Notes: generated from the sequence alone by a model not told the origin. A stretch of 64,000 nucleotides of DNA from Myxococcaceae bacterium (GCA_004173515.1 SECN01000029.1:1-64000), one strand, 5' to 3'; shown: positions 1 through 64,000, counted from the stretch's first letter. Translations and numbers: made by a program.

Positions 1-318
1 GACAAGGGCACGTACTACCTGGTGGAGCGCGGCATCGGCGCGGACAACAAGTCCTTCCGCATCTTCACGGGCCAGCGCGGCCAGGTGAAGCCGCAGAAGA
101 TGCTCAACGTCGTCACCGACTCGCAGGGAGAGATCTTCTCCACCCAGGGCGGCGACCTGCGCCTCGTGGTGGACCGCGAGGAGGCGTCCTTCTGGGTGGT
201 GAAGAGCAAGCGCCAGAAGCTGCGCGCGGTGCCCGTGGGCGAGAACCTGCCCTTCATCTACAACGAGCTGGGCGTCTACACGGGCGCGCGGCTGGGCACG
301 CCCTGCGACGACGTGTGA
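1..318 (+). CDS. Unknown protein, C-terminal part (5' end outside window)
   Basis: The reading frame is open from the first base of the window to a TGA at 316-318, so the start lies to the left. The visible 105 residues are hydrophilic with regular polar/hydrophobic alternation (for example YYLVERGIG and LRLVVDREEASFWVVKSK), which suggests a beta-rich globular domain. I see no recognisable motif, membrane segment or signal in this part and cannot name a family. It converges on the acyl-CoA synthetase/acetyltransferase gene, with only about 30 bases and a hairpin between them. Confidence 0.6.
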   Translation, partial: DKGTYYLVERGIGADNKSFRIFTGQRGQVKPQKMLNVVTDSQGEIFSTQGGDLRLVVDREEASFWVVKSKRQKLRAVPVGENLPFIYNELGVYTGARLGTPCDDV

Positions 319-325
319 TGCCGTA

Positions 326-340
326 GGGCTTTCAAAGCCC
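326..340. terminator. Short hairpin between convergent genes
   Basis: GGGCTTT-C-AAAGCCC is a perfect 7-base inverted repeat (in practice a 6-bp stem with a 3-base loop) lying between two convergent stop codons 31 bases apart. Because it is symmetrical it could end transcription from both sides. No long T-run follows on either strand, so termination efficiency is inferred only from position. Confidence 0.45.
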
Positions 341-349
341 CGGGCACGG

Positions 350-3115
350 TCAGCCGAGCACCTTCACGGCCTTGACCATGTCCGGGGCCAGCTCCTCGTT
401 CTCGAGGATGCTGAAGCCCAGCTTCCTGCTGACGGCCTGCATGCCGCGGTTGCGCGTGAGGATGTCCGCGACAATCCGCTGCAGGCCCCAGTCCCGCCCG
501 ATGTCCACCAGCCGCCGCAGCAGCTCCGCGCCCAGGCCCTGGCGCTGCGCGGTGTCGCTGACGGTGATGGCGAACTCCGCGTCCTTCGTGCCCCTCAGGC
601 GCGTGAGCCGGCCCACCGCCAGGATTTCGCCTCCGTCCTTCAGGTCCGGTGAGCGCCGCTCCGCGACGAGCGCCATCTCCCGCGCGTAGTCGTTGAAGCA
701 GATGCGCGCCAGCCGCTCGTGGGCCACGCGCTGGCTGAGCTTCATCAGGCCCGCGTAGCGCATGAACACCGTCTGTTCGGACAGCGCCTGGTGGAAGCGG
801 GTCATCGCGGGCTCGTCCTCCGGGCGGATGGGGCGCAGCATGAGCTGCTCGCCGCTCTTCAGCGTGAAGAACTCCGCGTACTGGTACGGGTACGGTTCGA
901 TGGCCAGCCGGGGCAGCGACGCGGCGGTGCTGTCCGGCGGGTGCAGCACCACGCGGGCATCCAGCGCGACGATGCGCTCGGCGGAGACGAGCAGCGGGTT
1001 GATGTCCAGCTCGCGGATGAAGGGCTGCTCCACCACGAGCTGACTGAAGCGCACCAGCAGGCGCTCCAGCGCGCCCAGGTCCACCGGGGCCCGGCCGCGC
1101 ACGCCCTTCAACGCATGGTGGATGCGCGTGCGCTCCATCATCCGCCGCGCCAGCGTGGTGTTGAGGGGCGGCAGGCCCAGGGCCCGGTCCTGGAACACCT
1201 CCACCAGCGTGCCGCCCGCGCCGAAGAGCAGCACCGGCCCGAACTGCGCGTCCAGGCTGCTGCCCAGGATGAGCTCGTAGCCGTCCAGCTTCGCCATGGG
1301 TTGCACGGTGACGCCGTCGAACGCGTCCTGGAGTCCCCGCTCGATGAGCGCGTCGCGGATGGCCTGGAAGGCCTGGCGCACGCTCGACTCGTCGCGCAGG
1401 TCCAGGCGCACGCCGCCCACGTCCGTCTTGTGCGTCACGGTGAGCGAGTGCAGCTTGAGCACCACGGGGAAGCCCAGCGTGAGGGCCTTCTCCACGGCCG
1501 CGTCCTCCGACGTCGCGAGCCACGTCTCCACGGTGGGAATGCCGTAGGCGGCCAGCAGGCGCTTGGATTCATACTCCGACAAGAGCGTGCGGCCGGCGGC
1601 GCGGGCCTCCTCCACCAGGGCGCGCGCCACGTCGCGGCCTCCGCCGGTGGGCTCCTCCGCCAGGGTGGGCGTTTCATAGAGCCCCGCGATGTTGTCCGCG
1701 TAGCGCCACATGTAGTTGAAGACGCGGGCGGCCGTGTCCGGGTAGCCGAAGGTCGGGATGCCCGCGTCGTTGAGGATGCGCTCGCCCGCGGCCACCTCGG
1801 AGCCGCCCATCCAGCTCGCGAGCACGGGCTTGCCGGGCAGCTTCGCGTAGCCCTTGAGGCGGTCGGCCGTCTTGGTGGGCTCGGTCATGTCCTGCGGGGT
1901 GAGGATGACGAGCAGGCCGTCGCTGTTCGCATCCGCGCCCGTCACCTCCAGGGCCTTCGCGTAGCGCTCGCCGTCCGCGTCGCCCAGGATGTCCACCGGG
2001 TTGCCGTGGCTCCAGGGCGGCGGCAGGAACGCATCCAGTTGCGCGCGTGTATCGGCGGACAGCGTGGCCAGCTCTCCGCCGCCCGCGACGAGCGCGTCCG
2101 TGGCGAGCACGGCCGGGCCGCCCGCGTTGGTGAGCAGCGTGAGCCTGCGGCCGGAGGGCCGGGGCTGGCGGGCGAGCACCTCCGCCATGTGGAACAGGTC
2201 CTCGATGGAGTCCACGCGCAGCACGCCCGCGCGGCGGAACGCGGCGCTCAGCACTTCGTCGCTGCCGGCGAGCGTGCCGGTATGGGACGCGGCGGCCTGC
2301 GCGGCCTGCGCGGTGCGGCCGGCCTTGATGACGATGATGGGCTTGGTGAGCGCCACCTCGCGCGCGGCGGACAGGAAGGCGCGCGCATCCCCGATGGACT
2401 CCATGTAGAGCAGGATGGAGCGCGTCATGGGGTCATCGGCCAGGTAGTCGATGAGGTCGCCCCACCCCACGTCCAGCATGGAGCCCACGGAGACGAAGGC
2501 GCTGAAGCCCACGGACTCGCGCAGGCTCCAGTCGAGGATGGCGGTGAGCAGCGCGCCGGACTGGCTGATGAACGCCACGTTGCCCGGCCGGGCCATGCCC
2601 TTGGCGAAGGTGGCGTTGAAGCCGGTGGTGGGGCGCATCAGGCCCAGGCAGTTGGGCCCGATGATCCGCACGTTCCCGGCCTGCGCGATGCTCAGCACCT
2701 CCTGCTCCAGCTTCACGCCTTCGGGTCCGGTCTCCTTGAAGCCCGCGGAGATGATGATGGCGCCCCGGACGCCGACCTCCGCGCACTCGCGGATGATGGC
2801 GGGCACGGACTTCGCGGGCGTGACGATGACGGCCAGGTCCACGGCCTCCGGCAGCGCGCGCAGCGACGGCCACGCCTTGATGCCGAGCACGTTGGGGCGC
2901 TGCGGGTTGACGGGGTAGACGGTGCCGCCGAACGGGCTGCTGATGAGGTTCCAGAGCACGGTGCGGCCCACGCTGCCGGCCCGCTCGCTCGCTCCCACCA
3001 CCGCGACGCTGCGGGGTGAGAAGAGGACCTCCAGCGGCTGACGCGTGCGCTGGTGGAGCAGGTCGATGGAGGGATCCGTCCGTGCCGGGGGCCTGGGGGG
3101 GCGCTGCTCGTCCAT
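350..3115 (-). CDS. Pat-type bifunctional acyl-CoA synthetase (ADP-forming)-like / GNAT lysine acetyltransferase
   Basis: This 921-residue protein has the domain order of PatZ/YfiQ (Pka) protein acetyltransferases: a CoA-binding Rossmann domain (about residues 30-160, with [15 protein letters not shown]), a succinyl-CoA-ligase-like part that keeps the phospho-histidine loop (SHTGTLAG), an ATP-grasp domain (about 500-700, with [21 protein letters not shown]), and a C-terminal GNAT domain with the acetyl-CoA loop near [12 protein letters not shown]. In that family the GNAT part acetylates lysines of metabolic enzymes such as acetyl-CoA synthetase, and the synthetase-like part often only senses ligands. 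The start at 3115 was chosen because GGAAGAAGAG lies just upstream; the frame is open to 3226 without a comparable ribosome site. The histidine loop is intact, so a working ADP-forming ligase cannot be excluded. Confidence 0.88.
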
Positions 3116-3239
3116 GGTGCGCTCTTCTTCCGGTGGGGTGGCCTTGCTCCGGCTCAATTTCCGGTCGGCTCCCATCGTGCACCAGTCGGGAGGAGGAGGC
3201 CGTCGCGGCGGACGGCCCCCCGTCATGTATTGGAAGCAG

Positions 3240-3283
3240 GCGGTCGACCGGACGTCCCACGCGGGAGACGTCCGGTGGACCGC
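3240..3283 (-). terminator. Large hairpin after the kelch gene
   Basis: ACCGGACGTC and GACGTCCGGT form a perfect 10-bp stem around a 10-base loop, and a further six pairs (GCGGTC/GACCGC) extend it after one mismatch. It begins 7 bases past the stop codon of the kelch lipoprotein gene on the minus strand. Both flanking genes run on the minus strand, so this could end the kelch transcript or protect its 3' end. There is no T-run after it. Confidence 0.5.
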
Positions 3284-3289
3284 GCCTCG

Positions 3290-6200
3290 TCAGCGGGCGG
3301 GCCGACGCCGGAAGGCCAGTGCGAGCAGGGCCAGCGTGCCGAGCCACGGCGCCCAGCCGGAGTTCCCACCCGAGGAGCAGGCGAGGCCGCCCGCCGCATC
3401 ATCTTCCTGGAGCCCCTGGCCGCCCGAGGTGCGCCACAAGGCGATGGGGGACACGGTGAACGACGCGGGTGCGGAGAAGCCACTGCGGTGGCCCTGCGAG
3501 TCCACCCCCTCCACGCGCCACGTGTACGTGCCCGGCGACAGTGCGCCCGGCAGCGTGAGGGTCGTGCCGGCGGCGTTGAGCGAGGCGAGCACGGCGCCGT
3601 CGCGGCTCAGCTCCAGGCGATAGGTGACGGCATCCCCTTCTGGATCCGTGGACGCATCCCACGTGAAGGTGACGTCGCCCGTGCTCAGCAGGGTGTTGTC
3701 GCCGGGTGCGCGGAGCACGGGGACGGAGGGCGCATGGGGCACCTGCGCCGCGACGGTGGCGGTGACGGTGGCGAGGTTGGAGTTCGTGGTGCCGTCATTC
3801 GCGCGGAAGCTGAAGGTGTCCGGCCCTTCGTAGCCCCACTGGGGCGTGTAGATGAGGTGGGGCGCGGTGCCGGACAGCGTGCCGTGCAGGGGCGCCTGCG
3901 CGACGACAAACGTCAGCGCGTCCCCGTCCGCGTCGGTGGCCTCCAACGTGAAGGGCACGCCCTGCCCCACCCCCGTGGTCAGCGTGGCGCTCCGGGCGAC
4001 GGGCGCCAGGTTCACGGTGCTCAGGGTGACGGGAACGGGCCAGGACTCCGCAAAGCCGTCGCCCGCGCGGTAGGTGAAGGAGTCCGTGCCGACGTATCCC
4101 GCGTTGGGCGTGTACGTCAGGTGCGGCGCGGTGCCGGACAGCGTGCCGCGCAGGGGCTGGGTGATGAGGCGGAACGTGAGCGGATCCTGATCTCCGTCCA
4201 GACCGGCGAGCGTCACCTGCACCGGCTTCGCCTTCGAGGTCGTGACGGAGAGGGCCAGCGCCACGGGGATGGCGTTGTTCACCCGGAGGGTGACGGTGCC
4301 CGTGTTGGAGTCCGCGACGCCGTCGTTCACGCGGTAGGTGAACGTGTCCAGGCCGCTGTAGCCGGTGGCGGGCGTGTAGACGAAGAACGCGCCCGCGCCG
4401 GAGAGGGTTCCATGCTGGGGACCCTGCGCGATGGCGTACGCCAGTGAGTCCGAATCCGCGTCCGTCCCGGACAGGGTGACGGCGACGGGCGTGTTCTTCG
4501 GCGTGGAGACGGTGGTGTTGAGCACGATGGGGGCGGCGTTGTCCTCGGTGACGCGCACCATGCGGCCCCCCGTGATGCCCTGGACGGTGACGAGCAGCAG
4601 GTACTGCCCGGCAGCCACGGTGGGAGCCCGGGCGGAGAACTGCTTGCCGTCCTGCCACGCGGTGACGTCCTTCACCCAGGAGACGGCACCGCTCTCCACA
4701 TTCACCAGCCGGACCAGGGGCGCTTCGCTGGCGGAGGACTGGGAGCCGCCACCGCCGCCATCCGAGACCCCTCGCAGACGGGTGCCCGTGGCGATGAACG
4801 AAGCACCGGGCGACAGGATGCGCGGCGTATCGAGCGTGGGCCGCGCGGAGGCGAGCGAGGACACGGGGTCGAAGGATTCCATCGTGGCGAGCACGGTGTT
4901 GCCGCGGCCGCCCATCACCAGGACTTCACCCGTGGGCAGCAACGTCGCGGAATGGTCCGTGCGCGCGGCGACCATCGGGGCCAGATAATCCCAGGTGGCC
5001 TTCGACGCCTCGAAGCGCTCGACGCTGTTGAAGTAGCTGTCCGCGCCGCTGTGGCCGCCGACGACGAGCAGATCTCCCGAAGGAAGCAGGGTCGCGGTGT
5101 GGCCCGCGCGAGCCACACCCAGTCGGGTCAGACGGGTCCAGGTGTTCAACGTGGGATCGTACTGCTCCACTTCCGGCGTGGCGCCACCGCCCGTGGTGAG
5201 TCCTCCCACGAGCAGCACCTTGCCGGAGGACAGCACCGTCGCGGTGTGCTCCTCTCGGGCTGTATTCATCGTCAGGACCGCGCCCCAGGTGTCCGTGGCC
5301 GGGTCGTAGACCTGCGCGGTGGTGAGCGGCGCACTGCCGTTGTTGCCACCGGTCACCAGCACCTTGCCCGAAGGCAGCAACGTGGCGACGTGCGAGGCAC
5401 GCGGTGAAGCCATGGGACTCGCGGCGGTCCACAACCTGCTGCGGGGATCGAAGATCTCCACGCTGGCGTGGAGGCCGTAGTAGCTGACGCCGCCCGTCAC
5501 CAGCACATTGCCGGAAGGCAGCAACGTCGCGGTGTGTCGGACGCGTTCCACGGACATCCGCCCCGCGGGCATCCACTGACTGGACGCAAGGTCATACAGC
5601 TCCGCATCCGCCACGGGCGCATTGCCATCCGACCCTCCCGTGACGAGCACCCGGCCCGAGGCCAGCAACGTGGCCGTGTGCTGCGTGCGAGGCAGGCTCA
5701 TGAAGCTCGTGCCAGACAAGCGCACCCCGTCACGGTCATGGAGGTCCGCGCTGGCGAGTGCGCCCGTGGCATTGCGCCCCCCCGTGACCAGGAATTGTCC
5801 CGAGGACAGCGGTGTCACCGCGTGATGGACACGCGGAGTGGTGGCGGAGCCTTCCAGGGTCCAGCGCCCCGAGGTCTCGAACACCTCCGAGCTGTTCAGA
5901 GCCGATGGCGTCCCGTACGACATGTAGTAACCGCCCGCGATCAACACCCGTCCCGAGGGCAAGAGGGTCGAAGTCAAGAAGGCGCGGGAAGTCTGCAGAA
6001 GCCCGAGTTGCTGCCAGGTGTCCGTGGAAGGAACATACACTTCCGCGACATTGGTCGAGTAGTGATAGCCCTCAGGATGCCAGTAATAGGCACCGCCCAT
6101 CACGAGCACCCTTCCCTCCGGCATCAGCAAGGCCGCGTGCCACTTGTGGGGCGCCGACATGGACTTTGACGTGCTCTTCCAGAGTCCCGTGGCGGGGTCA

Positions 6201-7735
6201 TAGAGCTCCGCGCTCGTAAGATAGCTGTTGTGCGCCCCTGTCGAACCTCCTGCGATCAGGACCTGCCCACTGGGCAGGAGCGTCGCGGAGTGTTCCTGTC
6301 GGACGCTCACTGGCGTCCCCGTCAGGCTCCACTGGCCATTCGCGGGGTTGAACAATTCGGCGGGAGCGTTGGTCACGGTTCCGCCAGCGAGCAGGACCTT
6401 TCCCGTCAGCAGCAGCGTCGCGCTCGCCATCGCGCGGGATGCCGACATGCTTCCTGTCGGACTCCAGCTCCCTGTCTCGGAATTGAAGATCTCGGCGGAG
6501 ACAAGCCGGGCGGCCCCCGACGACGTCAGGCCACCAGCCACCAGCACCTGACCGTTCGGCAACAGCGTCGCGGTGTGGGCGTAGCGGCCGGTGGTCAGGA
6601 CGTCCGCGGGGCTCCAGGTCTCCGTCTCCGGATCGAACAACTCCGTGGTGACGGAGGCGGATGCGGAGGAAGAGGCGCCTGCCACAACGAGGACCCGACC
6701 CGAAGGCAGCAACGTCGCGGTGTGTTGGGCGCGAGGTACCGCCAATGCCGCGACCCCCTTCCACGTCCCCGTGACCGGATCAAAAAGCTCCGCGAGCCGC
6801 GTGTATGTAGTCGAGGCGGAGGTGTAGGTCAGGTTTCCTCCCGCCACCAGGACCTTCCCCGACGTCAACAGCGTCGCCGTGTGATTCAGGCGCACGGTCG
6901 CCATCGTCCCCGTGGACGACCAGCCCGGATCCACCACCACGGGCCCTCGCATCCCGCGCAGGTCCACGGCCATGGCCACCTCCAGGCTGCGGCCTGACAG
7001 GCCGTAGCGCGCGGGTCCCGTCCCCGGCGCACGCACCACGCCGTGCAGCCGGACCTCGCCGTCGCGGCTCAGGCCCTCCGCGTCCCGCGCCACCAGCGAA
7101 TGCATGCGCAGCCGGGGAACATCGCGCGCGTCCACGAACTCCAGGTACTCGCCCAGGTCGCGCACCGCGACGATGCCCTCGGGCACCTCCACCGTGTAGC
7201 GCGCGCGGTGCTCGGTGGCCCCTTCCGGCGCCACGTCGTACTCCTCCACGCGGGACGTCACCCACCGGCCCTCGCCGTCCAGCGTCCGCGCACCCACCGG
7301 GGCCCAGAAGTGCCGTGCGTCCCCGGAGCCTCCGAGCGCCTTCGTCTCCGCGCCCTGCCCTTCCGCCGCATGGCGCCGCACGCGGAACGTCAGCCCTCGC
7401 GTGCTCACCTCCAGCGCACCTGTCGCCGTCTCCGGCACCCGCACGCTCAGCGCCGCGTCCATGCCCCCGGGCAGCGAATCATCGCCCACGGCTCTCAGCT
7501 CCGCGGAGGGCGCCCACTCCGGAAAGTACGCATGCGCCAACGCACGGGCCCGCGCCTCCGAAGGCGCCTCCCGCCATGCGAGCACCGCCGCGCTCCGGAC
7601 CGCCGACTCCCCCGGGTTCCCACCGAGCCGTGATTCCGAAGTGACTCCCGCCCCTTCTCGCGCGGGAGGCGCGGCGCTGTCACACGCCGTCAGCCCCAGC
7701 AGGAGGCACAGCCCTACGGCCACCGGTCTTCTCAT
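3290..7735 (-). CDS. Kelch-repeat / cadherin-like surface lipoprotein with MYXO-CTERM-like tail
   Basis: The 1481-residue product starts with a lipoprotein signal (basic n-region, hydrophobic core, LTAC lipobox), so I place the start at 7735 rather than at the far end of the open frame (7975). Residues about 30-275 form an N-terminal domain without a recognised family. About fourteen kelch-type repeats follow (about 278-970), each with the HTATLLPSGRVLVxGG core. Next come three cadherin-like/Big-type modules of about 85 residues (about 1070-1330, each with HGTLSG and YTPxxGYxGxDTFTYR), a fibronectin III-like module, and a tail with CSSGG, a hydrophobic stretch and RRRPAR resembling MYXO-CTERM. 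The likely role is an extracellular adhesive or scaffold protein. A paralogue lies at 21555-24863. Confidence 0.85.
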   Translation of the reverse strand: MRRPVAVGLCLLLGLTACDSAAPPAREGAGVTSESRLGGNPGESAVRSAAVLAWREAPSEARARALAHAYFPEWAPSAELRAVGDDSLPGGMDAALSVRVPETATGALEVSTRGLTFRVRRHAAEGQGAETKALGGSGDARHFWAPVGARTLDGEGRWVTSRVEEYDVAPEGATEHRARYTVEVPEGIVAVRDLGEYLEFVDARDVPRLRMHSLVARDAEGLSRDGEVRLHGVVRAPGTGPARYGLSGRSLEVAMAVDLRGMRGPVVVDPGWSSTGTMATVRLNHTATLLTSGKVLVAGGNLTYTSASTTYTRLAELFDPVTGTWKGVAALAVPRAQHTATLLPSGRVLVVAGASSSASASVTTELFDPETETWSPADVLTTGRYAHTATLLPNGQVLVAGGLTSSGAARLVSAEIFNSETGSWSPTGSMSASRAMASATLLLTGKVLLAGGTVTNAPAELFNPANGQWSLTGTPVSVRQEHSATLLPSGQVLIAGGSTGAHNSYLTSAELYDPATGLWKSTSKSMSAPHKWHAALLMPEGRVLVMGGAYYWHPEGYHYSTNVAEVYVPSTDTWQQLGLLQTSRAFLTSTLLPSGRVLIAGGYYMSYGTPSALNSSEVFETSGRWTLEGSATTPRVHHAVTPLSSGQFLVTGGRNATGALASADLHDRDGVRLSGTSFMSLPRTQHTATLLASGRVLVTGGSDGNAPVADAELYDLASSQWMPAGRMSVERVRHTATLLPSGNVLVTGGVSYYGLHASVEIFDPRSRLWTAASPMASPRASHVATLLPSGKVLVTGGNNGSAPLTTAQVYDPATDTWGAVLTMNTAREEHTATVLSSGKVLLVGGLTTGGGATPEVEQYDPTLNTWTRLTRLGVARAGHTATLLPSGDLLVVGGHSGADSYFNSVERFEASKATWDYLAPMVAARTDHSATLLPTGEVLVMGGRGNTVLATMESFDPVSSLASARPTLDTPRILSPGASFIATGTRLRGVSDGGGGGSQSSASEAPLVRLVNVESGAVSWVKDVTAWQDGKQFSARAPTVAAGQYLLLVTVQGITGGRMVRVTEDNAAPIVLNTTVSTPKNTPVAVTLSGTDADSDSLAYAIAQGPQHGTLSGAGAFFVYTPATGYSGLDTFTYRVNDGVADSNTGTVTLRVNNAIPVALALSVTTSKAKPVQVTLAGLDGDQDPLTFRLITQPLRGTLSGTAPHLTYTPNAGYVGTDSFTYRAGDGFAESWPVPVTLSTVNLAPVARSATLTTGVGQGVPFTLEATDADGDALTFVVAQAPLHGTLSGTAPHLIYTPQWGYEGPDTFSFRANDGTTNSNLATVTATVAAQVPHAPSVPVLRAPGDNTLLSTGDVTFTWDASTDPEGDAVTYRLELSRDGAVLASLNAAGTTLTLPGALSPGTYTWRVEGVDSQGHRSGFSAPASFTVSPIALWRTSGGQGLQEDDAAGGLACSSGGNSGWAPWLGTLALLALAFRRRPAR

Positions 7736-7952
7736 GTCGAGCACGCCTGTCGGTCCAGCGTCGGCCAGGCCGATGCCGGACGGGATGGTGTTGAGCGCCA
7801 TGGCCCGGCCCGGACGGCCCCCGAACCACGGAAGCCATCCATGCCGCGAAGCGCCGGGCCCGCGAGCCGCCACCCAAAGGCGACTCGCGACCCGCGCCTC
7901 TCGCAAGCGCCGGGCCAGGATCCAACCCATTGGATCCACTGACCCGCATCCC

Positions 7953-7972
7953 AGACCTGACCAGTCAGGTCT
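7953..7972. other. Stem-loop downstream of the NmrA-like gene
   Basis: AGACCTGA and TCAGGTCT form a perfect 8-bp stem with a 4-base loop (CCAG). It lies about 50 bases past the stop of the NmrA-like gene on the minus strand and upstream of the kelch gene, so it may separate the two transcripts. The rest of the stretch 7736-8020 shows nothing else that I can assign. Confidence 0.35.
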
Positions 7973-8020
7973 CACCCAGCCACGCCGTGCCCGGACGCGA
8001 CCACCGGTGCTCGGCTTCGC

Positions 8021-8914
8021 CTACGAAGGGCGCGCCTTCTCCACCACCGGCTTGAGCACGGTGGTCGCGAACTGCGCCAGCGTGGTCGGCGTGGTGGTGT
8101 CCTTGGAGCGGGGCTCGGCGGCGTCCATGCGTCCGTCCACCAGGGCCTGGTACATCTCCGCGAACGAGTCCGCCATCCACGTCGGCACGCCCGCGTTCGT
8201 CATCCCGGCGTGCAGGTCCGCCACCCGCACCTGCACGTACTTCACGGGCCGGCCCAGCGCCTGCGTCAGGACGGCCGCGGCCTCCGGATAGGTGATGTCC
8301 TTGGGCCCGTGCACGCCCAGCTCGCGGTGGCCCGTCCACGACGCGTCGAGCAGGACCTCCGCCGCCTTGCTGGCGATGTCCGCCACGGCCACCATCGGGA
8401 AGGCCTTGTCCGGCGACAGGGCGTTATAGATGGCGCCCGCGTGCGCGATGCCCCCGACATCCCGCAGCAGGTTCTCCATGAAGAAGCCCGCGCGCAGGCT
8501 GGTGACGTTCGGGGCCGCGGCCTTGAAGGCCTCCTCCACCGGCTTGAGCACGGACACCGGACCGGTGCCGGGGCCGTTCTGCGCGCCCACGCTGGAGAGC
8601 ACCACCACGCGCTTCACGCCGTGCGCCTTCACCAGCGCCGCGGCCTGCTTCCCCGCCTCCTGCGCCCAGGTGACGAAGTCCGGACGGGCCAGCGGCGGCG
8701 ACAGCCAGAACAGCGCCTCCGCGCCCTGGAAGGCCGCGTCCAGCGTGGCCTTCTCGTCGATGGAGCCCTGCACCACCCTGGCGCCCAGCTTCGCCAGGTC
8801 CGCCACCTTCTCCGGGGTGCGGCTGATGATGGTGACCTTGCGGCCGGCCTGCAGGAGCTTCTCGACGAGCGGACGACCGATGTTGCCATTCGGGGTGTTG
8901 ATGACGATGGACAT
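8021..8914 (-). CDS. NmrA-family NAD(P)-binding oxidoreductase/sensor
   Basis: This 297-residue protein is a single Rossmann domain of the atypical short-chain dehydrogenase (NmrA) type. The dinucleotide loop at the very N-terminus (NTPNGNIGRPLVEKL) is followed by KVTIISRTPEKVADL and later VKRVVVLSSVGAQNG. Members include NAD(P)H-quinone oxidoreductases and redox sensors; the substrate here is unknown. The start at 8914 is fixed by GGAGG eight bases upstream; the open frame extending beyond it overlaps the divergent regulator and is not used. The gene is divergent from a LysR regulator 70 bases away, with a LysR-type operator between them, so it is probably the regulator's target. Confidence 0.85.
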   Translation of the reverse strand: MSIVINTPNGNIGRPLVEKLLQAGRKVTIISRTPEKVADLAKLGARVVQGSIDEKATLDAAFQGAEALFWLSPPLARPDFVTWAQEAGKQAAALVKAHGVKRVVVLSSVGAQNGPGTGPVSVLKPVEEAFKAAAPNVTSLRAGFFMENLLRDVGGIAHAGAIYNALSPDKAFPMVAVADIASKAAEVLLDASWTGHRELGVHGPKDITYPEAAAVLTQALGRPVKYVQVRVADLHAGMTNAGVPTWMADSFAEMYQALVDGRMDAAEPRSKDTTTPTTLAQFATTVLKPVVEKARPS

Positions 8915-8965
8915 GGACTGCCTCCGGCGACAGCGAGATGGCCCCACAGTGCTCCCACCCCCATC

Positions 8966-8980
8966 ATGAGGCCACCTCAT
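8966..8980. promoter_or_regulatory. LysR-type T-N11-A operator
   Basis: ATGAGG-CCA-CCTCAT is a perfect 6-base inverted repeat with a 3-base spacer, and it fits the T-N11-A consensus of LysR-family recognition sites exactly. It lies between the divergent LysR and NmrA-like starts, where such boxes are expected. The GAGG within it may also act as the ribosome site for the LysR gene, so binding could affect both transcription and translation. Confidence 0.65.
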
Positions 8981-8983
8981 GCT

Positions 8984-10006
8984 ATGCATGGCCCCATGCG
9001 CCGCATTCATGAAACGCGGAGGCCCGTTTCCGATGAGGTGGACCTCGCCGGCATCAACCTGAACCTGATGGTGGCCCTGGACGCGCTGCTCAAGGAGGCG
9101 CACGTCACCCGCGCCGCCGCCCGCGTGGGCCTCACCCAGTCCGCGATGAGCCATGCGCTGGGCCAGTTGCGCGAGCTGCTGGACGACGCGCTCCTCATCC
9201 GGGGCCGGGGCGGCATGGTGCTGACGCCGCGCGCGGAGCAGCTGGCCGCGCCGCTGCGGCGGGGGCTGGTGGAGCTCCAGCACGCGCTGCGCAACGAGCC
9301 GCCCTTCGAGCCCGCCACCGCGTCACGCCGCTTCAGCGTGGCCACGCGCGACTACTTCGGTTCGGCGCTGCTGCCCTCCGCCATGGAGCTGCTCGGCCGC
9401 GAGGCGCCGGGCGTGGACCTGTCGGTGCTGCACGTGGAGAACGCCACCTACCCCGCGCTGCTGGAGAGCGGCGAGGTGGACCTGGTCGTCGTCACGCCGC
9501 CGGTGGAGTCGGTCCCCGGCCTGCGCCAGCAGAAGCTGTTCACCGAGGACTTCGTCTGCGTGGTGCGCAAGGGCCACCCGCTGGTGCGCAGGACGCTGGA
9601 CCTGGACACGTACCGCGAGCTGTCCCACATCCTCATCAGCCCGCGCGGCGACGGCGTGGGCGCGGTGGACAAGGCCCTGGCCCAGCGCGGCCTGCCGCCC
9701 CGGCGCATCGCCCTGCGGGTGACGTCCTTCCTCATCGCCCCGCTGGTGGTGGCGGGCTCCGACCACGTCCTCACCGCACCACGCCGCCTCATCGCAGCGT
9801 TCAGTCAGGCGTATCCACTCCAGGTGTTTGCCCCGCCCCTGCCCGTGCCCTCCTTCGACATGATCCAGGTCTGGCACGAACGGTTCGACGGCGACCCGGC
9901 GCACCAGTGGCTGCGAGGACTCGTGGCGCGCGCCGTGGGTGTGTCGCATCCGGGGTCACGAAACACCCGGAGTTCACGACGGGTGCGGCGCACGCCGGGT
10001 TCCTGA
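8984..10006 (+). CDS. LysR-family transcriptional regulator
   Basis: The 340-residue protein begins with a typical winged helix-turn-helix (about residues 22-80: NLNLMVALDALLKEAHVTRA, then AARVGLTQSAMSHAL and LTPRAEQLAAPLRRGL), followed by a periplasmic-binding-protein-like effector domain (about 110-315). The pattern is closest to the NodD/PbpR-like group. An ATG at 8984 is used because GAGG at 8968-8971 precedes it; 8996 is an alternative that drops four residues. It is divergent from the NmrA-like oxidoreductase and probably regulates that gene and itself through the palindrome at 8966-8980. The last 25 residues are Arg/Ser-rich and beyond the usual family end. Confidence 0.9.
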   Translation: MHGPMRRIHETRRPVSDEVDLAGINLNLMVALDALLKEAHVTRAAARVGLTQSAMSHALGQLRELLDDALLIRGRGGMVLTPRAEQLAAPLRRGLVELQHALRNEPPFEPATASRRFSVATRDYFGSALLPSAMELLGREAPGVDLSVLHVENATYPALLESGEVDLVVVTPPVESVPGLRQQKLFTEDFVCVVRKGHPLVRRTLDLDTYRELSHILISPRGDGVGAVDKALAQRGLPPRRIALRVTSFLIAPLVVAGSDHVLTAPRRLIAAFSQAYPLQVFAPPLPVPSFDMIQVWHERFDGDPAHQWLRGLVARAVGVSHPGSRNTRSSRRVRRTPGS

Positions 10007-10085
10007 CACTCGGGGGCCATGACACTGAACGCAAGTGCACAGGTGGGGGAGCATCGCATGGGGGGCATCGTGTAGGGTGCGTCCC

Positions 10086-10703
10086 ATGAATCCAGAGAAG
10101 CTTGTGTTCGCCCAGACCGTCGACGCGCTGTTCGTTCGAGCGCTGGAGAACCGCCTGACGCCCGCGTGCGTCGAGCACCTGAAGCGGGCGGGGCTGGACC
10201 TCGACGCGAAGCTGGAGCGCACCTACACCCTGGAGCAGTGGCGGGAGTTCCTGCGCATCGCGGCCGGCCACGTCTACGGCGGCGTGCCCGCGGAAGCCGC
10301 GTACTACTCGCTGGGCGAGCGCTTCATGGATGCCTATTTTGGCACCTTCTTCGGCCGCGCCCTGCTGGGCGTGGGCAAGCTCGCGGGCCCCCGCCGGATG
10401 CTGCTGCGCGCGGACCTCGGCTTTCGCGCCGGCAACAACTTCAGTGAAATCAAAATCGTGGAGCGCAGCGCGACGTCGCTGGAGCTGTGGATGAACGACG
10501 TGCTGGCGGATCAGCCGACGTTCGCGGCGGGGCTGCTGGCGCGCGCGGTGGCGCTGTGCGGCGGCTGGCGGGTGGTGGCGCTGCCGGAGGAGTTCGACGG
10601 CACGGCGGCCACGTTCCACCTGCGCTGGAGCGAGGCACCCTCCGAGGGGGCGCTCAGCGCCACTGAGGATGGGTCCGCAGGCGACGCTCGACCTCAGGCG
10701 TGA
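10086..10703 (+). CDS. DUF2378 (TIGR02265) family protein
   Basis: This 205-residue protein matches the myxobacteria-specific DUF2378/TIGR02265 family, present in many copies per genome and of unknown function. Recognisable points are the start KLVFAQTVDALFVRAL, the central YTLEQWREFLRIAAGHVYGG and the conserved GERFMDAYFGTFFGRALL. No membrane segment or signal peptide is present, so it is probably cytoplasmic. Its 3' end overlaps the convergent MnmC-like gene by 50 bases. The C-terminal 20 residues, inside that overlap, are low-complexity and may be poorly conserved. Confidence 0.85.
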   Translation: MNPEKLVFAQTVDALFVRALENRLTPACVEHLKRAGLDLDAKLERTYTLEQWREFLRIAAGHVYGGVPAEAAYYSLGERFMDAYFGTFFGRALLGVGKLAGPRRMLLRADLGFRAGNNFSEIKIVERSATSLELWMNDVLADQPTFAAGLLARAVALCGGWRVVALPEEFDGTAATFHLRWSEAPSEGALSATEDGSAGDARPQA

Positions 10704-11464
10704 GTTCGGCCCCGTGCGGGGCCCGCGAGGACGAGCGCTCCCAGCGTTCGCGCCACCGGGTCCCCAACGGGGAGGCCAGGGATTCATAGCGGGTCGAGGC
10801 CACGGTGGTCTCCCCCTTGGTGCCGGTGGAAGCACCGGCGCCCACGAAGAAGCCGGCGAGCAGCAACGTGACGCGGGTGGGCGTGGCCGCGCTGTAGGTC
10901 ATCAGCAGGGCCCCCTCCCCATCCTCGCGGCAGTGCCGGCGCACCCGGGCCAGCACGGACTCGGTCCACATGTCCGGGTTGGAGGCGGGGGAGAACGGGT
11001 CGAAGAAGACGAGGTCGGCCACGGGCAGCTCGCCGTCCAGGAAGGGCACGGCGTCCCCCAGCTTCAGGGTCCAGCGAAGGCCGGGCTCCTCCCAGGAGCC
11101 GTCGCGCATGAGGCCTTCAGCGGCGGCGCGGAAGGGCTGGAGGAAGGGAAAGCCTTCGGCGTCCGCGAGGGCGAGGCGCAGCGGGGCCAGGTCCACCTCC
11201 AGGCTGACGACGTGCAGCTCTCGCGCGCGCTCGGCGCCCAGTTCGCGGGCGCGGGTGAGCGCGGCGACGGCGTTGGTGGCGGCGCCCAGGCCCACGTCGA
11301 GGATGACGAGCGGCGGGCCGGGCTGACGCAGGCGGTCCGCGAGGCGGGGTTGATCCACGTAGGTGCATGACCTCGCCGTGGCCCAGGTGGCGCACGGCGC
11401 GGTGGCCGTTGCGCAGGGTGACGAGTTCGAAGTCGCCGTCGCGCGGGTTCGAGGGGTCGGACAT
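10654..11464 (-). pseudogene. MnmC-like (DUF752) SAM methyltransferase, frame broken near residue 34
   Basis: Two minus-strand frames together encode a methyltransferase related to the aminomethyltransferase half of MnmC. The first, from an ATG at 11464, gives an N-terminus with FELVTLRNGHRAVR and GHGEVMH; after base 11362 the second frame takes over with YVDQPRLADRL, then the SAM-binding loop VILDVGLGAATNA and the catalytic-type motif FFDPFSPASNPDMW. The second frame alone has a GTG at 11358 and is otherwise open to 10654 (234 residues). I recall about a dozen residues (PGVGP-type) between these parts in relatives, so a short internal deletion is the likeliest cause. If real, the gene is probably inactive or starts internally without its N-terminal strand. 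Confidence 0.6.
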
Positions 11465-11519
11465 GGGGCGCGGGTTCCTGGCCTGGAAGGGGGCGGGTGC
11501 GAAAGGATGGCTGCCTAGC

Positions 11520-12509
11520 ATGACGATTCCAGCGCAGGAACACCGGGGCCGGCTCGAAGGGGAGGATGTGCGCTGTGGGGAAGCGCCGTTCGAGGGGGGA
11601 TGGGTGCGGTTGACGCTCCGGGTGGACGCGGAGACCCGGGCCATCACGGCGGCGGCGTGGGAGGCCCCGGAGCGCGTGGGCGCGGGGCATCCGCTGGCGG
11701 CGTGCCTGGAGTCGCTGTGCCAGAACGCCATGGGCATCGGGGTGGACGTGTTCCTGCGCTTCGACGACTTCCACCTGCGGGCGGGGTGTCCGGACGGGAT
11801 GGAATCCACGGAGGAAGCGGGGGTGGCGGTGCGGGCGTTCCGGTCCGCCTTCAGCCCGTTCCATCCCCGGGCCACGGGGCCTGCGTACCTGTCGAGCGGT
11901 CTGGTGCTGGCGAAGCTTCCACGCGGAGTGAAAGCGGAGCTGGTGGAGCCCGGCTTCTACTTCGCGCACTACTACCGCGAGGAGCTGTGGGAGGCGGCGG
12001 CGGAGGAGGCCCGCAGGGGCGGCGTGCTGGGGCCGCGAGCGGCGTGCGCGTACATCGACGCGCTGCTAGAGAAGGCGGACGACGCGGTGGAGCTGGACTG
12101 GCCCGTGGAAGAGGGCACGGCGACGTGGAGCTGGCTGACGCGTGTCTGTCTTCCCACGGTGGCGGGGGGCGCGGAGCGGGTCCGGATGTTGTTGGAGGGC
12201 GGGTACGGGGGCGCGAGCGGGACGGAGAGCTTCCCCTTCGGCCACCTGGACGGAGGGCCCTGGCATCCCCCAGAGGGACTGAGCCAACCGGAAGGCGTGG
12301 GGCACGCGGAGTTCATCATCGACGACCTGGAGCACCTGCTGCCGGAGCTGCCGAAGCACGGGGTGCTGCTGGCCGCGCCGCGCTGGATGGCGGTGGGACA
12401 GACGCGGGATTCGCCCGCGCTGCGCAGGGCGGGAATCACGCGGGAGGAGGCCGGTGGGTTTGGCCTGTTCAACGCGGCCGCGCATGACATGGATGAAGAG
12501 GATGATTGA
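11520..12509 (+). CDS. Hypothetical protein
   Basis: I do not recognise this 329-residue protein. It is acidic, lacks a signal peptide or membrane segment, and has composition and codon use typical of the surrounding genes. The segment around VDVFLRFDDFHLRAG and the later GFYFAHYYREELWEAAAEEARR suggest a mixed alpha/beta fold. The start at 11520 is preferred because AAAGGA precedes it and upstream in-frame sequence overlaps the divergent MnmC-like gene. The 3' end overlaps the start of the next gene by 17 bases, so the two may be co-transcribed. Confidence 0.65.
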   Translation: MTIPAQEHRGRLEGEDVRCGEAPFEGGWVRLTLRVDAETRAITAAAWEAPERVGAGHPLAACLESLCQNAMGIGVDVFLRFDDFHLRAGCPDGMESTEEAGVAVRAFRSAFSPFHPRATGPAYLSSGLVLAKLPRGVKAELVEPGFYFAHYYREELWEAAAEEARRGGVLGPRAACAYIDALLEKADDAVELDWPVEEGTATWSWLTRVCLPTVAGGAERVRMLLEGGYGGASGTESFPFGHLDGGPWHPPEGLSQPEGVGHAEFIIDDLEHLLPELPKHGVLLAAPRWMAVGQTRDSPALRRAGITREEAGGFGLFNAAAHDMDEEDD

Positions 12510-13248
12510 GGGCTTGTGCCGGTGGCTGGGTGGGCTGGCTGCCCTGCTCTGCCTGTCCTGTGCTTCGGGACCGGGCCAGTACAAACAGACCGTGGACTCC
12601 GCGACGAACGCCTGTCTTCGCAATCCTGCGTGCTACACGCAGACGGGCAATGACGCCGTCCTGCCCTGGGCGGGACGTGCGGCGAGGGCAGCAGCGACCG
12701 CCCACACCACCTTGCGCGTCCTGGAGGCCGCGGACGTGGCCCGGATCGAGGCCCTGCTGGTGAAGTGCGCGGAGGAGGCGCACTTCAAGATCAACGAGCG
12801 GGAGTACGGAGAAGGAAACATCCCGGAGGATGCCGAATGCATGCGAGAGGTCGGCAAGGACAAATCAGGAAAACCCATCCTCCGGCAGGCGGAACTGGGC
12901 CGCATGAAACACGAGCGTGCTTTCAAGTGCGTCCAGCAGGAGATCCTCCGACTCTTTCCCGAGAACATCTCCATCGAACCGCGCTATGGGCCCAATGGCA
13001 AACCTGGTGGATTTTCATTAACGGACCGTCGGACGGGCTCCATGAAGCCGGATGTCGCCATTCACGCGACAGGCCAGCCAGGACAGGTCCAGTGCATCTA
13101 CGACTTCAAGTTTCCATGCACCAAGGCCGGCAAGGAGAATCCAGGCGAAAACCCCGCCACGCAAGAACAGATGAGTCGCTACAAAGAACTCGGAGGAAAG
13201 TGCAATCCCGCCATTGTCACGCCTCAGTTGGGAGTCATTCGTGAGTAA
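12493..13248 (+). CDS. Probable lipoprotein toxin with VRR-NUC/PD-(D/E)XK-like nuclease end
   Basis: This 251-residue protein starts with a signal peptide (KR, then LGGLAALLCLSCASG). The cysteine at 23 resembles a lipobox, although position -3 is Cys instead of Leu. The middle (about 30-160) is Cys-rich and unassigned. The C-terminal 80 residues carry a PD-(D/E)XK pattern: KPDVAI at 185-190, IYDFKF at 202-207 (D204-x-K206) and a downstream Gln/Tyr helix (QEQMSRYKELGG), as in VRR-NUC nucleases. It overlaps by 8 bases with a DUF3396 gene, the known immunity partner family of VRR-NUC effectors. A secreted or surface-displayed antibacterial nuclease is inferred, possibly of the SitA kind exchanged between myxobacterial outer membranes. 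GC is visibly lower than in neighbouring genes, which fits transfer. Confidence 0.7.
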   Translation: MKRMIEGLCRWLGGLAALLCLSCASGPGQYKQTVDSATNACLRNPACYTQTGNDAVLPWAGRAARAAATAHTTLRVLEAADVARIEALLVKCAEEAHFKINEREYGEGNIPEDAECMREVGKDKSGKPILRQAELGRMKHERAFKCVQQEILRLFPENISIEPRYGPNGKPGGFSLTDRRTGSMKPDVAIHATGQPGQVQCIYDFKFPCTKAGKENPGENPATQEQMSRYKELGGKCNPAIVTPQLGVIRE

Positions 13249-14212
13249 ATACTCCTCATCGGAACACTTCGCCGAGCAGCTCCCACGGGTCCAGCTCGTG
13301 GTGCGAATCGTCTTCTACCTGCCGCATGACCACAGGGCATTGGCACCACACATGGGACGTCTGCTCGATATCTACCTCCAACACATTGGAGATAGCGGCG
13401 ACAAACTGACAACGGGCTACAACCCCGACATCCATGAGGGTCATTTCCCCCTTACAGCCTCCGCGTGGGGAACCCTCCGCAAGCACCTGGAGACTCCTCA
13501 CTTTGAGTTTCTGGATGACATGGACGAGGACTCCACCTGGTTTTGGATCTTGACCAAGCGAGGGTTTGACACCTGGAGCCATTTGGCCGGGGATACGTTT
13601 GATCCCTCGGGTTATGAATTCAGTTACCGCGCCCGGTTGCCCTGGCGTGAGATATCGCCCGAACACAGTAGACTGAGCGTCAGCGTCCCGATTCGTTTCC
13701 TCACAGACCACGACCCCAGCAAGGTGCGAGAACTCGCCTTGGCACTCGCGGAGCTTCTTCCCTTCGCGACGGGCCATGCCGGACTGTCGCTCTCCTTTAC
13801 CCGGGGTCGCTCGAGAATCCTCCCCACCATCAAGGATGAGCTGATCCGGCATCCAGGCTGGGACGTACCGAACACAAGCGCCATCTTGGACCTGGGTGAC
13901 CAGATCGACGGCGTGCACTGGTTGAACTTCCTGGGCCCCTCCGTGCTCGAAGCCGCAGGCGGCGCCCAGACCCTTCGCTCGCGACTGAGCGAGCCAGACA
14001 CCACGGTCCAGGAACTCACCGGCGGACGTGCCCTGATCAGCCTGGGGGCCGCCCCATTGGCGGGCGACACGAAGCTGGAGCAACCGCTGCTGGCATACCG
14101 TGAACTCGCCCGGGTCCTGGAGCCCTGGCTCCAACCCTTCTACCCCGTCGACACCTGGTACCACTTCACCGAAGAAGAAACCCGTCGGTGGTGGCGCCGC
14201 TTCCTCGACTGA
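13241..14212 (+). CDS. DUF3396 (TsiV-like) immunity protein
   Basis: The 323-residue protein fits the DUF3396/type VI immunity (TsiV) family in length and pattern: an N-terminal LVVRIVFYLPHDHR strand, a central HAGLSLSFT, and a C-terminal W-rich end (YHFTEEETRRWWRRFLD). Such proteins neutralise VRR-NUC nuclease effectors. The start is the GTG at 13241 because GGGAG lies six bases upstream; it overlaps the toxin stop as GTGAGTAA, so the two proteins would be made together. There is no signal peptide, so protection would act in the cytoplasm, where a DNA-cutting toxin would act. Like the toxin gene it has lower GC than the surroundings. Confidence 0.75.
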   Translation: MSKYSSSEHFAEQLPRVQLVVRIVFYLPHDHRALAPHMGRLLDIYLQHIGDSGDKLTTGYNPDIHEGHFPLTASAWGTLRKHLETPHFEFLDDMDEDSTWFWILTKRGFDTWSHLAGDTFDPSGYEFSYRARLPWREISPEHSRLSVSVPIRFLTDHDPSKVRELALALAELLPFATGHAGLSLSFTRGRSRILPTIKDELIRHPGWDVPNTSAILDLGDQIDGVHWLNFLGPSVLEAAGGAQTLRSRLSEPDTTVQELTGGRALISLGAAPLAGDTKLEQPLLAYRELARVLEPWLQPFYPVDTWYHFTEEETRRWWRRFLD

Positions 14213-14227
14213 AGTGCCAGGACGGCG

Positions 14228-14866
14228 TCAGGGGCATGGAGCGCTCGGGCGGCAGAGGACGAGCCCCACGTCATCCGGGAGCGCGCCGCTCGCAAGTCGA
14301 GGCAGCGCGGCCAGCGCGAGCACCGCGGCGTTCACGTCGGCGAGGTTCACATGCTCCTGGATGCGACGGAGGTCGACGTACTTGAACAATCCGTCTGACC
14401 CGCCGAGGAGAACACCACCTCGCCACGCGAGTTCGAAGGTGACGGGCCGCGCCTGCCCGCTGCCGAGCAGGGGCTTGCGGTGTTGATGCTCCGTCAGCGC
14501 GGTCGCTTCGCCGCCCTGGAACAGCCACAACTCCGAGTCCCCCACGCTGGCCCCCACCACGCGCCGCAGGGTGACACAGGCGACCAGGGCGGTGGTTTCG
14601 CCCCCCTGCCCCGAAGCCACCTGCTCCGCGTCGCACCGCGCCAGCACCTCGCGCCAGGTCTCCTCGCGTTCCAAAGCGGCCCCGGCGTCCACTGCGTCCT
14701 GAACGCCACGCAGCACGGCCTCCGCGGCCTCGGCGCCACGTCGTGAATTCCCCGCCCCATCCGCCACCACGAGCACCGTCGCGTCCCCTCGCGTCAGGAC
14801 CCACACGCGGTCCGCACCCGTCTTGCCCGCCGGTTCCACATGCCACGCCGTCTCGAAATCGCTCAT
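14228..14866 (-). CDS. PP2C-like (PPM) serine/threonine protein phosphatase
   Basis: This 212-residue protein carries the metal-binding blocks of PPM phosphatases: VLVVADGAGNSRRGAEAAE near residue 35, VGASVGDSELWLFQGG near 110, LLGGSDGLFKYV near 155 and PDDVGLVLCR near the end. It is a compact soluble version. The likely role is removal of phosphate from proteins modified by the many myxobacterial Ser/Thr kinases, but no partner is encoded nearby. An ATG at 14866 is used; a GTG three codons upstream is possible. It converges on the immunity gene with a 15-base gap. Confidence 0.75.
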   Translation of the reverse strand: MSDFETAWHVEPAGKTGADRVWVLTRGDATVLVVADGAGNSRRGAEAAEAVLRGVQDAVDAGAALEREETWREVLARCDAEQVASGQGGETTALVACVTLRRVVGASVGDSELWLFQGGEATALTEHQHRKPLLGSGQARPVTFELAWRGGVLLGGSDGLFKYVDLRRIQEHVNLADVNAAVLALAALPRLASGALPDDVGLVLCRPSAPCP

Positions 14867-15107
14867 GGGTCGCACTCAGGGAAGACCTTCTCATGCCATG
14901 GAATCCGGTGCGCCTCCACAGAGTCACCGCCCCTACCGTCAAACGCGCCCGAGGATGCAAAGGATTGGGTCGGCGGGCCCCCCGGGCCAAGGCTGACCGC
15001 GCCCGGCATCGCTTCCAAGCGCGTCAGGGGTCCCCCGGATTGCCGCGCACCTCATGACCTGACAGGCTTCACCCGCCGTCAATCCTGCTCACGCTCCGAG
15101 GCACACG

Positions 15108-18056
15108 ATGTCCAAGCAAGAGAAGGGCGCTCCTCCCGACTGTTTCGACTGTGAAGGTCAGCCCACCGAACGTCTCGTCGAGATGTTCGTGCGCATGACG
15201 CAGGAGAAGCGCATCCAGTTGGGCCAGACTCCCGCCGAGCGCTCCGTGTTCCGCAAGCTGCACGGCGTGGCGCATGGCCACTTCGAAGTCCTTCCCGGCG
15301 TGGACAAGAAGCTGCGGGCGGGCCTCTTCGCCCAGGACCGGCTGGAGGCCTGGGTGCGGTTCTCCAGCGACACCTCTCCCACCCTGCCCGACCTGGGCAG
15401 CACGCTGGGCGTGGGCATCAAGCTGTTCGGCGTGCCCGACTCGGACGGGCTGGGCGAGCCGGGAACCACCGCGGACTTCGTCCTCCAGAACTTCCCGCGC
15501 TTCTTCGTGCAGGACGCGAAGGCGATGTGTGAGTTCACCTATGCGGGCGTCGTCCTCAAGGACTACCCCGGCTATCTCAAACAGCATCCCGACACCCAGG
15601 CCGTGCTGGACGCGATGACGGCGCCGCAGGGCAGTGTCCTCACCACCACCTACTGGGCCATCCTCCCGTTCAAGCTGGGCAAGGAGGTGGTCAAATACAG
15701 ACTGGAGCCGGAGACCGCGCCCCAGAACGTGCCGGATGACGCCGCCGACTACCTGGCCACGGACATGGCCTACCGGCTTTCGCGGGACGGCTACCGCTTC
15801 CGGTTCATGATCCAGCGCCGCACCCATCCGTCCACCATGCCGCTGGACCGGGCCATGGATGACTGGTCGGAGAAGCAGAGCCCATTCGTGCAGCTCGCCA
15901 CCCTGGTGCTGCCCCGCCAGGACATCGGTGAGCGCGGGCAGGCCGACTACGGCCAGGGCCTGTCCTTCAACATCTGGCGCACCCCCGCGGAGAACGCACC
16001 GTCCGACGCGTCCTCCATCGCGGTGGTGCGCAAGGCGGTCTACGCCGCGGGTGCCGCGGCCCGGCACCGCGCCAATGGCCAGCCCCTGAAGGACGCCCCC
16101 GAACCCCGGCCCGTCGCCTCTCACCCCGGCGCCCGGCCCCCGACGCCGGACGACAGCATCGTGAAGGCGGTCATCTATCCGTCCATCGGCATTGCCCGCG
16201 TCGGCAGCAGCCCGGACGGGTACTTCATCGGGCCCGAGGTGACGGAGCCTCCCGCCGAGGACAAGGGCTTCTACCGGGACGCACAGGGGCGGCTGAAGCG
16301 GCAGGCGGCGCGCTTCCGCATCTATGGCGTCAACGCGGAGGGGCGCATCCTCCGGGAGTTGTCGGTGCCGAAGTCCGGCGCGAAGGTGCGCTGGTCCGTG
16401 CAACTGGCGAACACCAAGGCCGCCTGGTACGGCTTCCAGTTGGCGCTCGACATCCCCGAGGCGTCGTCCGCCCCGCCCTCCACGCTGCGCAACGCCGCCG
16501 TGGCGGACCGCTCGCGGCTGGCCATCACGCCCGCCGCGCAGTCCGTGCAGGGCATGAATGCCCGGCCCAAGCGCTTCGACGGCACCTTCATGGGCCTGCA
16601 GGTCCACCTGGGGGACATCCGCACCGACGAGAGCGGACGGCTGGTGGTGCTGGGCGGTCACGGCGTCTCCCGCTCGTATGACGGCACGTATGCCATCACC
16701 TTCGCGAACAACGAGGGCTGGCACGACGACGTGTCGGACGGCCCGGTCACCGCCGAGGTGGTGCTGGACGGAAAGCCGCTGGAGGTCGTCCCCGCCTGGG
16801 TCGTCGTGGCGCCGCCGAACTACGGGCCCCAGCGCAAGTCGGTCCGCACGATGTGGGACCTGATGCGCGACGTGGCCATTCACGCAAGGACCCTGGCCCC
16901 GCCAATGCGGCCGTCCTTCACCCACGACATCCTGCCCCTCTTCCAGCGCCTGGCCGGCCTGCAATGGGTCAACGCGGGCTTCGCCGCGGGCTTCGGCTGG
17001 AAGGGCATGTTCGACTTCACAGATCCGAAGGTGCTCGCGCGCCTGGGGGACCCGAGCCCGGCGGAGCGGGAGTACCGCCACGTGGTGGCGAACCAGTTCC
17101 GGAACTTCGCGAGGGATTCGTGGTCCCCCACGCCGTGGCCCTGGCTGTACGGCGACGCCATGAACATCCCGCCCGCGGAGACGCCCCGGCAGTACGCGAC
17201 GCTGACGGACACCCAGTTGTTCATGCTCCAACTGTGGTCGATGGGCGAGTTCGTGGCCGACCATGATCCGAACCGCAAGCCGCCGACCCGAATCGCGGAG
17301 GTGCCGCTGGAGGAACAGGGAGACATGCTCACCCGCGCGGCGCTGGAGTTCTGCCTGGCGGACGCATTCCATCCCGGCTGCGAGATGACCTGGCCCATGC
17401 GTCAGGCTTCGATGTACATGCAGCCCTTCCGGCTGGCGCACCAGCGGCCCGGCTGGAAGGAGCCGGGCCTGGGCGAGGTGCTCACGTCCGACAGCGTCAC
17501 CATCACCAACGGTCCGCTCCACGGCCAGCCGCCCGGAGGGCTTACCCGGTGGATGGCCGTGCCCTGGCAGACGGACACGGCGAGCTGCCGCTCCGGCTAC
17601 GACAAGACCTACGACCCCTACGTTCCGTCCTTCTGGCCGGCGCGGGTCCCCAACGAAGTCCTCACGGAGCAGAACTACAAGATCGTCATGGACGCGAACA
17701 AGCCGCTGGCCGAACGCCGCGCCGCCTTCGCCAACCGCGCCGCCTGGATCAACCCGCTGGGCGCGACGAGCTACACCGACCAGATCAACAACATGGTCCG
17801 GCACTTCGACCACCTGGGCGTCGTCGAGGCGAGGAAGGGTCCGACGGACACCGACGCCTTCCCGGCGGTCATCGAAGTGGAGGACCAGCACAAGCCCATC
17901 AAGGACGTCATCCCCACCGACGATCGGCTGAAGGCGCATGGGACGGCGACGGGGAGCGCGGTGGGGTCGCATCACGGCGAGGCGCCCTCCGCGGCGAAGG
18001 TGGACGTGAGCGGCATCGAGAAGGTACGCCGCTTCCCGGGCGGCCTGCGGCGCTGA
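15108..18056 (+). CDS. Fusion of a catalase-like domain and a LodA-type tryptophylquinone oxidase
   Basis: The first roughly 310 residues resemble the catalase superfamily (y4iL-like group): a distal-His region KLHGVAHGHFEV, VRFSSDTSP, the DFVLQNFPRFFV strand and a late RKAVY that fits the RxxxY proximal haem ligand. After a Pro-rich linker (about 330-350) residues 355-982 match LodA/GoxA amino-acid oxidases: SIVKAVIYPSIGIARVGSSP, a Cys in GCEMTWPMR and, 62 residues later, a Trp in VPWQTDTASC. These are the likely partners of the cysteine-tryptophylquinone cross-link (Cys516/Trp581 in LodA, 65 apart). LodA converts L-lysine, O2 and water to an aldehyde, ammonia and H2O2, so the attached catalase could remove its own peroxide. 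No signal peptide is seen. The flavoprotein needed for maturation follows 7 bases downstream. The substrate amino acid is not deducible. Confidence 0.85.
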   Translation: MSKQEKGAPPDCFDCEGQPTERLVEMFVRMTQEKRIQLGQTPAERSVFRKLHGVAHGHFEVLPGVDKKLRAGLFAQDRLEAWVRFSSDTSPTLPDLGSTLGVGIKLFGVPDSDGLGEPGTTADFVLQNFPRFFVQDAKAMCEFTYAGVVLKDYPGYLKQHPDTQAVLDAMTAPQGSVLTTTYWAILPFKLGKEVVKYRLEPETAPQNVPDDAADYLATDMAYRLSRDGYRFRFMIQRRTHPSTMPLDRAMDDWSEKQSPFVQLATLVLPRQDIGERGQADYGQGLSFNIWRTPAENAPSDASSIAVVRKAVYAAGAAARHRANGQPLKDAPEPRPVASHPGARPPTPDDSIVKAVIYPSIGIARVGSSPDGYFIGPEVTEPPAEDKGFYRDAQGRLKRQAARFRIYGVNAEGRILRELSVPKSGAKVRWSVQLANTKAAWYGFQLALDIPEASSAPPSTLRNAAVADRSRLAITPAAQSVQGMNARPKRFDGTFMGLQVHLGDIRTDESGRLVVLGGHGVSRSYDGTYAITFANNEGWHDDVSDGPVTAEVVLDGKPLEVVPAWVVVAPPNYGPQRKSVRTMWDLMRDVAIHARTLAPPMRPSFTHDILPLFQRLAGLQWVNAGFAAGFGWKGMFDFTDPKVLARLGDPSPAEREYRHVVANQFRNFARDSWSPTPWPWLYGDAMNIPPAETPRQYATLTDTQLFMLQLWSMGEFVADHDPNRKPPTRIAEVPLEEQGDMLTRAALEFCLADAFHPGCEMTWPMRQASMYMQPFRLAHQRPGWKEPGLGEVLTSDSVTITNGPLHGQPPGGLTRWMAVPWQTDTASCRSGYDKTYDPYVPSFWPARVPNEVLTEQNYKIVMDANKPLAERRAAFANRAAWINPLGATSYTDQINNMVRHFDHLGVVEARKGPTDTDAFPAVIEVEDQHKPIKDVIPTDDRLKAHGTATGSAVGSHHGEAPSAAKVDVSGIEKVRRFPGGLRR

Positions 18057-18063
18057 GTTCTGG

Positions 18064-19164
18064 ATGCTGCCCGCCGACGTCGTCATCGTGGGCGCCGGTC
18101 CCGCCGGAGCCACCGCCGCGCTGAACCTCGCGCCGTTCCGCCGGGTGTTGCTGGTGGACCGGAGGCCCGAGCCCACCGACCGCATCGGTGAGTCCCTGGC
18201 TCCGGCCGCGCGTCGACTCTTGGGTGACATGGGGTTGTGGGCGGACTTCCTCGCGGACGGTCACAGCCCCTGTCACGTCGCGCGCAGCCGCTGGGGAACG
18301 CAGGCCCTGGCGGAGCAGGACGCGCTCGCCAACCTGGATGGACCGGGCTGGCACCTGGACCGGCGCCGGTTCGAGGAACGCTTGCGACACACCGCCGTGG
18401 CCCGGGGAGCGGCCCTGCTCGCGCCCGCCTCGCCCGTGGGGCTGGAGCGCGCGGGGGACGGCTGGCGTCTGCGATTGGAGCATGGCGGCCGGGTGCTGGA
18501 CGTGGCGACGCGGTGGATCATCGACGCGGGCGGTCGCGCGTCGGGGTTGCTCAAGCCCTTCGGCGCCGAGCGGCAGGCCCGGGACCGGTTGATCTGTGGT
18601 TGGCTTCACGGCACGAGGACGGAGGGAAGCACCGGGGGCGGAATGACATACACGGAGTCCGCGCCCGACGGCTGGTGGTACACCGCGCCCCTGCCGGACG
18701 GCCGCCGGGTGCTGGCCTGGCACACGGACGCGGACCTTCCCGCAGCGGAGGTCCTGCGCACCGCGTCCGGCCTGCTGGGCCACGCGGCGCGCTCCTCCAC
18801 CCTGGGCGCGCAGCTTTCGGACTCGCGCTTCGAGGACACGGTCGCGCCCGGCGTCATCACCGCCCACGGCTCCGTCCTGGCCTCACCGGTGGGCGAGGGC
18901 TGGATCGCCGTCGGGGATGCGGCGCTGAGCTTCGATCCCCTCTCTTCCCAGGGCCTGTTCAATGCCCTGTTCACCGGGCTCGCCGCGGCGGAGGCCACGG
19001 ACCGGGCACTCGCCGGCGACCCGTCCGCGACCCACGACTACGCCGGGACGCTGCGCGACATCGACGCAGCGTACCGGCGCCATCTGGCGGCCTGGTATGG
19101 GTTGGAGCGCCGCTGGCCCGAACAGGAGTTCTGGCGGCGCCGCGCACCCCGTCCGGCGCCCTGA
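18064..19164 (+). CDS. LodB/GoxB-like FAD-dependent maturation oxidoreductase
   Basis: The 366-residue protein is an FAD monooxygenase-type flavoprotein: GAGPAGATAALNL near the N-terminus binds the ADP part of FAD, VGDAALSFDPLSSQGLFNAL near residue 280 is the second FAD motif, and RIGESLAPAARRLL lies between. In lod/gox operons the flavoprotein directly downstream of the oxidase is required to form the cysteine-tryptophylquinone cofactor. Position (7 bases after the oxidase stop) and family both support that role. The ATG at 18064 has no strong ribosome site, consistent with translational coupling to the upstream gene. Confidence 0.85.
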   Translation: MLPADVVIVGAGPAGATAALNLAPFRRVLLVDRRPEPTDRIGESLAPAARRLLGDMGLWADFLADGHSPCHVARSRWGTQALAEQDALANLDGPGWHLDRRRFEERLRHTAVARGAALLAPASPVGLERAGDGWRLRLEHGGRVLDVATRWIIDAGGRASGLLKPFGAERQARDRLICGWLHGTRTEGSTGGGMTYTESAPDGWWYTAPLPDGRRVLAWHTDADLPAAEVLRTASGLLGHAARSSTLGAQLSDSRFEDTVAPGVITAHGSVLASPVGEGWIAVGDAALSFDPLSSQGLFNALFTGLAAAEATDRALAGDPSATHDYAGTLRDIDAAYRRHLAAWYGLERRWPEQEFWRRRAPRPAP

Positions 19165-19195
19165 GTTCGAACCTCTCCGCCACCGCCCTCGGACT

Positions 19196-19735
19196 TCAGG
19201 GGATGACGCCGTACTGGCGGTACCAGGTCCTCACGCGCGAGAGCATGGTCGCATCGAAGGGAATCTGATCGTGCGCATGGCTCGCGTAGACGTGGAGTTC
19301 GTGGGGCGTCGCGCTCGCGGCCAGGATGGCGTTCAGCGTCTGGTCTTGTGAGAGGGGCACCACCGTGTCGGCGTCACCGTGGTGGAGCTGGTAGGGCGTG
19401 GTGATGAGCGCGGCCGCGTCCGGCCGCGTGGAGTTGGGGCCGGAGCTCACGCCTGCCGCCGTGTGCGAAGCGGCGCCGAAGTCCGCCGGATGCGTCCCCA
19501 GGAGCCGCCCCGTGACAACCCCCAGCCCACCCTCGTCCGGGCCACGTTGGCCGAGTCGCCGCGCGCCGTGCCGCCCTTGCCGTGGCTGATGACCACCGCC
19601 GGGAAGGGGCCCGTCCCCGTCGCCGGTTTGAACAGGATACCCTTCAGCATGTAGTGCACTCCCTGATCCACGGAGTCGTACGTCCAGGTCGCCCCGTTGG
19701 TCGTGGCCGGATTGCCGGTGACCAGGAATCGCAGT
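19196..19735 (-). pseudogene. Alpha/beta hydrolase (dienelactone-hydrolase-like), internally deleted
   Basis: Minus-strand frames carry both ends of one hydrolase. The N-terminal part has NPATTNGATWTYDS, then ILFKPATGTGPFPAVVISHG and KGGTARGDSANVARTRVGWG; it then jumps frame near 19520 into THPADFGAASHTAAG and the complete C-terminal end with HHGDADTVVPLSQDQ (catalytic Asp region) and HVYASHAHDQIPFD (catalytic His region). The middle, which should hold the nucleophile elbow (G-x-S-x-G), is missing. The product cannot fold as an active hydrolase. It is fused at its 5' side to the remnant of a second, unrelated hydrolase. Confidence 0.75.
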
Positions 19736-20186
19736 CCACCACGGCCTGCACGGCGCTGGAGACGCCCCCGTTGCCCTGGGACGGATCCTCCAGCCCGGCG
19801 ACGCCCTGGCTCGTTCCCGCCAGCGCGGCGTGGTGCCCCCCGGCGGAGCTTCCAAAGGCCGCGAAGCGCGCGGGGTCCAGGTTGTAGCTGGACGCATTGG
19901 CGCGCAGGAAGCGCACCGCCGCCTTCACGTCATGGATCTGCGCCGGTAACACCGCCGCGTCGCTCAGCCGGTAGTCGATGGAGGCCACCGCGTAGCCCCG
20001 GCACACCAGCCGCCGCGCCTGGTTCACATCCAGCAGCGAACTCCCACGCCAACGACCCTGGGTGAGACGTGCCGCAAGGGCGGCGACGACAGGCCCAAGC
20101 CCCCCTTGCAAGCACCTTTGAACAGCCCGCAGCAATGCCAACCCGAACAAGGGACCCGATTGCTCCCAGGTCCGGGCCGGCCGCAT
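19736..20186 (-). pseudogene. Carboxylesterase/lipase fragment (alpha/beta hydrolase)
   Basis: This minus-strand segment encodes the first half of an alpha/beta-hydrolase-3-type esterase: RGYAVASIDYRLSDAAVLPA, QIHDVKAAVRFLRANA and the nucleophile elbow FGSSAGGHHAAL (serine in GSSAG), ending at SSAVQAVVD. The Asp and His parts of the catalytic triad are absent because the frame runs straight into the start of the next hydrolase remnant. There is no plausible signal peptide or start at the 5' side, and the first 30 residues look unrelated, so the N-terminus is also damaged. Confidence 0.7.
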
Positions 20187-20203
20187 GAGCCGACGTTCCA
20201 GAA

Positions 20204-20608
20204 TTACAGCCCCGCGTCCGCTACATCGTCAGGGCCATAGTCCAACCGGAACAAGCCTGCGTCCGGAAGCACTCGGAACGACCGCCCGCCATCCACCGCC
20301 TCCATGCCTTCGGGCAATCCCATGCAATGGGGAATCTGCGCCCCGTGCGCATTATAAAGCACACACAGCAACCCCTTTGGGCACAAGGACGGGACTCCTG
20401 AATCTGGATAGCAGGGAATGACGCAAAGCGTAGTCACCTCGCTACCCTCTGCGGACCGAGCAGGGGCGCATATTTGTCCCCGCCCGCAAGCGTCGGCACG
20501 TGAACAGGAATCCGAGCGCATCTCCACCCATCCGTCACCTCGGGCGCAAGCTCCGAGAGCAACCGGCAAACAAATACCCATCAGCAGCCCGAATAGAGTT
20601 TTCCTCAT
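20204..20608 (-). CDS. Small Cys-rich lipoprotein
   Basis: The 134-residue product starts with a clear lipoprotein signal (MRKTLFGLLMG, hydrophobic core, then ALGAC with the acylated Cys at about 21). The mature part has about eight further cysteines (CSRADACGRGQIC, CVIPCYPDSG, CPKGLLC), probably in disulphides, and an acidic C-terminus. Similar Cys-rich lipoproteins of unknown function are common on myxobacterial surfaces. The gene lies in a stretch with visibly lower GC than the rest of the window. Confidence 0.7.
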   Translation of the reverse strand: MRKTLFGLLMGICLPVALGACARGDGWVEMRSDSCSRADACGRGQICAPARSAEGSEVTTLCVIPCYPDSGVPSLCPKGLLCVLYNAHGAQIPHCMGLPEGMEAVDGGRSFRVLPDAGLFRLDYGPDDVADAGL

Positions 20609-20681
20609 TCAGTGAACACCTCGCGGGCCTCCCTGACCTTGCCGCACACGACCAGTATTCTGAAAGACAAGCGACCATCCA

Positions 20682-21131
20682 TCACTGCCACGAGAGCCAC
20701 CAGGTTCCAAAGGACGGCTTCGCAGCCGCCGAAACCGAATGCTGCTCGTCAACATCAACCCCAGTCAAGCCACCGACGCCCAACAGAGGCGCACAACGCC
20801 CCCTGACCATCAGCAAGGAGGTTTTCCCACTTGCATCATTGAGCACTGCGTGTCGCGAATCACTCTCCGCTGCGCCCCTCCCTACCAAGATCAAAACATC
20901 TGCACTTGCTCCCGCGAGCCGCCGACACGCCGTACCAACATCATCATTTCGCAAACAAACGCCATTCACACCAGCGCGAGCCTTGTTCGCCAGCACAATG
21001 TCACCATCGAAAATAGACCTCTTCGCCGTGACCCGCCCGAACCCGTCATGTTGGAACCACGTGGCGCCAAAAGAATCCACCATGACGTTCATCGGACCCG
21101 GACTCGACGCAGGACATCCAGGGGTGCTCAC
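20682..21131 (-). CDS. Possible hypothetical protein in a lower-GC patch
   Basis: A 149-codon open frame starting with GTG runs to a TGA 73 bases upstream of the Cys-rich lipoprotein gene, same strand. The translation (for example GFGRVTAKRSIFDGDIVL and SADVLILVGRG) is balanced and not the Arg/Ala/Gly-rich string typical of shadow frames, but codon third positions are mixed and I recognise no family, signal or motif. It may be a real accessory gene, part of a degraded longer gene, or chance. Bases 21132-21554, between this frame and the kelch gene, hold no feature I can support. Confidence 0.3.
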   Translation of the reverse strand: MSTPGCPASSPGPMNVMVDSFGATWFQHDGFGRVTAKRSIFDGDIVLANKARAGVNGVCLRNDDVGTACRRLAGASADVLILVGRGAAESDSRHAVLNDASGKTSLLMVRGRCAPLLGVGGLTGVDVDEQHSVSAAAKPSFGTWWLSWQ

Positions 21132-21554
21132 AACCTATCCCTCGTACCAGAAACGACTCAACGTTTGAACCTGAGCAACACAACGCCCCGTTCCAGACAA
21201 GCAATGAGCGGCACGTGCCCATGTCGGACGTCCGATTGCTTCGTGCGAGCAAGCCAGATACGCCGCCTTTGACTCCATGCTCGATGTCTGTTTGACCTTG
21301 GGCTTGCCGGGTTTGTCGTAAGCGAAGCCGCATGCACACCCTGGAACTGAAGCAGGAGCAGAAGAGGACGTTCTTGCCACCCCGAAGGCGGCCTCACCGT
21401 GTAGGTCCTCCTGCGGCACCGCGAGGATCAATCGTGGAGGATTTTTCTCACGCGTTGCCCGTGGACCACCCCGCTGGTAAGGCCCTCCCAGGTCGTTCAC
21501 GGCGGGCGGACGCGGTCGCGTCCGTTCCGGCCCTCGCGGATCGGAGTGGGTTCG

Positions 21555-24500
21555 ATGCGGTCACAGCACGCTGTCTGGAGCAGGGTCCTGGTGTTCGTAG
21601 CGGGCTTGAGTCTTCTGGCCTGCAACACGAAGGAGCACCCCACCGGCGAGGGCGCCACGCGCGCCCCACTCGCCTCGCCCCCTGGCTGGGCCGCCACCGC
21701 GCCCATGGCCACTCCGCGCGCGCAGCATGCGGCGATCCTGCTTCCCGCTGGCGAACTCCTGGTCGTCAACGGGGTCAACCGGCTGGGCTTCGTGCGCGCG
21801 GCGCAACGCTTCAATCCGGCGACGGGAGCGTGGGCCAGCGCGGGCGATCCCGGCATCCAGGGCAATGTCACCCAGGGCGTGCTGCTCCCCAGCGGCCAGG
21901 TGTTCATCATGAGCGATGGGTCCGTGTCGGGCCGCCTCTACGACCCCGCGTCGGGCTCGTGGTCCGCCACGGGCAACATGGCGCAGACCCGGGGACTCCC
22001 CACCGTCACCCTGCTGAACTCGGGACAGGTGCTGGTCGCGGGCGGGACCGGAACCGGCGGCGCCCGGCTCACCTCCGCCGAACTGTACGACCCCGCGACC
22101 AACACGTTCCTCCCCACGGGCGCCATGACCCTGGGCCGGGGCGCGCACGTCGCCACCCTGCTGAAGGACGGGCGGGTGCTCGCGGTGAGCGGCTTCAACC
22201 AGGCAGGCGAAGTGCCCGGCGCGGACCTCTATGACCCCGCGACCGGCACCTGGTCCGCCGCGGCGGCCCCCCTGGTCCCCCGGCACTACGCCACCAGCAC
22301 CCTGCTGCCGGATGGACGCGTGCTGCTCGCGGGCGGCTTCGCCAGCGGTGGAGTCACCCCCCAGTCGGAAATCTATGATCCGGCGGCCAACACCTGGACC
22401 GCCACCGCGAGCCTCGCGTTCGCGCGCTCGGGCCACTCGGCCACGCTGCTGCCCGATGGCCGGGTCCTGGTCACCGGAGGTTCCTCCAGCACCGGCGCAG
22501 CCCCGCAGGTCGTCTCGGAAGCCTATGACCCCGCCACGGGCATCTGGTCCGCTGCGGGTTCGATGATCATCGGCCGCGAGAACCACACGGCGACGCTGCT
22601 GCCCACCGGCAAGGTGCTCGTCGCGGGCGGATACACCAGCGCCCCCAGCCTCACCTTCTACGCGGAGACGGAACTCTACGATCCCGCCGTCAACCGCTGG
22701 TCCTCCGCTGGCGCCATGGGCACGCCCCGGATCGACCCGCTCGTCGTGCTGCTGCCCACGGGCAGGGTGCTCGTCGCGGGAGGCCGCGCGGCAGGCGGCC
22801 CGTCGGCGGTGTCGGAGGTGTATGACCGGACGACCAACGCGTGGACCCCCACGCCGGATCTCGCCTCGCCCCGCGAGCGCGCCACCGGAACCCTCCTGCC
22901 CTCGGGTCAGGTGCTGGTCGTGGGCGGTCGCAATGGCACCAACTCGGTGAGCTCCGCCGAGCGCTACAACCCCACCACCAACGTCTGGGACCCGGCGGTG
23001 TCGCTGCCTGGTCCCCGCCACCTGCACACCGCCACGCTCCTCCCCGATGGCCGGGTGCTGGTGGTCGGAGGTCAGCTCAACACGACGGTTTTCGGCACCG
23101 CGGAGCTGTACGACCCCGCCGCCAACACCTGGACCCCGGCGGCCCCCCTCACCCTGGCCCGTGGCGGACACTCCGCCGTGCTGCTGCCCACCGGGCGCGT
23201 GCTCGTCGTGGGAGGCCATGACAACGGCGGCGCGGAGACCGCCACCGCGGAGCTGTACGACCCCGCGACCAACACCTGGGCCCCGGCCGCGGCGCTCGCC
23301 CAGGCCCGCGACGAGTTCACGTTGACGCTGCTGCCTTCCGGCCAGGTCCTGGCGGCGGCGGGCATCTCCAGCTTCGTGGAGCTCACGTCCGCGGAAGTCT
23401 ATGACCCCACCTCGAACACGTGGACCGCGACCGGGACGCTCGCACAGGCGCGCTGGCACCACACGGCCTCGCTGCTGCCCTCCGGCAAGGTGCTGGTCGC
23501 GGGCGGTCTGACCGTCAATGGCGACTACGCGGACTCGGCGGAACTCTACGATCCGACGACCCGCACCTGGAGCACCACCAATGCGCCCGCCGTGACGGGC
23601 GGACTCATCTCCTCCGCGCTCGCCTCGGGCGAGGTGCTCGTCGCGGGAGGCTCGGGCGCCCCCAACGCCCAGTTGTTCGAGGGCACCGGCGCCCAGCCCG
23701 CGTGGAAGCCGGTGGTGGACAACCCGGCGACGCTGGTGGCCGCCTGCCCCACCGTGCTCGAAGGCCTCCTGTTCCGGGGCATCTCCGGCGCGAGCGGCGG
23801 CAGCATCCAGGACTCCTCCACCGACTTCCCCCTCGTGCGCCTGAAGGCCGCGGAGGGTGGACGTCTCTGGACGCTCCCCAGCTCCAACTTCTCCTCCACC
23901 CGCGCGACGGTGACCGTGCCCGCCGGCACGCCCCTGGGCACCTACGCGCTGTCCGTCCTCGCCAACGCCATCCCCGGCGGACGCATGGTGCAGGTGGTCG
24001 CCAACCAGGCGCCCACGGCGGTGGATCAGGCGGTCTCCTCGTCGGTGGACACGCCCGCGGCCCTCATCCTCACCGGGACCGACCCGGATGTGGGGCAGGT
24101 GTTGAGCTTCACCGTCGTCACCCCGCCCCAGCACGGCACGCTGAGCGGCACGCCGCCCAACCTCACGTACACCCCGACGGCGGGCTACGTGGGCGACGAC
24201 AGCTTCACCTTCCGGGCCCGGGACTGCGTCCAGGACAGCAACGTGGCCACGGTGTCCCTCACCGTCACGGCCGGACCGCTGCCGGGCATCACCTGCCCCT
24301 CGGACGTCACCACCGAAGCGACGGACGCGAATGGGGCCGTCGTGATGTATCCGCCCGCCGTTCCGGATCAGGCGGGCGCCCTGGTGGACTACTCGTTGGA
24401 TTCGGGCGACCGGTTCCCCGTGGGCACCACGACCGTCACCGCGACGCTGCCCAGCTCCCAGGTCTCGTGCTCGTTCCGCGTCATCGTGCGGGACACCGTC

Positions 24501-24863
24501 GCGCCCGTCGTGAGCTGCCCGGCGGACGTGACGGTGACGTCCAATGACGCCGCGGGCGCGCCGGTGACGTTCGAGCCCACGGCCACGGACGCGGTGTCGT
24601 CGCCGCCGTCCATCACCTCCTCGCCTCCGTCGGGCAGCGCCTTCAGGGCGGGTGACACGCGGGTCACCGTGACCGCCACGGACGCGGCGGGCAATTCCTC
24701 TCAATGCACGTTCCAGGTCCGGGTCCAGGCGACGGTGGTGGAGATCGCCGGCGGTGGCTGCCAGAGCACCGGCGAAGGCGCTCTCTCCGCGCTGGCGCTC
24801 CTCGCGGGCCTTGCTTCATGGGGCGGCCTGCGTCGCCGCCGCACCGTCAGCGGGGTGCACTGA
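21555..24863 (+). CDS. Kelch-repeat / HYR-domain surface lipoprotein with MYXO-CTERM-like tail
   Basis: The 1102-residue protein has a lipoprotein signal ending in LSLLAC, about fourteen kelch repeats (about 48-710, each with LLPxGxVLVxGG and ELYDPATNTW-type strands), one cadherin-like module (about 820-905, HGTLSG and YTPTAGYVGDDSFTF), two HYR modules (about 910-1060, each beginning with a CPxDVT motif) and a C-terminal hydrophobic stretch preceded by GGGCQSTG and ended by RRRR, similar to MYXO-CTERM. The start at 21555 follows GGAG by 8 bases. It is a paralogue of the product of 3290-7735 and lies 3 bases upstream of an OmpA-family gene, so the two probably form an envelope operon. Confidence 0.85.
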   Translation: MRSQHAVWSRVLVFVAGLSLLACNTKEHPTGEGATRAPLASPPGWAATAPMATPRAQHAAILLPAGELLVVNGVNRLGFVRAAQRFNPATGAWASAGDPGIQGNVTQGVLLPSGQVFIMSDGSVSGRLYDPASGSWSATGNMAQTRGLPTVTLLNSGQVLVAGGTGTGGARLTSAELYDPATNTFLPTGAMTLGRGAHVATLLKDGRVLAVSGFNQAGEVPGADLYDPATGTWSAAAAPLVPRHYATSTLLPDGRVLLAGGFASGGVTPQSEIYDPAANTWTATASLAFARSGHSATLLPDGRVLVTGGSSSTGAAPQVVSEAYDPATGIWSAAGSMIIGRENHTATLLPTGKVLVAGGYTSAPSLTFYAETELYDPAVNRWSSAGAMGTPRIDPLVVLLPTGRVLVAGGRAAGGPSAVSEVYDRTTNAWTPTPDLASPRERATGTLLPSGQVLVVGGRNGTNSVSSAERYNPTTNVWDPAVSLPGPRHLHTATLLPDGRVLVVGGQLNTTVFGTAELYDPAANTWTPAAPLTLARGGHSAVLLPTGRVLVVGGHDNGGAETATAELYDPATNTWAPAAALAQARDEFTLTLLPSGQVLAAAGISSFVELTSAEVYDPTSNTWTATGTLAQARWHHTASLLPSGKVLVAGGLTVNGDYADSAELYDPTTRTWSTTNAPAVTGGLISSALASGEVLVAGGSGAPNAQLFEGTGAQPAWKPVVDNPATLVAACPTVLEGLLFRGISGASGGSIQDSSTDFPLVRLKAAEGGRLWTLPSSNFSSTRATVTVPAGTPLGTYALSVLANAIPGGRMVQVVANQAPTAVDQAVSSSVDTPAALILTGTDPDVGQVLSFTVVTPPQHGTLSGTPPNLTYTPTAGYVGDDSFTFRARDCVQDSNVATVSLTVTAGPLPGITCPSDVTTEATDANGAVVMYPPAVPDQAGALVDYSLDSGDRFPVGTTTVTATLPSSQVSCSFRVIVRDTVAPVVSCPADVTVTSNDAAGAPVTFEPTATDAVSSPPSITSSPPSGSAFRAGDTRVTVTATDAAGNSSQCTFQVRVQATVVEIAGGGCQSTGEGALSALALLAGLASWGGLRRRRTVSGVH

Positions 24864-24866
24864 ACC

Positions 24867-26777
24867 ATGCGCACCGGACCTGAACGTCTCGCACGATCCT
24901 TCCTTTCTCGAATGGACTTCTCCTTGCGTACACAGGCTCAGAGATGGGCGCTGGCCGCGCTGCTGGCCGTCGCCCCCACCGCCCTTGGCCAGACCACCCC
25001 GAGCCCCCTCGTCCCGTTGGATCTGGAGCGCCTGCGCTTCATGCCCGCGGCCACGGACTCGATGCTGGTGGACACCGGCAACGTGCTCCCCGAGGGCGGC
25101 TACCGCCTGCTCCTCATGGCCCACCACGAGCGCGGCATCCTGCTCTTGAAGGGCAGCGACGGGCTGGAGCGCTCCATCCTCCACTACCGGACCTCCGGCT
25201 GGCTCGCGGGCGCGTGGTCGCCCATCGAGAACCTGGAGTTGTCCGCGAAGCTGCCGGTGATCATCCACCAGGCGGGCCATGGCGCCGAGTCGCTGGTCGG
25301 CGTGTCGGAGCCGAAGTCCTTCGGTCTGGGGACGCCGGAGCTGGGCGCCCGCTACGCGCTGTTGCGTCGCGAGGACGGAGACCCGGTGTTCCTCGGCCTG
25401 GGCCTGGACCTGGGGATTCCGGGTGGTACGGCGGACGCGTTCGGCCGGCAGCAGGGCTGGGCAGGCTTCCAGATCGCCCCCCGCGTGGCGGTGAGCCGCG
25501 AAGTGGGCCCCGTGGTCCTGGGTGCCAACGCGGGCGTGCGGATCCGCTCGCGTGAGGTCGAGCCCGGCCGCGATGTCGGCACCGAGTTGGAGCAGGGCCT
25601 CGTGGTGGCCACGCGCGGAGCGGGCCTGCGGGCCGAGGTCGCGCTCCAGGCCGCCGAGTCCCTGGTGGAATCAGACGTGGCGATCGAGTTGCTGGGAGGC
25701 CTGCGCCTGCCGCTGGGGGGTTCCGGTTTCGAGGCGTTCGCCATCGGTGGCCACGGCTTCACGGACATCCCTGGCACGCCGTCGCTCCGGTTCGCGGCGG
25801 GCATCGCGTACGCACACAAGCCTCCGCGCGAGGACAAGTGCCAGAGCGGCCGCGGCCACACGCCGGCCGAGTGCCCGGATCAGGATGACGACGGCGATTC
25901 GGTGCGCAACGGCCAGGACAAATGCCCGTTGGAAGCCGGCCCGGCGGAGAACGGCGGCTGCCCGGACACGGACACGGACTCGGACGGCGACGGCGTGGTG
26001 GACCGTGAGGACAAGTGCCCGAAGGAGGCCGGCACCGCGGCCAACGGCGGCTGCCCCGCGACCGACACGGACAAGGACGGCGTCCCGGATGACGAGGACA
26101 AGTGCCCGCAGGTGGCTGGCACCGCCGCCAACAACGGCTGCCCTGCGTCGGACTCGGACAAGGACGGCGTCCCGGATGATCAGGACAAGTGCCCGCAGGA
26201 GCCCGGCACCGTGGCCCACCACGGCTGCCCCGCGCCCGACTCGGACAAGGACGGCGTCCCGGACGACGAGGATGCATGCCCCAAGGAGGCCGGCACCGCG
26301 GCCAACCGTGGCTGCCCCGTGACCGACACGGACAAGGACGGCGTCCCGGACAACGAGGACGCGTGCCCGAAGGAGGCCGGCACCGCCGCCAACAACGGCT
26401 GCCCCGCCGAGGAGCCCAAGCCCCAGGAGCCGACGAAGTCGCCGCTGGAGCACCACGTCCGGTTCCCGTCGGGCCTGGCGGAGTTCCAGGAGGAGGAGCA
26501 GCGCGAGCTGAACGCCGTCGCGGACTACCTCAAGGCGAATCCCAAGCTCACGCTGCGCATCGAGGGCCACACCGACAACAGCGGCCCGGATGAACTCAAC
26601 CGCACGTTGAGCCAACAGCGCGCGGATCGGGTGCGTGAGTACCTCATCCAGAAGGGCGTCGCGGGCTCGCGCCTGGAGGCGAAGGGCTACGGGCCGGACC
26701 GTCCACTGCAGACCAACGACACGCCGGAAGGCAAGAGCGCCAACCGCCGCGTGGAGTTCGTCACCGTGACGAAGTAG
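24867..26777 (+). CDS. OmpA-family outer-membrane protein with thrombospondin type 3 repeats
   Basis: The 636-residue protein has a signal peptide (about residues 16-41, ending ALG-Q), a beta-rich region of about 290 residues likely to form an outer-membrane barrel, six Asp-rich thrombospondin type 3 repeats (about 333-516; DTDKDGVPDDEDKCP pattern, calcium-binding in that family), and a C-terminal OmpA domain (about 530-636; LRIEGHTDNSG and SQQRADRVREYL) that binds peptidoglycan. The ATG at 24867, 3 bases after the upstream stop, suggests coupling; an ATG at 24912 would give a more usual signal length. It probably tethers the outer membrane to the wall and may interact with the kelch lipoprotein encoded just before it. 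Confidence 0.88.
   Translation: MRTGPERLARSFLSRMDFSLRTQAQRWALAALLAVAPTALGQTTPSPLVPLDLERLRFMPAATDSMLVDTGNVLPEGGYRLLLMAHHERGILLLKGSDGLERSILHYRTSGWLAGAWSPIENLELSAKLPVIIHQAGHGAESLVGVSEPKSFGLGTPELGARYALLRREDGDPVFLGLGLDLGIPGGTADAFGRQQGWAGFQIAPRVAVSREVGPVVLGANAGVRIRSREVEPGRDVGTELEQGLVVATRGAGLRAEVALQAAESLVESDVAIELLGGLRLPLGGSGFEAFAIGGHGFTDIPGTPSLRFAAGIAYAHKPPREDKCQSGRGHTPAECPDQDDDGDSVRNGQDKCPLEAGPAENGGCPDTDTDSDGDGVVDREDKCPKEAGTAANGGCPATDTDKDGVPDDEDKCPQVAGTAANNGCPASDSDKDGVPDDQDKCPQEPGTVAHHGCPAPDSDKDGVPDDEDACPKEAGTAANRGCPVTDTDKDGVPDNEDACPKEAGTAANNGCPAEEPKPQEPTKSPLEHHVRFPSGLAEFQEEEQRELNAVADYLKANPKLTLRIEGHTDNSGPDELNRTLSQQRADRVREYLIQKGVAGSRLEAKGYGPDRPLQTNDTPEGKSANRRVEFVTVTK
25977..26411 (+). repeat. 87-bp tandem repeats encoding TSP3 units
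   Basis: Unit starts (GACxCGGACAAGGACGGCG) lie at 26064, 26151, 26238 and 26325, a constant 87-base period (29 codons), with two more divergent units upstream. The repeats are in frame inside the OmpA-family gene. Regular DNA-level similarity means the copy number could change by recombination or slippage without breaking the frame. Confidence 0.7.
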
Positions 26778-26793
26778 CGCAGGAACCGATGAC

Positions 26794-26832
26794 GCCGCTT
26801 CGTGGACCGGAAGGCCGGGTCCGCGAAGCGGC
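26794..26832 (+). terminator. Strong hairpin after the ompA-type gene
   Basis: GCCGCTTCG / CGAAGCGGC form a 9-bp stem continued, after one T-G opposition, by GGACC/GGTCC around a 9-base loop. It starts 17 bases after the stop codon of the OmpA-family gene, as expected for the end of the kelch-ompA transcript. No T-run follows. Confidence 0.6.
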
Positions 26833-26835
26833 GCG

Positions 26836-27046
26836 TGGGAGCATCAAGCGTCTCCCGGCGGCAATCGCACTCACGCCGGGGGCGCCGCCGCACGGTCGCG
26901 AAACCGCGAGAGCATCAGATGCTTTCCGGCTGCGGCGGCATCACCGCGAGGAGCTCCGCCACGAAACCACGTGCGGGAGTCAGACCTCTTCCGGCTGCAA
27001 CTGCACCAACGCGGGCAGCTCCGCCGCACGGTCGCGAAGCCGCGCC
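26836..27046. repeat. Three degenerate tandem copies of the HAD gene's 3' end
   Basis: Three imperfect copies of about 67-73 bases follow one another: about 26836-26906, 26907-26973 and 26974-27046. Shared blocks are GGGAGCATCA/GCGAGAGCATCA, CTTCCGGCTGC or CTCCCGGCGGC, and CTCCGCCGCACGGTCGCGAA. Only the last copy is inside the HAD gene (its final codons and stop); the other two lie downstream in the convergent intergenic space. Copy two has lost a few bases near its end. Confidence 0.6.
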
Positions 27047-27762
27047 TTGGGCCGGATGGCCACCGGGACACGCGCGGCCGCGAGCAGATCCAGATCGAAC
27101 ACGTTGTCACCGAAAGCGGCGTAGAGCGGTCGGCTCGTGGCCTGCCGCAGACAGTTCACCTTGCCGGGGCCGTAAGGCACGGGCTCGAAGACGGACGTCT
27201 GGAGGCGTCCGTTCTCCTCCTTGGGCGTGCACGCCAGCACGAACTCCGCCGTCAGGCCCACCTCGCGCACCGCGGCCTCCACCACCGCGCGCGGGGACGC
27301 GCTGACGACGTAGCAGTCCACGCCCTGGCTGCGGGCCCACTCCACCACCCGACGCGCCTCCGGATGGATGCGCGCGGCCACGCCCCGCCGGGCCACCACC
27401 TCACGGGCGAAGCCGCGCACCTCGTCCACGTGCCAGCCCGCGAACACCCACGCCATCATCTCGTAGGTATCCTTCTCCGGCAGCCGCCCTGCTTCGAATG
27501 CCGCGAAGAGGCCGCGCGCCAGCGTCACCGCGTCCGGGTGCGACTCCACGCCATGCCGGGCTCCCAGCCGCTCCAGCGCTTCCCGGGCCTCGGGCCGCAC
27601 GCCGCCGTGCTCCAGCAGGGCGAGGAACAGGTCGTCCCCCACGTCCCCGCTCCACAGCGTGCCATCCCCATCGAAGGCCAGCACGCCGTCCGGCGTCCGC
27701 GCGACCTCGCGCCGGATGCGCTCCAGCGTCTCGTCGACCTGTTCCATCCTCATGTCCACCAT
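26980..27762 (-). CDS. HAD-family phosphatase (SerB-like)
   Basis: The 260-residue protein contains all four HAD motifs: AFDGDGTLWSGD (nucleophile and acid/base Asp), CYVVSASPRAVVEA (motif II Ser), the Lys in YGPGKVNCLR (motif III) and AFGDNVFDLDLL (motif IV Asp). A helical cap lies between residues about 45 and 130. This is the phosphoserine-phosphatase-like (HAD-IB) subclass; the substrate could be a small phosphate ester and cannot be named. The start at 27762 has a G-rich stretch and GGCGAGG upstream; ATGs 3 and 5 codons further in are alternatives. The 3' end is repeated downstream in degenerate form. Confidence 0.82.
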   Translation of the reverse strand: MVDMRMEQVDETLERIRREVARTPDGVLAFDGDGTLWSGDVGDDLFLALLEHGGVRPEAREALERLGARHGVESHPDAVTLARGLFAAFEAGRLPEKDTYEMMAWVFAGWHVDEVRGFAREVVARRGVAARIHPEARRVVEWARSQGVDCYVVSASPRAVVEAAVREVGLTAEFVLACTPKEENGRLQTSVFEPVPYGPGKVNCLRQATSRPLYAAFGDNVFDLDLLAAARVPVAIRPKARLRDRAAELPALVQLQPEEV

Positions 27763-28407
27763 CCTCGCCGGCCCCCCTGTCCGGTGTCATCCCGTCCGTC
27801 AGCGCCCCGAGCGCCGGTTGTTCAACACCCTCCGTGCCTCCCGGAGGGGAACGGGGCTCGCGGCGCATGACTCCCCTCCCGACATGTCACGGACCGGGCA
27901 AGAGGAAGTGCTCGCAAGCGAGCCGTAGCTCGGTATCGCCCCCCCGCGTGTGTCCGAGCGAGCGAGCCCGTGTGCGCCGGTGAGATTTAGCCGGACAGGC
28001 ATCTCACTTTCGCCAGGGCGTCCTTTCGTGCATCGCTCGATGCTTTCAGGGTCACACCCGGCTCTCCTGAGCGTTGTGTGGATTCACCGCGAGAAGGTCT
28101 TGGTGGATGGTGCTCTGGGAAGTGGCGCATCGCGCGAACCTGTCCGACTGTCGGACAGGTTCTGGCGAGCAGCAGCCGGTAGGGTGCCCCCCTGGATTCT
28201 ATTTCTGACGTGCCCACTCCCAGTCCGGGCTCCGCACGAAGTGCGGGGAGAGCCACGGAGCCGGAGCAGGCTGAGAATCTGGGTCAGGCGGAGTGTGCCG
28301 GGATGAACGTCACCTTCGCCAGGACGACAGGAAACCTCACGCAGGACGCGCGGTGACCCACTTGTCGCCCTGGTTTTGCCCGAGACACCATACGGCCCGG
28401 CCTTCCG
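27763..28407. other. Long intergenic region with inverted repeats, no supported gene
   Basis: This stretch of about 645 bases between the HAD gene and the second toxin/immunity operon has no frame with convincing codon use. It holds a hairpin at 27980-28007 (GTGAGAT/ATCTCAC arms around a smaller GCC/GGC stem, followed by TTT), the perfect palindrome at 28137-28161, and an inverted repeat around CCGCAC-GAA-GTGCGG near 28230. The hairpin at 27980 is terminator-like for plus-strand transcription, but no plus-strand gene ends there. Confidence 0.4.
28137..28161. promoter_or_regulatory. Perfect 25-base palindrome
   Basis: The arm AACCTGTCCGAC is followed by one T and then its exact reverse complement: 12-base arms with no mismatch. 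It lies alone in a gene-free stretch about 270 bases downstream of the nearest minus-strand stop codon. It could be the operator of a dimeric regulator, a very stable hairpin, or a repetitive palindromic element. Confidence 0.4.
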
Positions 28408-28614
28408 CTATCTCGTGGTGATGCCGTCCAAGCGCACCGAAGAAGGACGACGGCTCCGGAGTCCCAACTCCACCAGGGCTTGCCCCGCGTTCGTCACGGC
28501 CTTCTCAAGCCCCGCAGCGGCGTAGGTCGCCGCAAGCCAGATCGCCGCCTCCGTCCGCACGTCGCATGCCGCCAACCGGGCCCGACGTATCGCGCGCCGA
28601 ACCCGCACGAGCAT
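28408..28614 (-). CDS. Small hypothetical protein, possibly truncated by an in-frame stop
   Basis: A 68-codon frame from an ATG at 28614 encodes a helical, Ala/Arg-rich protein (RRARLAACDVRTEAAIWLAA, then GLEKAVTNAGQALVELGLRS). It follows the DUF5953 gene by 32 bases on the same strand. Two codons before the ATG there is an in-frame TAG, and upstream of it the same frame reads TEEVKASLS directly after the DUF5953 stop. The original gene may therefore have begun at that overlap and been cut by a nonsense mutation; I recognise no family. Confidence 0.45.
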   Translation of the reverse strand: MLVRVRRAIRRARLAACDVRTEAAIWLAATYAAAGLEKAVTNAGQALVELGLRSRRPSSVRLDGITTR

Positions 28615-28646
28615 CCGCTACGACAGCGAAGCCTTCACCTCTTCCG

Positions 28647-29405
28647 TCAGGTCGTCCGGGGCATCCCGCCGATCTCCGGGAAGCGATGGTAGGCGCGCTT
28701 GAGTGCCTGCAGGTGTGCGGGGTTGTCCAGGTCAAGCGGCGCGTCGGTGAGCTGCACGACCCACCCCTCCGACTCCGTGCGACGCGCTCGTGAGAGCAGT
28801 TCAGCGTCGCGGGTCGGGTCGGGGAACCCAATGGTCCGCGCGGCAGCGGCAGACCAGTAGTTGAGCCACCCGAGGAACCAGGGAATCTCAGGCGCGGGGA
28901 GCTTTTCTGGCAGGCTGATCATGGGAAGCCCACGGGGTGAACACTCTGGTCCATGAGGCGCTCGGCGAAACTGCGGTGCGACTTCCGAGCCGTAACCATA
29001 CGGCGATGCATGCCCCCAGAACGAGCGCGCCCCCTCCGCCACGCCCTCAAGCAAAGCCGCCGCTGCCGCGATCACGGGCCCGTCTAGTGGCAGTTCTGCA
29101 TGCACTTCAGACAGGGACTGACCGCCCGGGCTGAGGAGTCCAGCTCTTGCCCTCCCGTTAACCGTCACGGGGTAACTCTCGTCCCCGTTGCACAGAAGAG
29201 GGAATCTCCCGTCCTGCGTCCTTTCCGCGAGCCACGCGGCGCGCTGCGGCAATGCGATGGGGCGCCCTCCTTTGCCTACTTCCCACTCCAGGCGCAGGCC
29301 AGGGAGCGCCTTTTCCATCCGATGGACGACAGCGAGCGTGCGGCCGTCTCTGCCTATGAGCGCAGGCGCGTAGACGATGAGGGTGAGGGCCTTACGCCTG
29401 GTCAT
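28647..29405 (-). CDS. DUF5953 family protein, probable immunity protein
   Basis: This 252-residue soluble protein matches the myxobacterial DUF5953 family as I know it: an N-terminal LTLIVYAPALIGRDGRTLAV, a middle GVAEGARSFWGHASPYGY, and a C-terminal LGWLNYWSAAAARTIGFPD. Its ATG at 29405 overlaps the stop of the upstream nuclease-like gene as ATGA, so I prefer it to the ATG three codons earlier. DUF5953 genes typically sit beside DUF6310 genes. By analogy with other overlapping nuclease/partner pairs an immunity role is inferred; no direct evidence of function is visible. Confidence 0.7.
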   Translation of the reverse strand: MTRRKALTLIVYAPALIGRDGRTLAVVHRMEKALPGLRLEWEVGKGGRPIALPQRAAWLAERTQDGRFPLLCNGDESYPVTVNGRARAGLLSPGGQSLSEVHAELPLDGPVIAAAAALLEGVAEGARSFWGHASPYGYGSEVAPQFRRAPHGPECSPRGLPMISLPEKLPAPEIPWFLGWLNYWSAAAARTIGFPDPTRDAELLSRARRTESEGWVVQLTDAPLDLDNPAHLQALKRAYHRFPEIGGMPRTT

Positions 29406-30319
29406 CGTTTGCACCCCGTGACGACGACATGAAGTGAGAAGTCCGCTTCGATCAGCGCGTCTCTGTGCGCTTCGGTGCTCACCCCAATGACAAAGTCATA
29501 TCCACAGGCCGCCGCAGCAGTTCGCTCCCTGTGCAGTTGCTCCAACTCCTGCTCAATCTCCCGCCTTCGGATGAAGTCAGCGTACGTGTCGAATTGATGG
29601 GTCTTGATCTCCCACAGCACCCGCACGCCGACTTGCAGCGCATCAAAGCGCACGCCGCCAACAAGCACATCCATTCCAGGATAACGGTTGGGTGGGAACC
29701 TGTCGGCACATTCATTATGCGGGGCGTCCTCGCCCGCGTGAGGCACCGGAACAGGCTCGCAACTGGCGTGTCCTGTCCGGTCCACGGGCACAGGTGGCAC
29801 CGGGGGCTGCCAGTCCTGCCCCGCTGGCTCGGGCTTCAGCTTGGGCTTCCGTTGCACTTCGGCTTCCCGAGAGGCCATCTTCGTTCCACGTGAGGTCCCA
29901 GCCTCCTCGGGGTAGGCGTGACGGAGTTCATGGGCGTCCAGTTCTTCCTTGATGGCGACGGCGACCACCACCACGCCAAGGACAATCACGGCTCCCACGA
30001 CGATTTCAGGAGCCACCAGAACGCAGAGCCCGACTCCCATGGCCCCCGCGCCAGCGGAGGCGACCGCACATCTTCCCTCGGTGTCGTGGAACTCGATCCG
30101 GTCGTGGTCGAGGGCCTGATAGCACCTCTCCACCAGGACGGGCCAAGGCTGGGAAGCCTCGTGGACAACGCACTGCCCACTGTCCGTCCAGGGCAGCGCA
30201 GCCGCTCGTTCGAGGTTGGCAACTCTCTGGCTCCGAGTGCCCCGCGCGCTGGGAGGAGATGCCGGCGTAGCGCAAGTGGAGAGAAAAAGTAGGGGTCCGA
30301 TGCAAGCGCGGGAACGCAT
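29402..30319 (-). CDS. DUF6310 protein: secreted PD-(D/E)XK-like nuclease, probable toxin
   Basis: The 305-residue protein starts with a short signal (MRSRACIGPLLFLSTCA; Cys16 in LSTC is lipobox-like, with an unusual Thr at -1). Residues 86-123 form a Gly/Val-rich hydrophobic hairpin (GAMGVGLCVLVAPE, then VVGAVIVLGVVVVA), a possible membrane-insertion segment. A Pro-rich linker (about 155-205) leads to a C-terminal nuclease-like domain with GMDVLV (D217), RFDAL (D226) and LWEIKTH (E237-x-K239), the PD-(D/E)XK pattern. The order signal, membrane segment, linker, nuclease and then an overlapping partner gene is that of a polymorphic toxin. It may be delivered by outer-membrane exchange like SitA toxins, but that is inference. 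Confidence 0.7.
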   Translation of the reverse strand: MRSRACIGPLLFLSTCATPASPPSARGTRSQRVANLERAAALPWTDSGQCVVHEASQPWPVLVERCYQALDHDRIEFHDTEGRCAVASAGAGAMGVGLCVLVAPEIVVGAVIVLGVVVVAVAIKEELDAHELRHAYPEEAGTSRGTKMASREAEVQRKPKLKPEPAGQDWQPPVPPVPVDRTGHASCEPVPVPHAGEDAPHNECADRFPPNRYPGMDVLVGGVRFDALQVGVRVLWEIKTHQFDTYADFIRRREIEQELEQLHRERTAAAACGYDFVIGVSTEAHRDALIEADFSLHVVVTGCKR

Positions 30320-30462
30320 GACCACAGGCTTTCCACCAAGGCAGGGAGCAATGGGGTAGAGAGGGCCCCTCCTTGAGTATGCAGCATGCGCTGACTGCAA
30401 GGAGGATTGGTCACCCTAAAGTCCAAGCGATCCGCGAAGAGGTGCGCGCGCCTCCCGCCCGC

Positions 30463-31595
30463 TTATCTCTCGGAGACGACCGGGGTGGATCCACCGTCAA
30501 CGTCGCCGCCCTCCTCCGCCCCACCCACCGTGCGCTCCAGCGTCCGAGCCAGCGCGACCCGCGCCTCCGCGACCGCCTCGGACGCCTCTCCAGTACCGGT
30601 GCGCGCCGAAGCGGGCACCGTGCCCTCCAGTTCCTGGGGGTGCAGGCGGAACCACTTCGCGATGAGCATCACCTCCTGCGCCTCCTGCGCCCGAAGGCCA
30701 ATCGCCTCGGGCTCCGGCAGCGCGAAGATGTCCCGGACCCTCTCCTCCAGCGCCGCCTGCTCCTCCGGCGTCTGGGGCGCCGGCACCTCCGCGCGGATCC
30801 GCCCCCGGCGCAGCACGTAGGTCCGGTCCTCGCCTCCAAGCTGGCCCCGCACCGTGTAGACCAATGACAGGCGCCGCAGCGTCCGGCCCAGCTCGACGAT
30901 CCACGACCGCACGTTCTCCAGCCGCTCCGCGCGGTCGCGCAGCTCCGCCGCGTATTCGAACTGGAGTCGCCGCGCCGCCATCGCCATGCGCTCGCGCAGG
31001 ATGACCAGCGGCCGGTCCGATTCCCCGTTGAGGAACGCCCGAGCCAGTGAGACGCGCTCCAGGTACTCCGCCTGGGTGCAGCCGCCCGCGCACGGCGAGA
31101 GGCACCGCGCCGTCTGTCCCCGCATGCAGCGGGGGTCGTCCTTCATGGGGAAGAGCTGGAATTGATCCGCCAGCCGCATCGGCGTGTCGGAGGGACAGTC
31201 GCGCAGCTCCAGCAGGTCGTTCACCGCGCGCACCACGTCCGTCATGGTGTGCCGGCCGTGGAAGGGCCCGAAGTACTCCGCGCTCCCGCTTCCGCCGGGC
31301 TGGCCCACGACGCGCAACCGGGGCACGGCCTCGCGCGTGAGCTGCAGGAAGCAGTGCGCGCGGTCCTTCTTGTGCTCCACGTTGTAGAGCGGCCGGTGGC
31401 TCTTGATGAGCCGGAACTCGTGCAGGAGCGCCGCGAACTCGCTGGCCGTGTACTCCCACTCCACCCGGTGCGCCTGCGCGATGATCTCCGCCGCCTTCTC
31501 GCCCTCGTCCGCGCGGAAGTACGACAGTACACGCCGGGCCGGTTCTCGGCCTGCGCGCGGACATGGCTCAGGAGGTTCGCGACGCGGGGGTCCAT
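30463..31595 (-). pseudogene. UvrC/Cho-like endonuclease gene with GIY-YIG core deleted
   Basis: From an ATG at 31595 the first 23 codons give a UvrC-type N-terminus ending in the GIY motif (AENRPGVY). At about 31527 the frame breaks and a second frame continues with LSYFRADEGEKAAEIIAQ and the rest of a UvrC-like protein to 30463: KSHRPLYNVEHKKD, AEYFGPFHGR, the Cys cluster RCLSPCAGGC, and a UVR helix pair (MAMAARRLQFEYAAELRDRA). In UvrC about 21 residues with the YVGK strand and catalytic Arg lie between PGVY and LSYFR; here they are absent and one C is shared, which fits a 64-base deletion. There is no RNase H domain, so the parent was Cho-like. As written it cannot make the 3' incision. 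Confidence 0.75.
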
Positions 31596-31741
31596 GCGGC
31601 GGTGGGAGCCGGGCCATCATCGGCACCCGGGCTCCGCAGCCTAACCCGTCAGGTCGCGCCGCACCGCGCTTCCCCGCCCCGGCGACACATCCCGGCCGGT
31701 GGGCGGGCGACGAGACACGCGCCCCAGCCCCCGCCCAGGCT

Positions 31742-32806
<1,065 letters not shown>

Positions 32807-33075
32807 TTATACCCGTGGCGCCCGCCAGGAGGCACCCGCTTCCTGGGGACGCCCGCCCGGCCTCCAGGAGGCCAGCCCCCCTGTCTCCCCCGGGGAAGGC
32901 GCCGCTTTCCCTACCTGGACCGGGGGGCTGGGGCCCGTGGGGGACTGCAAACCGGGAGGGAAGCCGGCATTTCCGGGGCGTGTCGGCGGTTACATTGGGT
33001 CCTCCGGTACGCCGCCGGGCCCCGATTCACCGCGCGTCTTTGGTGGACGCGCCATTTCCGATACAAGCCGCCGCC

Positions 33076-34674
33076 ATGTTCAACGTCATCAACGTCTCCA
33101 AGGCCTATGGGCCCAAGAAGCTTTTCGAGGAGGTCAACGTCGCCTTCTCGCCGGGCCGTCGCTACGGCCTGACCGGTCCGAACGGAGCCGGCAAGTCCAC
33201 CTTCATGAAGATCCTCGCCGGTGACGAGGAGCAGGACATGGGCGACATCATCCGCCCCCGCAAGCTGGGCATCCTGCGCCAGGACCACTTCCGCTATGAG
33301 AACGACCGCGTCCTGGACGTGGTGCTGATGGGCAACCGCCACCTGTGGGCGGCGATGGACGAGAAGAACAAGCTGCTCGCCAAGTCCGACATCACCGAGG
33401 AGGACGGCAACCGGCTGGGTGAGCTGGAAGGCGTCATCGCGGAAGAGGACGGCTACTCCGCGGAGAGTGACGCGGCCACGCTGCTGGCGGGCCTTGGCAT
33501 CGACGTGGCGTTCCACGAAGAGCCCATGCGCCAGCTCACGGGCGGCCTGAAGCTGCGCGTGTTGCTCGCGCAGGCGCTGTTCGGCAAGCCGGACGGGCTG
33601 CTGCTCGACGAGCCCACGAACAACCTGGACATCGATTCCATCCGCTGGCTGGAGAGCTTCCTCCACGAGTACGAGGGCGTGCTGATCACCATCAGCCACG
33701 ACCGGCACTTCCTCAACTCCATCTGCACGCACATCGCGGACATCGATTACGAGACCATCATCCAGTACACGGGTGGCTACGACGACATGGTCCGGCAGAA
33801 GTCGCAGCTGCGGACCCGGGTGGAGTCGGAGACGGAGGAGAAGAAGAAGAAGATCCTCCAGTTGCAGGACTTCGTGGCGCGCTTCCACGCCGGCACGCGC
33901 GCCTCGCAGGTGCAGAGCCGCATCAAGCAGATCGACAAGCTGAAGACGGAGGACCTGAAGCGCTCGAACATCGCGCGGCCGTTCATCCGCTTCGACCAGA
34001 AGGTGGTCAGCGGCCGGCAGACGCTGATGTTCGAGGGCCTGAAGAAGTCCTACGACGGCGTGCAGGTCATCAAGCCGTTCACCGGCCTGGTCTGCAAGGG
34101 CGAGCGCATCTGCGTCATCGGCCGCAACGCCGTGGGCAAGTCCACGCTGGTGAAGATGCTGGCCGGCAAGACGGAGCCGGACGCGGGCACCATCACCTGG
34201 GGCCATCAGGCGACGGTGGGCTACCTGCCGCAGGACCACCACGGGGTCATCTACAAGGGCACGACCTGCTTCGGCTACCTGCGGGAGATCAGCGAGAAGC
34301 TGACGAACGAGGAGATCTCCGGCGTGCTGGGCCGGATGCTCTTCTCCGGTGAAGAGCGGATGAAGAACACGGACACGCTCTCCGGTGGTGAGACGGTGCG
34401 CGTGCTGCTGTCCAAGCTGATGATCACGCAGGACAACGTGCTCATCCTGGACGAGCCGACGAACCACCTGGACCTGGAGTCCATCGCGGCGCTGGCCGAA
34501 GGCCTCCAGAAGTTCGAGGGCACGGTCATCGTCGTCACGCACGACCAGGAGCTCATCTCCGAGGTCGCCACGCGCATCTGGAGCATGGAGGCCGGCAAGG
34601 AAGTGCTCGACTTCAACGGCCCCTACTCCGAGTTCCGCGAGAAGCACGCGGACGCGGCGATGAAGCGCCGGTAG
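33076..34674 (+). CDS. ABC-F family ATPase (YbiT-like)
   Basis: The 532-residue protein has two ABC ATPase domains and no membrane segments. The first carries GPNGAGKST (Walker A, residue about 35), LTGGLKLRVLLA (signature) and LLLDEPTNNLD; the second GRNAVGKST (about 353), LSGGETVRVLLSK and LILDEPTNHLD. The linker between them (about 240-320) is charged and helical, as in ABC-F proteins that act on the ribosome's tRNA exit site. The size and signature wording are closest to YbiT. It is divergent from tgt with about 280 bases between, and a hairpin terminator follows. Confidence 0.9.
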   Translation: MFNVINVSKAYGPKKLFEEVNVAFSPGRRYGLTGPNGAGKSTFMKILAGDEEQDMGDIIRPRKLGILRQDHFRYENDRVLDVVLMGNRHLWAAMDEKNKLLAKSDITEEDGNRLGELEGVIAEEDGYSAESDAATLLAGLGIDVAFHEEPMRQLTGGLKLRVLLAQALFGKPDGLLLDEPTNNLDIDSIRWLESFLHEYEGVLITISHDRHFLNSICTHIADIDYETIIQYTGGYDDMVRQKSQLRTRVESETEEKKKKILQLQDFVARFHAGTRASQVQSRIKQIDKLKTEDLKRSNIARPFIRFDQKVVSGRQTLMFEGLKKSYDGVQVIKPFTGLVCKGERICVIGRNAVGKSTLVKMLAGKTEPDAGTITWGHQATVGYLPQDHHGVIYKGTTCFGYLREISEKLTNEEISGVLGRMLFSGEERMKNTDTLSGGETVRVLLSKLMITQDNVLILDEPTNHLDLESIAALAEGLQKFEGTVIVVTHDQELISEVATRIWSMEAGKEVLDFNGPYSEFREKHADAAMKRR

Positions 34675-34702
34675 TCGGCGGTCCACCCCCTGGAAGTCCC
34701 CA

Positions 34703-34747
34703 TCGCCGCCCGCCTCCGGAGCCCTCCGGAAGCGAGGCGGCGATTTT
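34703..34747 (+). terminator. Rho-independent-type terminator after the ABC-F gene
   Basis: CCGCCTC...CCGGA pairs with TCCGG...GAGGCGG (with a small bulge AAGC on one arm), followed by CGATTTTCC. The hairpin with a following T-run starts about 30 bases after the ABC-F stop codon and precedes the helicase gene, so it should separate the two transcripts. Confidence 0.6.
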
Positions 34748-34858
34748 CCTGGGCGTGTCCATACCCCTCTCGGGGGATGCCCCCGCCGCGTGGAATGGGT
34801 CAGAACCTGGAGTGCCAGGTCGCCCTTCGTGTGACGACCCGGGGAGGGGCACACACCG

Positions 34859-37800
34859 ATGACTCCGCAAGATCCGGTCCTGCTGAAGGAGCTTGAACGG
34901 CAGCGCACGCGGCTCCTGGACCTGAGCGCATCCAACCGCCTCCTCCACTTCCGCCACACCGCGAGGACGTCGCTGCGGCTGGTGGATGAACTTCCCGGCG
35001 TCATCTTCGAGCGGCTGAGCAACCACCGCGCGCTCACGTTCCTGCCGGTGCCCGAGCCCGAGCGCGAAGCCCCCACGAAGGAGCCCCGCCCCGGCGTGTA
35101 CACGATGGAGGCCGTCGCGCCCCCCGTGTCCCGGCAACGGCTGGCAACCCAGGAGGCCGAACGGCTGGGCATCGACACCCGCTTCGAGCTGCCGCTGGCC
35201 TCGACGGACAGTGCAGCCGGTCCACGCAAGCACCAGGACCGCCACCTCCAGACGCTCTCCTTTCCGGAGGAGCTGGAGTCCCAGTTGCGTCACTTGCAGG
35301 GACTCGCGCAGACCGCCATCCAGGAGACGGGCGCGAACCTGCTCCACCTCGTCTTCGGATTCCTGCGCTGGTACGAGTCCGGGGATGTCGCGCGCGAGAA
35401 GCCGCGCAGCGCCCCGCTGGTGCTGATGCCTGTCAGCCTCGGGCGCAACGCACCCGATGCGCGGACGCAGGTCCACGCCTATGAGGTGGACTACAACGAG
35501 GGAGAGTCCATCGAGCTGAACCTCACGCTCCAGGAGAAGTTGCGGCAGGAGTTCGGCATCGCGCTGCCCCCGTTCGATGCGGAAGAAGGGCTGGAGGCAT
35601 ACTTCGCGAAGGTGACCACGCTCCTGGCGGACGTGCGCCCGGGATGGGGGCTGGAGCGGCAGGTCACCCTGACGTTGCTGTCCTTTGGACGACTGCTCAT
35701 GTGGCGGGACCTGGAGCCAGGTCGCTGGCCCGAATCGAGTCCCCTGCTGGCCAGTCCCCAGGTCCGGGCGTTGCTGGGAGCCCGACACGAAAAGGAGGCC
35801 ACGGGCGCCAGCGCACCGGCCATCGCGGAACGTCGCAGTGAGGTCTACGACCTGGATTCACCGGCGCTCGCGCCGGAAATCCCTCCGCTCATCACGGACG
35901 CGGACAGCAGCCAGCACAGCGTGCTGGTGGACGTGTTGCGGGGCGAGAGTCTGGTGGTCCAGGGCCCGCCGGGCACGGGGAAGTCCCAGACCATCACCAA
36001 CCTCATCGGCGCGGCGCTGGCCGCGGGCAAGACGGTGCTGTTCGTCACCCAGAAGATGGCCGCCCTGGAGGTCGTCTCCCGGCGGCTCCAGCAGGCGGGT
36101 CTGGGGGACTTCTGCCTGGAGCTGCACAGCCACAAGACGCAGAAGCAGCAGTTCATGGAGGACCTGCGCAGGCGGCTGAAACAACGGCCCACGGCGGTCG
36201 CGACAGGAGCCCTGGGCGCCCAGGTCACGCAGGCCGTAGGAGTCTTGCGCGCGCACACCGAACGGCTGCACTCGGCCCAGGGGGGCCTGGGGCTGACGCC
36301 ACACGACATCTTCTGGAGGGTGGGCCGGGCTGAAACGGAGCTGGGGGATGAAGTCGCGGCGCTCAAGGACGTCCGCATCGACGCGGCCGCGAGCGTGTCT
36401 TCCAAGACCCTGGAGGAGGTGCACGAAGCGCTCCGGGGACTCGCGGCGCAGTTCAAGGACATCCTCCGCGTCGCGCCCCTGCCCTCCGAGCATCCCTGGT
36501 CCGGGGTCAAAAATCCCAGCCTGAGCGATGGGGATTGCCAGGCGCTCATCGAGCGGATCACCTCATGGAAGGAAACCGCGCTGGGCCTGGAGCAGTCCCT
36601 GGCGGCGCTGGCCTCCCTCTCGGGTGTGGCCGTCCGGAGCAGCGCCCTCGCGGCGGACGCCTTCGTGAGCGCGGTGCGACTGCTGCCCGATCCTCCCATC
36701 CCGCCGCGTCCTGGCGTTCAGTCCGCCCTTCTGGAGGCAGCAAACCGCGAAGCCCTGGGCTTGCTCCTGGATGCCATCGAGGCGGTTCAACGGCAGTGGG
36801 CGGACCTGGAGACCGGTTGGCGTTCCCGCGAGGACCTGACCGTGAAGTCCCTGCAGGGCGCGGAGGCGGTGCTGGACACCTGCCTGCGACTCTTCACTCC
36901 GGACACCCCGCTGCTCACCGTGGTGCGGGCACGCGACGCGGTGGAGCAGGCGCTGGCGGCGGTCGAGCCGGGACGCGCGTTCGCGGAAACACTCGCTCCC
37001 GTGCTGGGGCTCGAAGGGCCTTTGACACCCGCGATGATCCAGACGCTCGCGCGAGTCCTGGATGCGATGGCGGCGCTGGACGATGGAGCCCTGGAGTGGC
37101 GCGATGCCCGGTGGGTGACGCCAGCCGCGGAGGAGCTGCTGCGAAACGCGGCGCGAACCCGCGATGCGCTGGACGAACAGTCGCGAGCCCTCGCCGTCCG
37201 CTTCATGCCGGAACTCGTCCCCACGCTGGAGAACCTGAAGGCGCATGCAGTCGCCGTGTCGACCGCGCCGTTCATCCCGTGGCTGTCGCGGGGGTGGCGC
37301 TCCGCGCGGCGCGACTTCCAAGCCATGGCCCACGGTCTGCGGCCGACACGCCCCGTGTTGATCCTCGGGTACAACGATCTGCTGGCGCATCACGCGGCCC
37401 GCGAACGGTTCCAGACGGACGCATCCCTGAAGGAGTTGTTGGGCGAGCGCTTCCAGGGAACCGCGACGCGCTTCGATCGGCTCCTGGCCTGGGTGGAGGT
37501 CTGGCGGAAGGTGGAAGCACTGGTGCGTCCCATGGGAGCTGGCGTCGAGTCCCTGGCACGCATGGCCCTGGAGCTGCCCGCGAACCGCTGGCGCGAAGCC
37601 ATCGCCAAGGCCTCGGCTCAGGGGGATGCGCACGTCCAGGCGAGGAGCGTGAGCGATGCGGTGCAGGAAGCCGCCACGCGCACGCATTTGCGGAAGGCCT
37701 CGTGGAACACCGAACCCGTGTCCCAGGTGCAAGCCAGCCTGGGTGCGCTCCGCGTCCACCTGGGAGAGGTTCTGGATCAGGCGCGCAGGGCGGACGCGGC

Positions 37801-40042
37801 TCCTTCACTGCCATTGAGCCGGTTCCAGGCCCAGGTGCGCACCGTGCGCGAGGCATGCGAGGCAACCGAACGACTGAATGACCACGCGGTCGCCTCCGCA
37901 CTGCTGGGCACGGACTTCCAGGGACGAAAGACGCTCACGGCCGCCCCCCGGGCGCTCGCGCGCTACGTGGATGACGTGCTCGCGGCGCCCCTGCCCGAGG
38001 GCCTCGCGAACTGGTTGCTCCGGGAGGACACGGCGCGTCGCAACGCGGACCTGGGAGCGCTGAGCCGCGAGGTGGAAGCCCGCCTGCGGGACTACCGTGA
38101 CGCGACGGCACGGGCGCGGGAGCTGGGACACATGGAGCCCGGAACCTGGGAGGACGCGGCCTCCGAGGCACCGCTCGCGGCCACGGGGCGGCGATTGCAC
38201 CGGGCCCTGGAGCGCGCGACCACCCTCCCCGGCTGGGCCGCGTACCAGCGGCACCGTCACGCGGTGACGCGCCTGCGCTCCACCACCGCGTTCCTGGCGC
38301 GGATCGACTCCCGGCCGGCGCTGACGACGAAGCTGCTCGCGGCGTTCGACGCCGTCTTCTTCCGGTCCCTGGCCGAGTCCGTCTTGAGGGAACAACCGGA
38401 GCTCGATCAGTTCACGGGCGCCGTGCACGCCGCGCAGCGGGAGGATTTCGCGCGGCTGGATGCACAGCTCATCGGGCAGCAGGGACCGAACCTTGCGCAT
38501 CAGCTCAGCCGCCGTCCGGTTCCGCAAGGCGTGCACTCGCAGAAGGTGGCGGGCCTCACGGAGGTGCAGCTCATCCAGCACGAGCTGGGCAAGAAGCAGC
38601 GCCACGTCTCCATCCGCGAACTGGTTCAACGCGCGGGCAGCGCGCTCCAAGCGCTGATGCCCTGCTTCATGATGGGCCCACAGTCCGTGTCCCAATACCT
38701 GCCGCCCGGGCACCTGCGCTTCGACCTGGTGGTGATGGATGAGGCCAGCCAGCTCCGACCAGAAGACGCGCTGGGAGCCATCGCCCGAGGCAGCCAGTTG
38801 GTGGTGGTCGGAGACCCGGAGCAGCTTCCGCCCACGAGCTTCTTCGCGCAGCTCGAACGGGACGACGACGACATGGGTGATGAGGCAACGGAGCCCGAGG
38901 AGGCGAGGGGCCCGTCCCTCCTGGACGAATCGGAGAGCATCCTCGTGGCCGCCGCGCGGCGCTTCCCCATGCGCATGCTGCGCTGGCACTACCGCTCCCG
39001 GCACCCGGCGCTCATCTCCTTCAGCAACCGCGAATTCTACAACGGAGACCTCATCGTCTTTCCCGCGCCCGGCCAGCACCTGGAGGGATTGGGGCTGCGC
39101 TTTGAACGGGTGAAGGACGGGCTCTACGAGTCCAACCGCAACGAGCCGGAGGCACGGGCGGTGGTGAAGGCCGTGTGTCAGCACGCGCACACCCGGCCTG
39201 AGCAGAGCCTGCTGGTCGTCACGCTGAACTCGAAGCAGCGGGAGCTCATCGACGCGCTGGTGCTGGCGGAAGAGAAGAAGGATCCGCGGCTCGCGGCCTT
39301 CCTGGCGTCCTGGGCGAAGACCCCCAATCCCTTCGATGTGAAGAACCTGGAGAACGTCCAGGGCGACGAGCGCGACGCCATCTTCGTCTCGGTGACGTTC
39401 GGCAACGACCGGGAAGGCCGCTTCCGGAAGAGCTTCGGCCCCATCAACCAGGCGGACGGCTACCGGCGCTTGAACGTGCTCTTCACGCGGGCAAGGTATG
39501 CGCTGACGGTGTTCGCATCGTTCGACCCGGCGGACCTCAAGGTCCAGGAGAGCAGTCCCCGGGGCATGCGCGTCCTGCAACGCTACCTGTTGGAGGCCCA
39601 GGGCGCGGTCGTAGCCCACGGCGTGGGGAGCGGGCGCCCGCCGGACTCGGACTTCGAGGTGGCGGTGGCGAAGGCGCTCGCGGCGCACCACTACGAGGTC
39701 GTGCCCCAGGTGGGCGTCGCGGGCTACTTCATCGACATGGCCATCCGGCATCCCCGCCACCCCGGCCGTTACATCCTGGGGGTGGAATGTGACGGCGAGC
39801 GCTATCACAGCTCACGTTCGGCCCGGGATCGCGACCGGCTGAGAGACCAGGTGTTGAAGGGACTCGGGTGGCGGCTGCATCGCATCTGGTCCACGGACTG
39901 GTTCCGCTCGCCCACGGAAGAGGTCGCGCGGATTGTCGCACGCATCGACGCGCTGCTCCGGGAAGAGGACGCGGCGGAGCTGCCTGATGTGGTCCGCGAA
40001 GACCCTCCCGCCGAGGGCCAGATGCGTTCCTTGAGTGCCTGA
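34859..40042 (+). CDS. DUF4011 / superfamily 1 helicase / Vsr-like nuclease fusion, probable defence protein
   Basis: The 1727-residue protein begins with a DUF4011 region (LLKELERQRTRLLDLSASNR, then PLVLMPVSLGR). A split UvrD/Upf1-type helicase follows: Walker A GPPGTGKSQT at about residue 369, a long helical insertion (about 430-1200), VMDEASQLRPEDALGAI at about 1292, GDPEQLPP at about 1320, and LENVQGDERDAIFVSVTFG plus LNVLFTRARYALTV near 1500-1550. The last 130 residues form a Vsr/DUF559-like nuclease: FEVAVAKALAAHHYEVVPQV, then LGVECDGERYHSSRSARDRD. The order DUF4011-helicase-Vsr matches, from memory, single-gene antiphage candidates called Hhe. GGGGAGGGG precedes the ATG. Two further nuclease-like genes follow on the same strand. 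Confidence 0.85.
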   Translation: MTPQDPVLLKELERQRTRLLDLSASNRLLHFRHTARTSLRLVDELPGVIFERLSNHRALTFLPVPEPEREAPTKEPRPGVYTMEAVAPPVSRQRLATQEAERLGIDTRFELPLASTDSAAGPRKHQDRHLQTLSFPEELESQLRHLQGLAQTAIQETGANLLHLVFGFLRWYESGDVAREKPRSAPLVLMPVSLGRNAPDARTQVHAYEVDYNEGESIELNLTLQEKLRQEFGIALPPFDAEEGLEAYFAKVTTLLADVRPGWGLERQVTLTLLSFGRLLMWRDLEPGRWPESSPLLASPQVRALLGARHEKEATGASAPAIAERRSEVYDLDSPALAPEIPPLITDADSSQHSVLVDVLRGESLVVQGPPGTGKSQTITNLIGAALAAGKTVLFVTQKMAALEVVSRRLQQAGLGDFCLELHSHKTQKQQFMEDLRRRLKQRPTAVATGALGAQVTQAVGVLRAHTERLHSAQGGLGLTPHDIFWRVGRAETELGDEVAALKDVRIDAAASVSSKTLEEVHEALRGLAAQFKDILRVAPLPSEHPWSGVKNPSLSDGDCQALIERITSWKETALGLEQSLAALASLSGVAVRSSALAADAFVSAVRLLPDPPIPPRPGVQSALLEAANREALGLLLDAIEAVQRQWADLETGWRSREDLTVKSLQGAEAVLDTCLRLFTPDTPLLTVVRARDAVEQALAAVEPGRAFAETLAPVLGLEGPLTPAMIQTLARVLDAMAALDDGALEWRDARWVTPAAEELLRNAARTRDALDEQSRALAVRFMPELVPTLENLKAHAVAVSTAPFIPWLSRGWRSARRDFQAMAHGLRPTRPVLILGYNDLLAHHAARERFQTDASLKELLGERFQGTATRFDRLLAWVEVWRKVEALVRPMGAGVESLARMALELPANRWREAIAKASAQGDAHVQARSVSDAVQEAATRTHLRKASWNTEPVSQVQASLGALRVHLGEVLDQARRADAAPSLPLSRFQAQVRTVREACEATERLNDHAVASALLGTDFQGRKTLTAAPRALARYVDDVLAAPLPEGLANWLLREDTARRNADLGALSREVEARLRDYRDATARARELGHMEPGTWEDAASEAPLAATGRRLHRALERATTLPGWAAYQRHRHAVTRLRSTTAFLARIDSRPALTTKLLAAFDAVFFRSLAESVLREQPELDQFTGAVHAAQREDFARLDAQLIGQQGPNLAHQLSRRPVPQGVHSQKVAGLTEVQLIQHELGKKQRHVSIRELVQRAGSALQALMPCFMMGPQSVSQYLPPGHLRFDLVVMDEASQLRPEDALGAIARGSQLVVVGDPEQLPPTSFFAQLERDDDDMGDEATEPEEARGPSLLDESESILVAAARRFPMRMLRWHYRSRHPALISFSNREFYNGDLIVFPAPGQHLEGLGLRFERVKDGLYESNRNEPEARAVVKAVCQHAHTRPEQSLLVVTLNSKQRELIDALVLAEEKKDPRLAAFLASWAKTPNPFDVKNLENVQGDERDAIFVSVTFGNDREGRFRKSFGPINQADGYRRLNVLFTRARYALTVFASFDPADLKVQESSPRGMRVLQRYLLEAQGAVVAHGVGSGRPPDSDFEVAVAKALAAHHYEVVPQVGVAGYFIDMAIRHPRHPGRYILGVECDGERYHSSRSARDRDRLRDQVLKGLGWRLHRIWSTDWFRSPTEEVARIVARIDALLREEDAAELPDVVREDPPAEGQMRSLSA

Positions 40043-40075
40043 CCTAGACTTTCCCGCTTCGGTGGGGGGACATCC

Positions 40076-41638
40076 ATGTCAATCATTGCCATCGGGCTGG
40101 GAGTGCTGGCCCTTCTCTTCGTGGGACTGTGGTTCCGGACCCGGCTTCAGCTCCAGGCCGTGCAGCAGCGCTTCAAACCCATCCTGGACCTGGAAGCCGA
40201 GCGTCGTCGGGTCGCGGAGGAGTTGACCCGCTCGCGCACGGATGCGGATGCCGCCATGGCGTCGGAGAAGAAGCGCGTCCAGGAGGAGCTGGCCCGGGCC
40301 CGGACGGAGGCGGACACCGCGCTCGCAGCAGAGCAGAAGCGGGTGGAGACCCAGCTTGCGAAGGCGAAGGCGGACGTCGAGCAGGCCGTCGCCGCGGAAC
40401 AGACCCGGGCGAAGGCGGAGCTGACACGCATTCGCGACGAAGCCACCCGGACGACGGAGGCCGCGAAACGGGCCATGGCGGAAGCGGAGGCGCGGCGGCT
40501 CCAGGCGAACACAGAGCGCACGTCGCTGGAGTCCGGAATCGGCCGACTGAAGGCGGAGCTGAAGGAGTTGGAGGAGGAGGCCGTCCTGCTCTCCTTCGGC
40601 TTCTACAAGCCCGTGTATGCCCTCTCCTCGGTGAAGGAGTACGAGGACCGGCTGGAGACGCTCCGCGAATCCCAGAAACAGATGTTGAAGGACAAGCAGG
40701 CGGCGACGTGCTCGTTGGAGTGGGAGGTCAACGGCAGCAAGGCGGAAGGCCGGAAGCAGACGGAGCGAACGCTGAAGCTGATGCTGCGGGCCTTCAACGG
40801 CGAGGCGGACGCCTGCATCGCGAAGGTGACGTACAAGAATGTGAAGGCCATGGAGACGCGCCTCGAAAAGGCGGCGGCGGCCATCAACAGCCTCACGGAG
40901 ATCCAGCAGTGCGTCATCGTGCGGAAGTACGTGAAGCTGAAGCGGGACGAACTGCTCCTCGCGTACGAGTACTCGGAGAAGGTGCAGCAGGAGCGGGACG
41001 AGCAGCGCCGCATCCGGGAGCAGATGCGGGAGGAAGAGGCCGCCCAGCGCGAGTTGGAGAAGGCGAAGCTGGAAGCGGAGCGTGAAGCCAAGCGCGATGC
41101 GGAGGCCCTCGCCCGGGCCCGCCTGGATTACGAAAAAGCCAAGGGGCCCGAACAGCAGCGGATGCTGGAGCGCATCGCGGAGCTGGAGCGGCGGGTGGCC
41201 GAGGACATGGAGAAGCAGCGGGCCATCTCCCAGGCACAGCTCACGCGGACGGGGCACGTCTACGTCATCTCCAACATCGGCTCGTTCGGGGAGGGCGTCT
41301 ACAAGCTGGGCATGACGCGGAGGTTGGTGCCGCAGGACCGCATCGACGAGCTGGGGGACGCCTCCGTGCCCTTCGAGTTCGACGTGCACGCCATCATCCG
41401 CACCTCGGATGCACCCGCGCTGGAGAACGCGCTGCACCGCGCCTTCACGGAGCGACGCGTCAATCGCATCAACGAGCGCAAGGAGTTCTTCCGCGTCAGC
41501 CTGGAGGAGATCGCCACGGCCGTCCGCAAGCATCACGGGGAGTTCGAGCTGACCCAGCTCGCGGAAGCAGCGGAGTACCGCAAGACGTTGGCGCTCCTTG
41601 AGGAGGAGCGAAGCAAATCCATCCGGGCTGTGGCTTGA
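40076..41638 (+). CDS. Membrane-anchored DUF4041 / GIY-YIG (T5orf172) nuclease-like protein
   Basis: The 520-residue protein has one N-terminal membrane helix (residues 3-20), a long coiled coil (about 30-170, Ala/Glu/Arg-rich heptads), a DUF4041 domain (about 180-330; LLSFGFYKPVYALSSVKEYE, EVNGSKAEGRKQTERTLKLM), another coiled coil, and a C-terminal T5orf172/MUG113-type GIY-YIG domain (about 395-490; HVYVISNIGSFGEGVYKLGM with a following TRR, and later NERKEFFRVS). DUF4041/GIY-YIG proteins occur in phages and in bacterial accessory regions; their role is unknown, with DNA cutting likely. It starts 33 bases after the helicase gene behind a G-rich ribosome site. The membrane anchor suggests action at the cell boundary, for example on incoming DNA. 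Confidence 0.85.
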   Translation: MSIIAIGLGVLALLFVGLWFRTRLQLQAVQQRFKPILDLEAERRRVAEELTRSRTDADAAMASEKKRVQEELARARTEADTALAAEQKRVETQLAKAKADVEQAVAAEQTRAKAELTRIRDEATRTTEAAKRAMAEAEARRLQANTERTSLESGIGRLKAELKELEEEAVLLSFGFYKPVYALSSVKEYEDRLETLRESQKQMLKDKQAATCSLEWEVNGSKAEGRKQTERTLKLMLRAFNGEADACIAKVTYKNVKAMETRLEKAAAAINSLTEIQQCVIVRKYVKLKRDELLLAYEYSEKVQQERDEQRRIREQMREEEAAQRELEKAKLEAEREAKRDAEALARARLDYEKAKGPEQQRMLERIAELERRVAEDMEKQRAISQAQLTRTGHVYVISNIGSFGEGVYKLGMTRRLVPQDRIDELGDASVPFEFDVHAIIRTSDAPALENALHRAFTERRVNRINERKEFFRVSLEEIATAVRKHHGEFELTQLAEAAEYRKTLALLEEERSKSIRAVA

Positions 41639-41664
41639 TGACTGTCAAGCAAGGAGACCTTCCC

Positions 41665-42462
41665 ATGGCAGGACGCCCCGTTGATGACTCCCAGCGCAGG
41701 AAGTTCCTCGATGTCCTGATCAAGAACGGGGGCTCCTCCGGCAACACCAGCCTGATGAATGAGCTGGGTTGGTCTGAGTCCGAATACTGGCGTCTGCGCG
41801 AAAAGCTCATCGAGGACGGGCAGATCCTCCGAGGCCGGGGGCGCGGTGGCAGCGTCAACATTGTCAAGGAGATCAAACCCTCCGAAACGAATGCCTTCAC
41901 TGGCGGCATCTTGGAACTGCCTCCTGAACCCAAGGAGGGAGCGGAGGTCGACCTCTACGCGCCCTGCCTGGAAGTGTTGCACGAGAAGTGGACGAAGGAG
42001 CGCGGCCTGCACGACTTCCACATCGAGATCACCGCGAACCAGGGTGGCAAGAAGACAGGGGGCGTGTGGACCCGCCCCGACATCACCGCCATCAGCATGC
42101 GGACCTTCACCCACTGGCCCGGCCGCACCTTCGACATCTGGACCTTCGAAATCAAGCCGAGCTGGCAGTTCAACATCACCGGCGTCTTCGAGGCCGCCGC
42201 TCATGCGAGGACGGCCACGCATGCCTTCGCGCTGTTCGAGACGCCTGAAAATCCCGACGACTCGGACATCTCGCGGCTCACGTCGGAAGCGCAGCGCATG
42301 GGCGTGGGGTTGATCCTCTTCCAGCAGGCGGACGACTTCGAGACCTGGGACTTCATGGTGGAGCCCGTGCGCAAGGAGCCGGATCCCTCCCTGCTCGAAC
42401 AGTTCGTGGTGACCCAGTTGTCGGACACGGCTCGCGCGAAGCTGCTGCGTTGGAGTAAATGA
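41665..42462 (+). CDS. Winged-helix / PD-(D/E)XK nuclease-like protein
   Basis: The 265-residue protein has an N-terminal winged helix (about residues 8-68; RRKFLDVLIKNGGSSGN, ending in the basic wing RGRGRGG) and a C-terminal domain with a restriction-endonuclease-like core: TRPDITAIS (D139), then DIWTFEIKPSW (E162-x-K164), followed by a helix with AAHARTATHAFALFE. I do not recognise a named family. AAGGAG eight bases upstream supports the ATG at 41665; an ATG at 41638 overlapping the upstream stop (TGATG) would add nine residues. Tight linkage to the two upstream genes suggests one operon; it may be the DNA-recognition or effector component. Confidence 0.75.
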   Translation: MAGRPVDDSQRRKFLDVLIKNGGSSGNTSLMNELGWSESEYWRLREKLIEDGQILRGRGRGGSVNIVKEIKPSETNAFTGGILELPPEPKEGAEVDLYAPCLEVLHEKWTKERGLHDFHIEITANQGGKKTGGVWTRPDITAISMRTFTHWPGRTFDIWTFEIKPSWQFNITGVFEAAAHARTATHAFALFETPENPDDSDISRLTSEAQRMGVGLILFQQADDFETWDFMVEPVRKEPDPSLLEQFVVTQLSDTARAKLLRWSK

Positions 42463-42476
42463 GTCGTTGAACCGTC

Positions 42477-43106
42477 ATGAAAAGACTCGCCTCCGTCCTC
42501 CTCGCCCTGACGTGCGCGCTGCTGCTCCCCGCCTGTGGGCCTTCGGAGTGCACCCCGGACAACTGTCGGGACGGATGCTGCTCGGCGGACACCTGCATCC
42601 GGTCCCAGGGCGATGACGCCTGCGGGGTGCTCAGGAACGGCGGCATCTGTGAAGGCTGTGCCAGCGGCTCGGTCTGTCACCTGCAGAGGCAGACCTGCTT
42701 CGTGGGCGTGATGCGCACGCGGGTGCAGCCCGTCCGCGCTTCGATCCTCGACTACGACCCGTTCGACGAAGAGGATCCGGAGTGGGATCCGGATGGCTCG
42801 CCGCCGGATGTCGTCGTCGAGATGCGCTGCCCTTCCACGTCGGAGCGTTCGCGCACCGAAACCATCCAGAGCTTCGAGCCCCGCTGGTCCGCGGGGAGCT
42901 GCGAGGTGCTGTCGTCCAACCTCCTCAAGAACTCCATCGAGATCTCCATCTTCGACGTCGATGACTTCTCCTTCGACGACGAATTCGGCACCGTCCACTA
43001 CCAGGTCACCCCGGCGGACCTGAACCGGGGCTATTTCGAGATCGACATCCCCGAGGTGGTGACCGGGCTGGGCTTCACCCTCACCCACACCTATTCGGAG
43101 CATTGA
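42477..43106 (+). CDS. Cys-rich lipoprotein with C2-like C-terminal region
   Basis: The 209-residue product has a lipoprotein signal (MKRLASVLLALT, then LLPAC) and a Cys-rich mature N-terminus (ten cysteines by about residue 75, e.g. CRDGCCSADTC), common in myxobacterial surface proteins. The C-terminal 110 residues are acidic and beta-rich (ILDYDPFDEEDPEWDPDG, IEISIFDVDDFSFDDEFG), reminiscent of a calcium-binding C2-like fold; this is a guess from pattern. It starts 14 bases after the nuclease-like gene but its composition points to an unrelated envelope role. Confidence 0.7.
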   Translation: MKRLASVLLALTCALLLPACGPSECTPDNCRDGCCSADTCIRSQGDDACGVLRNGGICEGCASGSVCHLQRQTCFVGVMRTRVQPVRASILDYDPFDEEDPEWDPDGSPPDVVVEMRCPSTSERSRTETIQSFEPRWSAGSCEVLSSNLLKNSIEISIFDVDDFSFDDEFGTVHYQVTPADLNRGYFEIDIPEVVTGLGFTLTHTYSEH

Positions 43107-43152
43107 GCCAGGCCCGGGTAACCGTCACGGGAGCACGGGCGTAACGCAGGCA

Positions 43153-43641
43153 ATGCACCCGCGCCCCCTGCTGACCTCGCTCCTGCTGCTCACCCTCGCC
43201 TGTGGCCCATCCTCCTCCGTGGACGAGGGCCTGGGCGTCGTCCAGGAACTCGACACCTCCGAACAGGGCATCACCGACTTCGTGCGCTCCGGCGGCTACA
43301 AGTCCTGGCTCGCGGAGCCCTCCGTCCACGAGACGCGTGCTCCTCACGGCAGCAAGGTCCGCGTCTTCTTCAACGACCGCGTCGTGGGCTCGCTGCGTGA
43401 CGGCAATGCCACGCACCCGGTGGGCAGCATCCTCGTCAAGGAGCTGTTCGAGAAGGACGGGAAGACCCTCCGGGGCCACGCCCTGGACGTGAAAATCACC
43501 GAGGGCGCCGGCAAGGACACCTGGATCTTCTACGAGGGCTTCGGCCCGAACTACGACAACAACTACTACGGCCGCGCCCACGACACCTGCCACGGCTGCC
43601 ATTCAGACGGGAAGGACTATGTCACCACGCCCCTGCCCTGA
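43153..43641 (+). CDS. Haem c lipoprotein, cytochrome P460-like
   Basis: The 162-residue protein has a lipoprotein signal (LLTSLLLLTLAC) and a single c-type haem motif CHGCH close to the C-terminus (DTCHGCHSDGKDYV). The domain in front (YKSWLAEPSVHETRAPHGSK, VRVFFNDRV, SILVKELFEKDGK) resembles the cytochrome P460 fold, in which the CxxCH motif also lies at the end. P460 proteins oxidise hydroxylamine or detoxify nitric oxide; substrate and function here are unknown. The upstream lipoprotein ends 46 bases before, so the two may be co-transcribed. Confidence 0.65.
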   Translation: MHPRPLLTSLLLLTLACGPSSSVDEGLGVVQELDTSEQGITDFVRSGGYKSWLAEPSVHETRAPHGSKVRVFFNDRVVGSLRDGNATHPVGSILVKELFEKDGKTLRGHALDVKITEGAGKDTWIFYEGFGPNYDNNYYGRAHDTCHGCHSDGKDYVTTPLP

Positions 43642-43649
43642 AACGACGC

Positions 43650-43678
43650 CGGGCGGCCTCCGGTGAGGAGACCGCCCG
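43650..43678. terminator. Bidirectional hairpin between convergent genes
   Basis: CGGGCGG pairs with CCGCCCG (7 bp), with an inner CCTC/GAGG stem around a CGGT loop and a small AGA bulge. It lies between the convergent stop codons at 43641 and 43707, where it can serve both transcripts. There is no clear T-run. Confidence 0.55.
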
Positions 43679-43706
43679 TCGTCGTCACGCACACCGCCTC
43701 CAAGGC

Positions 43707-44768
43707 CTACCGCGCAGGCGACTTGCGGCGCATCAGGAACACGCCCAGGCCCACGCCCGCGGCCACCTTCGCCGCCGACGCCAGCGGCGTCTTGCTCAGG
43801 GGCACCGGCTCCGTGGTGTACGGCGGCACGGGCGGTTTGGGACGGAAGTCGGTGGCGCCGGGCAGGTCCGCGCCCTGCTCCTCGGCCTCCGTCTTCGTCA
43901 CGTTCGGGCCCGCCTGATCCGGATCGCGCTGACCCGGCGACTTACCGTCCGGCGACTTGTGCTCCAGGATGCCGTTGATCTCCGCGCCCAGTAGGATGAC
44001 CTGACAGGAGATCCACATCCACAAGAGCAGCACGATGACACCGCCGATGGCGCCGTAGTTCACGTCGTACGAGCCGAAGTTCGCCACGTACATGGAGAAC
44101 GCCCACGACGCGGCCACCCAGATGAGCACGCCCACCACCGACCCCGGCGTGATGAACTTGAACTTCTGCTTCACGTCCGGCAGCGCGTAGTACAGGTACG
44201 CCCACAGGCACATCATCAGCAGCCCCGCCACCGGCAGGCGCAGCCACATGATGATGGTGTTCAGCGGCTCGCCCAGCTTGGTCGCCACCGCCGGCGTGAC
44301 GACCGCGACGATGGCCGCCAGCACCGCCGTCACCGCCGTGCCCAGCGTCGTCAAGAGCGCGATGCCGCGCTTCTTCCAGAACGGGCGCTTCTCCTCCACG
44401 CCGTACACCGTGTTGAGCGCCTCCATCAGCGCCACGATGCCGCCCGACGCCGCCCAGACGGCGCCCACGCCACCGATGGTCAACAACCCCACCGGGTTGC
44501 TGTTCGCCAGCGCCTCCAGGCGCTCGCCCAATATCTTCGTCACCTCCTGCGGCGCCACGCGCGACAGCTCCTGGATGAGCTGCTGCGCCTGGTGCGGATC
44601 AATCAACACGCCCGCCAGCGACACGAGGAACAACAGGAACGGGAACAGCGCGAGGATGCCCTGGAACGTCAGCGCCCCCGCCACATTGCCCACGTTGTCC
44701 CGCGCCCACTCGGCCTTGAGGGACTTGAAGAACTCCTTCCAGCTCATTCCCTTGCCGGGCAAAACCAT
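43707..44768 (-). CDS. YihY/BrkB-family inner-membrane protein
   Basis: The 353-residue protein has about six membrane helices in the YihY/BrkB pattern: an amphipathic N-terminus, AGALTFQGILALFPFLLFLV, GVGAVWAASGGIVALMEALN, three further helices, and the last helix with GGVIVLLLWMWISCQVILLG followed by AEINGILE. A Pro/Lys-rich cytoplasmic tail of about 70 residues, ending in a weakly hydrophobic stretch and RRKSPAR, extends beyond the usual family end. Function is unclear; the old annotation as RNase BN is wrong for this family. GGAGGAGG just upstream decides the ATG at 44768. Confidence 0.88.
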   Translation of the reverse strand: MVLPGKGMSWKEFFKSLKAEWARDNVGNVAGALTFQGILALFPFLLFLVSLAGVLIDPHQAQQLIQELSRVAPQEVTKILGERLEALANSNPVGLLTIGGVGAVWAASGGIVALMEALNTVYGVEEKRPFWKKRGIALLTTLGTAVTAVLAAIVAVVTPAVATKLGEPLNTIIMWLRLPVAGLLMMCLWAYLYYALPDVKQKFKFITPGSVVGVLIWVAASWAFSMYVANFGSYDVNYGAIGGVIVLLLWMWISCQVILLGAEINGILEHKSPDGKSPGQRDPDQAGPNVTKTEAEEQGADLPGATDFRPKPPVPPYTTEPVPLSKTPLASAAKVAAGVGLGVFLMRRKSPAR

Positions 44769-44943
44769 GCAGCCTCCTCCGAGGTGTGCGACGTCTGCTC
44801 GGAGGAGATTGGGCATTCCATCCCCTGACCGGCTCCCTCCTCACGGAAAGAGCCCGTCTGCCTGCCTGCTGACCGCGCATGGGGGACGGGATGACAAGCC
44901 CCCGCTTCACGCCCGCCCGCCTGCCGCCCACGCCGGGAGGCTG

Positions 44944-45492
44944 TCAGAAAACGGGCAGGACCGGAGCGTCCTTCAGCCGGGGCGCCTGCTTGTCCTTGCC
45001 CGACAGGAGCGGCTCGCCCGCCACCGGCCAAGGGATGGCCAGATCCGGATCATTCCAGAGCACGCTGCGCTCGGTCTCCGGCGAATACAGCGCGGTGCAC
45101 TTGTAGAAGAAGTCCGCGGAGTCGCTCAGCACGCAGAAGCCGTGCGCGAAGCCCGGCGGCACCCAGAGCTGCCGCTTGTTCTCGAACGACAGCTCCGCGG
45201 CCACCCAGCGTCCGAACGTGGGCGAGCCACGCCGCACGTCCACCGCCACGTCCCACACCGCGCCGGACAGGCACTGCACCAGCTTGCCCTGCGCGTGGGG
45301 CTCCTGGAAGTGCAGCCCCCGCAGGGTGCCCTTCACCGAGCGCGACAGGTTGTCCTGCACGAAGGGCCCCGCGATGCCCGCGTCCGCGTAGCGCTTCGCA
45401 TGGTACGACTCGAGGAAGAAGCCCCGGTCGTCGCCGAACACCTTCGGCTCCACCAGGAGGACTTCGGGAAGCTCCAGGGGGGTGACCTTCAC
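44944..45492 (-). CDS. rfbC: dTDP-4-dehydrorhamnose 3,5-epimerase
   Basis: The 182-residue cupin enzyme catalyses the double epimerisation in dTDP-L-rhamnose synthesis. Family signatures are [33 protein letters not shown] (catalytic His region), [17 protein letters not shown], and the C-terminal [15 protein letters not shown]. The start is the GTG at 45492, which overlaps the rfbA stop as GTGA. It is the last gene of the minus-strand set rfbB-rfbD-rfbA-rfbC. The length is the usual one for RmlC. Confidence 0.93.
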
Positions 45493-46370
45493 GACACCGC
45501 TCCCCGGTTCTCGATGAGATCCAACAGGTACTGACCGTACTCGTTCTTGCGCATGGGCGCCGCCAGCGCCGCCAGCTGCTTGTCGTCGATGTAGCCCATG
45601 CGGAAGGCGATCTCCTCCGGGCACGCGACCTTGAGGCCCTGCCGGCGCTCGATGATCTCGATGTAGTTGGACGCCTGCATCAGCGACTCGTGCGTGCCGG
45701 TGTCCAGCCACGCGTAGCCGCGGCCCATCAGCTCCACGTTGAGCTCGCCGCGCCGCAGGTACTCGGCGTTCACGTCGGTGATCTCATACTCGCCGCGCTT
45801 GCCGGGCTTGAGGTTGGCGGCGATGTCCAGCACCTGGTTGTCATAGAAGTACAACCCGGTGACGGCGTAGTGCGACTTCGGCTTCGTCGGCTTCTCCTCG
45901 ATGCTCACCGCCTGGTGCTGCGCGTTGAGCTCCACCACGCCGTAGCGCTCCGGATCCTTCACGTAGTAGCCGAACACCGTCGCGCCCTGCGTGCGGCGCG
46001 AGGCCCGCTGCGTGAGCTCTCCCATGCCGTGGCCGTAGAAGATGTTGTCGCCCAGGATGAGCGACACCGGATCCTTGCCCACGAAGTCCCGGCCGATGAC
46101 GAAGGCCTGCGCCAGCCCTTCCGGCTTCGGCTGCTCGGCGTACTGGAAGCGCACGCCCCACTGCTCACCGTCGCCCAACAGCTCGCGGAAGCGCGGCAGG
46201 TCCTGCGGCGTGGAGATGATGAGGATCTCCCGGATGCCCGCCAACATCAGCGTCGTCACCGGGTAGTAGATCATCGGCTTGTCGTAGACGGGCAACAGCT
46301 GCTTGCTCACCACGCGCGTCAGCGGATACAGGCGCGTGCCCGAGCCGCCGGCGAGAACGATTCCCTTCAT
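45489..46370 (-). CDS. rfbA: Glucose-1-phosphate thymidylyltransferase
   Basis: This 293-residue enzyme makes dTDP-glucose from dTTP and glucose 1-phosphate, the first step of dTDP-L-rhamnose synthesis. Signatures: [18 protein letters not shown] (nucleotide-binding loop), [48 protein letters not shown] and the C-terminal ENRGAVS region. The ATG at 46370 is preceded by AAGGAG. The length is the usual one for RmlA. Downstream it overlaps rfbC by 4 bases; upstream an 89-base gap separates it from rfbD. Confidence 0.95.
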
Positions 46371-46459
46371 GGGTGCTCCTTGCGTTCCACGCCCCCGGCC
46401 TGAAATCCCCGGGAAGGTTCGCGGACGAATGCGCGCGGCCGGCCGCCACGCGCGGATGT

Positions 46460-47359
46460 TCAAACGGGACGGTTCGCCTTCCACGCCGCGTGGAAGCGCG
46501 CCAGGGATTCAGCGAGCGCCAGCGGCTTCGCCTCCAACTGCGCGCGCACCTTGTCCGTCGTCAGGCCACTGCGCAGCGGACGGGGGCTGGCGAGCTTCAG
46601 GTCCGCCATGCGCGTGGGGGTGATGAGCGACGCGTCGAAGCCGAACACCTCGCACAGCGCCCGGCCAAACCCCACCCGGTCGATGACGGTGCCGCCGCAC
46701 GTGTTCCACACCCCGCCCAGCTTGCGCGCGCCCAGCTCCGCCAGCATCGCGGCCACGCTGTCCGCGAAGCTCGGGGACACCACCTGGTCCTCGAAGAGCT
46801 TCACCGGCTGCCCCTTCTCCAGCGCCCCCACCAGCCAGGCGCCGAAGTTGGGACGGCCCGCCGCCGGCCAGCCGTACACCACCGCCGTGCGCGCGATGGC
46901 GCAGCCCGGAACGAAGGTGCGCGCCGCCTGCTCCGCCATGTGCTTGGTGAGCGCGTACACGCCCTTGGGGTTGGGCAGCGCGTCCTCCGCGTACGGACCC
47001 GCGTCCCCGTCGAACACATAGTCCGTGGACACGTGCACCAGGTGCGCGCCCACCGCGCGGGCACCCCGGGCCACCGCCGCCGTGGCGGTGACGTTCGCCG
47101 CGAAGGCGGCCTCCGGATCCTTCTCACAGGCGTCCACTTCCGTCATGGACGCCGGGTGGATGATCACCTCCGGCGCGGCGACGGTGATGGCGTGGGCCAC
47201 GTCCGCTTCGCGCGTCAGGTCCACCTCCACGTAGCGGTGCGTCCCACCGGTGCGCCGGGGGCCCCGCCCCAGCCCCACCACGTCATGCCCCTGCTCGGTC
47301 AGCAACGCGCAGACGCGGCTGCCCACCAGGCCGTTGGCCCCCGTGACCAGGAAGCGCAT
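46460..47359 (-). CDS. rfbD: dTDP-4-dehydrorhamnose reductase
   Basis: The 299-residue short-chain-dehydrogenase-type enzyme performs the last step to dTDP-L-rhamnose using NAD(P)H. It has the Rossmann loop [31 protein letters not shown], the [20 protein letters not shown] motif and the [10 protein letters not shown] catalytic Tyr/Lys (YxxxK). It ends 90 bases before rfbA and starts 3 bases after the rfbB stop, so translation is probably coupled. Confidence 0.92.
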
Positions 47360-47362
47360 GGC

Positions 47363-48388
47363 CTAGCCCCGCCCCTGGAGGCGGGCCCGGTACTGCGTGT
47401 CGAAGTACTGGCGGTAGGCGCCGCTGGTCACCCGCTCCCACCACGCGCGGTTCTCCACGTACCACTTCACCGTGTCCGCCAGCCCCTGCTCGAAGGTCTG
47501 CTGCGCCTTCCAGCCCAGCTCGTTGCGGATCTTCGTCGGGTCGATGGCGTAGCGCCGGTCATGCCCGGGCCGGTCCGCCACGTACTGGATGAGGGACTCG
47601 GGCTTGCCCAGCAGGCCCAGGATGCCCTTGACGATCTCGATGTTGCGACGCTCGGAGCCGCCGCCGATGTTGTAGACCTCGCCGGCCTTGCCCCGCTCCA
47701 GCGCCACCAGCAGGCCCTGGCAGTGGTCCTCCACGTGGAGCCAGTCGCGCACGTTGGCGCCATCGCCATAGACGGGCAGCGGCTTGTCGTGAAGCGCGTT
47801 GACCACCATCAGCGGGATGAGCTTCTCCGGGAACTGGTAGCGGCCGTAGTTGTTCGAACAGCGCGTCACCACCACGTCCATCTTGAACGTGTGGTGGTAC
47901 GCCAGCGCGATGAGGTCCGAGCCCGTCTTCGACGCCGAGTAGGGGCTCGACGGCTGCAGGGGCGAGCTTTCCGTGAAAGCGCCCGTGGGCCCCAGCGAGC
48001 CATACACCTCGTCGGTGGACACCATCAGGAAGCGCTTCACGCCCCGCGCCCGGCAGGACTCCAGCAACTGCTGGGTGCCCAGGACGTTGGTGGTGACGAA
48101 GATCTCCGGCCCCAGGATGGAGCGGTCCACGTGGCTCTCCGCCGCCAGGTGCATCACCGCGTCGATGGAATGTTGCACCAGGAGGTGCTCCACCAATTCG
48201 CGGTTGCCGATGTCGCCACGCACGAAGACGTGCTTCGGGTCGCCTTCCAGGTCGGCGAGTGTCTCGAGGTTGCCCGCGTAGGTGAGCTTGTCGAGGTTGA
48301 CGATGTTCCAGTCGGGCCGTTCGCGACGCAGGTACTTCACCAGATTGGAGCCGATGAAGCCGCAGCCCCCTGTCACCAGGACGTTCAT
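47363..48388 (-). CDS. rfbB: dTDP-glucose 4,6-dehydratase
   Basis: The 341-residue enzyme converts dTDP-glucose to the 4-keto-6-deoxy sugar. Signatures: NVLVTGGCGFIGSNLVKYL (NAD loop), NLDKLTYAGNLETLADLE, HLAAESHVDRSI, STDEVYGSLGP and YSASKTGSDLIALAYHHTF (YxxxK), followed by RCSNNYGRYQFPEKLIPL. An ATG at 48388 is used; a TTG two codons upstream is the only other option nearby. It is the first gene of the rhamnose set and divergent from a glycosyltransferase gene, with 116 bases between them where promoters for both should lie. Confidence 0.95.
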   Translation of the reverse strand: MNVLVTGGCGFIGSNLVKYLRRERPDWNIVNLDKLTYAGNLETLADLEGDPKHVFVRGDIGNRELVEHLLVQHSIDAVMHLAAESHVDRSILGPEIFVTTNVLGTQQLLESCRARGVKRFLMVSTDEVYGSLGPTGAFTESSPLQPSSPYSASKTGSDLIALAYHHTFKMDVVVTRCSNNYGRYQFPEKLIPLMVVNALHDKPLPVYGDGANVRDWLHVEDHCQGLLVALERGKAGEVYNIGGGSERRNIEIVKGILGLLGKPESLIQYVADRPGHDRRYAIDPTKIRNELGWKAQQTFEQGLADTVKWYVENRAWWERVTSGAYRQYFDTQYRARLQGRG

Positions 48389-48504
48389 TGACAAGCCACC
48401 ACTCGGACGCAGGAGAGAAAGCGCCCTCCGTAGCGGAGGCAGGGGAGCCCCGTCAAGGCAAGGCCGCGCCCACTTGTCGCCGGTGCGTGCCGGTTGTAAA
48501 CGCC

Positions 48505-50145
48505 ATGGCCAACGTGAGCCTCTGGAACAGCAAGCGAGGGACCGCCTCCCCGAGCGTCGGGAGGGTCCACCAGCTGGTGTCGCACCTGGCCGGGGGCGAC
48601 GCCGTGGGCAATCAGGTGCGCTACCTGCGCGACCTGCTGCGCGGCTGGGGTTTCGAGTCGGAGATCTACGCGGACCAGTGGGACGAGAGCTGCCGCGATC
48701 AGGTGCGTCCCGCCCGGGACTATCCGCGCGAGGCCCGCGACGACAGCGCCCTGCTCATCCACCACAGTTTCGAGTCGCGCCTGGTCCCCCTGGTCGCCAA
48801 GGCGCGGGGGCGCAAGGCGCTGCTGTACCACAACGTCACGCCGACCCGGTTCTTCGAGGGCGTGGACCGCCACGTGGCGCGGGGCTGCACCGTGGCGCGC
48901 GAGGAGCTGCGCGCCCTGCGCGACCACGTGTCGCACGCCTGGGCCTATTCGCACTTCAGCGCGGAGGAGCTGGCCGCCGCGGGCTACCGCGACGCCGCCG
49001 TGCTGCCCTTCGCGGTGGACTGGAACGCGTTCGACGTGCCGGCGGACCCCACGCTCCGGGCGCAGGTGGAGGACGGGTGCGCGAACCTGCTCTTCGTGGG
49101 CCGCACGGTGCCCAGCAAGCGCCTGGAGGACGTGCTGCGCGTCTTCACCGCGTACCAGCGCCTGTACCAGCCGCGCAGCCGGCTGCTGGTGGCGGGGACG
49201 CTGTCCAGCAGCGCGCCCTATGACGCGTCCGTGCTCGCGCTGCGCGAACAGCTGGGCCCCGAGCGCGTCGTCTTCCTGGGACGGGTGGACGCGGCCCAGC
49301 TCTCCGCGTGCTTCGCCTCCGCGACGGCCTACCTCTCCATGAGCCGCCACGAGGGCTTCGGCGTGCCCCTGCTGGAGGCCATGTACCGGGGCGTGCCGGT
49401 GGTGGCGTACGGCGCCGGGGCGGTGCCGGAGACGATGGGCGGCGCGGGCCTCACCACGTTGACGGACGACCCCGTGGAGGTGGCCGGGCTGCTCGCGGTG
49501 CTGGAGCGCGACGCGTCCTTGCGCGCGCAGGTGGTGGCCGCCCAGCGCGAGCGGCTGGCCCCGTTGGATCAACAGACGGTCGCCCGGCGGGTGCGCGAAG
49601 CACTGACGCCCTTCCTGGAGGGCCGCGCCCCGGTGCGCGGCAAGCCCGGGCCCGACGCCGCGACGGTGGTGTGCCCGGGCTTCGACACGGCGCCGGATGC
49701 GCCCATGTCCCGCCTGGCGCGCGCGGTGGTGGACCGGCTGCCCGGCGCGAGGCTCTGGACGGTGCGGCGCGGGGTGATGCCGCTGCAACGGGCCCCGCGC
49801 GAGGAGCGGCGGGAAGGCACGCCGGTGTGGCACTTCACACCGGACGAGCCCGCCTCCCCCGGGAGCCCCGCCGTGCCCCCATCCTCGTCCCTGGAGACAG
49901 GGGTGCGCTGCGCCACCGGCCCCCTGCTGTTCGCGGGCGTGGAGGAGGACGTGGCCCGGCGGACGGTGGCCCAGGTCCAGGCCCACGCCTGGGGCGTCTG
50001 GGAGACCCGCAGCGCGCCGGACGCCGGGGTGCGCCAGGTGCTGGGGCCCCGCCTGTGGGAGCTGAAGGCCGACGTGGACGTGGACGCGCTCGCGGGCGAG
50101 CTGGCCCGGGCCCTGGACGCAGGAGCAGACCCGCATGCGCGCTGA
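48505..50145 (+). CDS. GT4-type glycosyltransferase with C-terminal extension
   Basis: The 546-residue protein carries a GT-B glycosyltransferase of family 4: an N-terminal acceptor domain (VGRVHQLVSHLAGGDAVGNQ, LIHHSFESRLVPLVAKARGR, TPTRFFEGVDRHVARG), then the donor-binding half with LLFVGRTVPSKRLEDVLRVF, RVVFLGRVDAAQLSACFASA and the conserved SRHEGFGVPLLEAMYRGVPVV, Glu residues included. The last 140 residues (after about 395) are an unassigned extension with a Rossmann-like start (VVCPGFDTAPDAP). The ATG at 48505 is tentative because no good ribosome site precedes it. It probably adds a sugar to the O-antigen or another surface glycan. Confidence 0.85.
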   Translation: MANVSLWNSKRGTASPSVGRVHQLVSHLAGGDAVGNQVRYLRDLLRGWGFESEIYADQWDESCRDQVRPARDYPREARDDSALLIHHSFESRLVPLVAKARGRKALLYHNVTPTRFFEGVDRHVARGCTVAREELRALRDHVSHAWAYSHFSAEELAAAGYRDAAVLPFAVDWNAFDVPADPTLRAQVEDGCANLLFVGRTVPSKRLEDVLRVFTAYQRLYQPRSRLLVAGTLSSSAPYDASVLALREQLGPERVVFLGRVDAAQLSACFASATAYLSMSRHEGFGVPLLEAMYRGVPVVAYGAGAVPETMGGAGLTTLTDDPVEVAGLLAVLERDASLRAQVVAAQRERLAPLDQQTVARRVREALTPFLEGRAPVRGKPGPDAATVVCPGFDTAPDAPMSRLARAVVDRLPGARLWTVRRGVMPLQRAPREERREGTPVWHFTPDEPASPGSPAVPPSSSLETGVRCATGPLLFAGVEEDVARRTVAQVQAHAWGVWETRSAPDAGVRQVLGPRLWELKADVDVDALAGELARALDAGADPHAR

Positions 50146-50581
50146 AGACCTCATCAGCACCCACCCCACCGCGGAGGCCGTGACCGAAGCGCTGCGCCGC
50201 CTGCCGCCCCCTGCCCCGGAGAAGGTGGACGCGCTGCGCCGCAGGTTCACCGCCACCCAGGCGCCGGCCTCCAGCACCGCGTGGCCGCACTTCCTGGAGG
50301 GCGCGCGGCTCAAGCGCGACAGCCGCTACGCGGACGCGCCGACCTCCCACCGCCCCGTGATGGGGCCCGCGCTCGTGATGGCCAAGCGCGCCTTCCGGCT
50401 CGCGTTCCAACCCTTCATCAACGAAGCGCTCCGCCGTCAGGTGGAGTTCAACGAGTCCATCCTGGACGCGCTCGCGCTCATCTACGAGCACCAGCGGGTC
50501 CAGGCGCGCACGCAGGCCCTGTGGCGCCAGGAGGTGGACAAGCGCCTGGAGCAGCTGGCCGCCGAGAGCAAGAAGCCTTAA
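50135..50581 (+). CDS. Small helical protein of the glycan locus
   Basis: The 148-residue protein overlaps the end of the upstream glycosyltransferase by 11 bases and has no named family that I recognise. The C-terminal half is helical with PVMGPALVMAKRAFRLAFQP, then FNESILDALALIYEHQ and a charged coiled-coil-like end (WRQEVDKRLEQLAAESKK). Similar helical segments occur at the ends of methyltransferases in myxobacterial polysaccharide clusters, so it may be a separate interaction or anchoring subunit for the GT. It converges with the methyltransferase gene, overlapping by 4 bases. Confidence 0.6.
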   Translation: MRAEDLISTHPTAEAVTEALRRLPPPAPEKVDALRRRFTATQAPASSTAWPHFLEGARLKRDSRYADAPTSHRPVMGPALVMAKRAFRLAFQPFINEALRRQVEFNESILDALALIYEHQRVQARTQALWRQEVDKRLEQLAAESKKP

Positions 50582-51432
50582 GCCCTGCCCTTGGTCACCT
50601 CCAGGACCCACACCACTTCCAGGCAGGAGGGATCCAACAAGGCCATCTTGATGTCGAAGGGGAGGCCCAGCCGGCCGCGAGCGGCGGAGAACAGCTCGAA
50701 CATCTCCTGGAACGTCCACACGTGGAAGTGGATGTTGACGCGGTCCCGGAGGAACAGCTCCGTCAGGTGGGCGAGCTCCTCCCCGCTCTTCTTGTCGATG
50801 ATGCGCAGCCACTCGTCGTAGTGCGCGCGGCGGGACGTCTCCGGGCCCTTCAGGTGGTCCTCGATGACGTGGTCGGTGGACGTGACGTCGCGCGGCAGGT
50901 CGAACGTGAAGCGCTTGTCCGGCACGGCCATGAAGATGATGCCCCCCGGCTTCAGGACGCGGATGAAATTCTTCACCGCCCCGATGGGGTCTTCACAGTG
51001 CTCCAGGAAGTGATTGGCGATGACGAAGTCCTGGGAGGACTCCGCCACCGACTTCAATTCCTCACCATTGTCGACGATGTCCGGGACCGTGATGCGCTCG
51101 CCGCCCTCCGGAAACCGGGCACGCAGCACTTCGATGGGCGCCACGTCCACATAGCGGGCCCGGACGCCGGGCGGCAGCCGCGTCGGGTTGTGCAGCGCAC
51201 CGATCTCCAGCCCCGTGCCGCGCAGGAACTGGGCCGCGATGACCTCCCGCGTGATGGGCATGGGCGCCGCAGGCGGTGGCGGCGCCTTGTTCGCGTCCAG
51301 GTGCTGCTTCACGACATTCAGCTGCGCTTCGGCGTCCGCGAGGCGCGTCTGGAGATGGGCAACGCCCAGCGACTCCCGAATCACAGACTTGAGGGATGCG
51401 GGGACCAGGGATTTAAGGCTTGCAAGGACCAT
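50578..51432 (-). CDS. SAM-dependent methyltransferase of the glycan locus
   Basis: The 284-residue protein has an N-terminal helical/coiled-coil region (about 1-60) and a class I methyltransferase core: LRGTGLEIGALHNPTRLP (SAM loop), RARYVDVAP, DFVIANHFLEHCEDP and RVLKPGGIIFMAVPDKRFTF. The later DHVIEDHLKGPETSRRAHYD and WTFQEMFELF patterns are typical of methyltransferases in O-antigen clusters, which methylate sugars or cap chain ends. CTGGAGG precedes the ATG at 51432. The upstream gene on the same strand starts its own block, 48 bases away. Confidence 0.85.
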   Translation of the reverse strand: MVLASLKSLVPASLKSVIRESLGVAHLQTRLADAEAQLNVVKQHLDANKAPPPPAAPMPITREVIAAQFLRGTGLEIGALHNPTRLPPGVRARYVDVAPIEVLRARFPEGGERITVPDIVDNGEELKSVAESSQDFVIANHFLEHCEDPIGAVKNFIRVLKPGGIIFMAVPDKRFTFDLPRDVTSTDHVIEDHLKGPETSRRAHYDEWLRIIDKKSGEELAHLTELFLRDRVNIHFHVWTFQEMFELFSAARGRLGLPFDIKMALLDPSCLEVVWVLEVTKGRA

Positions 51433-51480
51433 TGTGCCTCCAGCGTATGAGATTGCGAGGGACGCCGCGAGTCCTGGCCG

Positions 51481-54400
51481 TCAGCTGGCGGAACGCGTCA
51501 TGGCGGGGGGCGCCTGGACGATGTCGGAGAGCAGCTCCCGCAGCTCGCGGGCCTGCGTTTCGTACCCCCGCACCTGGGCGCGCCGCGGGTTGCGATGGCG
51601 GGCAAGCTTCTCCGGCTGCGTCAGCAGGTCGCGCAGCGCCCGCTGGAAGCCTTCCTTGTCGCCAATCTCCACGATGTTGCCATTGACCCCCTCGACGACG
51701 TCCTCGACGACGCCTCCGGAGGCCGTGACGAGCACCCAGACGTCCCGGGCCAGCGCCTCACGCACCGCCAGACCGAAGCTCTCCTTCCATTGGGAAGGCA
51801 TGAGCAGCACGTCCACGCCTTCGAAGAAGGCATCCAGCCCGTCCTGATCGTAGGGCGGGACGACCTCCACGCGGCCGGGGACCTTCCACTCCTTCGCGTC
51901 GATGGAGGCCGAGCCCATGCGCAACTGGATGTCGGTCATCTTCAGCACGTACTGGTCCTCGGGCATCGCCTCGAGGATGTCCTTGAGCCAGAAGTAGCCC
52001 TTGTGCACCGCGCGGCCGCCCAGGTACGCGAAGCGCACGGGGGTCTTCTCCGGGCGGGGGGCGCGCTCGCGCGAAGGCAGGATGACGCCGTTCTTGTTGA
52101 CCTTGATGCGCTCCGGGGCGACGCCGTTGGCGATGTAGAGCTGGCGCTGGAACTCGCTGGGCGTGAGCAGCAGGGCCGCGCCATCCAGCACCTTGCGCAG
52201 CGCGAAGGTGCGCTTGAAGGTGAAGCGCGAATCCGGTACGCACTTGGAGCAGACGCGCAGGTCGATGCTCTTCTGGTTGCAGTACGTGGAGTCCTCGCGA
52301 ACCATGAACTGCCGTTCGCACAGCCACCACGCGTCGTGCAGGGTGATGGTGTAGGGGATGCCCGCCTCCCGGCACGCCGTCGCCAGCGAGGCGCTCAGCA
52401 TCTGGATGGAGTGGAAGTGCACCACGTCCGGGCGCACCGCCTTGAGCACCTCGTCGAACAGCGCCCCCATGCGGGGATTCTCGTAGTCCAGCGCCCGGTC
52501 CCCGCCATGCGGCACCTGCGCGGCGATGATGGGCAGGCCCCCGGTCTCGTAGCGCACCACCGAGTACGCCGACAGCGGCGACTCCAGGATGCCGGTGAAG
52601 ACGGTGACATCACAGCCGTTGTCGTGGAGCCGGTGCGCCAGCTGCTCCGCGACGATGGTGGCCCCGCCGAAGCTCAGGGGCGCGAAGAGGATGTTCGCCT
52701 CCAGCACCTTGAGGCGCGGGGGCGAAGGCGGAGGCAGGTGCTTGAGCACCGGCTGGAGCCTTTCGGTGGCCACCACCGCGGGGTGGTAGCGGGACATCAC
52801 GCTGCGGTACGCCGCCTCGCCCATCCGCTGGCGCAGGCCCGCGTCCTCCACCAGCCGCGACAGCGCGGACTCCCACTCCGCGCTCGTCGTGGCGATGAAG
52901 CCGTTGCTGTCGTCCTCGACGATCTCCCGGAACGGCCCTGCGCCCGAGCACACCGTGGGCACGCGGAAGACCGACGCCTCGATGTACTTGATGTTGCTCT
53001 TCGCGTCGTTGAAGAGGGTCTTCTCCAGGGGCGCGATGCTGATCTGCCAGGAGGCCAGCGCGCGCAGGTAGTCGTCCGCCTCCAGGAACGGGATGCGGAA
53101 GACGCGGTCGGAGAAGCGCTCGAACCCCTCCGGCAGCTCCAGGTAGCCGTGGATGGCCAGGCGCACGTTCGGGTAGCGCTCCATCACGGACTGGATGGCG
53201 TCCGACGCGACGGCGAAGTCGGCGTCGTGCGTCCGGGTCCCGCTGCCATAGCCGATGGTGATCATGCCCGCGTCCACGGTCGGCGGACGCTGCTCCATCT
53301 CCTCGGCCAGGGCGAGGATGCCCTCGTCCAGGCAGTTCTCGACGACGTAGACGTCGCCGGCGACGACCTTGCGCATGGCCTGCGCGATGGTCGGCGTGCT
53401 CGCGATGGCGTGGTCGCACATGCTGAGCGCCTTGCGGTAGAGCTTCGCGCCGTCCAGCAGCAGGTCGCGCTCCTTCTTGGGAAGCCCCTGCACGTTGCTG
53501 TTGCGGCGGTACTCCTCCACTTCGAAGATGAGGTCGTCGACCTCGAAGAAGTGGGGCAATCCCAGACGCCTCACCTCTTCCAGCGTCTCCACGACGGCGG
53601 GGAACGCGGGCACCCGGTAGAAGATGACCAGGCCATGGAACTGGAGCGCCGTGTTGCATTCGGCGTGGTCGTTCCAGCGCAGCACGGTGACCTCGTGGCC
53701 CAGCCGGCGGAACATCTCCACCTTCTGGTCCACGCGGTAGCGCTTGCACTGGGGCAGCGACAGCTCCGCGATGATGAGGATGCGCCGCCCGATGCTGGAG
53801 CGGGAGTCCGGCGTCAGCGGGACCTTCCAGGGCTGGGGGCGCGCGCTCCGGGCGATGGCCACGGACGTGCCACCGGCGGGAGGAGGCGCGAGCCGCCCCG
53901 CGATGGGCAGCCGCGCCAGCTTCGCGCCGACCTTGTGCAGCGTCTGCTTGCCGCGCTGGTAGGCCTTGCCCCGGAGCGTGCCGGGGGGCAGGACGCGCTC
54001 GCGCGCCGCCCAGTAGCGGTTGACGAGCTTCCACCCGAGGCTGCCGTTGATGTGCGCCAGCTGCGAGCCCTGCTGGGCCGCCAGGGCATCCAGTTCGGAG
54101 ACCCGGTGCGCCTTCTGGTCCAGCTCCGCCTGGAGCGTGCGCTGGGCCTTCTCCAGCTTGTCGAACTCCGCGGAGCGGAGGCCCAGGGCGATGGCATCCG
54201 CGCGGGAGCGGAGCCGGGAGGCCTCCACGTCGGCCTGGAGCTGCTCGGCGCGGCGGGTGGTGGCGTCGATGCGCTGGGTGAGCTCATCGCGCGTCTGCGT
54301 GAGCGCGTCGCGCGTCTGCGTGAGCTGGTCGCGCTCCTGGCTCAGCCGGTCTCGCTCCGCGACCAGTTGCCAGGTCTGGAGCTGGAGCGACAGCCGGGAG

Positions 54401-55083
54401 CCCAGCGCGAAGAAGGCGGCCTTGAGCCGGGCCGCGTCCTCGCCACGGGACGCCACCAGGGCCCGCACGCCCTCGGGTTGATCCGGTCCCACGGCGAGGA
54501 CGCCCAGGCCGTGACCGTGGTCGAACTCGAACGACGGGTGGCGCTCGCGCAGTTCCTCCCACAAGCGCCAGACGCCGAAGTGCCGCTCCCGGACGTTGGT
54601 GTCATGGAACAGGATGACGCCCGAGCGGCTCATCTTGGGCAGCCACTGCTCGAAGTCCGCCCGCACCTGCTCGTACGTGTGGCAGCCGTCGATGTGGAGC
54701 AGGTCGATGGAGCCGTCCGCGAAGGACTCCGCCGCCTCCGAGAAGGTCATCACGTTGAGGCGGGAGAAGCCGCCGTACAGCGGATCATGATGCGCGCGCA
54801 GGTCCGCGAGCACCTCCGGCCCATAGTGGCCCGCGTGCGCGTCCCCCTTCCACGTATCCACCGCGTGGCACTTCGTCTCCAGCTTCAGCGTGTCCACGGC
54901 CTGGCAGAACGCGCAGTAGGACACGCCCGAGTGCGTCCCCAGCTCCACGAGCAGCCGGGGGCGGACGAGGTCGACGATGAACATCGCGAACGGGACGTGT
55001 TCGATCCACGCCGAGGAGGCCAGAAGCCGCTTGGGCACCGTCAAGCTGAGGGGATGGTCCAGGGGATTGAGCAGTGGGTGCAT
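51481..55083 (-). CDS. Methyltransferase / coiled-coil / double glycosyltransferase fusion
   Basis: The 1200-residue protein joins four parts. Residues about 1-210 are a Methyltransf_24-like SAM domain ([37 protein letters not shown]). Residues about 225-330 form a coiled coil. Residues about 425-760 are one GT-B glycosyltransferase ([53 protein letters not shown]). Residues about 785-1170 are a second GT-B of family 4 ([54 protein letters not shown]). The layout resembles polymerase/terminator proteins that both elongate and methylate a chain, with the coiled coil as possible ruler; that is inference. The ATG at 55083 is chosen over 55128 because the protein-like sequence begins there; the ribosome site is weak. 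Confidence 0.85.
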
Positions 55084-55302
55084 GGTCGTCTTGGCGTCAG
55101 GAAGGCCTGGCCCCGACACACGGGGCACGCCCCCCTCTCCAGGCGTTAGCGCGGTGGCGGGGCTTCAAACAGGCGCCCGCCCGATGATGGTCGTCCTTCC
55201 ATGTCATCTGCCCTGGAGAGCGTCAAGGCCGGGAGCCCGCCTCCTCTCCAGGGGAGGAAACGGCCCCTCCGCCCCTGTCCTCCCGAGACGACCGCGAGCC
55301 CT

Positions 55303-57540
55303 TCAACGCGCGAAGCGTGGCGGCCACGCGAAGCGCAGCGTCTCCGCGCCCAGCGCGTGATTGGGGCTGTGAAACAACTCGCTGTCGGCGATGTCCTTCC
55401 ACCGAGCCTTGAATGCGGCGGCGGCAGCGGACGGGGCGGGTTCAGCCTGCGTCGAGGACGTGTGTCGCATCAGGACGGCGCAGGGCGTCCAGACGGTCCA
55501 CAGGCCTCGTGCCGCCAGCCGCAGGCACAGGTCCACGTCGCGCCAGGCGCCGGGCAGGTGTCCGGCATCGAAGCCGCCCACGGACTCGAAGACGTCGCGG
55601 CGCACGGCGAGACATGCGGCGCTCACCGCGGACACCCGTTGCTGCACCGCCGCGCGGCCCACGTGTCCGGTGGAGTCGCGAGGCAGGCCCCGGTACGGAC
55701 AGCCGGCGACCCCGTCCGCGCCCATGCCCAGCACGAGGCCCGCGTGTTCGACGAGGCCCTCCGACGTGAGCAGCTTCGCCCCCACCGCGCCCACCTCCGG
55801 ACGCAGGGCCTGCGACACCAGCTCCGGCAGCCAGTCCGCGCCGTCCGGAGTCAGGTCCGCGTCGAGGAAGATCAGCACGTCGCCTGGGGCATCGCGCGCG
55901 GCCGCGTTGGCGGAGGTGGAAGCCTGTTCGGGAGTTGCCTCGACCACGCGCCAGTCCACGTCCCACCCGTGCGCCGAGGCCCCCCAGGCGTCCAGGCGGG
56001 CCGTCGCGTCGGACGCGGTCCGCGCCTGGAGGATGGCGGTCACCCGGGGCCGGGGCATGGGCAGCGGATGGCGCACGCGGTGGAGCGAGGCATTGGGCCC
56101 CGGTTCGATGCGCGCGCCGGGCGCTGTCCTGTCGAGGTGCTCCTGGAGCGCCCTGCGCGCGGCCGTGCTGGCGTAGCCCTTCTCCCCCACGTCCAGCGCC
56201 GTGGAGCCGGGGATGGCGCGCCAGTGGTAGAGCACGCGCGGAACATGGTGGATGCGTTCGGGGGCGGTGCGCTCCATCACGCGCAGGGCCAGGTCGTGGT
56301 CCTGGCTGCCCTCGAAGCCCACGCGGAAGCCGCCCACCTCGCGCACGCGCTCCGTGCGGTAGACGCCCAGGTGGCTGATGAGGTTCTGGGTGCGGAAGAG
56401 GTCCAGGTTGAAGGCGGGCTTGAAGTACGGATCGAACCGGCGCCCTTCGGGTTCGATCTTGTCCTCGTCGCTGTAGACGATGTCCGCGTCGGGGTGCGCG
56501 TTGAGCGCTTCCACCACCCGGACCAGGGCGTCTTCCGTGAGTTCATCGTCGTGGTCCAGGAGCGCGATGAACCCGCCCCGGGCCAGCTCCAGCGCGGAGT
56601 TGGAGGCCGCGGAGATGTGTCCGTTGGCGGGCCGGACGACGAAGCGGATGCGGGCATCACGCCGGGCGTAGTCCTCCAGCACGGCACGCACGTGGGGCTG
56701 ACGGGAAGCATCGTCCGCGATGCACAGCTCCCAGTGGGGATAGAGCTGCGCGAGCACGGAGTCGATGGCCCGGCGAAGCCAGACTTCCGGCGTGTCGTAG
56801 GTGGGCATCACCACGGAGACCAGCGGCTTCCAGGACAGCGCGTCCACTGCGCGGCGCAGGGATTCGCGGTCCGCGTCGGTGAGCGTGTCGTAGCGCGCCA
56901 CCCAGTCGTCGTAGCTTTCGAGCGAGAGCGAGCCCTGGGACTTCTGGCCCAGCACCCCGTCCACGCCCTGGAGACCTCCCGTGCGCAGGGCGCCCAGGTA
57001 GCGACGGGCCACCTGGGGAATGCGCTGGGGCTCCCGCACGAGTCGCAGCGCCAGGGGAAGGGTCGTGCGCAGCGCGGCCTCCGTCCGGCCCACGCGCACG
57101 GCGCGGACGTCGGTGAGGCGGAAGCGCGTGGCGCGGCTGACCGGGCCCAGCCGCAGCGCGAGCACATCCCGCGGAAGTCGCACGAGGGCGCGAACATGAC
57201 CGTGAGCATCCAGCGGGAGCCGGATGCTCTGTTCCGCTCCCGCGAGGCCCGTGTCCACGATGAGCACGGGGGCGGCCGCACCGGGGGCTTCGGTGCGGAG
57301 TCGGAAGGAGAGCTCCGTCCAGCCCGTGGGCAGCGGTTCCGCGTCGGGCGTCAGGGACAGGAGTGCTCCGGCGCTGGCGGCGTGCCACTCGAAGGGGCCT
57401 CCGCTGTCGGCGGTCATCCCCGTGCCGGGCTCGGGCGTCAGGCGGACGGCGGGCCGCGTGAGGCCCATGCGCACTTCGTGAGCCGCCTCCCGCGTCAGGC
57501 GGATCAGCCTCTGGCGCCGGCCTTCATGCACGTCGCTCAT
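55303..57540 (-). CDS. Double GT2-type glycosyltransferase
   Basis: The 745-residue protein has an N-terminal beta-rich domain (about 1-180), then a family 2 glycosyltransferase (about 245-440: KPLVSVVMPTYDTPEVWLRR, CIADDASRQPHVRAVLEDYA, GGFIALLDHDDELTEDALV with the DxDD metal site, YSDEDKIEPEGRRFDPYF) and a second, more divergent GT2-like module (about 495-700: DVLIFLDADLTPDGADWLPE, YRGLPRDS, RRDVFESVGGFDAGHL). The first module is of the rhamnosyl/galactosyltransferase kind. Its ATG overlaps the preceding gene's stop as ATGA, so it belongs to the wzm-wzt operon. Confidence 0.88.
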   Translation of the reverse strand: MSDVHEGRRQRLIRLTREAAHEVRMGLTRPAVRLTPEPGTGMTADSGGPFEWHAASAGALLSLTPDAEPLPTGWTELSFRLRTEAPGAAAPVLIVDTGLAGAEQSIRLPLDAHGHVRALVRLPRDVLALRLGPVSRATRFRLTDVRAVRVGRTEAALRTTLPLALRLVREPQRIPQVARRYLGALRTGGLQGVDGVLGQKSQGSLSLESYDDWVARYDTLTDADRESLRRAVDALSWKPLVSVVMPTYDTPEVWLRRAIDSVLAQLYPHWELCIADDASRQPHVRAVLEDYARRDARIRFVVRPANGHISAASNSALELARGGFIALLDHDDELTEDALVRVVEALNAHPDADIVYSDEDKIEPEGRRFDPYFKPAFNLDLFRTQNLISHLGVYRTERVREVGGFRVGFEGSQDHDLALRVMERTAPERIHHVPRVLYHWRAIPGSTALDVGEKGYASTAARRALQEHLDRTAPGARIEPGPNASLHRVRHPLPMPRPRVTAILQARTASDATARLDAWGASAHGWDVDWRVVEATPEQASTSANAAARDAPGDVLIFLDADLTPDGADWLPELVSQALRPEVGAVGAKLLTSEGLVEHAGLVLGMGADGVAGCPYRGLPRDSTGHVGRAAVQQRVSAVSAACLAVRRDVFESVGGFDAGHLPGAWRDVDLCLRLAARGLWTVWTPCAVLMRHTSSTQAEPAPSAAAAAFKARWKDIADSELFHSPNHALGAETLRFAWPPRFAR

Positions 57541-59768
57541 CGGCCCGGTCCTTCCGCATCCGACGCTTCGAGGGACGGATGGCCAAAGGGATCACCTCGC
57601 GGGGAGCGCGGTTGATGCATCCATGCCTCGCGCAGCCGGAGGGCATCCCGCGCGCCGTCGTCGTCGCCGGGAGCCAGGGTCCTCACGAGTCGTGCGTGGG
57701 GCGTGTACAGCACGCGAAGGCCCCGCGCGCCCACGCGCAGGCACAGCTCCGCGCCACGGGCCTCGTCCGACGTGAAGGTCTCTTCCCATCCGCCCACGGA
57801 CTCCAGCACGTCGCGACGGATCATCGCGCAGGCGCTGGAGACGGCCAGCAGGTCTCGCGGCCAGTGCGAACCGCCGAAGTCACGGAGCGACGGATCCGGA
57901 AGCCCCGCGAAGGGTCGCAGCAACCGACCTTCCGAGCCGAAGCACAAGCCGGCGTGCAGGACATCTCCGCCGGGGGAGAGGATCCGCGCGCCCACCACGC
58001 CCACGTCGGGACGCAGGGCCTGCGAGGCCAGCTCCGTGAGCCACCCCGGTTCGGTCGGCAGCGCGCCGGCGTCCAGGGTCAGCACCAGCTCTCCGCTCGA
58101 TGCACGCAGCAGCCTGTTCGCCACGGCACCGGGGCTGTGTGATTCATCCACCGCGACGCGCACGACCTTCGGAGAGGATCCGACCGGCGACGAGGTCTCC
58201 ACGGTGGCTCGGGTCGGCTCCGCGTTGCTCCTGGAGACGGGCACGAGCACTTCCACGTCCAGGCCATCCGTCAGGGCGAGCAGCGATGCGAGAGAGGCCT
58301 CCGTGCTCCCACGTGACACCAGCACGGACACGCGGGGGCGATGCGCGAGCGGTCGGCGGATCCGGTACAGCCCCGGCGATGACGTCTCGACCGTCGCGGT
58401 CTCTCCCTCGCGCTCCAGGTGCGCCGCCACGGCGCGGCGGCCTGCCTCGGACGCGGCGGGCTTGGCGCTGGCATCCGTGGCGGTGGAGCCGGGCAGCGTG
58501 CGCCAGTGGTAGAGCACCTTCGGAATGTGGGCGAAGCGCCGCGTGCGCTCCATCAGGCGCAGCAACAGCTCATGGTCCTGCGCGCCCTCGAAGCCGGGCC
58601 GGATGCCGCCGACCTCGCGCAGCAGCGACGTGCGCACCACCAGGAAGTGGCACACGTAGTTCACCGCGCGCAGCAGCTCAGGCGACAGCTCCGGCTTCAG
58701 GTAGGGCGCGAAGCGCTGGCCCTCCGCGTCCACCTTGTCCTCGTCCGAATACAAGACGTCCGTGTCGGGAGCGGACGCCAGACGCAGCACCACCTCCGCC
58801 AGCGCATGCGGCGCCAGCAGATCGTCGTGGTCGAGGAAGCCCACGAACTCCCCCGTCGCCAGGGCCAGCGCCGCATTCGTCGCGCGAGCGATGCCCTGGT
58901 TCTCCGGCAGGCGTTCGAAGCGGATGCGCGCATCCCCGGCGGCGAGCCGTCGCAACGTGGCGGCGACGCCCGCGCCACGCGAACCATCGTCCACGATGCA
59001 CAGCTCCCAGTGCGGATACACCTGCGCCGTCACGGACGCGATGCACGCCTGGAGCACCTCCACCGGTGTCTCCCACGCGGGCGTGACGAGGCTGATGAGC
59101 GGCCGCCGCGTCAGCCCTTCGAGCGCGGCGGTGGCAGCCCTGACGTCGCGGGCCTCCTGTTCGCGGGCAGCGCGCGCGTAGGCCTCCGGCTCGGGCATCA
59201 CCAGGACGGGCCGGGCCGCGCCCAGCATGTGTCGCAAGGTCCGGACACAGGCATGGTTGAAGCCAATCTGCCGCCGCCACACCTCGCGCCACAGCGGCAG
59301 CCCCACCGTCCCCGGAGGCAGCGCCGCCAGCACGTCACAGCGGGCCTCCAGGTCATCCAGGGGGCCGCGCACGCCGTCGGAGCGCAGGGGCCAGTCCTGC
59401 CCGGAGAGCAGCGCCACGAGGGCCCCGTTCCAGGCCCGTTGTTCGCGCAGGCCCGGCGCCGAGGACAACCACGCGGCCTGCGTCCCCACCGGCAGCGGAT
59501 CCGCGAGCGGCGCGAGCTGCCTCCGCACGCGCTCCGTCAGCGTCCGCTCCGGATGCCGCAGCAGCGAGGCCAGCAGTGCGTTGAAGGGAAGCTGACGCGA
59601 GAGCAGCAGCCGCTGCACCGGCCCGAGCCCCACCGTGCCCAGGCGCTTGGCCGTGGTGATGGCCGAACCCCAGCGCGCCCGATGGGACGCGGGCACGTCG
59701 AAGCCGAGCACCTGCGCGAAAGCATCGAGCGGCGGCCCAGGCCCCCCCCTGTGGGTGGAGTGGTTCAT
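57537..59768 (-). CDS. Double GT2-type glycosyltransferase, paralogue of the downstream gene
   Basis: The 743-residue protein is built like its downstream neighbour: a helical N-terminal domain (about 1-210), a canonical GT2 module (about 220-420: RRPLISLVTPAWETPVEVLQ, CIVDDGSRGAGVAATL, GEFVGFLDHDDLLAPHALAE, YSDEDKVDAEGQRFAPYL) and a second GT2-like module (about 470-690: GELVLTLDAGALPTEPGWLT, VSSACAMIRRDVLESVGGWE). In the second module the first metal Asp of DxD appears replaced (TLDAGA), so it may bind but not transfer. The ATG at 59768 lies 7 bases after the upstream stop. It is probably a tandem-duplication sister of 55303-57540. Confidence 0.86.
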   Translation of the reverse strand: MNHSTHRGGPGPPLDAFAQVLGFDVPASHRARWGSAITTAKRLGTVGLGPVQRLLLSRQLPFNALLASLLRHPERTLTERVRRQLAPLADPLPVGTQAAWLSSAPGLREQRAWNGALVALLSGQDWPLRSDGVRGPLDDLEARCDVLAALPPGTVGLPLWREVWRRQIGFNHACVRTLRHMLGAARPVLVMPEPEAYARAAREQEARDVRAATAALEGLTRRPLISLVTPAWETPVEVLQACIASVTAQVYPHWELCIVDDGSRGAGVAATLRRLAAGDARIRFERLPENQGIARATNAALALATGEFVGFLDHDDLLAPHALAEVVLRLASAPDTDVLYSDEDKVDAEGQRFAPYLKPELSPELLRAVNYVCHFLVVRTSLLREVGGIRPGFEGAQDHELLLRLMERTRRFAHIPKVLYHWRTLPGSTATDASAKPAASEAGRRAVAAHLEREGETATVETSSPGLYRIRRPLAHRPRVSVLVSRGSTEASLASLLALTDGLDVEVLVPVSRSNAEPTRATVETSSPVGSSPKVVRVAVDESHSPGAVANRLLRASSGELVLTLDAGALPTEPGWLTELASQALRPDVGVVGARILSPGGDVLHAGLCFGSEGRLLRPFAGLPDPSLRDFGGSHWPRDLLAVSSACAMIRRDVLESVGGWEETFTSDEARGAELCLRVGARGLRVLYTPHARLVRTLAPGDDDGARDALRLREAWMHQPRSPRGDPFGHPSLEASDAEGPGR

Positions 59769-59775
59769 GGCCGGC

Positions 59776-61215
59776 TCAAGGGGTGCGGTCGAGCTTGAGC
59801 CGATCCGCCAGCGCCCGAAGCGTGTCGTGAACCCAGGGGATGGAGTGAAGGCGCGCATTCACCCCGTCCACCAGGCGGTGGCGGAACTCACGCGCCAACA
59901 GGGCCTCCTCGCGGGCCTGACCGACGGCGCCGGTCCAGGCGCTCACGCGGCGAAGCAACCAGGGGTCCGACGAAGCAGCGGCCTCACCGATGCCCGGCGC
60001 CATGCAGGGCCCGCGCACCTCACACGAGGCGATGCCGCCCAGGAACACCGGCATGAAGAGCGCGCCCAGCCGCACCGGCAGCTCCCCGAACCCACCCCCC
60101 TGCCCTTCCATGCTCAACGGGAAGGGGCCGATGCGGGTCCGGTCGATGACCAGCGCGTGGACGAGTTCCGGGTGGAGCGTGAAGTGCTGCACCTCCAGTT
60201 GCTCGCCCAGCGGAAACGGCACCTTCGCGCGGACATAGGGCATGGCCCCGGAGCCGGACGCCCATTCGGTGCGGAAGGCCCGGGCCACCGCCCAGGCCGC
60301 GCGGCTGCCCTCCAGCGCATGGACGAGCTGTGCGTAGTGGCGCGGATACACCAGGCACCGCGCATCCAGGAGCGCCAGGTACTGCCCCCGGGCCTGACGG
60401 AGGGCCTCCGCGTGCAGGGCGCCCGCCGGAGCGCGCACCATGCGCGGTTGAAACGTGCCCAACGTCGCGTAGCGCGCCAGCGAGGCCTCCGCGGCGGACA
60501 CGTCACAGCCTTCCGGCGCCGCGACGAGGAGCTCCAGCGGCTGCTGCTCCTGGCACGACAGCGCGAAGAGCGCCTCGTCCAGCATCACGGCGGCGGAGCG
60601 CGGATCATGCACGAGCACGACACTGAGCAGCCCCGGCTCGAGCGCCCGTGCGGGCACCTCCGGGACGACGACGTAGAGCCCTTCCTCCACCTGCGTGGAC
60701 GGAGCGAGCTGGGCCATCAACGCCCGCAGGGCCTGTTCGGTGTCCGCCGCCAGCGTGGTGGTGCTCGACGCACAGGGCAGGACCTCCCGGTGGGCGATGC
60801 GATAGCCCGCGTCGGACAGCCGCCGCAGCATCCCCTGCTCGGAGATGCCGGCGCGCACGGGCGCGGTGCCCAGCCACGTCTCCAGCAGCGCCCGCGCAGC
60901 GCCCGCGTTGCGCAGGTGGAACAGCACCTCCGCCCCTGGCGCCTCCTGCCGCAGCACCTCCAGCCCGCCGCTCAGCACGTGCGCCACGGCGTCCCCGGTG
61001 AGCACCACGTGGGAGGGCTCCGCCCCTTCCGGACGCGTCCACCCCGGTCCCGGCTGCTCCCGCACCTCACACCCGTGGGTGCGCAGCGCCGCCGCCAGGG
61101 GCTTCGCCTCGCCCACGAGGCACACCACCGCCCCGGCACGCACGCGCGAGCGCACGAGCGCGGTCAGCCGCTCGCCGGCATCAGTCGTGGGGACCGCCTC
61201 CGGGATGGCGTTCAC
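59776..61215 (-). CDS. GT2-like protein of the glycan locus (divergent)
   Basis: The 479-residue protein has an N-terminal Rossmann-like half (about 1-150: AGAVVCLVGEAKPLAAALRT, GAEVLFHLRNAGAARALLET) and a GT-A-like half (about 195-400: GLLSVVLVHDPRSAAVMLDE, LELLVAAPEGCDVSAAEASL, RQARGQYLALLDARCLVYPR). The usual DxD is represented by LLDARC, so catalytic competence is uncertain. The start is the GTG at 61215, overlapping the upstream stop as GTGA with GGAGG five bases before; the frame is open further upstream but inside the previous gene. It lies in the middle of the wzm-wzt operon. Confidence 0.75.
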   Translation of the reverse strand: MNAIPEAVPTTDAGERLTALVRSRVRAGAVVCLVGEAKPLAAALRTHGCEVREQPGPGWTRPEGAEPSHVVLTGDAVAHVLSGGLEVLRQEAPGAEVLFHLRNAGAARALLETWLGTAPVRAGISEQGMLRRLSDAGYRIAHREVLPCASSTTTLAADTEQALRALMAQLAPSTQVEEGLYVVVPEVPARALEPGLLSVVLVHDPRSAAVMLDEALFALSCQEQQPLELLVAAPEGCDVSAAEASLARYATLGTFQPRMVRAPAGALHAEALRQARGQYLALLDARCLVYPRHYAQLVHALEGSRAAWAVARAFRTEWASGSGAMPYVRAKVPFPLGEQLEVQHFTLHPELVHALVIDRTRIGPFPLSMEGQGGGFGELPVRLGALFMPVFLGGIASCEVRGPCMAPGIGEAAASSDPWLLRRVSAWTGAVGQAREEALLAREFRHRLVDGVNARLHSIPWVHDTLRALADRLKLDRTP

Positions 61216-62063
61216 CAGCGCCTCCGCGCGAACTCCAGGTGGTGGCCGAACTCGGCGATCCGCGACAGGCGCCACCCCGGATTCACGACCTCGGGCACGG
61301 CGAACGGTTCGCCCCCCAGCGCGGAGTACTCCCGCAGGCGGTCGCGCATGAACGTGGCGTTCCCGTACTTCGCCCCCAAGAGGGCCGCGCTGCGGCGCAC
61401 CATCCGCTCACGCAGGGGGCTCTCCTCGCGGGTCACCGTGTAGTGATGCACGCGCGCCGCCGGGGCCACCCGGACCGACAGTCCCAGGGCCCGGGCACGC
61501 CACGACAGGTCCACGTCCTCGCAGTACATGAAGAAACGCTCGTCGAAGCCGCCCGCCCGGGCATGCAGCTTCCGGGTGACGAGCAGCACGCACCCACTGC
61601 ACCACGGCGTCTCCCCCGTCACCGGATCATAGGGTTTGGGGTGTTCATCCGGGAACAGCCGTGCCTCCACCAGGCCGGTGTCCGGAAGCCGGTCCGCCTC
61701 GTGGCTCAGCTCGCGCACGCAGTCCGGGTGCAGCACCCCATCCGGGTTCACGCAGATGTAGTGACGCACCCCGGCCGTCCCGAACGCCTCCGCCATCAGC
61801 CGGTTGTGCGCGCCGCCGAAGCCCAGGTTCTGTCCGGCGTACCGGTAGTCCGCCCGGGCATCCAGCCGCGCCACCACCGCCCTCAGCGAATCGTCCGGTG
61901 AGTTGTCCAGCCACGTCACGCGGAAGCCAGGCGCCCCCACGGCGTCGCGGTTCCACTGGAGCGACGTCCAGAGTCGCTCCAGCTCCCGAGTCGGGTTCCG
62001 GTACAACACGATGCCCAGCCAGATGCCCGGCTCCCCCCGGCCTGCCGCATCCCGCCCGCTCAC
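61212..62063 (-). CDS. GT2-family glycosyltransferase (rhamnosyltransferase-like)
   Basis: The 283-residue protein is a single-domain family 2 glycosyltransferase: GIWLGIVLYRNPTRELERLW, RVTWLDNSPDDSLRAVV, YAGQNLGFGGAHNRLMAEAF, HYICVNPDGVLHPDCVREL (NPD in place of DxD, usual for WbbL-like rhamnosyltransferases) and GGFDERFFMYCEDVDLSWRA. The pattern fits transfer of rhamnose, consistent with the rmlBDAC genes nearby. The start is the GTG at 62063, overlapping the wzt stop as GTGA; upstream in-frame sequence is inside wzt. Confidence 0.85.
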   Translation of the reverse strand: MSGRDAAGRGEPGIWLGIVLYRNPTRELERLWTSLQWNRDAVGAPGFRVTWLDNSPDDSLRAVVARLDARADYRYAGQNLGFGGAHNRLMAEAFGTAGVRHYICVNPDGVLHPDCVRELSHEADRLPDTGLVEARLFPDEHPKPYDPVTGETPWCSGCVLLVTRKLHARAGGFDERFFMYCEDVDLSWRARALGLSVRVAPAARVHHYTVTREESPLRERMVRRSAALLGAKYGNATFMRDRLREYSALGGEPFAVPEVVNPGWRLSRIAEFGHHLEFARRRW

Positions 62064-63370
62064 GAGCCTACGTCTCGCACCGGCGCCACGTGCGCCCCGA
62101 CGCCCTCCACGATCCAGTGGTGCACCGGGCGCGTGACGCCCGCATCCCGCACACCGGAGCGCACCTCGAAGGCACACGCCGCTTCACGCTTCTGCAGCAC
62201 CTGCCCGGCCGCGTCGCGCACCGTCACCGTGAACGCATAGCGGCCCGCCGTGAGCCCCAGCCGGTCGACGACGAAGCGCACCGAACCGCTCCCGGGCGTC
62301 TCCGCGCGGAAGGGCACGCGCTCCACGAAGGTGTCCGTGCCGTAGACAACCACGCCGTCCGCGCGCGTCAGCTCCAGGCCGAAGCCCAGCCCCGGCGCGG
62401 GCGTCCGCGTGGTGAACCCCACGCACAGCTCCACCCCGTCCTCGGTGTCCACCCACTCCGCCACGGTGCCATCCCGGCGCAGCAGCCCCACCGAATCCAC
62501 CTCCACCGGCGAAGGCGCGGAGGGCGGCGCCACGAGCGAAGGCAGGGCCCCGCCGTCGGACGCCAGCGCTGGCGACTCCATCGCCATGCCGCGCTCCTCG
62601 GCCAGCGCCACCGCGCGCTTGTAGCTGCTGATGACCTCCGCGGGAGGACCGAACTCGCGGATGCGGCCCGCGTCGATCCACGCGCCCAGGTCACACCAGC
62701 GCTCCAGCGTCCCCAGGTCGTGGGTGACGATGACGATGGTCTTCCCGGCCCGCTTGAACTCCGTCATCTTCGCGAGGCTCTTCTTGCCGAAGTGCTCGTC
62801 GCCCACGGCGAGGATCTCATCGATGATGAGGATGTCCGGGTCCACGTGCGTGGCCACCGAGAACGCCAGCCGCATGTACATGCCGCTGGAGTAGGTGCGC
62901 ACCGGCTCGTCGATGAAGTCACCCAGCTCGCTGAAGGTGATGATCTCCTCCATCCGGGCCTTCACCTCCGCGCGCGTCATCCCCAGGATGATGCCGTTGA
63001 TGAGGATGTTCTCCCGGCCGGAGAAGTCCGGGTGGAAGCCCGCGCCCAGGTCCAGGAGCGCGCTGATCCGCCCGTGGATGTCGATGGTGCCCGTCGTCGG
63101 CGTGTAGATGCCGCAGATGAGCTTGAGCAGGGTGCTCTTGCCGGACCCGTTGCGCCCGATGATGCCCACCGTCTTGCCCCGGGGCACCACCAGGTCCACC
63201 CCCCGGAGCGCTTCGATCATGGACTTGCCGTCCACGTCGCGCTTGCCCCGGAGCATGCGGATCAGCTCCGACTTGATGGTCGTGTACTCGCGCCGGATGG
63301 TGCTCTTGCGGAAGCGCTTCACCACGTTCCGCAGCACGATGGCGTCCGGCGACGCGATGTCGCTGCTCAT
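62060..63370 (-). CDS. wzt: O-antigen/polysaccharide ABC exporter ATP-binding protein
   Basis: The 436-residue protein has an ABC ATPase domain (about 1-245: GIIGRNGSGKSTLLKLICG Walker A at about 70, YSSGMYMRLAFSVATHVDPD signature, LIIDEILAVGDEHF Walker B) preceded by a short tail, and a C-terminal beta-sandwich extension (about 300-436: GVELCVGFTTRTPAPGLGFG, GRYAFTVTVRDAAG). Such extensions in Wzt bind the modified end of the O-polysaccharide before export. It forms the transporter with the permease gene directly upstream, overlapping it as ATGA. Myxobacterial homologues are needed for O-antigen display and gliding-related surface traits. Confidence 0.93.
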   Translation of the reverse strand: MSSDIASPDAIVLRNVVKRFRKSTIRREYTTIKSELIRMLRGKRDVDGKSMIEALRGVDLVVPRGKTVGIIGRNGSGKSTLLKLICGIYTPTTGTIDIHGRISALLDLGAGFHPDFSGRENILINGIILGMTRAEVKARMEEIITFSELGDFIDEPVRTYSSGMYMRLAFSVATHVDPDILIIDEILAVGDEHFGKKSLAKMTEFKRAGKTIVIVTHDLGTLERWCDLGAWIDAGRIREFGPPAEVISSYKRAVALAEERGMAMESPALASDGGALPSLVAPPSAPSPVEVDSVGLLRRDGTVAEWVDTEDGVELCVGFTTRTPAPGLGFGLELTRADGVVVYGTDTFVERVPFRAETPGSGSVRFVVDRLGLTAGRYAFTVTVRDAAGQVLQKREAACAFEVRSGVRDAGVTRPVHHWIVEGVGAHVAPVRDVGS

Positions 63371-64000
63371 ATGAACTCCGCGAAGTCCTCGCGACGACGC
63401 TCGAAGATGCCGGCGGCCACCCAGAGCAGCCCCACGGAGATGCCCATCCACATCAGGAGCGGCCCCGGATTGGGAAGCCGGTGCTCGTAGAAGATGGCCT
63501 GGTAGGACGTCACCATCACCGCCATCGGGTTGAGCAGCACCAGGGGGCCCTGCGCGGCGTCAGGCAGCGTGTCCACCCGGAAGAAGACGGGCGTGACGAA
63601 GAACCACATGGTCAGGAGGTTCGCGATGATCTGCTGCAGGTCCCGGAACGTCACGTTCAACGCGGACACGATGTAGACCAGCGCCACCGTCATGCTCAGT
63701 TGCGTGAGCAGCACCACCGGGAAGGCCACGACGTGCCAGGTGGGCACGTAGCCCAGGATGAGCCCCAGCCCGAGCATCAGCGGCAGGGACAGCACGTAGT
63801 TGCACAGGTTGGTCACCACCACCGTGGCCGGCAGCACCTGCGCGGGGAAGCGCACCTTGGTGAGCAGGTCGCGCCGATCACTGATGGCGCTGGCGCCGGA
63901 CCCCAGGGACGTGGCGAACCAGATCCACGGCAGCAGCCCCACGAACACGAAGTAGGTGTACCCCTCGATCTTCTGCCGCATGTAGACGGTGAAGAGCAGG
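63367..64000 (-). CDS. wzm: O-antigen/polysaccharide ABC exporter permease (5' end outside window)
   Basis: The visible 211 residues are the C-terminal part of an ABC-2-type polysaccharide exporter permease: LLFTVYMRQKIEGYTYFVFV, GLLPWIWFATSLGSGASAIS, RRDLLTKVRFPAQVLPATVV, then four more membrane segments including NVTFRDLQQIIANLLTMWFF and a C-terminal FERRREDFAEF. Wzm forms the channel across the inner membrane for the lipid-linked polysaccharide. The frame is open to the last base of the window; the start lies to the right. It is the most upstream visible gene of the minus-strand export/glycosyltransferase operon. Confidence 0.92.
   Translation of the reverse strand, partial: LLFTVYMRQKIEGYTYFVFVGLLPWIWFATSLGSGASAISDRRDLLTKVRFPAQVLPATVVVTNLCNYVLSLPLMLGLGLILGYVPTWHVVAFPVVLLTQLSMTVALVYIVSALNVTFRDLQQIIANLLTMWFFVTPVFFRVDTLPDAAQGPLVLLNPMAVMVTSYQAIFYEHRLPNPGPLLMWMGISVGLLWVAAGIFERRREDFAEFI

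Follow-up and report, generated by a model that had tools for sequence, protein, structure and literature searches.

What does a catalase-like domain do when it shares a polypeptide with an enzyme that makes hydrogen peroxide? The window, by which we mean the whole 64,000-nucleotide stretch of DNA analyzed here, encodes a LodA/GoxA-family oxidase preceded by such a domain, and the open reading frame of a LodB-like flavoprotein begins 7 bases downstream of the end of the fused frame. An earlier note on this DNA had placed both frames exactly where we find them (Table 1), and had read the fusion as an oxidase with its own catalase. Among named relatives, the protein is closest to one from Corallococcus llansteffanensis (90% identity); the host of the window is a Corallococcus-type myxobacterium with a genome of 10.2 Mb.

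Table 1. Features of the fused oxidase locus, in window coordinates; catalase equivalents of individual residues are presumed from alignment.
Feature	Coordinates	Strand	Evidence
LodA/GoxA-family CTQ oxidase fused to a catalase-fold domain at its N-terminus, 982 aa	15108..18056	+	ORF, domain matches, alignment
Catalase-fold (y4iL-like) domain, residues about 17-333	15156..16106	+	AlphaFold2, Foldseek, VIA-align, profile against PDB
F48, where catalases have their catalytic distal His (human H75)	15249..15251	+	Alignments
D88, at the place of catalase Val116, distal channel	15369..15371	+	Alignments
Q127, at the place of catalase distal Asn148	15486..15488	+	Mapped from alignments
RKAVY, R308-x3-Y312, putative proximal haem-ligand Tyr and its Arg	16029..16043	+	Invariant in LodA-linked copies; 25/26 unlinked relatives
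R319, putative haem-propionate Arg, together with R45 and R84	16062..16064	+	Invariant
LodA_N domain (PF17990), residues 357-567	16176..16808	+	Pfam, E about 2e-82, over cut-off
LodA_C domain (PF18417), residues 690-843, holding H755, D823, C827 and W843	17175..17636	+	Pfam, E 6e-44, over cut-off
LodB/GoxB-like maturation flavoprotein, 366 aa	18064..19164	+	GoxB model E 6e-76, LodB model E 2e-60

The LodA half has the features of a complete enzyme of its family. C827 and W843, the precursor pair of the cysteine tryptophylquinone (CTQ) cofactor, are invariant among 41 diverse relatives and align with their counterparts in the GoxA of known structure, and the same alignment shows invariant D823 (GoxA D678) and H755 (GoxA H583). 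The presence of LodA_N and LodA_C together, of the CTQ Cys/Trp pair and active-site Asp, and of the adjoining flavoprotein places the protein in the LodA/GoxA CTQ-oxidase family, in agreement with the earlier note, which had described a complete LodA followed by its maturation flavoprotein. The flavoprotein itself scores under the equivalog cut-offs of both the GoxB and the LodB models. The fused protein reaches 437 bits against a cut-off of 750 for the GoxA equivalog (NF038173) and 182 bits against 600 for the LodA equivalog (NF038172); it resembles GoxA more closely than LodA, and, as both scores are far under the cut-offs, the substrate is not predictable from them. GoxA (a glycine oxidase) and LodA (a lysine 6-oxidase), both of known structure, have in common with our protein LodA_N, LodA_C, the CTQ Cys and Trp, the Asp and the His, but lack its extra N-terminal domain.

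The assignment of this N-terminal domain to the catalase superfamily is weak by single-sequence search and clear by profile search and predicted fold. Taken singly, the N-terminus matches PF00199 with an E-value of 0.019 and 14.5 bits, under the gathering cut-off of 25. A profile built from 41 related N-terminal domains matched PDB entry 3e4w, a 33-kDa catalase-related protein of M. avium, at an E-value of 2e-12, as well as many true catalases. AlphaFold2 modeling of residues 1-346 gave a mean pLDDT of 93.6; Foldseek matched the predicted domain to 3e4y (E 1.4e-15), and VIA-align superimposed it on solved catalases with a Z-score of 27.3 over 275 residues (rmsd 2.8). A profile of the LodA-linked domains also found y4iL of pNGR234a over positions 28-323, which identifies homology to y4iL (cd08152) along the whole domain. 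The full-length AlphaFold2 model is weaker (pLDDT 80, pTM 0.65), and the mutual arrangement of the N-terminal domain and the LodA half in it is uncertain.

A residue map drawn from profile alignments, and from alignment with L144, a catalase of the same genome, suggests that the machinery that holds the haem is intact. R45, R84, R308, Y312 and R319 are invariant in the LodA-linked domains, across phyla at N-domain identities of about 46-64%; in human catalase numbering we take these to be R72, R112, R354, Y358 and R365, with S86 and F132 presumably equivalent to S114 and F153. Since the proximal and propionate-binding residues are invariant, the LodA-linked domain is likely to bind haem. The earlier note had named two motifs as candidate haem residues, and RKAVY holds up as the proximal ligand motif. 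The other, AHGHFEV, is rejected as a haem site: H56 and H58 are variable in the alignment, H56 being more often Tyr, and the place of the distal His falls at F48.

The distal side of the pocket has been altered in one fixed manner. Phe occupies position 48 in all 85 fused copies that are readable there and in all 3 of the adjacent LodA-linked copies, and Asp88 and Gln127 are found in all readable LodA-linked copies and in 0 of 26 LodA-unlinked relatives, counts made over sequences that share kinship and are not independent cases, with an unlinked set drawn mostly from one bacterial family and five plasmid loci. We take F48, D88 and Q127 to stand at H75, V116 and N148 of human catalase. Of the 24 unlinked relatives readable at position 48, 23 have His, y4iL and the genome's own catalase among them; the one exception has Gly there and has lost the ligand Tyr too. 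L144 carries His, Val and Asn at the three equivalent positions. The domain thus has the core fold, the R-x3-Y ligand and the propionate arginines in common with haem catalases (PF00199), including the two true catalases of the host genome (L143 and L144), and differs from them in lacking the distal His and Asn. With the y4iL-like proteins (cd08152) and the M. avium structures 3e4w and 3e4y it shares fold and haem anchor; y4iL-like proteins retain a distal His (within GQHFKQHG in y4iL), where the LodA-linked domain has Phe48, together with Asp88 and Gln127. H52 is an unlikely substitute for the missing His, as in y4iL a His stands at 48 as well as at 52, and adjacent-type copies carry Gln at position 52.

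No profile columns other than F48, D88 and Q127 hold a residue that every readable LodA-linked copy shares and no unlinked relative has. Because all of these discriminating columns are distal-pocket positions, they argue for a re-tooled pocket rather than for decay, and with a haem anchor that is 100% conserved a decayed pseudo-domain is unlikely. As the catalytic His and Asn are replaced in the LodA-linked copies, these residues make classical peroxide dismutation unlikely. A laboratory protein with Phe at the distal His place exists: PDB entry 3hb6 bears the title 'Inactive mutant H54F of Proteus mirabilis catalase'. The Phe of that entry is, by its title, a mutation, whereas ours is natural, fixed and accompanied by Asp88 and Gln127.

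The fusion architecture is already known since 2015. Campillo-Brocal et al. (2015, PMC4417212) tabulated 168 LodA-like proteins, 21 of which have an N-terminal pfam00199/cd08152 domain; all 21 belong to group III and none was characterized. The authors caution that such catalase-like domains may have no catalase activity, and the distal haem residues lie outside the scope of their paper. Table 3 of that work lists Tenacibaculum ovolyticum DSM 18103, and the homologue in the genome of this strain (L082) aligns with our protein over residues 1-973 at 50% identity, which places ours in group III. The group III fusions resemble it in domain order, in size (~1000 aa) and in the downstream LodB-like gene, with no architectural difference. 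To describe the protein as different from known LodA proteins, as had been done before, is therefore too strong, although the tabulated fusions are uncharacterized. In the literature searched, nothing beyond PMC4417212 was found on the H54F mutant, on the function of y4iL or on haem-bearing CTQ-dependent oxidases. What is new here, from comparison of the sequences, is that the anchor is kept and the catalytic distal pair is replaced in a fixed manner solely in the LodA-linked set.

Scanning a single genome from each species recovered 246 relatives. When these were ranked by their match to the whole protein, an order that favors fusions, the best 80 of the 246 were nearly all full-length fusions, and came from Pseudomonadota, Bacteroidota, Actinomycetota, Cyanobacteriota, Bacillota and Myxococcota. 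Conservation in dozens of genomes argues that the fusion is not an artefact of assembly or chance. Across these 80 loci a lodB-like gene is the sole conserved neighbor (68/80); neighboring genes gave no hint of the substrate, and no conserved cytochrome-like partner was found next to them. Within the host's own family LodA_N occurs in 36 of 96 genomes, at about 56 places; 7 of these are fusions, one of them inferred over a contig break, and at 2 more a separate gene for the domain lies immediately upstream. Close LodA relatives without the domain occur in Rhizobium jaguaris (61% identity; L152) and Bradyrhizobium barranii (57%; L164), and the domain is therefore dispensable for the oxidase. 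A quickly built tree of the LodA half, with several open forks, requires 4 changes of the fused label and has unfused members nested within, so that a single fused clade is not upheld; the domain was gained or lost more than once. A tree of the N-terminal domain without the motif columns clusters the Phe copies, also with 4 changes, over weak branches and in no one clean clade. Solo copies of the Phe type persist beside a decayed LodA or with no LodA in the vicinity (L154, L155 and L158).

We propose, with a probability of roughly 0.42, that the locus is a two-gene operon encoding a LodA/GoxA-family enzyme of group III together with its maturase, in which the N-terminal domain would be a haem module that lacks ordinary catalase activity and uses peroxide as an oxidant. 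By analogy with the family, the LodB-like flavoprotein would assist in turning C827 and W843 into cysteine tryptophylquinone; the LodA half would oxidize a small amine or amino acid and reduce O2 to H2O2. The y4iL-type domain, which keeps the full haem anchor but invariably carries Phe48, Asp88 and Gln127 where catalases have the distal His, Val and Asn, may meet this peroxide and spend it in a peroxygenase- or peroxidase-like reaction rather than by dismutation, with Asp88 and/or Gln127 in place of the lost acid-base His. In chloroperoxidase and the fungal unspecific peroxygenases, carboxylates act as acid-base groups. That the distal residues Asp88 and Gln127 are invariant lends a peroxygenase some support, and the link to a LodA half, fused or adjacent, in many phyla counts for the proposal as a whole; the solo copies, the LodA relatives that work without the domain, and a distal Phe that would also suit a non-catalytic haem count against it. 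Coral allene oxide synthase-lipoxygenase (PDB 3dy5), which VIA-align matches to the predicted domain with a Z-score of 26.1, also has a catalase-fold domain N-terminal to the maker of its peroxide substrate; that partner is a lipoxygenase forming organic hydroperoxides, and the enzyme is at most a functional parallel. In its stronger form, the proposal makes the domain a naturally occurring peroxygenase of the catalase fold that receives H2O2 from the quinone-cofactor oxidase of its own polypeptide and has the His-Asn pair exchanged for Phe, Asp and Gln. Such a protein would be a self-sufficient oxygenase with two cofactors, haem and CTQ, and a type new to the literature; we consider it rather unlikely.

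Ranking close behind a peroxide-using role, and nearly as likely, is a non-catalytic module, in which haem or the fold itself would be kept for stability, oligomerization or ligand sensing, with no peroxide chemistry; this reading, too, is tentative. The missing catalytic His and Asn, the title of the H54F entry and the close unfused relatives that do without the domain are all consistent with it. Set against these are the three fixed distal positions, one of them an acidic residue of buried type, beside the invariance of all haem-anchoring residues: a structural remnant has no need of a fixed distal side. Removal of peroxide at source by a true catalase, the main reading of the earlier note, is considerably less probable. 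Fusion to a peroxide producer, the catalase fold and the proximal Tyr and Arg fit a scavenger of LodA-made H2O2, but the distal His and Asn are replaced in all readable LodA-linked copies, the His-to-Phe mutant of a real catalase is inactive according to the title of its entry, and two true catalases are encoded elsewhere in the genome.

Two further roles, drawn from analogy, rank below both the peroxide-using and the non-catalytic readings and are less likely. Reduced CTQ might pass its electrons to the haem, making the protein a dehydrogenase like quinohaemoprotein amine dehydrogenase; the predicted haem and the CTQ would lie within one chain, and a dry, Phe-lined distal side would suit electron transfer. 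The Tyr-ligated haem b of the catalase fold is usually of low potential, which speaks against an acceptor, as do the missing conserved cytochrome-like partner and the dispensability of the domain, and we consider this role improbable. Assistance by the haem domain to LodB in oxidizing or cross-linking the CTQ Trp and Cys, as MauG acts in haem-dependent TTQ maturation, would suit a fused domain always linked to the LodA and LodB system, and is similarly improbable because the close Rhizobium and Bradyrhizobium relatives mature with LodB only.

Fused LodA proteins of group III occur widely and are uncharacterized. Automated annotation would imply that they detoxify their own peroxide, an implication that, given the fixed change of catalytic residues, is probably wrong. 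A distal Phe in a natural catalase fold beside a source of peroxide makes a clear test possible: if the peroxide is used, these proteins would be self-fed peroxygenases of chemical interest, and if it is not, they would offer a clean example of the catalase fold in non-catalytic service.

Several loci from other genomes or plasmids carry a catalase-like gene that is not fused to an intact LodA. The catalase-like gene is separate from LodA, not fused to it, in L146, where the LodA gene is broken across three frames. Among the solo catalase-like copies with phenylalanine at the catalytic distal histidine position (Phe48-type), that of L158 is followed by a broken LodA remnant, and unfused LodA is present elsewhere in the genomes of L154 and L155. 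The distal residue and the ligand Tyr are both lost in L159 (to Gly and Asp respectively), and the product is likely a haem-less member of the family.

Coordinates of features in the window (no handle) and within other loci.
Feature	Position	Strand	Remarks
264-aa protein, nuclease-type effector look	12454-13248	+	by eye, PDVAI..CIYDFKF
TsiV-type immunity protein	13214-14212	+	PF11876, E 6e-44
Large secreted-looking protein	21546-24863	+	kelch repeats, HYR domains
Second LodA-family gene, unfused, window's genome	L002 / G000:C880:50426-51388		open frame 701 aa
y4iL-like gene region, unlinked to LodA	L145 2444-5849		pNGR234a
y4iL-like gene region, unlinked to LodA	L148 2465-5049		Paracoccus
Catalase-like gene, LodA gene, flavoprotein in that order	L146 4504-7432		Sinorhizobium medicae plasmid
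Solo Phe48-type catalase-like domain	L154 6028-7005		adjoining intact LodA absent
Solo Phe48-type catalase-like domain	L155 8902-9879		adjoining intact LodA absent
Solo Phe48-type catalase-like domain	L158 6296-7261		adjoining intact LodA absent
Catalase-like gene	L159 5925-6863		reading frame still open

Elsewhere in the window, the gene for the 264-aa protein, which had no match in a Pfam search, directly precedes the TsiV-type gene. The two may form a type VI effector-immunity pair. The large secreted-looking protein ends in a Cys-rich/hydrophobic/Arg tail, judged by eye to be of the myxobacterial sorting type.

The LodA-unlinked y4iL-like genes adjoin a di-haem cytochrome c peroxidase gene in L145 and a peroxidase family protein gene in L148, neighbours that hint at the function of this parent family.
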